A stretch of DNA of 46,623 bases, taken from NCBI RefSeq assembly GCF_006363815.1, contig NZ_RRYT01000034.1:1-46623 (forward strand). The letters run 5' to 3'. The stretch's first letter is position 1, and every line of letters begins with the position of its first letter. The position numbers and the translations under genes were made by a program. Origin of the DNA: Thermomonospora catenispora (GTDB lineage Bacteria; Actinomycetota; Actinomycetes; Streptosporangiales; Streptosporangiaceae). The notes under the pieces are model-generated. The model was not told the DNA's origin, made no database searches, and was given only the letters and a program-made list of their open reading frames with translations. Below, in pieces: positions 1-46,623 of this stretch.

Positions 1-315
1 ACCCGGATGCCGTGGCGTTCCAGCAGGGCGGTGGTAGGCGGGTCCTGGGGTCGGTGGAGAAAGGACTTCCGACGGTGAGGCGGGCGTGCGCTCCGGTGGG
101 GCGGCCGGTGCAGCGACGGCCCGCCTTGGCGAGTGGGCGGACCGGCCGGGCGTGAGACGGGTGCTGGGGCCGGCGGGCCGGCGCGGGCGGGGATTCTCCG
201 TTGGTCTGTGGGGTCTTTTTCGTGGCCGTCGGCTTGGGCAGGGGAGGGCGGCGGGAGACGCGGGCGTCGTGACGCCGGGGAAGGGCGCGCTGCTGGGATC
301 GATTGTCGACAAAGG
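1..315. other. Left-edge stretch with no recognised gene
   Basis: These 315 bases precede the 3' end of the TetR gene. Short open frames exist on both strands, but none has a convincing ribosome binding site, family resemblance or conserved motif. A minus-strand frame running off the left edge (about 50 bases) has ordinary actinomycete codon use and could be the start of a neighbouring gene, but it is too short to call. Confidence 0.5.
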
Positions 316-966
316 TCAGTGAGGTTCCGGCTCTGATCTTTGCAGTGCGGTTATGGAGCCTGGGGATCTGGCGAGGACGGCGTCCAGGGTTGTGGCCCAT
401 TGGGCGAGGAGACGGGTCCGGCGGGCGGAGTCATCGGTGAGAAGGTCGGCCAGCCCCAGGCCGCGGACCAGGTCGAGGGTGGCCTGGATGGTTTCGCGGA
501 CGCCGGGGATGGACTCGTCGGCGTTCAGGGCCTCGACGGTGAGGCGATGGGCCTCACGGCCTACGCGAGCCTCTAGAGGGAGGACTTGCGCGCGCAACTG
601 CGGGTCGGAGCTGGCGGCCACCCAGAGCTGGAGGGCGGCGCGGAACAGCGGACTGGTGTAGAGGTCGCCGAGCATGGTGACGACTTCCAGGGTGGTGAGA
701 GGGGAGTCGGCGTTCAGCCGGGCGCGCATGTCGCGCATGCGGATCTCGGCGCCGTACTCGACGGCGGCGGTGACCAGCTCCTCACGGGTGCGGAAGTGAT
801 GCTGGGCGGCGCCGCGGGAGACGCCGGCGCGTTCGGCGACGACCGCCACGGTGGTGCCGGCCCAGCCCACGGAGGCGAGACAGTCGATGGCGGCCTCCAG
901 GAGCCGCCGTCGGGTGGCTCGGCTGCGGTCCTGCTGAGGTTCGCGGGATGGAGCCCGCGACGTCAT
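316..966 (-). CDS. TetR/AcrR-family transcriptional repressor
   Basis: A 216-residue one-domain regulator. The N-terminal TetR helix-turn-helix spans about residues 14-60, with the recognition region AGVSRGAAQHHF and the usual following helix (REELVTAAVEYG). The C-terminal three quarters is the helical ligand-binding/dimerisation domain. The start was placed at the ATG at 966 because GGAGGACACC lies just upstream. A longer in-frame extension to 1080 would run across the shared regulatory region. It is divergent from the AtuA/carboxylase operon, and a palindrome sits between the two starts, so it probably represses that operon and itself. The likely inducer is an acyl-CoA of the pathway (inference). 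The family assignment is secure; the target is inferred from position. Confidence 0.9.
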   Translation of the reverse strand: MTSRAPSREPQQDRSRATRRRLLEAAIDCLASVGWAGTTVAVVAERAGVSRGAAQHHFRTREELVTAAVEYGAEIRMRDMRARLNADSPLTTLEVVTMLGDLYTSPLFRAALQLWVAASSDPQLRAQVLPLEARVGREAHRLTVEALNADESIPGVRETIQATLDLVRGLGLADLLTDDSARRTRLLAQWATTLDAVLARSPGSITALQRSEPEPH

Positions 967-1006
967 GGTGTCCTCCGTTGGGATGGGCGGTATGAGTGAC
1001 TCGATT

Positions 1007-1030
1007 AAAACAATCATGCGTGATTGATTT
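1007..1030. promoter_or_regulatory. Palindromic operator between tetR and the AtuA-like operon
   Basis: Half-site AAAACAATCATG is followed directly by CGTGATTGATTT. These match as an inverted repeat at 10 of 12 positions, including a perfect CAATCA/TGATTG core with four bases between. It lies between the divergent starts at 966 and 1059 and is AT-rich in a GC-rich genome. This size and placement are typical of TetR-family operators. A possible -10 (TAGTGT, 1035-1040) follows and would give a short or nearly leaderless transcript for the 1059 gene. Confidence 0.65.
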
Positions 1031-1058
1031 TTTCTAGTGTGCCTGGCATCGTGCACCC

Positions 1059-2810
1059 ATGACCCATGCGCAGGGGGCACCGCTGCGGATCGGGAACGCC
1101 TCGGGCTTCTATGGGGACCGGTTCACCGCGGTCCGGGAGATGCTCGAGGGCGGACCGCTGGACGTTCTCACCGGCGACTACCTCGCCGAGCTGACGATGC
1201 TGATCCTGGGGCGTGGACGGCTGAAGGATCCGACCGCCGGTTATGCGACGACCTTCCTGCGGCAGATGGAGGACGCCCTCGGTCTGGCCGCAGACCGGGG
1301 CGTCGTCATCGTCGTCAACGCGGGCGGGCTCAACCCGCGCGGGCTGGCGACCAGGCTCGAGGAGCTGGCCGAGCGGCTCGGCGTCCCCCGGAAGATCGCT
1401 CATGTGGAGGGCGACGACCTCAAGGCGCGCGCCGCGGAGTTCGGATTCACCGACCCCCGCTACGGGGAACCGCTGACCGCCAACGCCTACCTGGGAGCGT
1501 GGGGGATCGCCGAGTGCCTGCGCGCCGGGGCCGACATCGTGGTGACCGGGCGGGTGACCGACGCCTCGTTGGCGGTGGGGCCGGCGGCCGCGCGGTTCGG
1601 CTGGCGACGCGACGACTGGGACGCGCTCGCGGGCGCCACCGTCGCCGGGCATGTGCTGGAGTGCGGGGCGCAGGCCACCGGCGGCAATTACGCGTTCTTC
1701 ACCGAGGTGCCGGGCCTGCGGCATGCGGGATTCCCGATCGCCGAGATCCACCCGGACGGATCCAGTGTGATCACCAAGCACGAGGGGACCGGGGGAGCGG
1801 TCACCGTCGAGACGGTGACCGCCCAGCTGCTGTATGAGATCGGCGGCCCCCGGTACGCCGGTCCCGATGTCACCACCCGCTTCGACACGATCGAACTGGC
1901 GCAGGACGGACCGGATCGGGTGCGGATCAGCGGCGTGAGGGGCGGGCCGCCGCCCGCCACCACCAAGGTCTGCCTCAACTACCTGGGCGGTTTCCGCAAC
2001 GAGGCGACGTTCGTGCTCACCGGACTCGACATCGAGGCCAAGGCCGAGCTGGTCAAGGAACAGATGGAGGCGGTCTTCGAGGGCGGGCGGCCGCAGCGGA
2101 CGGAGTGGACGCTGCTCGGCAGGCCCGATCCGGACCCGGCGACCCAGGGGGCGGCCACGGTGCTCCTGCGCTGCGCCGTTCTCGACCCCGACGAGAGCAG
2201 GGTCGGGCGGGCGTTCAGCGGTGCGGCCGTGGAGCTGGCGCTGGCCGGCTATCCGGGCTTCTCGCTGACCTCCCCGCCCGGCAAGGCGTCGCCGTACGGG
2301 GTCTACAAGGCCGCGTACGTCGACAGCACGGAGGTCGAGCACGTCGCGGTCCTCCCCGGCGGCGAGCGCGTCCCGATTCCGCCCAGTACGCCCGCTGGGG
2401 ACGTCGACGTCCCCGAGGGCGTTCTCGAGGAGGCCCCCGAGGAGGATCGGCTGCCCGAGCCGCTGGGGGACGCCGGCCGCACGGTGCGGGTGCCGCTCGG
2501 CCGCTTCCTCGGGGCGCGCAGCGGCGACAAGGGCGGGGACGCCAACATCGGCGTGTGGGCCAGGACCGATGAGCAGTGGCGCTGGCTCGCGCATCGGCTG
2601 ACCGTCGAACGGCTCAAGGAGCTGCTGCCCGAGACCCGGGATCTCACCGTCACCCGTCACCTGCTGCCCAACCTGAAGGCCGTCAACTTCGTCGTCGAGG
2701 GGATCCTGCAGGAGGGGGTGGCGGCCTCCACCCGGTTCGACCCCCAGGGCAAGGCCCTGGGCGAGTGGCTGCGGGCGCGCGTCGTCGACGTTCCGGAGGC
2801 GATCTTGTGA
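1059..2810 (+). CDS. AtuA family protein (acyclic terpene utilization; DUF1446)
   Basis: 583 residues. The N-terminal about 450 residues match the DUF1446/AtuA type, with the hallmark early stretch IGNASGFYGDR, the VVNAGGLNPRGLA motif near residue 90, and the GADIVVTGRVTDASLA segment. The C-terminal about 110 residues, beginning near LGRFLGARSGDKGGDANIGV, form the AtuA-like ferredoxin-fold domain. In Pseudomonas, atuA is in the citronellol/geraniol catabolic cluster, but its biochemical role has not been clearly assigned. Here it heads an operon with both acyl-CoA carboxylase subunits and an acyl-CoA dehydrogenase, matching the Atu/Liu type of branched-chain acyl-CoA degradation. The start at 1059 lacks a clear Shine-Dalgarno; the message may be nearly leaderless. 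It ends in a GTGA overlap with the next gene. Confidence 0.85.
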   Translation: MTHAQGAPLRIGNASGFYGDRFTAVREMLEGGPLDVLTGDYLAELTMLILGRGRLKDPTAGYATTFLRQMEDALGLAADRGVVIVVNAGGLNPRGLATRLEELAERLGVPRKIAHVEGDDLKARAAEFGFTDPRYGEPLTANAYLGAWGIAECLRAGADIVVTGRVTDASLAVGPAAARFGWRRDDWDALAGATVAGHVLECGAQATGGNYAFFTEVPGLRHAGFPIAEIHPDGSSVITKHEGTGGAVTVETVTAQLLYEIGGPRYAGPDVTTRFDTIELAQDGPDRVRISGVRGGPPPATTKVCLNYLGGFRNEATFVLTGLDIEAKAELVKEQMEAVFEGGRPQRTEWTLLGRPDPDPATQGAATVLLRCAVLDPDESRVGRAFSGAAVELALAGYPGFSLTSPPGKASPYGVYKAAYVDSTEVEHVAVLPGGERVPIPPSTPAGDVDVPEGVLEEAPEEDRLPEPLGDAGRTVRVPLGRFLGARSGDKGGDANIGVWARTDEQWRWLAHRLTVERLKELLPETRDLTVTRHLLPNLKAVNFVVEGILQEGVAASTRFDPQGKALGEWLRARVVDVPEAIL

Positions 2811-4402
2811 CCGTTCTGACCACCTCCCTCGACCCGAACGACCCCGAGTACCGGCGCCGCCGCGACTACATGCTGGGCAAGGTCGCCGAGCTGGAGGCCG
2901 AGCACGCCAAGGCGCTGGCGGGCGGCGGCGAGAAGTACGTCAGGCGGCATCGCGAGCGCGGAAAGCTGCTCGCCCGCGAGCGGATCGAGCTGCTGCTGGA
3001 CTCCGACTCGCCGTTTCTGGAGCTCAGCCCGCTGGCGGCATGGGGGACCGACTTCCCGGTCGGGGCGAGCGCGGTGACCGGCATCGGCGTCGTGGAGGGC
3101 GTCGAGTGCATGATCATCGCCAACGATCCGACCGTGCGCGGCGGGGCCAGCAACCCGTGGACGATCAAGAAGATCTTCCGGGCGACCGACATCGCGTTGG
3201 AGAACCGGCTGCCGGTGATCAATCTGGTCGAGTCCGGCGGCGCGGACCTGCCCTCCCAGAAGGAGATCTTCATTCCCGGCGGGCGGATGTTCCGTGACCT
3301 GACCAGGCTGTCGGCCGCCGGAATCCCGACGATCGCGCTGGTGTTCGGCAACTCCACCGCGGGCGGCGCGTACGTGCCCGGCATGTGCGACCACGTGGTC
3401 ATGGTCAAGGAGCGCGCCAAGGTGTTCCTGGGCGGGCCGCCGCTGGTGAAGATGGCCACCGGAGAGGAGGCCGACGACGAGGAGCTGGGCGGTGCGGAGA
3501 TGCACGCCCGGGTCTCCGGGCTGGCCGACTACATGGCCGAGGACGAGCAGGACGCGCTGCGGATCGGCCGGCGGATCGTGGCGCGGCTCAACCACCGCAA
3601 GCTCGGACCCGCGCCCGGTCCGGTGGTCGAACCCCTGTACGACCCGGAGGAGCTGGCCGGGATCGTCCCGGAGGACCTGAAGATCCCCTTCGATCCGCGG
3701 GAGGTGATCGCGCGGATCGTGGACGGCTCGGACTTCGACGAGTTCAAGCCGCTGTACGGGCCGAGCCTGGTCACCGGATGGGCGCGGCTGCACGGCCATC
3801 CGATCGGGATCCTAGCGAACGCGCAGGGCGTGCTGTTCAGCGCCGAGTCGCACAAGGCCGCGCAGTTCATCCAGCTGGCCAACCAGCGCGACGTCCCGCT
3901 GCTGTTCCTGCAGAACACCACCGGCTACATGGTCGGCAAGGAGTACGAGCAGGGCGGCATCATCAAGCACGGCGCCCAGATGATCAACGCGGTGAGCAAC
4001 AGCAAGGTCCCGCACCTGACGGTGGTGATGGGCGCCTCATACGGGGCCGGCAACTACGGCATGTGCGGCCGGGCCTACGAGCCGCGGTTCCTGTTCACCT
4101 GGCCGAGCGCCAAGTCGGCGGTGATGGGGCCGCAACAGCTGGCCGGGGTGCTGTCGATCGTGGCGCGGGCCTCCGCCCGGGCCCGGGGGCAGGCCTACGA
4201 CGAGGAGCAGGACCGGGCCATGCGGGAGATGGTGGAGAACCAGATCGAGGCCGAATCGCTGCCGTTCTTCCTGTCCGGCCGGCTCTACGACGACGGGGTG
4301 ATCGACCCGCGGGACACCCGGACCGTGCTGGGACTGTGCCTGTCGGCGATCTGCACGGCCCCGATCCGCGGCACCGACGGCTTCGGCGTCTTCCGGATGT
4401 GA
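2807..4402 (+). CDS. Acyl-CoA carboxylase carboxyltransferase (beta) subunit
   Basis: 531 residues from the GTG at 2807, which overlaps the stop of the AtuA-like gene (GTGA). This start gives a methylcrotonyl/geranyl-CoA carboxylase beta-type length. Both carboxyltransferase halves are present. The N half carries the family segment GGASNPWTIKKI and INLVESGGADLPSQKEIF, and the C half carries AQFIQLANQRDVPLLFLQN and the oxyanion-type GASYGAGNYGMCGRAYEPRF. It would transfer the carboxyl group from carboxybiotin, carried by the partner at 4492, to an acyl-CoA. The long form and the neighbours favour a 3-methyl-branched enoyl-CoA substrate (methylcrotonyl- or geranyl-CoA) over acetyl- or propionyl-CoA; that choice is inference. 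Confidence 0.92.
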   Translation: MTVLTTSLDPNDPEYRRRRDYMLGKVAELEAEHAKALAGGGEKYVRRHRERGKLLARERIELLLDSDSPFLELSPLAAWGTDFPVGASAVTGIGVVEGVECMIIANDPTVRGGASNPWTIKKIFRATDIALENRLPVINLVESGGADLPSQKEIFIPGGRMFRDLTRLSAAGIPTIALVFGNSTAGGAYVPGMCDHVVMVKERAKVFLGGPPLVKMATGEEADDEELGGAEMHARVSGLADYMAEDEQDALRIGRRIVARLNHRKLGPAPGPVVEPLYDPEELAGIVPEDLKIPFDPREVIARIVDGSDFDEFKPLYGPSLVTGWARLHGHPIGILANAQGVLFSAESHKAAQFIQLANQRDVPLLFLQNTTGYMVGKEYEQGGIIKHGAQMINAVSNSKVPHLTVVMGASYGAGNYGMCGRAYEPRFLFTWPSAKSAVMGPQQLAGVLSIVARASARARGQAYDEEQDRAMREMVENQIEAESLPFFLSGRLYDDGVIDPRDTRTVLGLCLSAICTAPIRGTDGFGVFRM

Positions 4403-4491
4403 GGAGGCGAGCGGCGGAGCGCGGAGCCGCGAGCCCGCCGCACAGGGCTCTGAGGGCGGCCGCACGGGACCCGCACAGGAGGGGCGTGGGC

Positions 4492-6453
4492 ATGATCGAG
4501 ACGGTGCTGGTGGCCAACCGGGGCGAGATCGCCCGGCGGGTGTTCCGCACGTGCCGGGAGCTGGGGATCGGGACGGTGGCGGTGTTCTCCGACGCCGACG
4601 CCGGCGCGCCGCACGTCCGGGAGGCGGACCGGTCGGTGCGGCTGCCGGGGGAGGCGCCGGCGGACACCTACCTGCGCGGAGACCTGATCGTCCGGGCGGC
4701 GGTGGCGGCGGGAGCCGACGCGGTGCACCCCGGGTACGGCTTCCTGGCGGAGAACGCCTCGTTCGCACGGGCCGTGCAGGAGGCCGGGCTGACCTGGGTG
4801 GGGCCGCCGCCGGAGGCGATCGAGGCGATGGGCTCCAAGATCGCCGCCAAGAAGCTGATGGCCGACGCGGGCGTGCCCGTGCTGCCCGAGCTGGAGCCGG
4901 ACGCGGTGCGCGAGGAGGACCTGCCGATCCTGGTGAAGGCGTCGGCGGGCGGCGGCGGCCGGGGCATGCGGATCGTGCGGACCCCCGCGGAGCTTCCGGA
5001 CGCGGTCGCCGGGGCGGCCCGGGAGGCGCAGTCGGCGTTCGGCGACCCGACCGTCTTCTGCGAGCCGCTGCTGGAGTCGGGCGCCCGGCACGTCGAGGTG
5101 CAGATCCTCGCCGACGCCCACGGCACCGTGTGGACGTTGGGGGAGCGGGAATGCTCCATCCAGCGCCGCCACCAGAAGATCCTCGAGGAGGCCCCCAGCC
5201 CGGCGGTCGATCCGGATCTGCGGAGGCGGCTGTGCGCGGCGGCCGCGAACGCCGCACGCGCGATCGGCTATGTGGGGGCGGGGACCGTGGAGTTCCTGCT
5301 CGACGCCGACGGGGAGTTCTTCTTCCTGGAGGTCAACACCCGGCTGCAGGTCGAGCATCCGGTCACCGAGTGCATCCACGGCGTCGACCTCGTCCGGTGC
5401 CAGATCGAGGTGGCCGAGGGCGCCGCCCTCGCCCCGGAGCCGCCCGCCCCGCGCGGACATGCGATCGAGGTCCGCCTGTACGCCGAGGACCCCGCCCGGG
5501 ACTGGCTGCCGTCCAGCGGGACCCTGCACGCCTTCGAGATCCCCGGAGCGGACGAACGGTTCGCCGTCCCCGCCTCCTACGGGGTGCGGGTCGACAGCGG
5601 CGTGGAGAGCGGCAGCGAGATCGGGACCCGCTACGACCCGATGCTGGCCAAGGTGATCGCCTGGGCGCCCACCCGCGGGGCCGCCGCCCGCAGGCTGGCC
5701 GCGACCCTGCGCGCGGCCCGCATCCACGGACCGGCCACCAACCGTGATCTGTTGGTCCGCATCCTCACCGACCCGGACTTCCTGGCGGGCCGGACCGACA
5801 CCGCCTACCTGGACCGCCGTCCCGGTCTGCGCGAGCCGCTGGCCGACGCCGCGGCCGTCCGGCTGTCCGCGCTGGCCGCCGCGCTCGCCGACGCCGCCGC
5901 CAACCGGCGGGACGCCCCCGTCCTGCGGCACCTGCCCCCGGGCTGGCGCAACGTGCCGTCCCAGCCGCAGCGCAAGTCCTACCGGGCCGGGCGGCAGAAG
6001 ATCGACGTGGCCTACCGGTTCACCCGCGACGGGGTGCGGGCCGAGGAGCACCCCGGGGTCGTCTGCGTCGACACCGCTCCCGACGCGGTCACGTTGGAGA
6101 CCGACGGGGTCCGCCGCGTCTTCACGGTCCACCGGTCCGGCGACGCCGTCTACGTCGACTCCGACCTCGGCGCCGTCACCCTGCAGGCCGTGCCGCGCCT
6201 GGTCGACCCCGGCGCCCGGATCGCCCCCGGCTCGCTGGTCGCGCCGATGCCCGGCACCGTCGTCCGCGTCGAGGTGGAGGAGGGGGCGACCGTGACCGAG
6301 GGGCAGCCGCTGGTGGTGCTGGAGGCCATGAAGATGGAGCACCGCGTCGCCGCGCCGGCCTCCGGGGTGGTCACCGCGCTCAACGTCAGCGAAGGACGCC
6401 AGGTCCAGGCCGGCGTCGTCCTCGCCGTGATCGAACAGGAGGACTCCCAGTGA
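4492..6453 (+). CDS. Acyl-CoA carboxylase alpha subunit (biotin carboxylase + biotin carrier)
   Basis: 653 residues from ATG 4492, preceded by AGGAGGGG at good spacing. The biotin carboxylase N-domain (VLVANRGEIARRVFRTCREL) is followed by an ATP-grasp domain with the glycine-rich KASAGGGGRGMR loop, EVQILAD and EVNTRLQVEHPVTE, then the biotin carboxylase C-domain. The carrier domain is at the C terminus, with the biotinylation site AMKM at Lys614. It carboxylates its own biotin using ATP and bicarbonate and works with the beta subunit at 2807. An 89-base gap with its own ribosome binding site separates it from the beta gene, so the two may be translated independently within one transcript. Confidence 0.93.
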   Translation: MIETVLVANRGEIARRVFRTCRELGIGTVAVFSDADAGAPHVREADRSVRLPGEAPADTYLRGDLIVRAAVAAGADAVHPGYGFLAENASFARAVQEAGLTWVGPPPEAIEAMGSKIAAKKLMADAGVPVLPELEPDAVREEDLPILVKASAGGGGRGMRIVRTPAELPDAVAGAAREAQSAFGDPTVFCEPLLESGARHVEVQILADAHGTVWTLGERECSIQRRHQKILEEAPSPAVDPDLRRRLCAAAANAARAIGYVGAGTVEFLLDADGEFFFLEVNTRLQVEHPVTECIHGVDLVRCQIEVAEGAALAPEPPAPRGHAIEVRLYAEDPARDWLPSSGTLHAFEIPGADERFAVPASYGVRVDSGVESGSEIGTRYDPMLAKVIAWAPTRGAAARRLAATLRAARIHGPATNRDLLVRILTDPDFLAGRTDTAYLDRRPGLREPLADAAAVRLSALAAALADAAANRRDAPVLRHLPPGWRNVPSQPQRKSYRAGRQKIDVAYRFTRDGVRAEEHPGVVCVDTAPDAVTLETDGVRRVFTVHRSGDAVYVDSDLGAVTLQAVPRLVDPGARIAPGSLVAPMPGTVVRVEVEEGATVTEGQPLVVLEAMKMEHRVAAPASGVVTALNVSEGRQVQAGVVLAVIEQEDSQ

Positions 6454-7604
6454 GCTTCATCGAGTCCGAGGAACGTCGTGCCCTGCGGGAGGCCGTGGCG
6501 GAGCTGGGCGCCAAGTACGGGCCGGCCTACTACATCGCCAAGGCCCGTTCGGGGGAGAAGACCCACGAGCTGTGGAACGAGGCCGGCGCGCTCGGCTACC
6601 TGGGCGTCAACATCCCCGAGGAGTACGGCGGCGGGGGCGGCGGGATCGGCGACCTGGCGGCCGTGTGCGAGGAGCTGGCCGCCGCCGGATGCCCCCTGCT
6701 GCTCATGGTGGTCTCCCCGGCGATCTGCGCCACGATCATCACTCGGTTCGGCACCGCGGAGCAGAAGGAGCACTGGCTGCCCCGGTTCGCCGACGGGTCG
6801 GTCAAGATGGCGTTCGCGATCACCGAGCCGGACGCCGGGTCCAACGCGCACCGCATCACCACCCACGCCCGCCGGGACGGCGACGGCTGGGTGCTCAACG
6901 GGCAGAAGACGTTCATCTCCGGGGTCGACGAGGCCGACGCGGTGATGTTCGTGGCCCGCAGCGCCGACCAGCAGGGCAACCTGCGGCCGTCGCTGTTCAT
7001 CGTGCCGACCGACGCGCCCGGCTTCACCTGGACGCCGATCGAGATGGAGATCGTCTCCCCGGAGAAGCAGTTCGTCTGCCACCTCGACGATGTGCGGCTG
7101 CCCTACGAGGCGCTGGTGGGCGAGGAGGACGGCGGATTGCTGCAGCTGTTCGCCGGGCTCAACCCCGAACGGATCATGGCCGCCGCGATGGGCGCCGGGA
7201 TCGGCCGCCTGGCGTTGGGCAAGGCCGTCTCCTACGCCAAGGAGCGTCAGGTCTTCACGGTGCCCATCGGGGCGCACCAGGGCCTGGCGCACCCGCTGGC
7301 CGCCGCCAAGATCGAGCTGGAGCTGGCCCGCCTGATGGCCCAGAAGGCGGCCTGGCTGTACGACAACGGCGACGACCGCGGCGCCGGGGAGGCCGCCAAC
7401 ATGGCCAAGTACGCCGCCGCCGAGGCCGCGGTCCACTGCGTCGACCAGGCCATCCAGACGCACGGCGGGAACGGGCTGACCACCGAGTACGGGGTGGGGA
7501 TGCTCGCCGGGGTGGTCCGGCTGATGCGGATCGCGCCGGTCAGCCGGGAGATGATCCTCAACTACGTCGCCCAGCACTCGCTGGGGCTGCCCAAGTCCTA
7601 CTGA
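6450..7604 (+). CDS. Acyl-CoA dehydrogenase (isovaleryl/citronellyl-CoA type)
   Basis: 384 residues from GTG 6450, overlapping the previous stop and preceded by AGGAGG (6437-6442). FAD-dependent alpha,beta-dehydrogenation of an acyl-CoA. The flavin/substrate segment FAITEPDAGSNAH and the C-terminal HGGNGLTTEYG are present. The usual catalytic glutamate motif (YEGT) near the C terminus is absent. Instead LNPERIM places Glu240 where isovaleryl-CoA dehydrogenase has its catalytic base (LERL motif), which fits branched substrates such as citronellyl- or isovaleryl-CoA. As last gene of the operon it would supply the unsaturated acyl-CoA that the carboxylase uses. Family certain; exact substrate inferred. 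Confidence 0.9.
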   Translation: MSFIESEERRALREAVAELGAKYGPAYYIAKARSGEKTHELWNEAGALGYLGVNIPEEYGGGGGGIGDLAAVCEELAAAGCPLLLMVVSPAICATIITRFGTAEQKEHWLPRFADGSVKMAFAITEPDAGSNAHRITTHARRDGDGWVLNGQKTFISGVDEADAVMFVARSADQQGNLRPSLFIVPTDAPGFTWTPIEMEIVSPEKQFVCHLDDVRLPYEALVGEEDGGLLQLFAGLNPERIMAAAMGAGIGRLALGKAVSYAKERQVFTVPIGAHQGLAHPLAAAKIELELARLMAQKAAWLYDNGDDRGAGEAANMAKYAAAEAAVHCVDQAIQTHGGNGLTTEYGVGMLAGVVRLMRIAPVSREMILNYVAQHSLGLPKSY

Positions 7605-7636
7605 ACCGGCCCGGACCGGCGTCCCGCCGGGCCGGT
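7605..7636. terminator. Bidirectional hairpin terminator
   Basis: ACCGGCCCGG (7605-7614) pairs perfectly with CCGGGCCGGT (7627-7636) over a 12-base loop. It lies between the convergent ends of the acyl-CoA dehydrogenase and the P-loop kinase and so could serve both directions. There is no U-tract, which is usual in this GC range. Confidence 0.65.
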
Positions 7637-7656
7637 GTCGCGTGCCCCGGCGGGAC

Positions 7657-8238
7657 TCACCCCCGGCGCACGAGCGCGTCCAGCTGCTCCGCCAGGCCGG
7701 GCGCCGACAGCCGGTTGTCGACCTCCAGATGCTCGACCGGCGGCGGCACGCCGGGCCGCATCCGCGCCGTGAACTCCTCGAAGGCGGCCAGCTTGCCGCT
7801 GTCCCGGGGCAGCCCGCGGGCGGTCAGCCGGTGGCGCAGGGTCTGCGGGTCGGTGCGGATCCACACCAGCCGCACCGGCGGACCGCCCAGCTCCTCCACC
7901 CACGCCTCCCAGCGCGCGCGGTCATGGATCTGACCGGTGAACGGGCCGCTCAGCATCACCGGGCACCCGTGTCCGCGGATCTGGCGCGCCGTCGCGGTCA
8001 TCCCGGCGTACTCATGCCGCTTGACGTGCTCGTCGTACCAGGGGCCCTCGCGTTCGCCCGGGTCGCGGCCGTGCGCGGCGAGGGTGGCGGCGACGAACGA
8101 CCCGTACATGGTGTCCTTGTCCAGCAGGGCGGGCACCGGGCGCAGCCGGGCCAGCAGGCCGTCGGCGACGGTGCTCTTGCCGCTGCCGGGCGGGCCCGCC
8201 ACCACCCACACCATGCCGGGGACGGTCGGTCTGCTCAT
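7657..8238 (-). CDS. P-loop small-molecule kinase / AAA-type ATPase
   Basis: 193 residues. The Walker A motif GPPGSGKST is near residue 15, followed by [10 protein letters not shown], the pattern of the shikimate/gluconate/chloramphenicol kinase-like P-loop fold. [15 protein letters not shown] segment near residue 140 resembles the NMP-kinase lid region. A phosphotransferase role on a small metabolite, or a zeta-toxin-like kinase role, is possible. No antitoxin gene is adjacent, so I do not favour a toxin. Substrate unknown. It stands alone, convergent with the carboxylase operon. Confidence 0.75.
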
Positions 8239-8258
8239 GAGGGAATCCTCGGGACGTG

Positions 8259-8285
8259 GACGCCCGGACGGCGCCGTCGGGCGTC
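8259..8285. terminator. Hairpin between the enolase-like gene and the kinase gene
   Basis: GACGCCC (8259-8265) pairs with GGGCGTC (8279-8285), and the interior holds a second perfect palindrome, GACGGC/GCCGTC (8267-8278), with a one-base bulge. It lies downstream of the leftward enolase-like gene, just before the kinase start, so it is probably that gene's terminator. The rest of 8239-8464 holds only imperfect repeats of an ACGCCGC unit (8344-8402). Confidence 0.5.
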
Positions 8286-8464
8286 GTGCGGAACGGACCT
8301 GTGAGGGGGAGGGGAGGGAAGAGGACGGTGCGGCCGTGGGCGCGGAGGACGCCGCCCGGAAGACGCCGCCTCGGGAGGCGTCGCTCCGGAGAACGCCGCT
8401 TCACAGGGGAACGCGGTGCCCGGCGGCGGCCGGTCCCGGCGCCCGCCGGCCGTGCGGACGCGGC

Positions 8465-9520
8465 TCAGCACGGGATCCGCATCGTCTCGGTGGCCAGGGC
8501 GGCGATGCGCTTCTCGTCGACCTCGTGCCCGATGCCCGGCTGGGTGAGCGGCACTCCCACCACGCCGCCGGAGGAGCGCACCGGCGGCGACACGAACGCC
8601 GGGCCGCTCGCCGGGTCGGTGACGTCGCTGGGCAGCGTGCAGCCCGGCAGGCCGGCCATCGCGACCGCCGCCGCCTGACCGATCCCGAACGCCCCGGACC
8701 CCTCGCACCACACGTCCCAGCCCGCCGCGTAGGCGCGGTCGTGGGCGCCGCGGGCGGCGGTCACCCCGCCGAACCGGGTGATGTTCAGGCCCAGCGCCCT
8801 CCCGGCCTCCATCCGGATGGCCGCGTCCAGCATGTCCAGGTCGTTGATCTCCGGGCACAGCGCGGCGCTCACCCGCTGTTGCAGCCGGGCGTGCGCGGCC
8901 AGATCCCCGGCGGGGAACGGCCGTTCGATCACCACCGGCCCGTAGGCGTCCAGGGCCTCCAGCGCCGCCAGGTGCTCCGGGGACTCGGTGTAGCGGCCGC
9001 ACGCGTCGATCGCCATCGCCAGGGCGGGGTAGGCGGCGCGGACGGCGCGCACCGGTTCGATGTCCCAGCCGGGCCGGACGGTGAGGGTGATGCGGGTGTG
9101 GCCGCTGCCGACCGCCTGGTTGACCCGGCTCACCAGGGTCTCGACGCCCAGCGAGCCGGCGTCGATCCGGGCGCCGGTCACGATCGAGGTGCGGGTGCCG
9201 CCGAGCGCGTGCGCCAGCGGCAGTCCCCGGGTCCGGCACCACAGGTCCCAGCAGGCGATGTCCACCGCCGCGGCCGCCTGCCGGGTGCCGAACTCGGCGG
9301 TCGCCGACACGTCCTCGGGGCGCTCCCACGACAGGCCCAGCAGGGCCGGCGCCAGTCGTTCGGAGATGTCCGCCCATGTCGTGTCGCCCGGATCGGAGTG
9401 GGCCGCCTCCCCCCAGCCGACGGTGCCGTCCTCGGCGACCAGCCGCACCAGCACGCTCTGCGGCCGCCGCCCGCGCGGCATCGCCACCCGGAAGGCCTCA
9501 CAGCCTCGCACCAGCGGCAC
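8465..9520 (-). CDS. Enolase-superfamily protein (OSBS/NSAR-like), catalytic lysines replaced
   Basis: 351 residues from GTG 9520, with GGAGG four bases upstream; the open frame continues upstream but without a better start. It has the enolase-superfamily layout: an alpha/beta capping domain, then a beta/alpha barrel. From memory of the family, o-succinylbenzoate synthase/N-acylamino-acid racemase proteins read RIKLKI-PGWD, VDAN, IEQP, LDES and NIKPGRVGG at successive strands. Here the same places read RITLTVRPGWD, IDACG, IERPF, CPEIN and NITRFGG. The metal ligands (Asp, Glu, Glu) are kept, but both acid/base lysine positions appear to be threonine. It may be a pseudoenzyme or use a different chemistry. 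The genes on either side give no clue to a pathway. Confidence 0.75.
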   Translation of the reverse strand: MPLVRGCEAFRVAMPRGRRPQSVLVRLVAEDGTVGWGEAAHSDPGDTTWADISERLAPALLGLSWERPEDVSATAEFGTRQAAAAVDIACWDLWCRTRGLPLAHALGGTRTSIVTGARIDAGSLGVETLVSRVNQAVGSGHTRITLTVRPGWDIEPVRAVRAAYPALAMAIDACGRYTESPEHLAALEALDAYGPVVIERPFPAGDLAAHARLQQRVSAALCPEINDLDMLDAAIRMEAGRALGLNITRFGGVTAARGAHDRAYAAGWDVWCEGSGAFGIGQAAAVAMAGLPGCTLPSDVTDPASGPAFVSPPVRSSGGVVGVPLTQPGIGHEVDEKRIAALATETMRIPC

Positions 9521-9630
9521 CGTGCCTCCGTCCTGCACCGAGTCGGGATCGTTCCACCTCCATGATCCCCCGACGAAGGGCGCCGAGGCGAACGCGCCGA
9601 CCCGCCGGGCCGGGCGCTTCGGCGGACGGG

Positions 9631-9900
9631 TCAGCGCAGCGCGCGGTCGATGGCGGCGGCGGCGCGGTCCAGGTCGGTGACGGGGGCGATCCGGTCGGCC
9701 CACGACCACCAGAACCACGGCCCTCCGTCGGGGCCGCGCTCGCAGACCACGGTGACCTGGCGGTCGGGTTCGGCGCGGTTCAGCACGGTAAGCCGTGGAA
9801 CGCCGTCGGTGACGAGCATCGTGAGGTGCCCGTGCCGGGACAGCACCCGGGCCAGGTCCTCCAGACGGCCGACATGTTCCTCGATGAGCGTGCGCGGCAT
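9631..9900 (-). CDS. Small conserved-looking hypothetical protein
   Basis: 89 residues, soluble, with no signal peptide. A GGGGGATCAGC leader precedes ATG 9900, a credible ribosome binding site. The middle contains VTVVCERGPDG and an aromatic PWFWWSWADRIAP segment, then a helical tail (DLDRAAAAIDRALR). Such short beta-rich proteins with a Trp-rich strand are common in actinomycetes, but I do not recognise a characterised family. Codon use matches the neighbours. It is upstream of the enolase-like gene, 110 bases away on the same strand, so they could share a transcript. Confidence 0.65.
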   Translation of the reverse strand: MPRTLIEEHVGRLEDLARVLSRHGHLTMLVTDGVPRLTVLNRAEPDRQVTVVCERGPDGGPWFWWSWADRIAPVTDLDRAAAAIDRALR

Positions 9901-9925
9901 GCTGATCCCCCGTGATCTTCGGGTG

Positions 9926-9948
9926 CCTTCTTTACCTTCTTTACCTTT
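9926..9948. repeat. Tandem CCTTCTTTA repeat upstream of the small hypothetical gene
   Basis: Two perfect copies of CCTTCTTTA (9926-9934 and 9935-9943) are followed by a partial CCTTTG. The repeat is AT-richer than anything around it and sits 25-50 bases upstream of the start at 9900, where a promoter or regulator site would lie. Function is not shown. Confidence 0.45.
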
Positions 9949-10091
9949 GTGACGTGTTCACGACGGTGAAGGTTTGCGGAACGGTCCAGGCGATGCGCCC
10001 GTCACCGTTCCGTCCGAGGCCGCGGCGTGAGCCGCCGGACCGCGGGCCGGGACGACGCGGGACGGACCCCGGCGATCCCGCGGGGCGGGCT

Positions 10092-10111
10092 TCCCGCACG
10101 GGGGCGCGGGA
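10092..10111 (-). terminator. Candidate terminator of the LCP gene
   Basis: TCCCGC (10092-10097) pairs with GCGGGA (10106-10111) over an 8-base G-rich loop, 46 bases past the LCP stop. A modest stem, so moderate to low confidence. Confidence 0.4.
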
Positions 10112-10156
10112 GGGCGGCCTCGGCGATCGGGTGATCGGCGCCGGCGGATCTCCTCG

Positions 10157-11650
10157 TCAGCAGGTCTCGTCCAGCGACACCGGCTTGCCTGAGGGGGCGC
10201 TCGACGGCGTCGTCCGCGGGCTGTGCGCGGCGCCGGGGCCGCGGGTGCTCCTCGGCCGCTCGGGGGAGGCGGTGCCGGTGCGGGACGGCGACGGCGAGGC
10301 GGTGCGGCCCTCGCTCTCCGCCAGGGCCCGAGCGGTCAGCGACCTGATCAGCGCGTAGTCCGGATTGCCGGTGTTGATCAGCGGCGGCACGAACTGCAGG
10401 CTGGTGACCTTGGCCCCGTCGCGCACCTTGGCCGACAGCTTCACCAGCGCCGGCAGCAGTTCGGAGGGGATGTCGGTGGAGACCGCCCGCTCGGCGGCGG
10501 CGGCCAGCTCGCTGAACCGGGTCAGCACCCGCTGCGGATCGGCCTGCCGGGCCACCGCCAGCAACAGGCACTTCTGCCGGCTCATCCGGGCGTAGTCGTC
10601 GCTGAACGTGCGCGACCGGCCGAACCACAGGGCCTCGGCGCCGGACAGGGTGCGGGTGCCGGCCTTGACGACCCCCTCGTTGTACCGGCCGTAGACGATG
10701 TCGTGGGGGACGGTCAGCCGGACGCCGCCCATCGCGTCGATGACGTCGGCGAAGCCCCGCATGTCGATCAGGATGTAGTAGTCGATCGGGATGTCGAGGA
10801 TCGTGGCGATGGTGCCCTTGAGCAGCTCGGGACCGCGTCGTTCCTTGGGGATGCCGGGCACCACGTCCGGGTGGTTCTCGGCGTACTCGTACACCTCGTT
10901 GAGCAGCCCGGGATTGAGCGGGCCGTCGCCGGTGAAGCCGTAGGGGAACCGGTCACGGGCCGGGCCCGGCGGCATCGGGGCGTTCTCCAGGTTGCGCGGC
11001 AGGCTCAGCAGCACCGTGTCGCCGGTCCGGGTGTCCACGCTGGCCACCGTCATGCTGTCGGTGCGCACCCCCACCCGGTTGGGGCCGGCGTCGCCGCCGA
11101 GCAGCAGCACGTTCACCCTGCGGCGGCCCTCCCACGGGTCGTCGGCGTCGATGTCGCGGCCCTCGGTGCCGGTGAAGATGTTGTTGATGGTGTTGTTGGA
11201 GACCTGGCTCAGATGCGCCGCCCACGCCAGCGGCAGCGACACCGCCGCGCACAGCGCCGTCACGCAGACGGCGCCCGTCGTGCGGGTCAGCGCGGTCAGC
11301 CCTCTGGGCCGGACGATCTGATACGAGCGGATCAGCACCGCGATCCAGACCGCGCCGAGCACCACCAGCCCGACGGTCAGCCGGGTCAGCCATTGCGGCT
11401 GGACCGCCAGAACGGCCAGGTCCTCACGGAACGCGGTGACGGTGAACACCACCGCGGCGACCAGGCCGGTGAACAGGGACACCAGCAGCGCCCCGACCAC
11501 CCGGCGGCCCGCCCACAGATGGGCGACCCCCCACAGCAGTCCGGACGCGAGCGTCAGGGCCAGGGCACGGGGAAGGCTGCGTGCGCCCTCCTCCGCCGGG
11601 GCGTCGTCCTTCCGTGAGCGGCGGCGACCGCGGGACGCCTTCCTGGCCAT
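10157..11650 (-). CDS. LCP (LytR-CpsA-Psr) family cell-wall ligase
   Basis: 497 residues. A basic cytoplasmic N terminus is followed by about four hydrophobic segments between residues 27 and 145, more than the single anchor of classical LytR. The extracellular LCP domain follows, with VNVLLLGGDAGPNRVGVRTD and TVLLSLPRN near its start, AMGGVRLTVP in the middle, and the late SDDYARMSRQKCLLL motif, including the arginines that bind pyrophosphate lipid. LCP enzymes transfer glycopolymers (teichoic acid, arabinogalactan, capsule) from undecaprenyl-phosphate carriers to peptidoglycan. The start at 11650 follows CGGAG at good spacing. It stands alone; the glycopolymer is not deducible here. Confidence 0.9.
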   Translation of the reverse strand: MARKASRGRRRSRKDDAPAEEGARSLPRALALTLASGLLWGVAHLWAGRRVVGALLVSLFTGLVAAVVFTVTAFREDLAVLAVQPQWLTRLTVGLVVLGAVWIAVLIRSYQIVRPRGLTALTRTTGAVCVTALCAAVSLPLAWAAHLSQVSNNTINNIFTGTEGRDIDADDPWEGRRRVNVLLLGGDAGPNRVGVRTDSMTVASVDTRTGDTVLLSLPRNLENAPMPPGPARDRFPYGFTGDGPLNPGLLNEVYEYAENHPDVVPGIPKERRGPELLKGTIATILDIPIDYYILIDMRGFADVIDAMGGVRLTVPHDIVYGRYNEGVVKAGTRTLSGAEALWFGRSRTFSDDYARMSRQKCLLLAVARQADPQRVLTRFSELAAAAERAVSTDIPSELLPALVKLSAKVRDGAKVTSLQFVPPLINTGNPDYALIRSLTARALAESEGRTASPSPSRTGTASPERPRSTRGPGAAHSPRTTPSSAPSGKPVSLDETC

Positions 11651-11832
11651 GTGAGCTCCGATCCCCCACGCACGGTGAAATAAGCCATTGCCTACCTACT
11701 GGACGCGCAAAGACCGGTGAACGGGTTACGCGGCATCAGGCCGAACACGAACTGTCACCGTATAGGGCGCATGCGGGTCAAGAATACGCACATGCCCAGG
11801 AAGATTTCCGGACGGTCGGGCAAATCTTGATC

Positions 11833-11856
11833 GTTGCGCGACATTCGTCACGCAAC
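11833..11856 (-). terminator. Hairpin at the end of guaB1
   Basis: GTTGCG-c-GAC (11833-11842) pairs with GTC-a-CGCAAC (11847-11856) with one internal C/A mismatch and an ATTC loop. It begins directly after the guaB1 stop codon. Likely terminator for guaB1 and separator from the LCP gene downstream. Confidence 0.5.
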
Positions 11857-11857
11857 G

Positions 11858-13873
<2,016 letters not shown>

Positions 13874-14791
13874 GTGCTGGATGCGGTCGACACCGTGCTC
13901 GTCCGCGAGCTCCAGCGGGATGGCCGGGCCACGTTCCAGGCCCTGGCCGATCGGGTGGGGTTGTCGAGGACGGCGGTGCGAGCCCGGGTGCAGCACCTGC
14001 TCGAGACCAAGGTCGTGCGGGTCGTCGGCATCGTGCACGCCGCGGTGCTGGGCACCCAGGCGATCGGCCATGTGTCGATCACCGTGGACGGGTCGGCGCG
14101 AGAAGTGGCCAGCAGCATCGCCGAGCGGCCGTGCGTGAGCTTCGCCGCGCTCACCGCCGGGCCGCACGATCTGATGGTGCAGGTGCGCACCCGCGACGAC
14201 GCAGCGCTGGCCGCGGAGATCGACCAGCTGCGGGCCATTCCCGGCGTGCGGTCGGCGGAGGTGTTCCGGTCGGTGACGACCGTGCGGGACGCCCACTCGG
14301 TGGTCCGCGAGCTCGGCGACATCACGCTCGACGACATCGACTGGCGGCTGCTGCAGGAGCTGCAGCGCGACGGCCGCGCCCCCTACACTCGGCTGGCGGA
14401 GATCATCGGGCTGTCCCAGGCGGCGACCCGGGCCAGGGTGGTCCGGTTGATGCGTTCGGGCGTCATCCAGGTGACCGGGCTGGCCGACCCGCTGGCCCTC
14501 GGCGCGGCCGAGCTCGGCGGCTTCGGCCTGGTGGTGCGCGGCGCCGCCCGGCGGATCGCCGAGGCGGTGGCCGACCAGCCCGGGGTGCGGTACCTGGCCA
14601 CCGGGTTCGGCCGGTACGACATCCTCGGCCTGGCCGAGGCGTCCTCGCGCGCGGAGCTGGTCTCCGTGCTGGACGGCATCAGGGCGTTGCCCGGCGTCAC
14701 GGTGCGCGAGTCCTGGCATCACCTCGATGTGATCAAGGAGACCTACTCCACCGAGCTGCCCAGCAAACCCGTCGAGCGGCGGTTCGGCTGA
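13874..14791 (+). CDS. Double-length Lrp/AsnC-family transcriptional regulator
   Basis: 305 residues from GTG 13874, preceded by GAGGAGGAG. It contains two complete Lrp/AsnC units: a first HTH (LQRDGRATFQALADRVGLSR) with a RAM/ligand-binding half (about 60-145), then a second HTH (ELQRDGRAPYTRLAEIIGLS, about 165-210) with a second RAM half (about 215-290). Ordinary Lrp proteins are about 150 residues, so this is an internal duplication that can form the Lrp dimer within one chain. Such double Lrp regulators are common in actinomycetes and usually control amino-acid or related transport and catabolism. No target gene is adjacent on the same strand. Confidence 0.88.
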   Translation: MLDAVDTVLVRELQRDGRATFQALADRVGLSRTAVRARVQHLLETKVVRVVGIVHAAVLGTQAIGHVSITVDGSAREVASSIAERPCVSFAALTAGPHDLMVQVRTRDDAALAAEIDQLRAIPGVRSAEVFRSVTTVRDAHSVVRELGDITLDDIDWRLLQELQRDGRAPYTRLAEIIGLSQAATRARVVRLMRSGVIQVTGLADPLALGAAELGGFGLVVRGAARRIAEAVADQPGVRYLATGFGRYDILGLAEASSRAELVSVLDGIRALPGVTVRESWHHLDVIKETYSTELPSKPVERRFG

Positions 14792-14842
14792 TCGTCGCGC
14801 CCCGCGGCGGATCGGGCGGGTCCGCCGCGCAGGGCCGCCGGC

Positions 14843-16453
14843 TCACTCGCGGGACAGCGCCACCTCCTCCAGGTCAAGCTCCCACAGGACTCGCTCGAGG
14901 ACCTCGTCGTCGATCCGCCGCTCGTCGCGGAGCCGGATGAACACCTCTCGTTCGGCCGCCAGCATCTCCCGCCGCAGCCGCTGGTAGACGGCGGTGGGCA
15001 CCTCGGTCCCGTCGGGTCCGGTCCCGCCGCCGAGCCGTTCCCAGGCCCGCAGCCGCCGGTACTCGGCCAGCTCCTGCAGCCGTCGCAGCGTCTGCTCGTC
15101 CACCTCCTCCTCGGCGGCCAGCTCCGCCAGTCGTTCCAGCGCCGCGTTGGCCGCCGTGTGCTGCGCCCCCGCCTCGGCCACCGCGTCGGTGTGCCGCTCG
15201 GCCCCGTCCTCGACGCCCAGTCGGCGGATCAGCGTCGGGAAGGTGAAGCCCTGCACCAGCAGAGTGCCCAGCACGGTGGTGAACGTCAGGAACAGGATCA
15301 GGTGCCGCTCGGGGAACGGCTCCCCCGGCGCCGCGCTCACCGGGACGGCGAACGCGGCCGCCAGCGACACCACCCCGCGCATGCCCGCCCACGACACCAC
15401 CGTCAGCTCCCGCCGGTCCAGCCGGCGGGTGGCGGGCCTCCCGCCGCGCGCCCGCCGCCGCGCCGCCGGCGCGGAGATCAGTGCGGTGGCGAACACCCAG
15501 GCGAACCGGATGGCGACCACCACTGCGAACACCGTCAGCGCCCACCAGGTCAGGGTCAGCGGGTGCCAGGCCGACAGGCCGTCCAGCACCTCCGGCAGCT
15601 GCAGCCCGATCAGCAGGAAGACCACGCTCTCCAGGATGAAGATCAGCACCTTCCAGAACGACCGGCCCAGCAGCCGGGTCTGAGCCGGGGACTCGGTGAC
15701 CCGATGCCCCAGATACAGACCGCTGACCACCACGGCGATCACCCCGGAGGCCTGCACCGCCTCGGCCACCAGGTAGGCGGCGAACGGAGCCAGCACCGCC
15801 ACCGCGTTCTCCGCCAGCGGATCGCGCAGGCGGGTGCGCAGCCAGTGCAGCGGCGGGCCGGCCGCGAACCCGATCAGCACACCGCCCACGGCGGCGAACA
15901 GGAAGCGCTCGCCGCCGTCGGTGATGGAGACGCCCTCTCCGGAGGCGGCGGCCACCGCGATCCCGAACGCGGTCAGCGCGGTGGCGTCGTTGAACAGGCT
16001 CTCCCCGACCAGCACGGTGACGGTCCGGCGGGGCAGTCCGAGCCGCTTGGCCACCCCCACCGCCGCGACCGCGTCCGGCGGGGCGACGATCGCCCCCAGC
16101 ACGAACGCGGCGGCCAGCGGCAGCGCCGGGATGATGAGATAGGTGACGTAACCGGTGACCAGCGTGGTGCACAGCACCAGCCCCACCGACAGGGAGAGGA
16201 TCGGGCGGGCGTTGTCGCGCAGGTTGGGCGGCGAGCTCTCCCACGCCGCCGCGAACAGCAGCGGCGGCAGGAACACGAACAAGACGAACCGGGGATTCAG
16301 CTGGATCTCCGGCGTTCCCGGGATCGCGCCGCCCAGCAGTCCCGCCACCACCAGGAGCAGCGGCGCCGGCAGCCCGGTCCGGCGCGCCACGACGGCCGTT
16401 CCCACCGCCAGCACGGGCACCGCCAGCAGCCACAGCTCCTGTGTCGCCTCCAT
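14843..16453 (-). CDS. CPA1-family Na+/H+ antiporter
   Basis: 536 residues. About 12 membrane segments fill residues 8-420, including FVLFVFLPPLLFAAAWE and the ion-site helix with AIVAPPDAVAAVGVAKRLG and VGESLFNDATALTAFG (the paired-Asp region of CPA1 exchangers). VVSWAGMRGVVSLAAAFA near residue 360 is the conserved late transmembrane motif. The last about 110 residues are a soluble, charged helical tail (EEEVDEQTLRRLQELAEYRR), as in bacterial NhaP/Nha1-type exchangers. Role: sodium or potassium/proton exchange and pH homeostasis. Monocistronic on the minus strand, converging with the Lrp gene 51 bases away. Confidence 0.9.
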   Translation of the reverse strand: MEATQELWLLAVPVLAVGTAVVARRTGLPAPLLLVVAGLLGGAIPGTPEIQLNPRFVLFVFLPPLLFAAAWESSPPNLRDNARPILSLSVGLVLCTTLVTGYVTYLIIPALPLAAAFVLGAIVAPPDAVAAVGVAKRLGLPRRTVTVLVGESLFNDATALTAFGIAVAAASGEGVSITDGGERFLFAAVGGVLIGFAAGPPLHWLRTRLRDPLAENAVAVLAPFAAYLVAEAVQASGVIAVVVSGLYLGHRVTESPAQTRLLGRSFWKVLIFILESVVFLLIGLQLPEVLDGLSAWHPLTLTWWALTVFAVVVAIRFAWVFATALISAPAARRRARGGRPATRRLDRRELTVVSWAGMRGVVSLAAAFAVPVSAAPGEPFPERHLILFLTFTTVLGTLLVQGFTFPTLIRRLGVEDGAERHTDAVAEAGAQHTAANAALERLAELAAEEEVDEQTLRRLQELAEYRRLRAWERLGGGTGPDGTEVPTAVYQRLRREMLAAEREVFIRLRDERRIDDEVLERVLWELDLEEVALSRE

Positions 16454-16506
16454 GCGCCCTCCCGCGGCCGAGCTCGACGGCGATGGCGGGGGAAACGCAT
16501 CACCGC

Positions 16507-17406
16507 CTAGGTATGTTCCCGGACCCGCCCCGCGCCGCGGCGTTCCCGGACGGCGTCCTTGACGAACGTCAGGAAGTCACGGGCCGCCGGCGACAGCCGC
16601 CGGGGGGTGTGCACCAGCCCGATCATCCGGCTCAACGGCGGCGTGAACGACCGCACCACCAGTCCGTGGGTGTCCTCCAGCTGGTTGCGGTACCACAGCA
16701 GGCACCCGGTCCCGTCGCGCACCCGGTCCAGCCGCGTCCGCGGGTCGTCGGACTCCACCACGGGCACCGGGCTGGCGCCGGCCCGCGCCAGCACCGCCTC
16801 CAGCTCCGCCCGTCGGGGCCCGCCCCTGGCGGGCAGCACCAGCCGCATCCCGTCCAGCGCCGCCGGGGGCAGCGGCTCGCGCAGCTCCAGTCCCGGCGGG
16901 GACACCAGCACCACTTCGCGATGCTCGATCGGGTGCGCGGTCAGGTCGCCGGGCACCGGCAGATCGGCCAGGGCCAGGTCGGCGCGGCCGGACCGCAGCG
17001 CCGCCGCCACCGCCTCGCGTCCGGGGCAGCGCACCATCCGGATCCGCACCACGGGTCGTTCCCGGGCGAAGCGGGGGATCAGCCATCCGGCCAGTTCCGC
17101 CTCCAGCACCGGCGTGGTCGCCACCCGCAGCTCGGCGGAGCGTCCCTCGCCCCCGGTGACCGCCAGCGCCTCGATCGCCTCGACGGCCTCCAGCGCGATC
17201 CGGGCCTGCCGGACCACCTGCTCGCCGACCGCGGTCAGCACGACGCCGCGTCCGGAGCGGGCGAACAGCTCCACCCCCAGTTCGCGTTCCAGCTCGCGGA
17301 CCGCCCGCGACAATGCCGGCTGGGCGACGTACAGCGCCTGGGCCGCCGACGTCATCGTCCCATGGTCGGCGGTCGCCACGACGTACCGCAGCTGCCGCAG
17401 ATTCAT
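16507..17406 (-). CDS. LysR-family transcriptional regulator
   Basis: 299 residues from ATG 17406 (MNLRQLRYVVA), the classic LysR N terminus; a longer frame to 17475 is unlikely. The HTH covers about residues 1-60 (AAQALYVAQPALSRAVRELE). The substrate-binding domain follows from about residue 90. It lies 53 bases upstream of the antiporter gene on the same strand, so it could control that gene or be co-transcribed with it. Inducer unknown. Confidence 0.9.
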   Translation of the reverse strand: MNLRQLRYVVATADHGTMTSAAQALYVAQPALSRAVRELERELGVELFARSGRGVVLTAVGEQVVRQARIALEAVEAIEALAVTGGEGRSAELRVATTPVLEAELAGWLIPRFARERPVVRIRMVRCPGREAVAAALRSGRADLALADLPVPGDLTAHPIEHREVVLVSPPGLELREPLPPAALDGMRLVLPARGGPRRAELEAVLARAGASPVPVVESDDPRTRLDRVRDGTGCLLWYRNQLEDTHGLVVRSFTPPLSRMIGLVHTPRRLSPAARDFLTFVKDAVRERRGAGRVREHT

Positions 17407-17631
17407 GCCTTGACCGTAGGGCAACGAGCCGGTCCGTTCCCGGACATGGCCGGAATCCGGCCGGGGCGCGCGCACCGCCGGATCACCTGTGCCGGTCCCG
17501 CACGGCCTGTCCGGAGCGTCTCTCGGCGGCCACGGAAGCGGACATTCAGATGGTTTCGACTACAACACGGCGGCGATTGCGGAGCGAGTCAAGACCTGTG
17601 GGGCGTTCTCCGGTGGCCGGAACAGGCCGCG

Positions 17632-18573
17632 TCACGGCCCGCCGTCCCGGCCGTCGACCGCTCGGCGCAGCCCGGCCACCGCCTCCCGCAGCATCTCCCG
17701 GCGGCCGGTGGAGGCCGCGTACTCCGCCAGCGCGGCGCACAGGAACACCGCCAGCACCCGGGCCCGCAGCTCCCGTTCGGCGTCCACCGGACCGTAGGCC
17801 GCCAGCATCGCCGCGCGCGCCGGGCCGCTGAACGCGCCGTAGGCCAGCGACAGGTCCACCGCCGGGTCGGCCAGGCAGAGGTCACCCCAGTCGATCACCC
17901 CGGTCGCCCGGCCGTCCGCGTCCACCAGCAGATGGCGCGAGTGCAGGTCGCCGTGGCAGACGACCGGCCCGGCCGCAGGCGGTCCCAGGCGTTCCCCCTC
18001 GGCCAGCAGGGCGGCGGTCGCGGCGTCCGGCTCCCACAGCCCCCGGCGGGCCAGCCGCTCCAGCCGCTCGCGCGCCATCGGCGCCCGGACGTCGGGGCGG
18101 CCCCGTCCCAGGGGATCGTGCGGCAGACCGCCGCCGACCCGGTCGACCAGGCGGGGGTCGTGGAGGGCGCGCAGAAAGGCCCCCGCCGCGCGGGCCGCCT
18201 CCACCCGCCGCTCCTCGGAGAGCCCGGCGCCGGCCAATTCCCGACCGGGCAGGTGCCGCGCGCCCCAGAACGGCCAGTCGTGCGCGCCCGGCAGCCGCCC
18301 CGTCAGCTCCGGCACCGGGACGGGCAGCGGCAGCAGCGGCGCCAGGACGGGCAGATGCGCGATCTCCCGTTCCACCCCCGGCACCGCGACCGCCCGGCGC
18401 GGGAAGCGGAACACCCACTCCCCGTCGACCAGGAACGCCGTGTTGTCCCATCCGGTCTCCAGCGGCTCGACCGGGGCGCCGGCGAGGGCGGGGAAGCGTC
18501 GGCGGACGACGGCGGCGGCCTCGGCGGCGTCCACGGTGCGCTCGGGATCCCACTCGGCGGCGGTGCCGTTCAT
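17632..18573 (-). CDS. Aminoglycoside phosphotransferase-like (APH fold) kinase
   Basis: 313 residues. Protein-kinase-like APH fold: the N-lobe contains TGWDNTAFLVDGEWVFRFPR, and the catalytic loop CHGDLHSRHLLVD carries the Brenner-type HGD with its Asp. GVIDWGD holds the metal-binding Asp. Families of this kind phosphorylate antibiotics, sugars, choline or other alcohols. Sequence alone does not show that this is a resistance enzyme, and many actinomycete chromosomal copies have unknown substrates. It begins 9 bases after the end of the DHA2 exporter gene on the same strand, so the two are likely co-transcribed. A link between export and modification of a toxic compound is possible but unproven. 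Confidence 0.85.
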   Translation of the reverse strand: MNGTAAEWDPERTVDAAEAAAVVRRRFPALAGAPVEPLETGWDNTAFLVDGEWVFRFPRRAVAVPGVEREIAHLPVLAPLLPLPVPVPELTGRLPGAHDWPFWGARHLPGRELAGAGLSEERRVEAARAAGAFLRALHDPRLVDRVGGGLPHDPLGRGRPDVRAPMARERLERLARRGLWEPDAATAALLAEGERLGPPAAGPVVCHGDLHSRHLLVDADGRATGVIDWGDLCLADPAVDLSLAYGAFSGPARAAMLAAYGPVDAERELRARVLAVFLCAALAEYAASTGRREMLREAVAGLRRAVDGRDGGP

Positions 18574-18582
18574 GCCGCCACG

Positions 18583-20112
18583 CTACCGGTGCACGGAGCC
18601 CGGCCCCCGCATCTGACCACCGGAAGCGGAACGGTCCGGTTCCAGAGGCGGAGCACCGACACCGCAGTGCGACCGGCACTGCGGCTTCGCCTCTCGCGGG
18701 GCCGTTCGCACCGCCGCGTCGCTCACCGTCCACCACGTCAGCGCCGCCCCCAGCGCCAGCAGTCCCGCACAGATCGTCAGGGACGCCGCGAAGCCGCCGG
18801 AGAACGCGTCCGGATCGGCATAGGCGTCCCCGGTCAGTCCGGTCAGCGGGGGCACCGCCGCCACCGCCAGCAGACCGGCGGCTCGCGACACCGCGTTGTT
18901 GACGCCGCTGGCCACCCCGGCGTGCGTCGGATCGACCGCCGCCAGCACCGTCGCGGTCAGCGGCGCCACCACCGCCGACAGGCCCAGGCCGAACACCGCC
19001 GCTCCGGGCAGCACCCCGGTGAGGTAGGAGGAGTCCGCGTCGATCCGGGACAACATGAGCACTCCGGCCGCGGCCACCAGCAGGCCCACCGTGATCGGCG
19101 ATCGCGGCCCCACCCGCCGGGCCAGATCCCCGGCCCGGGCCGACAGCAGCAGCAACAGCACGGTCACCGGCAACAGCGCGGTGCCCGCCGCGATCGGCGA
19201 GAACCCCGCCACCACCTGCAGGTCCAGCACCAACAGGAAGAACAGCACGCCCATCCCGCCGTACGCCACGAAGGTGACCAGGTTGATCGCCGAGAACTGC
19301 CGGGAGGCGAAGATGCGCAGCGGCAGCATGGGCTGCGGCCCGCGCCCGTTCGTGCGGGCCCGTTCGACCAGCCAGAACGCCGCCGCCGCGGCGATCCCGG
19401 CCGCCCCGGACGCCCACACCGCCGCCCGGTGCACGGTGGGCTGCGGCGCCTCGGTCAACGCGTAGGTGATCCCGGCCAGCGCCAGCGCGGCCAGCGTCGC
19501 GCCCAGTATGTCGAATCGGCCCCGCGCGTCCGGGTCGGAGCTCTCGGGCACGTGCCGGAGCGTCACCAACGCCACCGTCACGGCGAACGGGATGTTCACC
19601 AAGAACACCCACCGCCAGCCGGCGGCGTCCACCAGCCAGCCGCCCAGGAACGGGCCGACCGCTCCGGCCACCCCGCTCAGCCCCGACCAGGCGCCCACCG
19701 CCCGGGCCCGGTCGTCCGGCGCGAACGAGGCCTGGATCAGGGCCAGCGACCCCGGGGTGAGCAGCGCCCCGCCGACCCCCTGCAGGGCGCGGGCGGCGAT
19801 GAGCGTGAAGACGTCCTGAGCCGCTCCGCACAGCAGCGAGGCGACGGCGAACCACGCCACCCCGAGCACGAAGATCCGGCGGCGTCCGTACCGGTCGCCC
19901 AGCGAGCCGCCCAGCAGGATGAACCCGGCCAGCGTCAGCGTGTAGGCGTTCACCGTCCACTGCAGCCCGGCCATGGACGCGTCGAGGTCGGCGGCGACGG
20001 CGGGGAGCGCCACGCCCACCACCGTGGCGTCGAGCATGGCCACGCTGGATCCCAGCACGGTGGCCAGCAGGATCCACCGTCCGGCCGGAGAGGACAGCCG
20101 GACGTCCGACAT
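18583..20112 (-). CDS. DHA2-family MFS drug/proton exporter (14 TM)
   Basis: 509 residues from ATG 20112, which overlaps the stop of the UBP zinc-finger gene by one base (TGATG). It has the DHA2 features: AMLDATVVGVALPAVAADL in TM1, QWTVNAYTLTLAGFILLGG, motif A (GSLGDRYGRRRIF), and around 14 hydrophobic segments. This resembles the QacA/EmrB class of multidrug efflux pumps. The longer frame upstream of 20112 lies inside the zinc-finger gene and is not coding. It forms a translationally coupled trio with the zinc-finger protein and the phosphotransferase. Confidence 0.9.
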   Translation of the reverse strand: MSDVRLSSPAGRWILLATVLGSSVAMLDATVVGVALPAVAADLDASMAGLQWTVNAYTLTLAGFILLGGSLGDRYGRRRIFVLGVAWFAVASLLCGAAQDVFTLIAARALQGVGGALLTPGSLALIQASFAPDDRARAVGAWSGLSGVAGAVGPFLGGWLVDAAGWRWVFLVNIPFAVTVALVTLRHVPESSDPDARGRFDILGATLAALALAGITYALTEAPQPTVHRAAVWASGAAGIAAAAAFWLVERARTNGRGPQPMLPLRIFASRQFSAINLVTFVAYGGMGVLFFLLVLDLQVVAGFSPIAAGTALLPVTVLLLLLSARAGDLARRVGPRSPITVGLLVAAAGVLMLSRIDADSSYLTGVLPGAAVFGLGLSAVVAPLTATVLAAVDPTHAGVASGVNNAVSRAAGLLAVAAVPPLTGLTGDAYADPDAFSGGFAASLTICAGLLALGAALTWWTVSDAAVRTAPREAKPQCRSHCGVGAPPLEPDRSASGGQMRGPGSVHR

Positions 20113-20375
20113 CAGACGATCAGCTCGTCCACGAAGCACCAGCGCCACGTCTCGCCGGGCTCGAAGGACCGGATCACCGGATGCCCGCTGCTCGCGAAGT
20201 GCCGGGAGGCGTGCCGCCGCGGCGAGGAGTCGCAGCACCCGACGTGCCCGCAGCTCAGGCACAGCCGCAGGTGCACCCACCGGGTGCCCTCGGCGAGGCA
20301 TTCCTGGCAGCCCTGCGGGGTCATGGGCTCCGGCTCCGGTCGCGGCAGCTCGCCGACGTGCTCACATGTGGTCAT
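20112..20375 (-). CDS. UBP-type zinc-finger protein
   Basis: 87 residues. Almost the whole chain is a ZnF-UBP domain. The spaced metal ligands are visible as CEH near the N terminus, CQEC in the middle, CLSCGHVGCC, then HASRHFASSGHPVIRSFEPGE, the signature of the ubiquitin-C-terminus-binding zinc finger. Bacteria of this group lack a eukaryotic ubiquitin system, so the ligand here is unknown; small stand-alone UBP proteins are widespread in actinomycetes. Its one-base overlap with the DHA2 exporter gene implies translational coupling and possibly a role in regulating the transporter. Confidence 0.9.
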   Translation of the reverse strand: MTTCEHVGELPRPEPEPMTPQGCQECLAEGTRWVHLRLCLSCGHVGCCDSSPRRHASRHFASSGHPVIRSFEPGETWRWCFVDELIV

Positions 20376-20403
20376 ACCCCCATGCTCGCACCGGACCGGC
20401 GGT

Positions 20404-21438
20404 TCACCAGTGGTCGGGGCTGAGCGGTTCGTCCTCGGGGCGGCTGGAGGACGACAGCAGCCGCAGGTCGGACTCGACCATCATCGCCACCAGCTCCTCG
20501 AAGCCGACCTCCGGCTCCCAGCCGAGCTGTTCACGGGCCTTCTTGGGGTCGGCGCACAGCAGGTCGACCTCGGCGGGACGGGTGAAGCGCGGGTCCTGCA
20601 CCACGTAGTCCCGCCAGTTCAGCCCGACCGTGGAGAAGGCCAGCTCCACCAGCTCCCGCACCGATCGGGTCTGGCCGGTGCCGATGACGTAGTCCTCGGG
20701 GGTGTCCTGCGCCAGCATCAGCCGCATGGCGCGGGCGTAGTCGCCGGCGAACCCCCAGTCGCGCCGCGCGTCCAGGTTGCCCATCCGCAGCTCGTCGGCC
20801 AGGCCCAGCTTGATCCGGGCCACGCCCAGCGAGACCTTGCGGGTCACGAACTCCGCGCCGCGGCGCGGCGATTCGTGGTTGAACAGGATCCCGCTCACCG
20901 CGAACATCCCGTAGGACTCGCGGTAGTTCTGCGTGATGTAGTGCCCGTAGGCCTTGGCGACCCCATAAGGGCTGCGGGGATGGAACGGGGTCTTCTCGTT
21001 CTGCGGGGTCTCCCGGACCATCCCGAACATCTCCGAGGAGGACGCCTGGTAGAAGCGGATCTGTCCCGGGCCCGGGGTGCGGGACTGGCCGACCCCCGAC
21101 ACCACCCGGATCGCCTCCAGCATCCGCAGCACGCCCATGCCGGTCACCTCGGCGGTCAGTTCGGCCTGCTGCCAGGACATCGGGACATAGGAGATGGCGC
21201 CCAGGTTGTAGACCTCGTCGGGCTGCACCCGTTCTATCGCGGAGATCAGGCTGCCCTGGTCCAGCAGGTCGCCGGTGGTGAGATGGATGTCGCCGATGTG
21301 CTTGCGCAGCCGGGCTACGTGCGGGTTGGCCTGGCCGCGGACCATGCCCCACACCTCGTACCCCTGCTCCAGCAGGTGCTCGGCGAGGTAGGAGCCGTCC
21401 TGCCCGGTGATGCCGGTGATGAGCGCTCGCTTGGACAG
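20404..21438 (-). CDS. gmd: GDP-mannose 4,6-dehydratase, probable CTG start
   Basis: 344 residues if translation begins at the CTG at 21438. SDR-fold dehydratase that converts GDP-mannose to GDP-4-keto-6-deoxymannose, the precursor of GDP-fucose, -rhamnose and similar sugars. The NADP-binding motif [19 protein letters not shown] is at the very N terminus, with SSSEMFG and the catalytic [12 protein letters not shown] (YxxxK) downstream. The first ATG in this frame (21354) would delete the NADP motif. Upstream of the motif there is an in-frame TGA and no ATG, GTG or TTG, only CTG codons. The CTG at 21438 is preceded by AGGGAGG five bases away. No other nucleotide-sugar gene is adjacent. Confidence 0.88.
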
Positions 21439-21480
21439 CGGAACCTCCCTGGGCGATCTGGGCAGTCATCGGGCACCTTG

Positions 21481-21517
21481 CTCGATGATGCTCGATGAGT
21501 GATGAAGTACGAGGTTA
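21481..21517 (-). promoter_or_regulatory. Candidate gmd promoter and tandem 10-mer leader repeat
   Basis: On the minus strand TCGTCA and TAACCT (plus-strand AGGTTA at 21512-21517) are 17 bases apart, a weak -35/-10 pair. The transcript would begin near 21505 and pass through a tandem near-repeat, CTCGATGATG and CTCGATGAGT on the plus strand (21481-21500), before the ribosome binding site. Suggestive only. Confidence 0.35.
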
Positions 21518-21557
21518 GCGACCCTTCGGGAAGCTGACGAGTCCGGGACGGCATTGA

Positions 21558-21593
21558 CCGAACGGGTTTCGGTTCTGTTGGAGCGGTTAAGGT
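21558..21593 (+). promoter_or_regulatory. Inverted repeat and -10-like element upstream of folP2
   Basis: CCGAA (21558-21562) and TTCGG (21568-21572) form a 5-5-5 inverted repeat, and TAAGGT (21588-21593) matches the TANNNT -10 pattern 22 bases before the start at 21615. There is no convincing -35. Could be an activator or repressor site for the FolP2-like gene. Confidence 0.3.
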
Positions 21594-21614
21594 GATCATC
21601 ATGGGGGAACGGGC

Positions 21615-22469
21615 ATGACCGCGCTGAGCGGCTCGGATCCGGGACGCGACCTGGTGATCAACGGCCGTCGGCTGGGTCGGTACGCGGTCATGGCCGTGGT
21701 CAACCGCACACCGGACTCCTTCTACGACCGGGGCGCCACCTACGGCTTCCGGGCCGCGCTGGCGGCGGTGGACCGGGCGGTGGCCGCAGGGGCCGACATC
21801 GTCGACATCGGCGGGGTCAAGGCGGGGCCCGGCGACGAGGTCGACGTGGCCGAGGAGCTGCGCCGGGTGGTGGACGTGGTGGCGGCCGTCCGTGAACGCC
21901 ACCCCCACATCGTGATCAGCGTGGACACCTGGCGGGCCGAGGTCGGCGAGGCGGTGGTCGAGGCCGGCGCGGACCTGCTCAACGACACCTGGGGCGGGGT
22001 CGATCCGCGGCTGGCGGAGGTCGCCGCCGCCCACAAGGTGGGGCTGGTGTGCGCGCACGCCGGGGGACTGACGCCGCGGACCCGCCCGCACCGCGTCGGG
22101 TACGCCGACGTGGTCGCCGACGTGGTCGCGCACGTCACCGCCGAGGCCGAACGCGCCGTCGCGCTGGGCGTCCCGCCCGAGGGGATCCTCATCGACCCGG
22201 CGCACGACTTCGGCAAGAACACCCGGCACTCCCTGGAGATCACCCGACGGCTGGGAGAGCTCGTGGCGACCGGCTGGCCGGTGCTGGTGGCGGTCTCCAA
22301 CAAGGACTTCATCGGGGAGACGCTGGGACAGGACGTGCGGCGCCGCGGGGTCGGCACCGTCGCGGTGCTCGGGGTGTCGGCCTGGCTGGGGGCCCGGGTG
22401 TTCCGGGTGCACGACGCCGCCGCGGCCCGCCGGGCGCTGGCGGCGGTGGAGGAGCTGACGGCCGGTTAG
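21615..22469 (+). CDS. folP2: FolP2-type dihydropteroate synthase homologue
   Basis: 284 residues with the DHPS TIM barrel. The segments VMAVVNRTPDSFYDRGATY, ADIVDIGGVKAGPG, ISVDTWRAEV, LLNDTWGGVDP, LVCAHAGGLTPRTRPHRV, LIDPAHDFGKNT, SNKDFIGETLG and FRVHD match the mycobacterial FolP2 paralogue rather than FolP1. True DHPS has a GGESTRPG loop that binds substrate and positions p-aminobenzoate; here it is GGVKAGPG, as in FolP2. The M. leprae FolP2 was reported to lack DHPS activity, so this gene should not be read as the folate-pathway enzyme without testing. It is divergent from gmd and converges on the CGNR gene with only nine bases between. Confidence 0.88.
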   Translation: MTALSGSDPGRDLVINGRRLGRYAVMAVVNRTPDSFYDRGATYGFRAALAAVDRAVAAGADIVDIGGVKAGPGDEVDVAEELRRVVDVVAAVRERHPHIVISVDTWRAEVGEAVVEAGADLLNDTWGGVDPRLAEVAAAHKVGLVCAHAGGLTPRTRPHRVGYADVVADVVAHVTAEAERAVALGVPPEGILIDPAHDFGKNTRHSLEITRRLGELVATGWPVLVAVSNKDFIGETLGQDVRRRGVGTVAVLGVSAWLGARVFRVHDAAAARRALAAVEELTAG

Positions 22470-22478
22470 CCGCGGGCC

Positions 22479-23033
22479 TCAGCTGTGCGCGGCCTCGCGC
22501 TGCCTGGCGCGGTAGGCGGCCACGTGCATCCGGTTGCCGCAGGTGCGGCTGTCGCAGTAGCGGCGGCACCGGTTCCGGGACAGGTCCACCAGGACGCGTG
22601 AGCAGTCCGGCGCCTCGCAGGTGCGCAGCCGGTCCAGCTCGCCGGCCGCCACCACGTACGCCAGCGCCATCCCCCCGTCGGCCGCCAGGTGCTCGGCCAC
22701 CGGTGCGCCCGGGGCGAAGAAGTGCACGTGCCAGTCGTACCCGTCGTGATCGGTCAGATGCGGGGTGGCGCGGACCCCGCCGATGATGCCGTTGATCAGC
22801 CGTACCGCGTGCTCCACGTCGGGGGCGTCGAACACCGCGCGGAACGCCGCGCGCAGCCGGTGGACCTGGATCAGGTCCTCCTCGGTCAGGGCGGGGACGT
22901 CGCTGATCCGGCTGCGCTCGACGAACTCCCGCAGCGCGGCCACGTCGCCCAGCCCTTCGCGGCCGGGCTCGGCCGTGTTGACCAGGTCCACCACGATGCC
23001 GAGCGCCTGCTCGGTGTCATGAGCGAAGATCAC
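22479..23033 (-). CDS. CGNR zinc-finger/ABATE-domain transcriptional regulator
   Basis: 184 residues. The N-terminal about 125 residues match the ABATE domain (LVDLVNTAEPGREGL near the start, LTEEDLIQVHRLRAAFRAVF). The C-terminal CGNR zinc finger reads CEAPDCSRVLVDLSRN, then RYCDSRTCGNRMHVAAYRAR, giving four cysteines for zinc and the CGNR signature. These are stress- or metabolite-responsive DNA-binding proteins of unclear ligand. It is monocistronic. Confidence 0.9.
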   Translation of the reverse strand: MIFAHDTEQALGIVVDLVNTAEPGREGLGDVAALREFVERSRISDVPALTEEDLIQVHRLRAAFRAVFDAPDVEHAVRLINGIIGGVRATPHLTDHDGYDWHVHFFAPGAPVAEHLAADGGMALAYVVAAGELDRLRTCEAPDCSRVLVDLSRNRCRRYCDSRTCGNRMHVAAYRARQREAAHS

Positions 23034-23186
23034 GTCGTCTCCAGTGTCGGCACGGGGCCGCCGTTTCGACTCTCACCCTACGCGGCGGGGAGCCGGGCGG
23101 GGTCGCTCGTGACGATAGCCCGTCCGGCGTGCCGTGGATCCCGATGCGGTGATATCCGGGATCTCCCCCCGGGCGACCGGATCAGG

Positions 23187-23786
23187 TCACTGCGAGTACA
23201 GGGGGTCGGCCACCACCGGGTAGTAGGCCCCGTGATGCTGCACGCGCATCACGATCGTGGACCCCTCCAGCGCGTAGTCGGCCTTGACCGGGCGGAACAT
23301 CGAGTCGGCCGCCCACGGGTTGTAGAACCGCCCCACCGTCGCCCCGTACCGCAGGTGCACCACGTCGTATCCGCCGGACGGCATGGCCTCCAGCGCCAGC
23401 CCTTCGGCCAGGCTGAGCGGGAAGCGGAACTCGGTCGGCGCGTCGGGGCCGTGCAGCACCGTCAGCAGCCGGACGCCCGCGTCGGTGGTCTGGGCCACGA
23501 TGTCGGTGTCCACCTCGACCCCGACGAACACCCTCAGGCTGGGCCGCAGCACCGTGGCGGGCTGGTCGCCGGAGACCGCGATGCCGATGTGGATGCGCTG
23601 GCCGTCCCGGGTGGGCGCCCAGACGCCGTCGCGGGTGCGCTGGCCCCAGGTCACATCCGGGTTGTCCAGTTCGTGCGGTTCATGCTTGCCTCGGGCCACG
23701 AGGATCCGGGAGACGGCGTTCATCGCCGCGGCGGCCCCGTCTTGCGCATGCCTCATCGCGGGCCCCCTCGCCTCCTGTGTCGTCAT
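23187..23786 (-). CDS. Hypothetical protein with a YPVVADP C-terminal motif
   Basis: 199 residues. The start at 23786 follows AGGGGGGACAGG. No signal peptide is evident, although an internal Met at about residue 22 could also start translation. The body is rich in beta-strand-like stretches (LRVFVGVEVDTDIVAQTTD, VHLRYGATVGRFYNPW). The end, HHGAYYPVVADPLYS, resembles a short motif I have seen at the end of many actinomycete secreted or hypothetical proteins; that recollection is from memory. I cannot assign a function. Codon use is normal and neighbours give no clue. Confidence 0.6.
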   Translation of the reverse strand: MTTQEARGPAMRHAQDGAAAAMNAVSRILVARGKHEPHELDNPDVTWGQRTRDGVWAPTRDGQRIHIGIAVSGDQPATVLRPSLRVFVGVEVDTDIVAQTTDAGVRLLTVLHGPDAPTEFRFPLSLAEGLALEAMPSGGYDVVHLRYGATVGRFYNPWAADSMFRPVKADYALEGSTIVMRVQHHGAYYPVVADPLYSQ

Positions 23787-23903
23787 CCTGTCCCCCCTGT
23801 CACGCCGCTGCTTCGTTTATCACGGCGATGCAGGGCGTGACCTGTTACGGGTGGGGATTGTGCATTTCTGTCATTTGCGCCGTGCGTCGTTGGACCTTAC
23901 ACC

Positions 23904-23922
23904 ACCGGGCCGGACAATCCCG
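23904..23922 (-). terminator. Weak hairpin downstream of the CocE/NonD hydrolase
   Basis: A CCGGG/CCCGG stem with an approximately nine-base interior lies about 16 bases past the hydrolase stop on the minus strand. It is short and only a plausible terminator. Confidence 0.3.
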
Positions 23923-23937
23923 GCGGGATCTTGTCCG

Positions 23938-25587
23938 CTATGGCGTCCGGAACGTTGGGAATGTCACCCCTGACCGGTGTATCGGATCGTGGAAGATCTC
24001 CTGATCCGCGGGCAGCAGCCGCACCGCGGCGCCCAGCGGCTCGCCGGTCCCGGGATTGCGGGCGAACCGGGGGAACGACCCGCTCGACACCTGCACCCGC
24101 AGCCGATGCCCGGCGCGGAACCGATAGGCGGTGGGCCACAGCCGCACCGTGACGGAACGCACACCGTCCCCGTCGGCCGGGAAACGCTCCGGGGTCACCC
24201 GCTGCAGCCCGTCGCACACGTTGAGCGAACGCCCCGCGGGGTCCACGTCGCACACCCGCACGAACACGTCGGTGTGCTCCCGGGTGGACCGCAGCGCGAT
24301 GCGCGCGGTCACCGGCCCGATCACCTCCAGCGGCTCCCTCAGCGCCGGGCCGGTGAACACCAGCACGTCCGGCCGCGCCTCCACCGCCGCGTTGTCCCTG
24401 GGGCCGGCGGCCTTGCCGTCCAGCAGCGGCCCGCCGACCCCGGGGGTCGGATCGGACGGGTCGTAGCGGAACCGGCTGGGCGGCGAGTCGGCGGGGGAGG
24501 AGGGCGCGAGCCCGCCGCCGGGCTGCAGCCACCAGGTCTGCCGCACCGCCCCCGGAGGAGGCCACTCGGGGTGGTCGCGCCACTCCTCGGCCCCCTGGAC
24601 GTACAGCCGCACCGGATGCTCCCGCAGCGCGCGGCGGTCCCCGGCCACATGGGCGCGGAACCAGCTCAGCGCCTCGCTCATCGCCGCGCCCAGCCCGGCC
24701 CGGTCCGAGTGCGTCCACGGCCCGATCGTCAGGTACGGCTCACGGCCCGCCTCCCGCAGGGCCGCATAATCCTCCAGCTGGGAGCACAGGAACAGGTCGT
24801 GCCAGCCGCCGACCAGATGCACCGGCGCGACGACCTCGCGCACCCGGGCGCGATGGTCGCGTTCGGGCACCCAGTAGGGATGGCCCGGGGCGTCGGACTC
24901 CAGCCATCGCCGGAACCACTCCACGGGCTGGCCGGTCGCCCGCACGTCCGCCTCCGACAGCGGCAGGTGCGTCATCGCCGCCATCGCCCGCCGCCGCCCG
25001 TACACCCTGTGCCACAGCAGTCGCAGCGGCCCGCCCTCCCGTGCGGTCATCATCGCCGCCCAGTTCAGCGTGCCGCGCAGCGTATAGGAATCGCCCAGAT
25101 AAGTCTGGTCGCGAAACTGCGAGGCGGTGACCACCGGGACCATCGCGGTGATCCGATCCCGGGCGTCGGCGGCCATCGCCCATTGCACATAGCCCAGATA
25201 ACTCGGCCCGAACGTCAGCAGCCCTCCATGGAACCACGGCTGCTTTTCGATCCAGTCGAGGGTGGCCAGCCCGTCGACGCGCTCGTCGCCGAACGGGTCG
25301 AACCGCCCGCCCGATCCGCCGGTGCCCCGGCACGCCTGGACCAGCACCTGGAAACCGCGTTCGGCGAAGGGCCGGCACACTCCCGCGCCCAGCAGTCCGC
25401 CCCGCCCGTAGGGGGTGCGTATCAGGATCGTCGGGGCGTTCGGAACGCGCCGCGGTCGGTACAGATCGGCCGCCAGCTCCACGCCGTCCGGCATCGGGAC
25501 CCGCAGCCCGCGTCGGACCTCCACGTCACGGGTCACCGCGGGCGGAAGGCCCAGCACCCGTTCGGCGACTCGGCTCAGCAACGACAT
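23938..25587 (-). CDS. CocE/NonD-family alpha/beta hydrolase (X-Pro dipeptidase-like)
   Basis: 549 residues from ATG 25587 (MSLLSRVAERVLGLPP); a longer frame to 25695 overlaps the tRNA region and is rejected. The alpha/beta hydrolase core includes LTFGPSYLGYVQWAMA with the nucleophile Ser near residue 130 (GxSYxG). Asp is supplied by LVGGWHDLF and His by TIGPWTHSD. A C-terminal jelly-roll PepX_C-like domain follows (about 340-549; TARIALRSTREHTDVFVRVCD). Members hydrolyse cocaine esters, cephalosporin esters, glutaryl groups or Xaa-Pro peptides. Substrate cannot be predicted here. No signal peptide is visible. Confidence 0.88.
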   Translation of the reverse strand: MSLLSRVAERVLGLPPAVTRDVEVRRGLRVPMPDGVELAADLYRPRRVPNAPTILIRTPYGRGGLLGAGVCRPFAERGFQVLVQACRGTGGSGGRFDPFGDERVDGLATLDWIEKQPWFHGGLLTFGPSYLGYVQWAMAADARDRITAMVPVVTASQFRDQTYLGDSYTLRGTLNWAAMMTAREGGPLRLLWHRVYGRRRAMAAMTHLPLSEADVRATGQPVEWFRRWLESDAPGHPYWVPERDHRARVREVVAPVHLVGGWHDLFLCSQLEDYAALREAGREPYLTIGPWTHSDRAGLGAAMSEALSWFRAHVAGDRRALREHPVRLYVQGAEEWRDHPEWPPPGAVRQTWWLQPGGGLAPSSPADSPPSRFRYDPSDPTPGVGGPLLDGKAAGPRDNAAVEARPDVLVFTGPALREPLEVIGPVTARIALRSTREHTDVFVRVCDVDPAGRSLNVCDGLQRVTPERFPADGDGVRSVTVRLWPTAYRFRAGHRLRVQVSSGSFPRFARNPGTGEPLGAAVRLLPADQEIFHDPIHRSGVTFPTFRTP

Positions 25588-25624
25588 GCGCCAAACCCTA
25601 AAGGACGGGCCGGAGGAAAATGGA

Positions 25625-25654
25625 TTGCACCCGCATCGGGCCATGGCGCATTCT
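25625..25654 (+). promoter_or_regulatory. Candidate promoter of the tRNA-Trp/tRNA-Ala pair
   Basis: TTGCAC (25625-25630) and CATTCT (25649-25654) are 18 bases apart, upstream of the tRNA-like pair and divergent from the hydrolase. A passable sigma-A-type promoter with a weak -10. Confidence 0.4.
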
Positions 25655-25680
25655 GGGAAACGTCGGGACGCGACCGACGC

Positions 25681-25754
25681 AAGGGGGTGAGCCACCGGTT
25701 GGGCGGCTGGTCTCCAAAACCAGCGAAAAGCAGGTTCGACTCCTGCCGCCCCTG
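25681..25754 (+). tRNA. Divergent tRNA-Trp (CCA anticodon), weak acceptor stem
   Basis: The anticodon arm CTGGT-CTCCAAA-ACCAG (CCA at 25714-25716), the T arm GCAGG-TTCGACT-CCTGC, a T8, a D loop with GG, and a G discriminator are all in the right places. The acceptor, however, reads AAGGGGG against CGCCCCT, giving A/C and G/G mismatches. If the 5' end is shifted to GGGGGTG, all seven pairs form (two as G-T) but the position-8 T and D arm no longer fit. The variable loop has six bases. Either a divergent second tRNA-Trp or a decaying copy. It ends one base before the tRNA-Ala. CCA is not encoded. Confidence 0.7.
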
Positions 25755-25755
25755 C

Positions 25756-25827
25756 GGGACCGTGGTGTCAATGGGAACACGCCTGCCTTGCAAGCAGGAA
25801 TTCCGGGTTCGAATCCCGGCGGCTCCA
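25756..25827 (+). tRNA. Divergent tRNA-Ala (TGC anticodon)
   Basis: Acceptor GGGACCG/CGGCTCC pairs with the alanine identity element G3-U70 intact and one A4/C69 mismatch. D stem GTGT/ACAC is perfect. Anticodon arm CCTGC-CTTGCAA-GCAGG has TGC. T arm is CCGGG-TTCGAAT-CCCGG, with discriminator A. Only one base separates it from the upstream tRNA-Trp-like sequence. It differs widely outside the anticodon arm from the usual actinomycete tRNA-Ala(TGC), as I recall that sequence, so it looks like a diverged extra copy. CCA is not encoded. Confidence 0.8.
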
Positions 25828-25840
25828 CGCGATGACGGTC

Positions 25841-25896
25841 GCACGGAGGGGCGTCCTCCGCCGCGACGGCGAACGGCCTCGGGCGCCCCTCCGTGC
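25841..25896 (+). terminator. Strong hairpin after the tRNA pair
   Basis: GCACGGAGGGGCG (25841-25853) and CGCCCCTCCGTGC (25884-25896) form a perfect 13-bp stem, with a smaller hairpin in the 30-base interior. It begins 14 bases past the tRNA-Ala and probably terminates that transcript. A second perfect stem, GGCGGAC/GTCCGCC (25921-25938), follows before the tRNA-Ser. Confidence 0.65.
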
Positions 25897-25954
25897 AGCC
25901 CCCTCGCGCCGCGGTCGCGCGGCGGACTTCCGTCCGCCGGGACCGGTTCGACGA

Positions 25955-26039
25955 GGAAGGTTGGCCGAGCGGTAAGGCAGTCGTCTCGAAAACGACCGTC
26001 AGGGTGACACCTGCCCAGGTTCGAATCCTGGACCTTCCG
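25955..26039 (+). tRNA. tRNA-Ser (CGA anticodon)
   Basis: A class II tRNA of 85 bases. Acceptor GGAAGGT/ACCTTCC is perfect. The anticodon arm is GTCGT-CTCGAAA-ACGAC with CGA, followed by a long variable arm typical of Ser. The T arm is CCAGG-TTCGAAT-CCTGG, with a G discriminator as in bacterial tRNA-Ser. CCA is not encoded. Confidence 0.95.
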
Positions 26040-26059
26040 CGCGACTCTTCCGGATGACC

Positions 26060-26103
26060 GCCGTCCGCCGCGAGACCGGGACTCCGGTCTCGCGGCGGAC
26101 GGC
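26060..26103. terminator. 20-bp perfect hairpin after tRNA-Ser
   Basis: A perfect 20-bp stem (26060-26079 with 26084-26103) with a GACT loop, 20 bases past tRNA-Ser and 15 bases past the end of the convergent aminotransferase gene. Almost certainly a bidirectional terminator and the strongest hairpin with a proper loop in the window. Confidence 0.75.
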
Positions 26104-26118
26104 CGTGGACCGTGCCGC

Positions 26119-27462
26119 TCAGCCCACCGCCGACAGGGCCGCGCCCGCCGGAACCGGCTCCGCCGCCGTCACCTCCGACAGCACCCGCTCCAGACGGTCC
26201 AGCGACCGGGCGATCCAGGGCAGCTCGACGGGGTCCTCCGCCTCCAGCGCCGCCAGCCGCTGCTCGTCGCTCTCCCCGTACAGCAGCGAAGTGGCCACCC
26301 GCAGCCGCAGCGCCGGGGCCGGTTCACCGAAGGCGCTGCCCGGCAGCGTGCCCACCCCGTATCGGTCCAGCAGCAGCTCCGCCAGCTCCGCGCCGGTGCG
26401 CACGCCCTGCTCGGCCAGCCGATCGGCCACCGGAGCGAAGTCCGGGTACACGTAGAACGACGCCTGCGGCGCGGGGACCCGACAGCCGGCCGCGGTGAAC
26501 CGGGCGGCGACCGCGCCGGCCACGGCGGCGTGCAGCCGGCGGCTGCGATCGACGTGCTCGACCAGCTCCGGCGGCTCGCTGAAGGCGTAGGCGGCGGCGC
26601 GCTGGATCGGCGCCGGCGCGCACGACCAGATCTCGCTGGCCGTGCCGAGCAGATCGGCGCGCAGCGCCCGCCCGGCGGCCCCCTCCGGCAGCCGGGCCAC
26701 CCCCAGTCGCCAGCCCCCCGCGGCCAGGTGCTTGCTCAGCGCGGTGGTCACCACCGTCCGCTCGGGCGCGAACAGCGCGGGGCTGCTGACCGTCTCGTCG
26801 GAGGCGTGCACCAGATCGCGGTAGATCTCATCGGAGATGATCAGCAGGTCCAGCTCGCGGGCGACCTCGCACAACCGCCGCACCGTGGACTCCCCGGCCA
26901 GGCGGCCGGTGGGATTGTCGGGCAGCGTCGCCACCACCGAACGGACGTCCCGTCCCCGCCGACGGGCGGCGCGGACCGCCTCGGCCAGCAGCTCGGGGTC
27001 GGGCACCCCGCCCTCGTCCGGCCGGGTCGGCACGAACAGCGCGCCCGCCCCGGTCAGCGCGGCCTGCGCGGCGTAGCTCACCCAGCTCGGCTGCGGCACC
27101 GCCACCTCGCCGCCGATGATCAGCAGCAGGCCGAACAGCAGCGCTTTGCTTCCGGGCCCGGCCACCACGAGCTCCGGATCCGTGGGCAGCCCGCGGCGGG
27201 TCCAGTACCCGGCCGCCGCCGCGCGCAGTTCCGGCGAACCCGCCACCGGCCCGTAGCCGTTGCGTCCGGCGGCGTCGGCCAGCTCGCGGCGCAGCGCCGG
27301 GTGCACGGGCAGGCCCGCCTCCCCGAAGGCCATGGGCAGCACCGGGACCCCTTCCCGCCGCTTGCGCTCCAGGGCTTCGTTCGCGGCGAGGGTGGCCGAG
27401 ATCCCGGTGCGACGAGATGGGGGTTCGGAGGGCCGGGCGTCGCAACGTTCGGACATAGGCAT
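26119..27462 (-). CDS. PLP-dependent class I/II aminotransferase
   Basis: 447 residues, fold-type I. The motifs are in order: LPDNPTGR (Asn contacting the PLP O3'), LLIISDEIYRDLVHA (Asp on the pyridine nitrogen, Tyr), then TALSKHLAAGGWRLGVARLP with the Schiff-base lysine and the phosphate-binding Arg. The start is either ATG 27462 (GGGAG at ideal distance) or ATG 27456. It would transfer an amino group from an amino acid to a 2-oxo acid; substrate not deducible. It diverges from the LysR gene at 27611, a common regulator/target layout, so that LysR protein is the likely controller. Confidence 0.88.
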   Translation of the reverse strand: MPMSERCDARPSEPPSRRTGISATLAANEALERKRREGVPVLPMAFGEAGLPVHPALRRELADAAGRNGYGPVAGSPELRAAAAGYWTRRGLPTDPELVVAGPGSKALLFGLLLIIGGEVAVPQPSWVSYAAQAALTGAGALFVPTRPDEGGVPDPELLAEAVRAARRRGRDVRSVVATLPDNPTGRLAGESTVRRLCEVARELDLLIISDEIYRDLVHASDETVSSPALFAPERTVVTTALSKHLAAGGWRLGVARLPEGAAGRALRADLLGTASEIWSCAPAPIQRAAAYAFSEPPELVEHVDRSRRLHAAVAGAVAARFTAAGCRVPAPQASFYVYPDFAPVADRLAEQGVRTGAELAELLLDRYGVGTLPGSAFGEPAPALRLRVATSLLYGESDEQRLAALEAEDPVELPWIARSLDRLERVLSEVTAAEPVPAGAALSAVG

Positions 27463-27593
27463 GACTGCTCCCAGGGCATGGATGGACGTGTGGTGTCACA
27501 GGTCGGTGAGGGCCCCCGTTCCCGACCCCGCGGGGTCTCGCGACCATCGTTTACCCATGTGAAGCATCATCACAAGCGAGTCTTCTCGAGGGG

Positions 27594-27616
27594 GAGCATA
27601 AGATGCTCTTATGCTC
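27594..27616. promoter_or_regulatory. LysR operator overlapping the lysR start codon
   Basis: GAGCATAAGA (27594-27603) and TCTTATGCTC (27607-27616) form a perfect 10-bp inverted repeat with TGC between. Within it, T27599 and A27611 are 11 bases apart, the LysR T-N11-A signature. The right arm covers the ATG at 27611-27613. A LysR protein bound here would block its own gene while sitting next to the divergent aminotransferase promoter region. Confidence 0.65.
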
Positions 27617-28534
27617 GACCTGCGCAGGCTGCGTTTGCTCTGCGAATTCGCGCGCCGCGGCAGCATCGCGGCCACCGCGGCCGCCCTCGGCTACACCCCC
27701 TCGGCGGTCTCCCAGCAGCTCGCCGCGCTGGAACGGGAGGCCGGGACCGCGCTGCTGGACCGCACCGCCCGGAGCGCGGAGCTGACCGACGCCGGCCGCC
27801 GGCTGGCCCTGCGCGCCGAGAGCATCCTCGACATGGTCGAGGCCGCCGAGGCCGAGCTGGCGGCCGAGTCCGGAGTCCCCTCCGGCCGGGTGGTGGTGAC
27901 CGCGTTCGCCAGCGCCGCGGTGGCCTTCGCCCCCGCGATCGCCCGCAGCCTCGCCGACCACTCCCAGCTGACGTTCGTGCTCCGGCAGACCAGCCCCGGC
28001 GCGGGCCTGGCCCAGGTGCGCTCCGGGGAGGCGGACATCGCGCTGGTCGACGACTGGACCGGCGCCCTGCCCACCCAGGCGTCGCCCACCCTGCAGCTGA
28101 TCCACCTGTGCCGGGATCCGCTGGTGCTGGTGCTGCCGCCCTGGCACCCGATGGCGGATCCGGACGAGCCGCTGGACCTGCGCCGGCTCAGCGACGAGCC
28201 GTGGATGGCCGCCCCGCCCGGCGAGCCGTCCCGTCAGGCGGTGGACCGGCTGCTGGAGGCCGTCCCCGGCGAACCCACGGTGGCCTGGGAGTTCGAGGGC
28301 ATGCACACCCTGCTCAACCTGGTCGCCCGAGGCATCGGCATCGCCGCGCTGCCCGCGCTGGCGCTGGTCGGCGGAGACTCCCGGGTGGCGGTGCGGGAGA
28401 TCCCCGACCTCGACGTCGTCCGCGAGGTGTACGCGGTGGCGCGCGCCTCCAGCGTGCGGCGGCCCTCGGTGGCGGTGACCCTGCGCGCGATCTACGCGGC
28501 GGCCCAGGAGGCCGCGCCGCCCGTCGGGTCCTGA
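27611..28534 (+). CDS. LysR-family regulator divergent from the aminotransferase gene
   Basis: 307 residues. The HTH is at residues 1-60 (MLDLRRLRLLCEFARRGSIA, then YTPSAVSQQLAALEREAG), followed by a LysR substrate-binding domain (about 90-300) with the usual strand pattern GEADIALVDDWTG. No ribosome binding site is visible before ATG 27611, and the operator-like palindrome overlaps it, so the mRNA may be leaderless. The likely target is the divergent aminotransferase at 27462, and probably itself. Effector unknown. Confidence 0.9.
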   Translation: MLDLRRLRLLCEFARRGSIAATAAALGYTPSAVSQQLAALEREAGTALLDRTARSAELTDAGRRLALRAESILDMVEAAEAELAAESGVPSGRVVVTAFASAAVAFAPAIARSLADHSQLTFVLRQTSPGAGLAQVRSGEADIALVDDWTGALPTQASPTLQLIHLCRDPLVLVLPPWHPMADPDEPLDLRRLSDEPWMAAPPGEPSRQAVDRLLEAVPGEPTVAWEFEGMHTLLNLVARGIGIAALPALALVGGDSRVAVREIPDLDVVREVYAVARASSVRRPSVAVTLRAIYAAAQEAAPPVGS

Positions 28535-28546
28535 GGCCTCTCCGGA

Positions 28547-28660
28547 CGATCACGGCGCGATCACGGCGATCGCCGCCGGCCCCTTCGTCCCCGGGCGTCT
28601 CGGCGGGTCGGGCGGGACCGGGATCCCGGATGCGGGCCGGCCCTTCGTCCCGGGACGCCT
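28547..28660. repeat. Tandem 11-mer and imperfect 25-bp direct repeat in the lysR/membrane-protein gap
   Basis: CGATCACGGCG occurs twice in tandem (28547-28557, 28558-28568). Further on, a roughly 25-bp element containing CCCTTCGTCC occurs at 28575-28600 and again, slightly changed, at 28636-28660. The 271-base gap otherwise holds nothing recognised. Confidence 0.45.
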
Positions 28661-28805
28661 CCCCGCCGCCCGGACCGGCACGGCCGCCCCGGTGAGGCCC
28701 CGGCGAGGCTCCACGCTCCGCCGCCCTTCCGCCGCGTCGATGCCGATCATCACGTACGGTGGAGCCGGTCATTTCGCTCGCCCCCTCTCGGAGGCTCCGC
28801 CGCCC

Positions 28806-29483
28806 ATGCCCGCGATCGACCGATCCGCGGCGACCCCCTCGTCCGCCGCCCGCCCTCCCCACGCCTTCGAGCCGCCACGGCTGACCTCGATGCTCTGGCA
28901 CGCGCTCCCGCGCTTCGCGGAGGGCGTGATCGCCCCGGTCGCGGTGTTCTACGCCGCGTTCGTCCTGCTCGGCCTGAACGGCGCGCTGGCGGCCGCGGTG
29001 CTGTGGGTGTACGGCGGGATCGGCTGGCGGCTGTACCGCGGCCGCGAGGTGCCGGGCATGCTGCTGCTGGCCGCCCTGGGGGTCACGGTCCGCGCCGTGC
29101 TCGCCGCGATCACCGGCAACCCGGTGGTGTACTTCCTCCAGCCCACCCTCGGCACGCTGCTGGTCAGCATGACGTTCCTGGCCTCGGTGCCGATGCGCCG
29201 CCCGCTCGCCCAGAAGATCGCCACCGACATGGTCCCGATGCCGGAGGCGTTCCTGCGGCACGAACGGGTGCACCGGTTCTTCCTGCGGATCTCCCTGTTG
29301 TGGTCGCTGGTGTTCCTGATGAACGCCTCGATCAGCCTGTGGATGCTGTTCCACGAATCGATCGGGACGTACCTGTGGGTGCGCACCGGCCTGGTGGCCG
29401 CGCTGGGCGCCGCCGCGGCGGCGATCTCGGTGCTGGGGTTCCGGCGGTGCCTGCGGCACGTCACCGCCGAGGCGGCGTCCTGA
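28806..29483 (+). CDS. VC0807-like multi-pass membrane protein
   Basis: 225 residues from ATG 28806, preceded by CGGAGG; the open frame begins upstream without a good site. After a soluble N terminus of about 35 residues come about six hydrophobic segments: GVIAPVAVFYAAFVLLGL, AAVLWVYGGIGWRLY, MLLLAALGVTVRAVLAAITG, VVYFLQPTLGTLLVSMTFLA, FLRISLLWSLVFLMNASISL and YLWVRTGLVAALGAAAAAIS. The pattern and the RGREVPGMLLLA loop are those of VC0807/septation-protein-A-like proteins, whose function is not established. Monocistronic and followed by the L,D-transpeptidase pair on the same strand. Confidence 0.75.
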   Translation: MPAIDRSAATPSSAARPPHAFEPPRLTSMLWHALPRFAEGVIAPVAVFYAAFVLLGLNGALAAAVLWVYGGIGWRLYRGREVPGMLLLAALGVTVRAVLAAITGNPVVYFLQPTLGTLLVSMTFLASVPMRRPLAQKIATDMVPMPEAFLRHERVHRFFLRISLLWSLVFLMNASISLWMLFHESIGTYLWVRTGLVAALGAAAAAISVLGFRRCLRHVTAEAAS

Positions 29484-29601
29484 ACCCGGCCGCCGCGGCG
29501 GCGCCCGGGGCGGCGCGCGACGGGACCGGAGAAGAACGCACTCTTCGACCTGCGAGGCGAACCAATCCGGCCTTCAAGGCGTCTCCCCTGGTGTATGGAT
29601 A

Positions 29602-29620
29602 CTTCGTCAAAGCGACGAAG
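29602..29620 (+). promoter_or_regulatory. Inverted repeat in the leader of the first L,D-transpeptidase gene
   Basis: CTTCGTC (29602-29608) and GACGAAG (29614-29620) form a perfect 7-bp inverted repeat with AAAGC between, just after a -10-like TATGGA (29594-29599) and 25 bases before the start. A transcriptional operator or an mRNA hairpin. Confidence 0.4.
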
Positions 29621-29645
29621 ATCGACAGTGGGGGAGCGAGTGAGC

Positions 29646-30806
29646 GTGCGAGGCAGGCTCTGGCTGATCGTGGCCGGTGGTGCGGGGGCGGTGACGGTGT
29701 TCGTCGCCGGCTGCAGCGGAGGCGTCGGCGCGTTGCGCTCGGCCGAGGCCGCCACCGTGACGATCACGCCCGCCAACGGCTCCGGCAAGGTCCGGCCGGA
29801 CGCGCCGATCGAGGTCAAGGTCGCCGACGGCACGCTGGAGGAGGTCACGGTCACCGGCGGTGACGTGCGCATCGACGGCACGCTCAGCGAGGACCGCACC
29901 TCCTGGAAGTCGGCGCGGCCCCTGGTGCCCGGCACCTCCTACACGGTGACCGTCCGGGCCCGCAACGGCGACGGCAAGTCCACCGCCTCCACCAGCACGT
30001 TCACCACGCTCAAGCCGGCCCGGACGTTCGGCATCGCCGACGTCACCCCCAACGTCAAGGGGGAGAAGGTCGGCGTGGGCATGCCGATCATCGTGCGCTT
30101 CAACCGGCCGGTGAGCGACAAGGCCGCCGTGGAGCGGGCGCTGGAGGTCAAGGCCGAGAAGCCGGTGGAGGGCGCTTGGCGGTGGATCGACTCCACGCAG
30201 GTGATCTACCGGCCCAAGGAGTTCTGGGAGCCGTACCAGAAGGTGTACTTCACCGCCCGCCTGGCGGGCGTGCAGGCCGCCAAGGGGGTGTGGGGCACCG
30301 AGGACAGCTCCTACACCATGCAGATCGGCGCCAAGCAGATCACGACCGGCAACATCAACAAGCACCACGCCACGGTGTACCGGGACGGCAAGAAGCTGCG
30401 CACCATGCCGTTCAGCGCCGGCAACGGCACCACCCGCGAGTACACCACCACCAGCGGCATCCACCTGCTGATGGAGAAGGGCAATCCGGTCAAGATGACC
30501 GCCCCCGGGCGCAAGAAGGGCGATCCCGGCTGGTACGAGCAGATGGTCAACTACGCCATCCGGATCTCCAACAGCGGTGAGTACTTCCACTCCGCGCCCT
30601 GGTCGGTCGGGGCCCAGGGGCGGGCCAACGTCAGCCACGGCTGCATCAACCTCAGCCCCGAGGACGCCCGCTGGTACTACGGCATCCACCAGCGCGGAGA
30701 CGTCGTCAAGCTGACCGGCACCAGCCGGAAGCTCGAATGGAACAACGGCTGGGGCTTCTGGCAGCTGTCCTTCGAGGAGTGGAAGAAGGGCAGCGCCCTG
30801 CACTGA
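29646..30806 (+). CDS. L,D-transpeptidase lipoprotein, paralogue 1
   Basis: 386 residues from GTG 29646 (GTG 29640 is an alternative; GGGGGAG serves either). A signal sequence ends in the lipobox VAGC with Cys23, so it is probably an outer-surface lipoprotein. Two Ig-like/beta-sandwich domains follow (about 35-230; VTITPANGSGKVRPDAPIEV, then GVGMPIIVRFNRPVSDKAA). The YkuD catalytic domain (about 235-365) carries the signature SHGCINLSPEDA with the nucleophile Cys. This is the architecture of mycobacterial LdtMt2-type enzymes, which form 3-3 peptidoglycan cross-links or attach proteins. The next gene is a paralogue; a hairpin terminator between them suggests separate expression. Confidence 0.92.
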   Translation: MRGRLWLIVAGGAGAVTVFVAGCSGGVGALRSAEAATVTITPANGSGKVRPDAPIEVKVADGTLEEVTVTGGDVRIDGTLSEDRTSWKSARPLVPGTSYTVTVRARNGDGKSTASTSTFTTLKPARTFGIADVTPNVKGEKVGVGMPIIVRFNRPVSDKAAVERALEVKAEKPVEGAWRWIDSTQVIYRPKEFWEPYQKVYFTARLAGVQAAKGVWGTEDSSYTMQIGAKQITTGNINKHHATVYRDGKKLRTMPFSAGNGTTREYTTTSGIHLLMEKGNPVKMTAPGRKKGDPGWYEQMVNYAIRISNSGEYFHSAPWSVGAQGRANVSHGCINLSPEDARWYYGIHQRGDVVKLTGTSRKLEWNNGWGFWQLSFEEWKKGSALH

Positions 30807-30827
30807 GGTTCTTGCTCTCCATGACCG

Positions 30828-30861
30828 CCGTGGGCTCCCGGGACCGCCCGGGGGCCCACGG
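30828..30861 (+). terminator. Hairpin terminator after L,D-transpeptidase 1
   Basis: A 15-bp stem (30828-30842 with 30847-30861, one T-G pair) closes over the loop ACCG, 21 bases after the stop codon. Confidence 0.65.
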
Positions 30862-30952
30862 GCGGATAAGGATGAGGAATCCAGACGACAACACTTCGAT
30901 CTCGACCGCTCGGAACCTCCCCGACCGGACCATGATCGATGTGGTTTGTCGC

Positions 30953-30958
30953 TAATGT
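30953..30958 (+). promoter_or_regulatory. Candidate -10 element for L,D-transpeptidase 2
   Basis: TAATGT at 30953-30958 fits the -10 pattern and lies 36 bases before the start at 30995; no clear -35 is seen. A GGAAC motif at 30912-30916, typical of envelope-stress ECF sigma -35 boxes, lies further upstream, but its spacing to a matching -10 is not good. Confidence 0.3.
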
Positions 30959-30994
30959 CGTCCCGGGATTACGGCGGGGTCTGGGAGGTTCACG

Positions 30995-32227
30995 GTGCGA
31001 CTTCATGGAGCCGGTGCTGCCGGGATCACGGGGATGGTGATCCTGTTCGCGACCACGGCCTGCTCGGGAGACGGAGGGGGGACCGGGAGCACCGTCGCCG
31101 GCAAGGAGGACGTGAGCGCTCCCCAGGTGACGATCACCCCCGGGACCGGCACCGCCAAGGCCCTCCCGGAGAGGGGCGTGGTGGTCCAGGTCTCCAACGG
31201 GACGCTGGAGCAGGTCAACGTCACCGTCAAGGGCAAGCCGGTGCGGGGGGAGATGTCCCCCGACAAGACCACCTGGCGCTCCCGCACGCTCTGGCCCGGC
31301 GCGAGTTATGAGGTCTCGGTGGTGGCCCGCAACGAGAAGGGCAAGACCACCACGGCCACCAGCAGCTTCACCACGCTCAAGGCGACCGCGCCGCTGAACG
31401 TGGTGGACATGATCCCCATGGCGGGGGAGAAGGTCGGCGTGGGCATGCCGATCACGCTGACCTTCAACCGGGGGATCTCCGACGCCGGCAAGAAGGCGGT
31501 CGAGCAGGCCCTGAAGGTCAAGTCCACCAAGCCCGCCGTGGGCGCCTGGTACTGGGTCAGCGACCGGCAGGTGATCTTCCGGACCAAGAACGAGCAGTAC
31601 TGGCAGCCCAACCAGACCGTGCGGCTGACCGCCGAGCTGGCCGGCGTCAAGATCGGCAAGGGCGTGTACGGCACCCGCGACTTCTCCCGCACGTTCAAGA
31701 TCGGCGACTCGCACATCTCCACGGTCAGCACCAAGACCAAGAAGATGGTCGTCAAGGTCAACGGCAAGGTCGTCAAGAGGACCGGGATCAGCGCCGGCAA
31801 GGGCGGCCGGGTCGTCAACGGCGTGGACACCTACCTGACCACCAGCGGCGTCCACCTGACCATGAGCAAGCACCGGGTCGAGCGGATGACCTCCGAATGG
31901 ATGGGCGTCGACCCCAAGGACAAGGCCAACGGCGGATACGACCTGCTGCTGCCGCACGCGGTGCGCATCTCCAGCAGCGGCGAGTACGTCCACGCCAGCC
32001 CTGACCGCTACTGGGCGTTCGGCCGCTACAACGCCAGCCACGGCTGCATCAACACTCCGCCGCCGTTCGCCGAGTGGTTCTACAACCTCTCCTACCGCGG
32101 CGACATCGTCATCGTGACCGGCAGCAAGCGCCGCCTGGAGTGGAACAACGGCTGGAGCTACTACCAGATGCCCTGGGACAGGTGGGTCAAGGGCGGCGCC
32201 CTGGACCGCGAGGTCACCACGGGCTGA
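30995..32227 (+). CDS. L,D-transpeptidase lipoprotein, paralogue 2
   Basis: 410 residues from GTG 30995 with GGGAGG six bases away. It has a signal peptide with lipobox TTAC (Cys23), two Ig-like domains and the YkuD domain with SHGCINTPPPFAEWFYN and the nucleophile Cys. It aligns along its whole length with paralogue 1, with the same WNNGW-Y/F-QL-type ending (LEWNNGWSYYQMPWDRWVKG), so the two arose by tandem duplication. It is richer in Lys than its neighbour. Role: 3-3 cross-linking of peptidoglycan in the envelope. Two different lipoprotein Ldts side by side may be used at different growth stages; inferred. Confidence 0.92.
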   Translation: MRLHGAGAAGITGMVILFATTACSGDGGGTGSTVAGKEDVSAPQVTITPGTGTAKALPERGVVVQVSNGTLEQVNVTVKGKPVRGEMSPDKTTWRSRTLWPGASYEVSVVARNEKGKTTTATSSFTTLKATAPLNVVDMIPMAGEKVGVGMPITLTFNRGISDAGKKAVEQALKVKSTKPAVGAWYWVSDRQVIFRTKNEQYWQPNQTVRLTAELAGVKIGKGVYGTRDFSRTFKIGDSHISTVSTKTKKMVVKVNGKVVKRTGISAGKGGRVVNGVDTYLTTSGVHLTMSKHRVERMTSEWMGVDPKDKANGGYDLLLPHAVRISSSGEYVHASPDRYWAFGRYNASHGCINTPPPFAEWFYNLSYRGDIVIVTGSKRRLEWNNGWSYYQMPWDRWVKGGALDREVTTG

Positions 32228-32243
32228 TCCCCTCGAGGGCCCA

Positions 32244-32284
32244 CCGCGCCCCCGGCGACCGGATGTCGGCCGCCGGGGGCGCGG
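32244..32284 (+). terminator. Hairpin terminator after L,D-transpeptidase 2
   Basis: CCGCGCCCCCGGCG (32244-32257) pairs perfectly with CGCCGGGGGCGCGG (32271-32284) over a 13-base loop, 17 bases past the stop. Confidence 0.7.
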
Positions 32285-32413
32285 TCGTCTCGGCGGAGAC
32301 CGCGCGAAGAAATGCGTTGTCCCGAGGATCTCGATGCCGCACACTTGTTCTCGGCGACAGAAAACGCCCCGGTTCAATGAGGAAGATTCCGATCGGCGAG
32401 GGGAGTGAGCGTC

Positions 32414-32476
32414 ATGACGGTCCTGCGTCTGGAACGTCGTGAACGTCCCTTCGCTCTCGGTGGAGAAGCCTTCTGA
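32414..32476 (+). CDS. Possible 20-residue small peptide (speculative)
   Basis: ATG 32414 is preceded by GAGGGGAG eight bases away, a better ribosome binding site than many real genes here, and the frame ends at TGA 32476. The predicted 20 residues begin MTVLRLERR and end ALGGEAF, basic in the first half. It lies between the L,D-transpeptidase terminator and the tRNA-Glu genes. I recognise no family. It could be chance in a GC-rich genome, a leader peptide, or a small effector. Confidence 0.22.
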   Translation: MTVLRLERRERPFALGGEAF

Positions 32477-32538
32477 GGGTTCGGCTTCGGCCGGTGCGCC
32501 GCCTTCTCCTCCGGGGAGCAGGCGGCTTGTTCGTGCGG

Positions 32539-32609
32539 GGCGCGTTGGTCTAGTGGCAGGACACCACGTTCTCACCGTGGGGGCACGAGTTCGATTCTCG
32601 TACGCGCTG
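32539..32609 (+). tRNA. tRNA-Glu (CTC anticodon)
   Basis: Acceptor GGCGCGT/ACGCGCT (first pair G-U), D stem GTCT/GGAC with the typical Glu GGTCTAGTGG context, anticodon arm CCACG-TTCTCAC-CGTGG with CTC, T arm ACGAG-TTCGATT-CTCGT, discriminator G. CCA is not encoded. Confidence 0.93.
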
Positions 32610-32630
32610 CTCGGCCCTCTCCGGGGCCCG

Positions 32631-32703
32631 GGCCGGGTCGACTAATCGGAAGGTCACCGTCCTTTCAAGGCGGCAGGTGCGGGTTCGAACCCCGTCCCGG
32701 CTA
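32631..32703 (+). tRNA. tRNA-Glu (TTC anticodon)
   Basis: Acceptor GGCCGGG/CCCGGCT (first pair G-U), D stem GACT/GGTC, anticodon arm CCGTC-CTTTCAA-GGCGG with TTC, T arm GCGGG-TTCGAAC-CCCGT, discriminator A. It follows tRNA-Glu(CTC) by 21 bases, probably in one transcript, so both glutamate codons GAA and GAG are served from this locus. Confidence 0.9.
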
Positions 32704-32878
32704 CCGCGTCTCCAGCCCGTCTCCGGTCCGCGGGCGGCGTCGGGACGCCGCCGCGCGTCACTCGTCTCTCCTCCGGCCGGACGTCGGGCCGACGGCGGAG
32801 GAGAGGGGAGACGCCCGAGACGCCTCCCGCGGACCCGGACACGGGGAGCGGACGCCGAGCCGGTCGACTCCGTCCCCC

Positions 32879-33889
32879 TCAGTCCATGTCGTCGGCGGGA
32901 TCCCGGCCGGTCATCACGCTCAGGCGGTCGCGATCGGCGGCGTCGTCGAAGGCCGTGTGGCGCGGCGTGCGGGGGGAACGCAGGGTGGACGCCTGGGCGA
33001 AGGTGTGGTGGGCGGCCAGACCGGCCAGCTCGGGGGCGAATTCGGCGAGGATCTCCCGGAAACGCCTCTCGGCGAGTTCGCCCAGCGAGTCGTAGATCTG
33101 CACGCACAGCCGTCGAGCCTCATCGCGCGGCCAGTCCGGCGGCAGCAGCTCGGCGGGCAGGTCGGGGTCGAGGGCGGGGAACACCCGCCAGTCGGTCATG
33201 ACCGCGGTCCGCAACCGCAGGGCCTCGCCGGGGGACAGGTCGAGCCGGGTGACGCGCTCGGCCGCCTCCCGATAGGTGCGGATGAAACGCAGGTACCGCT
33301 TGCGCAGGGCGGTGACGTCGAAGGCGCGGTCCAAGACTCCGTCGAGATCGTCGTCGGCGATCTCCTCGGCCCGGAAGACGGTGACCCCGCGGATCCCGAT
33401 CCTGCGGACCAGCGCGATGACCTCGGCGGTCTTGTCGTACGGACTGACCCACACGGCGTCGAAGAGCATTCCGAAATGCAGCAGCCGCAGGCCGTCGCGG
33501 AGCGCGCGGCGGGCGTCGCGCATGTTCTCGGGCACCGAGAACGCGACCACCGTCCACCGGCCGTCCCAGGCGGGCGTGACCGCGCCGAACGTCAGCAGCC
33601 GCAGCATGTGCGCCACGATGACGTCGTGGGCGCGCGGCGGCAGTCCGTAGGCGGTGGTCCGGCCGGTGCGGGAGCTGGTCAGCAGCCCTCGGGAGGCGAC
33701 CCGGCGCAGCGCCGCCCGGGCGCCGGCCTCGGTGATGTCGAACTCGGCCAGCAACCGGACCAGCGCCGCCGACGGGATGTGCTCTTGCCGCCAGAACCAG
33801 TAGTCGCCCAACAGCGTCGTCAGCAGCCGCTGCGGTTCGGCCCCCTGCCTGGCCCGGGGCAGGGAGCCGACCGTCGTCGGCGTGGTCAC
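32879..33889 (-). CDS. PaaX-family transcriptional regulator
   Basis: 336 residues from GTG 33889, with AGAGG six bases upstream; ATG 33919 would overlap the previous gene by 20 bases and lacks a good site. PaaX family: an N-terminal winged helix (LLTTLLGDYWFWRQEHIPSA, then DITEAGARAALRRVASRGL) and a long C-terminal domain (WTVVAFSVPENMRDARRALRD). PaaX represses phenylacetate catabolism in E. coli, with phenylacetyl-CoA as inducer, but actinomycete relatives regulate diverse genes. It is the third gene of an operon with two secreted hydrolases and probably regulates it. No phenylacetate gene is present here. Confidence 0.85.
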   Translation of the reverse strand: MTTPTTVGSLPRARQGAEPQRLLTTLLGDYWFWRQEHIPSAALVRLLAEFDITEAGARAALRRVASRGLLTSSRTGRTTAYGLPPRAHDVIVAHMLRLLTFGAVTPAWDGRWTVVAFSVPENMRDARRALRDGLRLLHFGMLFDAVWVSPYDKTAEVIALVRRIGIRGVTVFRAEEIADDDLDGVLDRAFDVTALRKRYLRFIRTYREAAERVTRLDLSPGEALRLRTAVMTDWRVFPALDPDLPAELLPPDWPRDEARRLCVQIYDSLGELAERRFREILAEFAPELAGLAAHHTFAQASTLRSPRTPRHTAFDDAADRDRLSVMTGRDPADDMD

Positions 33890-33899
33890 CCGGCGCCTC

Positions 33900-35270
33900 T
33901 CATGTCGGTCCTCCTCCATCGGCGTTCCGGTCGGTGCCCTGCCCGGTGTAGGTTCCCCAGTCGCCCGCGTCCCACGTCCGGGCCGGCGCCGGGGAGACGA
34001 CTCGGGTGAACACTACGTCCGCCGACGGCAGGTCCGGGGCGCGTCCGGCCCGCCGCCGCAGGGCCTGCGGGGTCACCGAGGGCCAGCGTCCGGTGTCGAT
34101 GCGCTCCAACAGCACCGACAGCGCCGTCACCCGTTCGGCGGTGCTGAACGTGCAGTGCCCGGCCCGGTCCACGAACGCCTGCCGCAGCAGCGCCCGGGCG
34201 CCGGCCCGGGTCACCGTGCCGCGATAGGCGCGTTCGTCGGACACCGGACCGGCCGGGTCGCCCACGGTGTGCAGGGTGAGCACCGGGTCGTGGAGCTCGC
34301 CGTCATAGGTGATGAACCGTTCGGCGCGGGCCACCGCGTCCGGGTCGGCGGAGATCCGGGGCGCGCGGGCGAGCCGGTCGAGGTCGGCGCGCAGGTCGGC
34401 TCCCGCCCGGCGGTAGATGGCGGAGATCGTCTTCTCCCGCCCGGAGAGGCGAAGCTGTCGCCGGTAGTCCACGCCGGTGTTCCATGAGGGGTTGCCGCCG
34501 AGGAACTCCTCATAGGAGGCGCGGACGTGGACGCCGAGGGCGAACGGGAGGCCGGCGCTCCAGCCGTCGACGAGCGACTCCGGGTCGTCGGGGTCCGGCT
34601 TCGGCGACGTCGGGTCGTTCCAGGCGGGCACCTGCGCGAATGCGGCGGCCAGCGCCAGCCGCGCCCGGCCCTGCGGAGTGGCCTTGGCGCGGGCGATCAG
34701 ATCGGAGAGGGCGGCCTGCTCGGCGGCGACGTCGGTGATGCGCACCAGCTCCATCGGAGAGCCGGGATCGACGAGCGTCTTGAGCGCCCAGGCCGCGTCG
34801 AGCTTGGCGTTCCACATGGCGACCGTGCCCGCGCCGCCCCCGCACGCCGGGAGCGCGCCGTCCGTGAGATGGCCGTAGTACTGGGCGAAGCCGCGGGCCA
34901 GCAGCCCGCCTTGGGAGTCGCCCAGCACCACGGTGCGGGCGGGGACGCCCACCCTGTCGGCGAACACCTCGCGGGTCTCGGCGATGTTGCGCAGGTCGGC
35001 GTCGAGCCGCCAGCCGGGCCGCGACGCCGTTCCGGCGACCGCGAACCCCCGGCGGGTCGCCCACTCCTGGAACGCGGTGTCGAGGCGCGTCCGACCGGCC
35101 ACCAGCAGCAACGTGCCGTCCCACGCGGGAGGAACGGTGATGACGTAGGCAATGCCGTCGGCGTGTTCGCCGGTCAGCTCCCGGGGCGTCGCGGCAGCGG
35201 CGGCGGGTGCACCGGAGGCCAGCAGCGCGGTGATCGCGGTGAGGGCGACGGTCGCCGGGCGCGGTCTCAT
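33900..35270 (-). CDS. Secreted alpha/beta hydrolase, paralogue A
   Basis: 456 residues with a Sec signal peptide (LTAITALLASGAPAAAAATP; cleavage near residue 27). Alpha/beta hydrolase fold with the nucleophile elbow GDSQGG near residue 118, a late acid in LHTVGDPAGPV and His in DRAGHCTFS. A family segment SWNTGVDYRRQLRLSG is shared with paralogue B. It overlaps that gene (ATGA) and is followed ten bases on by the PaaX gene. Function: an extracellular esterase, lipase or peptidase of unknown substrate. Confidence 0.85.
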   Translation of the reverse strand: MRPRPATVALTAITALLASGAPAAAAATPRELTGEHADGIAYVITVPPAWDGTLLLVAGRTRLDTAFQEWATRRGFAVAGTASRPGWRLDADLRNIAETREVFADRVGVPARTVVLGDSQGGLLARGFAQYYGHLTDGALPACGGGAGTVAMWNAKLDAAWALKTLVDPGSPMELVRITDVAAEQAALSDLIARAKATPQGRARLALAAAFAQVPAWNDPTSPKPDPDDPESLVDGWSAGLPFALGVHVRASYEEFLGGNPSWNTGVDYRRQLRLSGREKTISAIYRRAGADLRADLDRLARAPRISADPDAVARAERFITYDGELHDPVLTLHTVGDPAGPVSDERAYRGTVTRAGARALLRQAFVDRAGHCTFSTAERVTALSVLLERIDTGRWPSVTPQALRRRAGRAPDLPSADVVFTRVVSPAPARTWDAGDWGTYTGQGTDRNADGGGPT

Positions 35271-36652
35271 CGGGCGCCTCCGGGGACGTGCGGGCGCAGG
35301 AACCTGTCGGGGACGAGGTGAATGAACTGGGCGGCCCCCAGGTCGGGGTCGCCGGCGCCGAGGCGTGCGGCGAGCCGGTTCAGCTCATGGGCGTTCGCCT
35401 CCCATCGTCCGGTCTTGACGCGGCGTTCCAGGGTCAGCACCGTGGCCACCAGTTCGGCTCCGGTGTAGCCGCAGTGCCCGGGCCGGTCCACGAACGCCTG
35501 CCGCAGCATCCGCCCGTTCCCGGCCCGCCGCACGACGTCGGAGTAGGCGCGGGCCTGGGTGACGGTGGGGAAGTTGTCGCCGCGCTCGTGCAGCGTCAGC
35601 ACGGGGACCTCCAGCCTGCCGCCGGGGGTGAAGTAACGCTCCATGTAGGCGACCGCGGCCGGATCGGCGGAGATCCGCGGCGCCGCCTCCAGGCGGTCCA
35701 GGTCGGCGTCGAGGTCGAGCCCGGCCTGGGCGTACAGGGCCCGCACCTGCCGGCTGCGGCCGGAGTCCCGCAGCAGCCTGCGGTAGTCCACCCCGGTGTT
35801 CCAGGACATGTTGCCGCCCGCGCGCTGCTCCAGCGGGTAGCGGGGGGAGAACACGGTCGGCATGAACGCGGCGTACTGCTGGGCCTGCTGGCCGGCCCAG
35901 TCGTCCGCGGCGGGCTCCGGGGTGCCGGGTATCGACCAGGGGGAGATCTGGGCGAACGCGGCGGCCAGGGCGATGCGCGCCCGGCCGGCCGGAGTCTGCT
36001 GGGCCGCGTCGAGGACGGCCCGGGCGGCGGCGTTGCCGGCGGCCTCCTCCTCGGCCGAGGCGAGGCGCGCCAGCGTGATGCGGTCGTCGCCGGGGGCCAG
36101 CAGGGTCTTGAAGGCGAACGCCGCGTCGAGCGACTGGTTGAGCATGGCCACCGGCCCGGCGACCGAGGCGCAGTAGGGCAACGCCCCGTCGATGAGGTCG
36201 GGCCGTCGTTCGGCCAGCCCCGCCGCGACGTTCCCGCCCATCGAGGAGCCCCACGCCAGCGTGATCTCGGGTTTTCCGGCGACCCGGGCGAAGACGGTCA
36301 GCGTGGCGGCGGAGTCCCGCAGCGTCTCCTCCACGGCCCAGCCGTCGCCGTACGGCCGTGTCCCGGCCAGGGCGTAGCCGTGCTCGAGCAGCCAGTTCCG
36401 CGCGGCGGCGTTGCCGCCGAGCTCGGCGGGGCGCTGCTGCGGGCCGGCGCCCTGGCCGTAGCCGGGGCTGAAGGTCAGCAGCGTGCCGTTCCAGTTCCGC
36501 GGGACCTCGATCGCATAGGTCGCTCCACTGGGGTGCACGCCGCGGAGGCTGATCGGATCGTCGGTGGCGGCGGGGACGGGCGGGGCGGAGGCGAGGGCGA
36601 GGGCGGCGGTCGTCGCCGTGACGGCGACCGCTCGCCGCAAGGGCAGAGACAT
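35267..36652 (-). CDS. Secreted alpha/beta hydrolase, paralogue B
   Basis: 461 residues with a signal peptide (AVTATTAALALASAPPVPAA; cleavage near residue 29). Nucleophile elbow WGSSMGGNVAAG (Ser near residue 140), acid in LHERGDNFPTV, and His in DRPGHCGYTG. It shares SWNTGVDYRRLLRDSGRS, PRISADPAAVA and the whole domain order with paralogue A, so the pair is a tandem duplication. It is first in the operon; AGGGAG precedes ATG 36652. Extracellular degradation of an ester or peptide nutrient is likely. Confidence 0.85.
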   Translation of the reverse strand: MSLPLRRAVAVTATTAALALASAPPVPAATDDPISLRGVHPSGATYAIEVPRNWNGTLLTFSPGYGQGAGPQQRPAELGGNAAARNWLLEHGYALAGTRPYGDGWAVEETLRDSAATLTVFARVAGKPEITLAWGSSMGGNVAAGLAERRPDLIDGALPYCASVAGPVAMLNQSLDAAFAFKTLLAPGDDRITLARLASAEEEAAGNAAARAVLDAAQQTPAGRARIALAAAFAQISPWSIPGTPEPAADDWAGQQAQQYAAFMPTVFSPRYPLEQRAGGNMSWNTGVDYRRLLRDSGRSRQVRALYAQAGLDLDADLDRLEAAPRISADPAAVAYMERYFTPGGRLEVPVLTLHERGDNFPTVTQARAYSDVVRRAGNGRMLRQAFVDRPGHCGYTGAELVATVLTLERRVKTGRWEANAHELNRLAARLGAGDPDLGAAQFIHLVPDRFLRPHVPGGAR

Positions 36653-36734
36653 GTCCGGCTCCCTGGGGCGGAATCAGGAGACAGTGTTTCGACGATCGTC
36701 CAGTTAGAGCAGCGGATGACATTCGGCAAGAATC

Positions 36735-36783
36735 CTACGGTCGTCGTAGAACTGTTGACAATAGCCGTTCACCTGCTTACTTT
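36735..36783 (+). promoter_or_regulatory. Strong phn-operon promoter with upstream inverted repeat
   Basis: TTGACA (36755-36760), a 17-base spacer and TACTTT (36778-36783) make the best sigma-A-type promoter in the window. Just upstream, CTACG (36735-36739) and CGTAG (36745-36749) form an inverted repeat with five bases between, a likely regulator site that also sits between the divergent hydrolase and phn operons. Confidence 0.65.
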
Positions 36784-36815
36784 GAGCCGACCACCCCGTA
36801 GTGAGGGAGTCGCTG

Positions 36816-37802
36816 ATGTTCCGGAAGACAGCCTTGGGTGTGATCGCGGTCACCACCGCCGTCGGCCTCCTCTCCGCTTGCGGCACCGGTCCCGGAGCGC
36901 GCAACGCTGCGGGCGAGAGCCGCCCCGACCAGCTCGTGTTCGCCGCCATCCCCTCCGAGCAGACCGACAACTTGCAGGCGGCCTTCGCCCCGATCACCGC
37001 CGCCCTGGAGAGGGACCTGGGCATCCCGGTCAAGTTCCAGGCCGTCGCCAGCAACGCCGCCGTCGTCGAGGCCCAGGTCGCCAAGCGCGTGGACGTCGCC
37101 GTCTACGGAGCCTTCAGCTACTACCTGGCCCGCAGCCGCGCCGACGTCCAGCCCGTCGCCGTCCCCCTTCAGGCCCCCGGGGGCGAGCCCGGCGCCTACG
37201 CCTACGGCGTGACCCGCGGCGACGACACCTCGATCAAGTCGCTCGCGGACGTCAAGGGCAAGGACGTCTGCTTCACCGATCCCGGCTCCACCACCGGCTA
37301 CCTCCAGCCCCTGGCCTCGCTCAAGGAGGCCGGCGTGGACGTCGCCAAGGACGCCAAGACCGTGTTCGCCAAGGGCCATGACACCGCGGTCGCCTCGCTG
37401 CTGGCGGGGGACTGCGACATCGCCTTCGTCGGCGACGTGTTCATCGACACCCTGCTGCCCGCCCGCGGCCAGCTCAAGCCCGGCCAGGTCCGCAAGGTGT
37501 GGACCTCCCCGCTCATCCCCGGACCGCCCGTCGTGGTCGGCAACTGGTTGTCCCCGGACCTGCGCGAGAAGATCACGAAGACGGTGACCGGGTTGACCGC
37601 CACCGGCGCGGCCTCCGCCGGACTGTGCCGAGGCAACGAGATCAAGGGGCCGCAGAGCTGGGGCGACCAGGCCGGGGCCACGGCCTGTCCGCTGGGGTCG
37701 TCCAACGCCTGGACCTTCGTCCCGGCCGACGATGAGACCTATCAGCCGATCGCCCGGATCTGCGAGATCACCAAGGCCGAGGTCTGCACGTCCGGTGACT
37801 GA
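36816..37802 (+). CDS. phnD: Phosphonate/phosphite-type ABC transporter substrate-binding lipoprotein
   Basis: 328 residues from ATG 36816, preceded by GAGGGAG. Signal peptide with lipobox LSAC, so membrane-anchored. PhnD-family periplasmic-type binding fold: LVFAAIPSEQTDNLQAAFAP, KRVDVAVYGAFSYYLARSR, SLADVKGKDVCFTDPGSTTG and HDTAVASLLAGDCDIAFVGD. Several extra cysteines in the C-terminal third (GLCRGNE, ATACPLG, ICEITKAEVC) could form disulfides, unusual for the family. It delivers substrate to the PhnC/PhnE importer downstream. Phosphonate, phosphite or a related anion are the usual ligands; the true one is unknown. Confidence 0.9.
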   Translation: MFRKTALGVIAVTTAVGLLSACGTGPGARNAAGESRPDQLVFAAIPSEQTDNLQAAFAPITAALERDLGIPVKFQAVASNAAVVEAQVAKRVDVAVYGAFSYYLARSRADVQPVAVPLQAPGGEPGAYAYGVTRGDDTSIKSLADVKGKDVCFTDPGSTTGYLQPLASLKEAGVDVAKDAKTVFAKGHDTAVASLLAGDCDIAFVGDVFIDTLLPARGQLKPGQVRKVWTSPLIPGPPVVVGNWLSPDLREKITKTVTGLTATGAASAGLCRGNEIKGPQSWGDQAGATACPLGSSNAWTFVPADDETYQPIARICEITKAEVCTSGD

Positions 37803-37812
37803 GGAGTCCGTG

Positions 37813-38592
37813 ATGAGCGACACGCGCGGTGAGGCGGTGCTGGACCTCGCCCACGTCGGCAAGGGCTTCGGCGGCACCGTCGTGCTCGACGACATCGACC
37901 TGACCGTTCCCCAGGGGCAGTTCGTCGCGCTGGTCGGCCCCTCGGGGGCGGGCAAGTCCACCCTCCTGCGGCTGGTCAACGGGATGCACCTGCCCGACCG
38001 CGGCACCGTCCGCACGCTCGGCGTCGACCCGGCCGCCTGCTCCCGCCGCGAGCTGCGCGCGCTGCGCTCCCGGGTGGGCTTCGTCTTCCAGCAGTTCGGC
38101 CTGGTCGGGCGGCTGTCGGCGCTGGAGAACGTGCTGATGGGGGCGCTGGCCACCCTGCGCTGGCCGCGCTATGGGGTGATGAGCTACCCGCGCGCCCTGC
38201 GGGAGCGGGCCGTGCACCAGCTCGACCGGGTCGGCCTGGCCGACCAGCGCTTCCAGCGCTGCGACACGCTCTCGGGCGGCCAGCAGCAGCGGGTCGCCGT
38301 GGCCCGGACCCTGCTGCAGCGCCCCGAGCTGATCCTGGCCGACGAGCCGGTCGCCTCACTGGACCCGGCGGCCAGCGCAATGGTGCTCGACATCCTCAAG
38401 CGGATCAGCGTCGAGGACGGCATCTCGGTGGTGTGCAGCCTCCACCAGGTCGACCTGGCGCTGTCCACCGCCGACCGGGTGGTGGCGCTGCGCTCGGGCC
38501 GGATCGTGCTGGACGAGCCCGCCGCCGCCCTGTCGGCGGAACGGCTGCACGCCCTCTATGAGAAGGCGGGGGCCCATGGTGATCGGCACTGA
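37813..38592 (+). CDS. phnC: Phosphonate-type ABC importer ATPase
   Basis: 259 residues from ATG 37813. Walker A GPSGAGKST, Q loop FVFQQFGLVG, signature LSGGQQQR, Walker B LILADEP, and H loop SLHQVDLA are intact. Family PhnC by order and partner genes. It energises import together with the PhnE permease, whose gene overlaps its 3' end by 17 bases. Confidence 0.92.
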   Translation: MSDTRGEAVLDLAHVGKGFGGTVVLDDIDLTVPQGQFVALVGPSGAGKSTLLRLVNGMHLPDRGTVRTLGVDPAACSRRELRALRSRVGFVFQQFGLVGRLSALENVLMGALATLRWPRYGVMSYPRALRERAVHQLDRVGLADQRFQRCDTLSGGQQQRVAVARTLLQRPELILADEPVASLDPAASAMVLDILKRISVEDGISVVCSLHQVDLALSTADRVVALRSGRIVLDEPAAALSAERLHALYEKAGAHGDRH

Positions 38593-40228
38593 GCGGCGGG
38601 CGGCGCACGCCCCGGAGAACGCCCCCGCCGCAGGACCGCTGCGCCCGCCGCTGGGCGCCCGGACCGTCGTCGCGGCCGGGCTGCTGACCGCCGCCGTGAC
38701 GGTCACCTGCGTGACGTTCTGGTGGATCGGGCTGTCGCCGTCGACACTGGCCGCCGGGCTCGGCGACGCCCGGCGGCTGCTGGAGCGGATGCTGCCGCCG
38801 GAGTTCCCGGCGGCCGGGGACATCGCCGCGCTGATCGTGGAGACCCTGCTGATCGCCGTGGCGGGCACCGGGCTGGCGGCGGCGGCGTCGGTGCCCCTGG
38901 CCTTCGCCGCCGCCCGCACCCGGCCCGGCCGGTCCTGGACCCGGTCGGCGGCCCGGCTGGTCATCGTGCTGACCCGGGCGGTGCCGACGCTGGTCTTCGC
39001 GATCTTGTTCGTGCGGGCGTTCGGGCTGGGACCGCTGGCCGGGGCGCTGGCGGTCGCCGTCCACTCGGTCGGCATGATCGCAAAGCTGCTGACCGACGCC
39101 ATCGAGGAGGCCGACCCGCTCCCGGCCGAGGCGGTCCGCGCCTGCGGCGCCCGCGAGACCCAGGTGGCGCTGTCCAACGTGCTGCCGCGGGTGCTGCCCG
39201 CGTTCGTCGCCGCGGTGCTGTACCGGCTGGACATCAACATCCGGGCCTCGTCGGTGCTCGGCGTGGTCGGGGCGGGCGGCATCGGGGTGGCGCTGCAGAC
39301 CGCCCTGGGCAGCCTGAACTACCGGCGCGCGGCCGGCATCATCTGCGTGATCATCGTGCTGATCCTGCTGCTGGAGCTGCTGTCGGTGGTGATCGGCCGG
39401 CGCAGCGGACAGGATCGGTCGGCCGGGCCCGCGGCCCTGCCCGCCAGCGCCCGTGCCCGCCACGACGTCGGCTGGGACCGCCACCGGGCGCTGCGGTTCG
39501 CGGGGGCGGGCACGGCCGTCGTGATCTTCCTGGCCGCGCTGTGGTCGCTGGACCCGCGGCCGGACCGGCTCGCCGACGCCTGGCCCAACACCCGCGAGAT
39601 GCTCACCGGGATGTGGCCGCCCGCGTTCTCCGCCGAGGTCTTCACCGGGGTGCTGGAGAGCCTGCTCATCGCGTTGGGCGCGGCCTCCGTCGGCGCGCTG
39701 GGCGGGCTGGCGCTAGCCCTGCTCACCGCCGGCAACGTGGCGCCCTGGCGCCCCCTGGCGGCGATCGTCCGGGTACTGGTCGTGGTGGTCCGGGGCATTC
39801 CCGACCTGGTGTACGCGCTGCTGTTCGTGGCCGCCTTGGGACTCGGCCCGTTCGCCGGCTTCCTGGCCCTGTGGATCTCCTGCACGGCGCTGGCCGCCAA
39901 GTTCTTCACCGACGCCCTGGAACGCCTGGACCCGGTCCCGCACGAGGCGCTGACCTCGGTGGGCGCCACCCGGCCGCAGGCGTTCGCCGGCGGGATCTGG
40001 CCGCAGTTCGTGCCGTCGTTCATCGGCAACGGCCTGTTCGTGGCCGATCTGGCGTTGCGCGAGTCGATCGTGCTGGGCGTCGTCGGCGCGGGCGGCGTCG
40101 GCTACCTGATGCAGGAGTCCATCGCCACCCTGCGTTACGACGTCACCTGCGCCATCGTCATCGTGATCACCGTCGTCGTCTACGGCATCGAGACGCTGGC
40201 CCGCCTCGCCCGCCGCCACCTGCTGTGA
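38576..40228 (+). CDS. phnE: Double-length phosphonate-type ABC permease (PhnE-PhnE fusion)
   Basis: 550 residues from ATG 38576. Two PhnE-like halves are fused (about 30-285 and 305-550), each with a TM bundle. The conserved EAA-type cytoplasmic loops read EADPLPAEAVRACGARETQV in the first half and LDPVPHEALTSVGATRPQAF in the second. Each half also has RESIVLG- or RASSVLG-type motifs ending in VVGAGGxG. In most bacteria PhnE is a single-half protein acting as a dimer; the fusion supplies both halves in one chain. Confidence 0.9.
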   Translation: MVIGTERRAAHAPENAPAAGPLRPPLGARTVVAAGLLTAAVTVTCVTFWWIGLSPSTLAAGLGDARRLLERMLPPEFPAAGDIAALIVETLLIAVAGTGLAAAASVPLAFAAARTRPGRSWTRSAARLVIVLTRAVPTLVFAILFVRAFGLGPLAGALAVAVHSVGMIAKLLTDAIEEADPLPAEAVRACGARETQVALSNVLPRVLPAFVAAVLYRLDINIRASSVLGVVGAGGIGVALQTALGSLNYRRAAGIICVIIVLILLLELLSVVIGRRSGQDRSAGPAALPASARARHDVGWDRHRALRFAGAGTAVVIFLAALWSLDPRPDRLADAWPNTREMLTGMWPPAFSAEVFTGVLESLLIALGAASVGALGGLALALLTAGNVAPWRPLAAIVRVLVVVVRGIPDLVYALLFVAALGLGPFAGFLALWISCTALAAKFFTDALERLDPVPHEALTSVGATRPQAFAGGIWPQFVPSFIGNGLFVADLALRESIVLGVVGAGGVGYLMQESIATLRYDVTCAIVIVITVVVYGIETLARLARRHLL

Positions 40229-40270
40229 CCCCGCCGATCCTGCCGTGTCCCCGTCATCGAGGAGAGCGTG

Positions 40271-41440
40271 ATGCCCGCGGAACGTCCGTCCGACTGGGAT
40301 CCCCGAGCGCCGGAGACCTTCGACAGCTCCCATGAGGTCTACGCCGACCTGCGGCGACGCTGCCCGGTGCCGTGGAGCAACGCCTATGGCGGCTTCTGGG
40401 CGGCGACCCGCTACGAGGACGTGGTGCGGGTGGCCCGCGACAGCGAGACGTTCAGCACCGCCGTGCAGAACGTCGTCCCGCACGTGCCGCGCGCTCAGCG
40501 CCGTCCCCCGCTGCACTTCGACCCGCCCGAGCACGCGGTCTACCGCGCCCCGTTGGACCGGGTGATGAGCCGCGCCGCGGTGCGCCGCCTGGAGCCCGCC
40601 TTCGCCGCGGCGGCGCGCGAACTGCTGCAGCCGATGCTGGAACGCGGCGGCGGCGACTACTCGGCGGAGTTCGCCCTGCCGTTCGCCGCGCAGTGCTTCG
40701 CGCTGTTTTTGGGCCTGCCGGTCGAACAGGTGCTGGAGATCCGGCGCATCGGGGTGGAGTACAGCTTCGCCATCCAGGAGATGGACAAGCCGCGGATCGC
40801 GGCGGCCAGCGACGAGCTGTACGCCATCGCCCGCACCCTCGTCGCCGACCGCCGCCGCGACCCCCGCGACCCGGACACCGACATGATCGCCAGCCTGCTG
40901 GAGGCCCCCATCTCCGACGAGATGGTGGTCGGAACGGTCCGGCAGACCATCGTCGCCGGGATCGGCGCCCCGCACGCCGTGCTCGGCAGCGCCGCGGTGC
41001 ATCTGGCCCGGGATCCGGATCTGCAGCGAACGCTGCGCACCCGTCCCGACCGGTTGCCGGCCGCCATCGAGGAGCTGCTCCGGCTGTACGCCCCCTATCG
41101 GGTGTTCGCCCGCACCGCCACCCGCGATGTCGAGCTGGGCGGCCGCTTGATCCGCGCCGGGGAGCCGATCACCATGCTGTTCCCTTCGGCGAACCGCGAC
41201 GAGTCGGTCTTCTCCGACCCCCACCGCCTGGATCTGGACCGTCGTCCCAACCGCCATCTGGCGTTCGGGCGGGGCGCCCACCGCTGCCCCGGCGCCGCCA
41301 TGGCCAGGCTGGAGATGGCCGCCGCCCTGCGGGCGCTGCTCGACGGCACGACGCATCTGGCGCTCGACGGCCCGGTGAAGATGTTCAACTGGCTGGAGTT
41401 CGGCCCCAGGTCGGTGCCGTTGCGCCTCACCGCCGCGTGA
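40271..41440 (+). CDS. Cytochrome P450 lacking the I-helix acid/alcohol pair
   Basis: 389 residues from ATG 40271 (SD GAGGAGAG). A soluble bacterial CYP: ExxR in EELLRLYAPYR, the heme loop FGRGAHRCPG with Cys339 as axial ligand, and LHFDPPEHAVYRAPLDRVMS typical of the N half. The I-helix, normally (A/G)Gx(D/E)T, reads AGIGAPH at 229-235: the acid is Gly232 and the Thr is Ala233, followed by Pro. The standard proton relay is therefore missing. It follows phnE by 42 bases on the same strand and is probably co-transcribed. Substrate unknown; redox partners are not in the window. Confidence 0.9.
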   Translation: MPAERPSDWDPRAPETFDSSHEVYADLRRRCPVPWSNAYGGFWAATRYEDVVRVARDSETFSTAVQNVVPHVPRAQRRPPLHFDPPEHAVYRAPLDRVMSRAAVRRLEPAFAAAARELLQPMLERGGGDYSAEFALPFAAQCFALFLGLPVEQVLEIRRIGVEYSFAIQEMDKPRIAAASDELYAIARTLVADRRRDPRDPDTDMIASLLEAPISDEMVVGTVRQTIVAGIGAPHAVLGSAAVHLARDPDLQRTLRTRPDRLPAAIEELLRLYAPYRVFARTATRDVELGGRLIRAGEPITMLFPSANRDESVFSDPHRLDLDRRPNRHLAFGRGAHRCPGAAMARLEMAAALRALLDGTTHLALDGPVKMFNWLEFGPRSVPLRLTAA

Positions 41441-41446
41441 CGCCCG

Positions 41447-41480
41447 TCCGGCTCCGGGCACGGCCGTGCCCGGAGCCGGA
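41447..41480. terminator. Perfect 34-bp palindrome (terminator of phn-P450 operon)
   Basis: Seventeen bases from 41447 are mirrored exactly by 41464-41480, beginning 7 bases after the P450 stop. When folded it loses only a few central pairs as a loop. Likely intrinsic terminator; a palindrome of this quality could also bind a dimeric protein. Confidence 0.7.
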
Positions 41481-41530
41481 GGCGTTCTCGGAGGGCTCTG
41501 CGGCGGTGCCGCGCGGAGCCGGGTGCACGG

Positions 41531-41574
41531 CCGACGCCCGCGGCGGTCCGGGCCCGCGGCCGCCCGGGCGTCGG
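41531..41574. repeat. 10-bp inverted repeat in the intergenic gap
   Basis: CCGACGCCCG (41531-41540) and CGGGCGTCGG (41565-41574) pair perfectly over a 24-base GC-rich interior. Function unknown. Confidence 0.35.
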
Positions 41575-41994
41575 TCGTGCGGATTGTCGCCGGCCGGCGA
41601 CGGCCCGGCATGATCGCTGCTCGGCGCATGGGTCTGCGGTGTTCGTCCTTCGTTCTGAGCGGCTGCGGCGGCGCGCCCGCGGCACGTCGCCTCCCCTCGA
41701 GCCCCGCCGGTCCTGCGTCCTCGCTCCGAGCGGCCGCAGGCGTCCCGGCCCGTGTCGGCGGGGCGGATCGGGCGGCCGGAGGGCCTGCCGGGGGTGGTTG
41801 CCCGTCCGGTCGCGGACCGAGATGACGCTCACCGAAGCGGGGCGGGCGCCGGTCGGACGCGCGTCCGCCCGCCGGGCCGGCGGGAGCGGATGTCGCAGGA
41901 GGTCGGGCCGCCGACCGGGCGGCCCGCGTGCCGCGGTCGGTCTCCTGGCCCGTGGGGCCGATGAGGTCGCCTCGCGTCGAGGAGCGGATGCGAA

Positions 41995-42018
41995 CGGACG
42001 CCCGGACCCGGGCGTCCG
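41995..42018. repeat. 11-bp near-perfect palindrome upstream of the SOS operon
   Basis: CGGACGCCCGG (41995-42005) and CCGGGCGTCCG (42008-42018) with AC between. It could be a terminator insulating the downstream promoter or a protein site. Confidence 0.45.
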
Positions 42019-42113
42019 ACCGCTCCGCCGACCGGTCGAGAAGGCCGTGGACCGGCGTCGACTCGGACACATTGAACACATAGGCATCAAAGGTGATGTT
42101 CGGTGACGGTGGG

Positions 42114-42142
42114 TTGATTTCCGGGCAGGTCCGGCCTAGTCT
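42114..42142 (+). promoter_or_regulatory. Sigma-A-type promoter of the recombination operon
   Basis: TTGATT (42114-42119), 17-base spacer, TAGTCT (42137-42142). The predicted start of transcription is near 42149, putting the LexA-type box at about +5 to +21. Confidence 0.6.
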
Positions 42143-42153
42143 GAACGTGTCAA

Positions 42154-42169
42154 CCGAACATATGTGCGA
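42154..42169. promoter_or_regulatory. LexA (SOS) box
   Basis: CCGAACATATGTGCGA agrees at 14 of 16 positions with the palindromic actinobacterial SOS box TCGAAC-N4-GTTCGA when ATAT fills the centre. The central CGAAC-N4-GT core is intact. It lies just downstream of the candidate start of transcription of an operon of DNA-repair genes, where bound LexA would block RNA polymerase. Confidence 0.7.
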
Positions 42170-42257
42170 ATGAGGCGAGACTGCAGCCTCCAGAGTCACT
42201 CCCCCCACCACCGACTCCTGCATCCCGAGCGCGGTCAGTCTCACCGAGGGGAGTGAC

Positions 42258-43166
42258 ATGGACACCTTCGTCCCGGCCACCAAGGAGAAGGCCAAGGCCC
42301 GCATCGCGCTCACCGGGCCCACCGGATCGGGCAAGACCTACACGGCGCTGATCACGGCCCGGGTGCTCGGCGAGCGGATCGCCCTCATCGACACCGAGCG
42401 CGGCAGCGCCTCCAAGTACGCCGACGAGTTCGCCTTCCAGACCCTGCAGCTCACGACGTTCGAGCCGCAGACGCTCGTCAAGGCGCTCGCGGTGGCCGCC
42501 CACGAGGGCTTCGACGTCGTGATCGTCGACTCGCTCTCGCACTTCTGGTCCGGCACCGGGGGGATGCTGGAGCAGGTCGACAACGCCGCCAAGCGCGTCG
42601 GCTCGGGCAACACCTTCGTCGGCTGGAAGGAGGCCCGGCCCCTGGAACGGGCGATGATCGACGCCCTGCTGGCCTATCCGGGCCACCTCATCGTCACCAT
42701 GCGCGCCAAGACCGACTACGTCATCGAGACCGACGATCGGGGGCGCAAGGTGCCGCGCAAGGTCGGGCTCAAGCCCGAGCAGCGGGAGGGGATCGAGTAC
42801 GAATTCGACATCGTCGGCGATCTCGACCACGAGAACACCCTGGTGATCTCCAAGTCCCGGGCGAAGGCCCTGTCGGGACGGGTGATCCGCAAACCGGGCG
42901 CGGAGTTCGGCGAGGCCGTCCTCGGCTGGCTCAACGCCGGCGCACCGGCCAAGACCGTGCGGGACTACGTCGAGGCGGCCACCGCCTCCGACGCCACCTA
43001 CGAGAAGCTGCGCACCCTCTACAACGAGGCGCGCCGGCACAACATGCTCGGCGCCGCCATCTTGGACGGCGAGGAGTCCATCACCCTCGGCGAGCTGATC
43101 ACGCAGCGCGGAGCCGAGGCCAAGAACCGGGCCTCCCGGAGCGCACGGCGGGGCACGGCCGCCTGA
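42258..43166 (+). CDS. Sak4-like RecA-core ATPase (single-strand annealing recombinase type)
   Basis: 302 residues. A single RecA-like ATPase core: Walker A GPTGSGKT (20-27), a strand ending in [17 protein letters not shown] (nucleotide/Mg contacts), and Walker [12 protein letters not shown] with Asp91. [17 protein letters not shown] in the second half is typical of phage Sak4-type ATPases. It lacks the RecA N- and C-terminal domains and so is not the cellular RecA. Sak4 proteins promote SSB-stimulated annealing in phage recombination. Here it is a chromosomal gene with a LexA box upstream and an ssb gene downstream. Family inferred by motif, from memory; database annotation is likely just AAA ATPase. 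Confidence 0.8.
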
Positions 43167-43308
43167 GCCGTCGCGGCGCGCGCCGTCCCGGCGCCCTGCC
43201 TTCGGCGGCGCGCACCGGGCGCGGCGGTGCGTTCCACCGCGCCGTCCGCCGCGCCCACCGGATCGAACGAGCACGGGCAGAGGACCATCTGCCGGAGAGG
43301 AAGCCGCC

Positions 43309-43779
43309 ATGGCCGGCGAAACCGTCATCACGGTGGTCGGCAACCTGACCGACGACCCCGAGGTGCGCTCCACCGCCAACGGCCCCGTCGCGCACTTCAC
43401 CGTGGCGTCCACGCCGCGGGTGTTCAACCGGGAGACCGGCGGGTGGCAGGACGCCGACACGTTGTTCCTGCACTGCTCGGCCTGGCGGAGCCTGGCCGAG
43501 CACGTCGCCGCCTCCCTGCGCCGCGGCACCCGCGTCATCGCCCGGGGGAGGGTGCGCCAACGGACGTACCAGACCCAGGAGGGCGAACGCCGCACCGTGA
43601 TCGAATGCGAGGTCGACGAGGTGGGCCCTTCGCTGCGCTACGCCACCGCGCAGGTCGGCAAGGTCCCGCCGCGGCCCGGCTCCCCGGGCGCCCGCCGCGA
43701 GGCGGGCCCGACCGCCGCCGACCCGTTCGCCTCCGACGAGGGACGGGACGTCTTCGAGGGGAGCGGCGATCCGTTCTGA
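43309..43779 (+). CDS. ssb: Single-stranded DNA-binding protein (dedicated SSB)
   Basis: 156 residues. OB-fold at residues 5-112 ([20 protein letters not shown], then [20 protein letters not shown] and [15 protein letters not shown]). A short linker is followed by a C-terminal tip EGSGDPF rather than the strongly acidic DDDIPF-like peptide of housekeeping SSB. It is not next to rpsF/rpsR as the main ssb is, so it is probably an accessory SSB working with the Sak4-like ATPase 142 bases upstream. A ribosome binding site (GAGAGGAAG) precedes ATG 43309. Confidence 0.9.
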
Positions 43780-43806
43780 CCGGCATCGGCCGCCCCAGGC
43801 GGCGCG

Positions 43807-43833
43807 GGCGCCGGAGAAGGGCGCACCGGCGCC
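43807..43833 (+). terminator. Hairpin between ssb and sbcD
   Basis: GGCGCCGG (43807-43814) and CCGGCGCC (43826-43833) pair perfectly over an 11-base interior. It could partly terminate, or stabilise the end of, the sak4-ssb message, and so set the ratio of SSB to SbcCD. Confidence 0.4.
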
Positions 43834-43875
43834 GCGCGGACGCCGCACGGAATCGCAGAGGATGAGACGGAGCGC

Positions 43876-45072
43876 ATGAGGTTCCTGCACACCTCGGACT
43901 GGCATGTCGGCAAGGCGCTCAAGGGCCGCGGCCGGCTCGACGAGCAGCGAGCGGTCCTGGACGAGATCGTCCGGGCGGCGCGCGACCACCGGGTCGACGC
44001 GGTCCTCGTCGCCGGGGACCTGTATGAGTCCGCCGCCCCCTCGGCGCAGGCCCAGCGGCTGGTCGTCCAGACGCTGCTCGCGCTGCGCGACACCGGCGCC
44101 GAGGTCATCGCGATCGCCGGCAACCACGACCACGCCGCCGTCTTCGACGCCTACCGGCCGCTCATGGCCAGTGCCGGGATCACCCTGGCCGGCGGAGTCC
44201 GCACCGCGGCCGAAGGCGGGGTGGTCGAGTTCACCGCCCGCTCGACGGGGGAGCCGGTCGTCGTCGCCATGCTGCCGTTCCTGCCGCACCACCGCGCGGT
44301 GCGCGCCGCCCAGCTCATCGGCGGCACGCCGCAGCAGGCCACGGCCGACTACGGCCGGCTGGTGGGGGACCTCCTCGCCGCGCTCGCCGAGGGCTTCCGC
44401 GCCGATGCGGTCAATCTGGTGACCGCGCACCTGATGACGGCCGGGGGAAGGCTCGGCGGAGGGGAGCGACCCGCCCAGTCGATCGTCGACTACTGGGTCC
44501 CGGTCGACGTCTTCCCGCCTACCGCGAACTACGTCGCGCTCGGCCACCTGCACCGCCGCCAGGCCGTGCCGGCGCCGTGCCCGGTGCACTACTGCGGCAG
44601 CCCGATGGCCCTGGACTTCGGCGAGGAGGACGATCCGGCGATGGTCCTCCTCGTCGAGGCCGAGCCCGGCGCCCCCGCCGACGTCGTCGCCGAAGTGCCC
44701 CTCACCGCCGGACGGCGGCTGCGCACCGTGCACGGCACCGTCGAGGAACTGGCCCGCCGCGCGGACTCCTTCGGCGACGACCATCTGCGGGTGGTGCTCA
44801 ACGAGCCGGCCCGCGCCGGCCTGCGGCAGGAGGTGCAGCGGCTGCTCCCGAACGCGCTGGAGGTCCGCATCGCCCCGGAGTTCGCCGCGCCGGCGAACCC
44901 CGGGCGGCGACGCGCGCCGGCCGGCGATGCGCACCGCAGCCCGGCCGAGCTGTTCCACGAGTACTGCCTCGCCCGCGGGGTGGCCGACCCCCACGTCGAG
45001 GCCCTGTTCGCCGGGCTCCTCGACCGGGTGACCGCCGAAGAGGCCCGGGCCGCGGAGAAGGACTCCTCATGA
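43876..45072 (+). CDS. sbcD: SbcD (Mre11-like) nuclease subunit
   Basis: 398 residues. Metallophosphatase motifs are in order: SDWHVGK (Asp8, His10), VAGDLYE (Asp48), GNHD (Asn83, His84, Asp85), a downstream His in VTAHLM (His185), and LGHLH (His224, His226). The C-terminal third is the capping/dimer domain that contacts SbcC. With SbcC it forms the ATP-dependent nuclease that cleaves hairpins and processes blocked double-strand ends. The last bases overlap the sbcC start (ATGA), which fixes the pair as co-translated. Confidence 0.93.
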   Translation: MRFLHTSDWHVGKALKGRGRLDEQRAVLDEIVRAARDHRVDAVLVAGDLYESAAPSAQAQRLVVQTLLALRDTGAEVIAIAGNHDHAAVFDAYRPLMASAGITLAGGVRTAAEGGVVEFTARSTGEPVVVAMLPFLPHHRAVRAAQLIGGTPQQATADYGRLVGDLLAALAEGFRADAVNLVTAHLMTAGGRLGGGERPAQSIVDYWVPVDVFPPTANYVALGHLHRRQAVPAPCPVHYCGSPMALDFGEEDDPAMVLLVEAEPGAPADVVAEVPLTAGRRLRTVHGTVEELARRADSFGDDHLRVVLNEPARAGLRQEVQRLLPNALEVRIAPEFAAPANPGRRRAPAGDAHRSPAELFHEYCLARGVADPHVEALFAGLLDRVTAEEARAAEKDSS

Positions 45073-46623
45073 GGCCGGTGCTGCTGGAGATGAACGGCTT
45101 CGCCTCCTTCCGGGAGCCGGCCGAGGTGGACTTCCGCGGAGCGGACTACTTCGCCCTCGTCGGCCCGACCGGATCGGGCAAGTCCACCGTCGTCGACGCG
45201 ATCACGTTCGCGCTGTACGGGTCGGCTCCGCGGTGGGGCAACCGCCGCGCGGTGGCCAACGCGCTGGCGCCGACCGCCGACCGCGGCGTCGTCCGGCTCG
45301 TCTTCGACGTCGCCGGGCACCGCTACATCGCCGCCCGGGAGCTGCGCCGCGTCGGCGACGGCGTCACGGTCAAGAACGCCCGGCTGGAGCGGCTCTTGGA
45401 TCCGGACGCGCTCGGCGCGCCCGACGACGCGACCCGGGTGCTCGCCGCCGACTCGGCGGTCACCCCGGCGGTGGAACGGCTGCTGGGGATGCCGTTCGAG
45501 CACTTCGCCACCTGCGTGGTGCTGCCGCAGGGGGCCTTCGCCGAATTCCTCCATGCGCAGCCGGCCAAGCGGCAGGACATCCTCGTCAAGCTGATGGGGC
45601 TGGAGGTCTACCCGCGGATCGCGCAGGCGGCGAACGCCCTGGCCGAGGCGGAGAGGCAGCGCGTCGACCTGCTCACCCGGCAGCTGGAGGGGTTCGCCGA
45701 CGCGACCGACCGCGCCCGGCGGGCGGCCCGGCGCCGGGTGGCCGCGCTGGAGAAGACCGCCGAACGGGTGCGCGCGGCCCTGCCCGCCCTCGCGGCCCAC
45801 GAGGCGGCGGCGACCCGGGCGCGCGAGGACTGCGCGACGCTGACCGCCGAGCGTGAGCTGCTGGAAGCGGTCGTCGCACCGGTCGGACTCGAGGAGCTCG
45901 CCGAACGGGACCGCGCCGTCTCCTCCGCCGCCCGGGCCGCCGCCGAGGAGCTCGCCGAGGCCGAGGCGGCCGACACGGCCGCCCGGGAACGCCTCGCCGC
46001 GGCGCCGCCCCGCTCCCTTCTCGAACGGACCCGCCGCGCCCACGCCGACCTCGACGCGCTGCACCGGAGGACGGAGAAGGTCGAGGAGCTGCATCGGCGG
46101 CAGACCGCGGCCCTCGCGGCCGTGGCCGCCGCCCGGCGCCGGGCCGCCTCCCGCGCCCGGCGGGCGCGTCGGGAACTGCAGAGCGCGGAGCGGGCCCATC
46201 TCGTCGCGGCGCTGCGCCCGCGGCTGCGGAGCGGACGGCCCTGCCCGGTCTGCGAGCGGCCGGTGGAGGCGGTGCCCGGCCCGCCGCCCGCGCCCGACCT
46301 GGAGGCGGCCGAACGGGCGCGCCTGCGGGCCGACCGAGAGGCCGAGCGCCTGAACGACGCATGGATGCGGGCCTCCCGAGCCGAGCAGTCGACCGCCGAC
46401 GAACTGGCCGCCCTCGCCGAACGGCTCACCGCGGTGCGCGCCGCCCTCGACGGCGCCCCCTCCGCGGAACAGGCGGCCGCCGAGCTGGAGCGACGGGACC
46501 GGCTGGAGCGCGAGGCCGCCGCCGCGGACGCCGAGGTGCGGCGGGCGCGGGCCGCCAAGGCCGACGCCGAGCAGGCCGCCGCGGACATGCGCGAGGAGAC
46601 CCGGGCGGCCTGGGCGGCGCTGG
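45069..46623 (+). CDS. sbcC: SbcC (Rad50-like) ATPase, 5' part; runs off the window
   Basis: Starts at ATG 45069, overlapping the sbcD stop, and continues without a stop to the window end (518 codons seen). Walker A GPTGSGKST is near residue 32, with the Q-loop region VLPQGAFAEFLHA. A long Ala/Arg/Glu coiled-coil follows, with the zinc hook CPVC at residues 392-395, then the returning coiled-coil. The C-terminal ATPase half (signature and Walker B) is beyond the end. It partners SbcD in processing DNA ends; expression with sak4 and ssb from a probable SOS promoter is implied by the layout. Confidence 0.93.
   Translation, partial: MRPVLLEMNGFASFREPAEVDFRGADYFALVGPTGSGKSTVVDAITFALYGSAPRWGNRRAVANALAPTADRGVVRLVFDVAGHRYIAARELRRVGDGVTVKNARLERLLDPDALGAPDDATRVLAADSAVTPAVERLLGMPFEHFATCVVLPQGAFAEFLHAQPAKRQDILVKLMGLEVYPRIAQAANALAEAERQRVDLLTRQLEGFADATDRARRAARRRVAALEKTAERVRAALPALAAHEAAATRAREDCATLTAERELLEAVVAPVGLEELAERDRAVSSAARAAAEELAEAEAADTAARERLAAAPPRSLLERTRRAHADLDALHRRTEKVEELHRRQTAALAAVAAARRRAASRARRARRELQSAERAHLVAALRPRLRSGRPCPVCERPVEAVPGPPPAPDLEAAERARLRADREAERLNDAWMRASRAEQSTADELAALAERLTAVRAALDGAPSAEQAAAELERRDRLEREAAAADAEVRRARAAKADAEQAAADMREETRAAWAAL

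Follow-up and report, generated by a model that had tools for sequence, protein, structure and literature searches.

The window analysed here is a 46,623-nucleotide stretch of the Thermomonospora catenispora genome. Its right-hand end carries four genes in one direction, all on the + strand, behind a predicted promoter and a predicted LexA-type operator:

42114..42142, + strand: predicted promoter TTGATT-N17-TAGTCT, from sequence and aligned with like elements of 14 other loci
42154..42169, + strand: predicted LexA-type operator CCGAACATATGTGCGA, matching 10 of 12 defined bases and aligned with the palindrome of relatives
42258..43166, + strand: Sak4-superfamily RecA-core ATPase, 302 aa, an open reading frame with an AAA_24 profile match
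43309..43779, + strand: accessory SSB, 156 aa, C-terminus DPF (PF00436, 1.6e-23; NCBIfam PRK07772 above cut-off)
43876..45072, + strand: accessory SbcD nuclease subunit, 398 aa (TIGR00619, 2.3e-50, above cut-off)
45069..46623, + strand: accessory SbcC, first 518 residues (TIGR00618, 6.7e-34), cut by the contig end

An earlier note on this DNA had named the genes in this order, and its calls of SSB, SbcD and SbcC are borne out by the profile matches, that of SbcC lying under the whole-protein cut-off because the frame, which opens at the ATG at 45069, runs into the contig end. The ssb gene starts 142 bases downstream of the ATPase gene and encodes the tail SGDPF, sbcD follows after a gap of 96 bases, and sbcD and sbcC overlap by four bases (ATGA). 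SbcD carries the phosphoesterase motifs DWHVG, GD, GNHD and GHLH, and the part of SbcC in the window has a Walker A motif and a CXXC hook (CPVC); the signature LSGGE and the Walker B motif FLDEGF, which complete the SbcCD motif set, are encoded on a second contig of the same genome, C68.

This contig opens with the C-terminal half of SbcC, whose frame stops at 846, and continues on the same strand with recA2 (929-2097) and ruvB2 (2094-3197). The complementary SbcC halves are the sole basis of the joint between the two contigs (C37-C68), the ends of which share no overlap of 10 bases or more. The unit is probably annealase-ssb-sbcD-sbcC-recA2-ruvB2, which would be read as one transcript across the contig break. 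The earlier note had proposed action independent of RecA, a proposal that loses its support because recA2 and ruvB2 are linked on C68. RecA2 has a RecA core domain (for the piece before a scaffold N, PF00154 at 2e-122 and TIGR02012 at 423.7 bits, above cut-off) and is distinct from the recA copy on contig C45. Each of the two recA copies contains a single scaffold N whose flanking sequence is repeated, so a frameshift or pseudogene reading was discarded for both in favour of an assembly joint. The SSB, SbcCD, RecA2 and RuvB2 are all extra copies in this genome: a further SbcD and SbcC pair lies on C98 (SbcD 53% identical to that of the window, SbcC 42% to the query from locus L028), other SSBs are encoded on C54 (58% identical, adjoining a ribosomal S6 gene) and C11 (44%), and another ruvB on C30 (74%).

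Close relatives of the window ATPase are found at 26 related loci in Streptomyces, Streptacidiphilus and Streptosporangium, a number that is a lower bound as the loci were collected by exact peptide patterns. The exact sak4-ssb-sbcD-sbcC order is present at none of these 26 loci. The recurring unit is a wider module of the ATPase, a phage-type small protein, an SSB and RecA2, often with RuvB and sometimes with SbcCD or Ku. The protein X171 is present at all 26 loci (as a 47-aa piece only in L027), the SSB at 24, RecA2 at 22, RuvB at 15, Ku genes near the module at four, and SbcD plus SbcC at three. Two full-length RecA proteins are encoded in 12 of 14 genomes tested. A RecA tree of 28 rows, whose bootstrap had not settled, places 11 of the 14 RecA rows from the island outside the housekeeping rows and two (L010 and L027) among those of Streptomyces, with the C68 copy as a long branch; it does not establish a single origin of RecA2. 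As a side observation, five loci share a flanking gene that looks TetR-like by eye.

The Sak4-like RecA-core ATPase of the earlier note holds as a member of the Sak4 superfamily by profile search. The window protein scores 97.8 bits (cut-off 27) against AAA_24 (PF13479, minimal RecA-core ATPases), a family used for Sak4 annealases according to the accessible part of PMC8093625, and HK620 Sak4 itself scores 30 bits (5.8e-7); both proteins also match the Sak4-like family phrog_124 (6.4e-8 for the window ATPase, 1.9e-5 for authentic HK620 Sak4), and so share the same two families. The window ATPase has the RecA-core fold of the solved Sak4, its best solved matches in Foldseek being KaiC domains, not Sak4. 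Its best phage family is phrog_1366 (3.4e-90), which has no assigned function; phrog_2872, the family of HK620 Sak4, is absent among its phage-family matches, and pairwise BLASTP finds no significant match to HK620 Sak4 (E 0.29). The 8.9 kb of phage TChen examined has neither an SSB nor a recombinase among the annotations around the ATPase gene. Sak4 anneals SSB-coated DNA and requires the last six SSB residues, as stated in the accessible text of PMC5928155, and the 23 called island SSBs and the window SSB all end in PF; the C54 SSB does likewise, so the tail is not distinctive. The same text reports that HK620 Sak4 neither promoted strand exchange in vitro nor stimulated the RecA reaction, so the link of the window ATPase to RecA2 may differ. 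A rather unlikely alternative is that the ATPase is a mediator or paralogue of the RAD51-paralogue type, which loads RecA2 onto SSB-coated DNA or stabilises it there, and is no annealase; its place in the family used for Sak4 annealases argues against this, as does locus L012, which is without RecA2, in a genome with a single RecA, yet has kept the ATPase and SSB. An annealase remains our preferred reading of this protein.

The ATPase is patchily spread, with matches in three of 60 genomes (its own genome among them, and another with just a 64-residue piece), in 6 of 394 across the class and in none of the four same-genus genomes. This patchiness, the occurrence of ATPase relatives in 409 phage and 41 plasmid records and the matches of the X171, zinc-finger and RNase H-like representatives to phage families would all suit a captured phage recombination module that mainly aids phages, plasmids or the island itself. 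We nevertheless consider such a service to mobile elements distinctly unlikely, since the phage copies are less than 60% and the plasmid copies at most 63% identical, since the one phage row and one plasmid row in the ATPase tree both stand outside the island group, within which the window ATPase falls with support of 97/100, and since the island adds RecA, RuvB, SbcCD and Ku of cellular type. A search of eight genomes for an empty site, by way of the adjacent P450 gene, was set aside: the best match, outside the genus, reached 50% and those within it 37% at most, so there was no usable synteny. A role in anti-phage defence was also rejected, as the PADLOC matches of eight proteins (SbcC to the SMC-type models LmuB, 7.5e-22, and mad3, 1.6e-20; nuclease matches to DruK, 1.8e-12, and Cas4 models; the ATPase to mad8, 6.1e-5) fit general superfamilies and no named system was seen.

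Control of the module by LexA would act at the predicted operator, 11 bases past the -10 element and beginning 104 bases ahead of the ATPase start. The putative promoter, present where the earlier note had placed it, comprises TTGATT (42114-42119) and TAGTCT (42137-42142) with a 17-base spacer; a generic sigma-70 scan picked none at 42114-42142 (0 found). The 14/16 match claimed for the box equals the 10/12 defined bases once four N positions are counted. The box fits CGAAC-N4-GNNCGA, the core of the Streptomyces venezuelae LexA consensus (PMC9380542, accessible part), and is degenerate, with a T-to-G change in its second half. Taken alone it is weak, being one of six sites in the window at up to two mismatches (1.34 expected), with 467 such sites genome-wide against 213 in a reversed control. 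It is the comparison with related loci that makes both promoter and box credible. When the upstream region in the window was aligned with those of 14 loci from the set of 26 and hexamers were counted by eye, the -35-like element read TTGATT in 10, TGGATT in four and TTGAAT in one, TANNNT recurred as the -10-like element in 14 of 15, and the window box aligned with the relatives' palindrome. The exact palindrome TCGAAY-N4-RTTCGA stands 80-140 bp before the ATPase in 24 of the 26 loci, and these 24 are its only sites in 374,926 bases of related loci; those without it are L011, which has just 42 bases of upstream sequence, and L012, in which the half-sites are one base closer. Conservation across species supports the predicted LexA-type operator.

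A regulator other than LexA could be suspected at this palindrome from its TCGAAT-N4-ATTCGA form, which is found in 12 of the 26 loci and departs from CGAAC in both halves, without the C of either LexA half-site, and from the T-to-G change in the window box. This seems to us quite improbable, as 11 relatives have TCGAAC-N4-ATTCGA, the LexA form is perfect in L010, the protein clusters of the related loci include no recurrent regulator within the module, and the TCGAAC-N4-ATTC form is shared with this genome's lexA and with S. venezuelae recA, the operator of which is given as TCGAACATCCATTC in the accessible text of PMC9380542. The lexA gene here (TIGR00498, 252.7 bits) is preceded by TCGAACTGGCATTCGA, with two further sites at one mismatch, and recA on C45 carries its own LexA-type box, TCGAACGGATGTTCGG. 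A second candidate LexA site at position 978 of C68 lies within the recA2 codons for IERQFG and was taken as chance. A leader hairpin masking the ATPase ribosome site was also discarded, five leaders, that of the window included, being no more stably folded than shuffled sequences (z from 0.26 to 1.05). Separately, the leader stretch GAACCGCCGTCG is conserved among relatives.

That four ordinary repair genes adjoin by chance and have separate transcripts might be read from the gaps and from a stable GC-rich fold before ssb that modestly outperforms shuffled sequences (z -1.55; equalled by 15 of 200), but is highly improbable given the linkage of ATPase and SSB at 24 of 26 loci and of sbcDC in the same cluster at three, the overlap of sbcD with sbcC, the extra copies elsewhere in the genome, and a scan of 41400-45200 in which no terminator-like site was found (0.7 expected by chance).

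Several known systems resemble the locus in part. The phage sak4-ssb modules of HK620 and others (PMC5928155, accessible text) likewise place a RecA-core AAA_24 ATPase gene beside ssb, whereas here the pair is chromosomal, the SSB is of cellular type (PRK07772) and not DUF669, and both are joined to SbcCD, RecA2, RuvB2 and a LexA-type operator. Several streptococcal phages have sak4 accompanied by sbcC, a phage setting for which the accessible part of PMC8093625 mentions no SbcD, RecA, RuvB or LexA site. Cellular SbcCD, of Mre11-Rad50 type, shares the checked motifs and overlapping genes, but here forms an extra copy set in a recombination cluster. The S. venezuelae LexA/SOS regulon has the same operator type (tCGAAC-N4-GNNCGa) and includes recA and ruvCA, with one recA and no Sak4 operon named in the accessible text of PMC9380542. 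In Streptomyces ambofaciens, the variable NHEJ-like Ku genes (PMC5124664) are likewise accessory double-strand-break repair genes, although the study deals with end joining and observed no induction of them by mitomycin C, and its accessible part describes no Sak4-RecA2 module. Among the titles and abstract openings listed in a search of the open literature, with subscription journals and preprints largely outside its scope, none described a Streptomyces operon of the sak4-ssb-sbcDC type or one with a second recA.

Our main reading, to which we give a probability of roughly 0.62, is an accessory homologous-recombination operon, patchily and probably horizontally spread, under LexA control, with induction by damage and annealing as its presumed properties; its make-up is best read as phage annealing parts combined with duplicated repair genes. 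In the mechanism that we propose, DNA damage would lead the cell's RecA to trigger LexA cleavage and so free the promoter at 42114-42142. SbcCD would then trim blocked or hairpin ends, the operon-encoded SSB would coat single strands, and the Sak4-type ATPase may dock on the coated DNA via the SSB tail and anneal complementary strands, with RecA2 and RuvB2 taking over strand exchange and branch migration if the products cooperate as we suppose.

Streptomyces have large, linear and unstable chromosomes, for which an atypical recombination pathway has been claimed (PMC5124664, accessible part). We suggest tentatively, at somewhat less than even odds, that a complete second system for homologous recombination, switched by LexA, passes between Actinobacteria. 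It would comprise a phage-type annealase, a partner protein, its own SSB, RecA and RuvB, an SbcCD or RecB-type nuclease and sometimes Ku, and would act as a separate pathway beside the housekeeping one that helps hold large, break-prone chromosomes together. A damage-switched accessory set of RecA, SSB, RuvB and phage-type annealase would be a source of strain differences in damage survival and genome rearrangement and a case of a bacterial SOS operon that has taken up phage annealing parts, and its ATPase and SSB would be candidate recombineering tools for actinobacteria.

At the right end of the window, four genes follow a promoter-like sequence and a LexA-type box, and the layout described in an earlier note, made from the sequence alone, is borne out at every element:

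42114-42142, + strand: promoter-like TTGATT-N17-TAGTCT, 5' of the four genes
42154-42169, + strand: LexA-type box CCGAACATATGTGCGA, 5' of the four genes
42258-43166, + strand: ORF, Sak4-superfamily RecA-core ATPase
43309-43779, + strand: ORF, SSB
43876-45072, + strand: ORF, SbcD
45069 to contig end, + strand: ORF, SbcC, incomplete

The window is the entire contig C37, one of 109 in a 5.35 Mb genome, and its best relatives are actinobacterial. Elsewhere on it (25683-26040), ARAGORN predicts tRNA-Trp and tRNA-Ala abutting with zero gap and followed by tRNA-Ser, an odd spacing that may reflect false predictions or a remnant.

A search of the genome with the full-length SbcC of a related locus (L028) placed its N-terminal half in the window (residues 1-517 of the query, 64% identity). 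The C-terminal half (residues 530-810, 75% identity) turned up right at the beginning of contig C68, where these features come next:

C68:846: stop codon ending the SbcC frame
C68:929-2097: second RecA (RecA2), after SbcC, above NCBIfam cut-off
C68:2094-3197: second RuvB (RuvB2), after RecA2, above NCBIfam cut-off

The ends of C37 and C68 have no exact match of at least 10 bases in common, so we infer the joint from the two complementary SbcC halves; the cluster would extend onto C68 as far as RuvB2, downstream of which the genes appear by eye to be unrelated. The recA2 reading frame runs across a single scaffold N whose flank is repeated; the other recA, on C45, has the same kind of joint, so both are read as assembly artefacts.

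The window's repair genes are an additional set beside other genomic copies. These comprise a second sbcDC pair on C98 (SbcD 53% identical to the window SbcD, SbcC 42% identical to the L028 query), the C45 recA, which has a LexA-type box of its own, a ruvB on C30 (74% identity), and SSBs on C54 (58% identical to the window SSB, adjoining a ribosomal S6 gene) and C11 (44%). Two other genomes carry an SbcD and SbcC pair (L111, G015:C158, 4331-11649; L112, G049:C425, 690-8004; SbcD 63% identical to the window's) flanked on one side by a 574-589 aa protein, HerA-like by eye, one copy having weak FtsK and terminase PHROG matches and no Pfam match, the other no NCBIfam match. On the other side lies a protein that in L112 gives a weak NurA match (0.0039, below the Pfam cut-off). 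This gene order resembles that of the archaeal HerA-Mre11-Rad50-NurA operon.

The ATPase is patchily distributed. One pattern-based scan of genome contigs from 84,980 species gave 40 loci, 26 of them (L010-L034 and L043; 23 Streptomyces, 1 Streptacidiphilus, 2 Streptosporangium) 75-80% identical; in a 48-row tree these form one group with the window and one further genome (L143) at 97/100 support. Phage relatives fall below 60% identity and plasmid relatives reach at most 63%. At a threshold of 0.001, 3 of 60 genomes matched: its own, another at 48% identity and a third with a piece of just 64 residues; the four other genomes of the genus gave none. At 1e-40, there were matches in 6 of 394 genomes from the class, only its own and G326 falling in the group. 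In Sulfobacillus benefaciens (L049, 6993-8912), two ATPase relatives stand side by side in tandem.

Gene content of the 26 loci (tblastn at 1e-6; several contigs are incomplete and some matches partial; names assigned from one representative per family)
X171 (phrog_11955): 26/26 (L027: 47 aa only)
SSB: 24/26
RecA2: 22/26
Zinc-finger protein Y260 (Phage_zn_bind_8): 18/26
RuvB: 15/26
PD-(D/E)XK nuclease: 15/26
RNase H-like X327 (phage RNase H phrog_2259): 5/26
Ku: 4/26
RuvC and RuvA: 3/26
SbcD and SbcC: 3/26 (L013, L028, L029)

X171, Y260 and X327 had no tblastn match in the window. The exact ATPase-SSB-SbcD-SbcC order occurs in 0 of 26 loci. L015 has a 33-aa SbcD remnant. A RecA search found two full-length RecAs in 12 of 14 genomes holding such loci. 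RuvC, RuvA and RuvB genes lie immediately 5' of the module in L032, L034 and L043 (L034 RuvA above the NCBIfam cut-off, RuvC below); Ku, RadA and RuvB-like genes lie upstream in L013 (3195-7161) and L015 (3098-7094), with partial PD-(D/E)XK nuclease matches downstream.

Across the 26 loci (374,926 bases), exact TCGAAY-N4-RTTCGA occurs 24 times, always 80-140 bases 5' of the ATPase. The form is TCGAAT-N4-ATTCGA in 12 cases, TCGAAC-N4-ATTCGA in 11 and the perfect LexA form in one. No such site is present in L011, whose contig gives only 42 bases of upstream sequence, or in L012, where the spacer between the half-sites is one base shorter; the extra G326 locus has an exact site. In an alignment with 14 of the loci, the weaker box of the window falls in line with their sites, and the promoter hexamers also align. 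The genome itself has TCGAACTGGCATTCGA upstream of lexA, plus two further near-matches. In S. venezuelae, recA uses TCGAACATCCATTC and the genome-wide LexA consensus is tCGAAC-N4-GNNCGa (PMC9380542). LexA control of the module is likely, with the TCGAAT form as a candidate operator. The three LexA-type boxes upstream of the genome's own lexA (G000:C33:54678-54773, L159) could give graded control.

Phages are already known to carry the individual parts, as well as sak4 paired with ssb or with sbcC. Our searches of an open-access library listed no description of a chromosomal module with a LexA-type operator, RecA2 and RuvB. SbcCD trims blocked DNA ends, SSB coats single-stranded DNA, RecA carries out strand exchange and RuvB drives branch migration. 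In the module, SbcCD would trim blocked ends, SSB would coat the single strands, RecA2 would exchange strands and RuvB2 would migrate the branches. Sak4, according to PMC5928155, anneals SSB-coated strands via the SSB tail, and the module's Sak4-type ATPase would act likewise; the SSBs of 23 called relatives and of the window end in PF, as does the C54 SSB. The main rival explanation makes the ATPase a mediator rather than an annealase. The RecA-independence proposed in the earlier note does not follow, since the kit carries a RecA of its own on C68. Brought together under a single operator of the damage type, these genes suggest a break-repair kit that is complete in itself.
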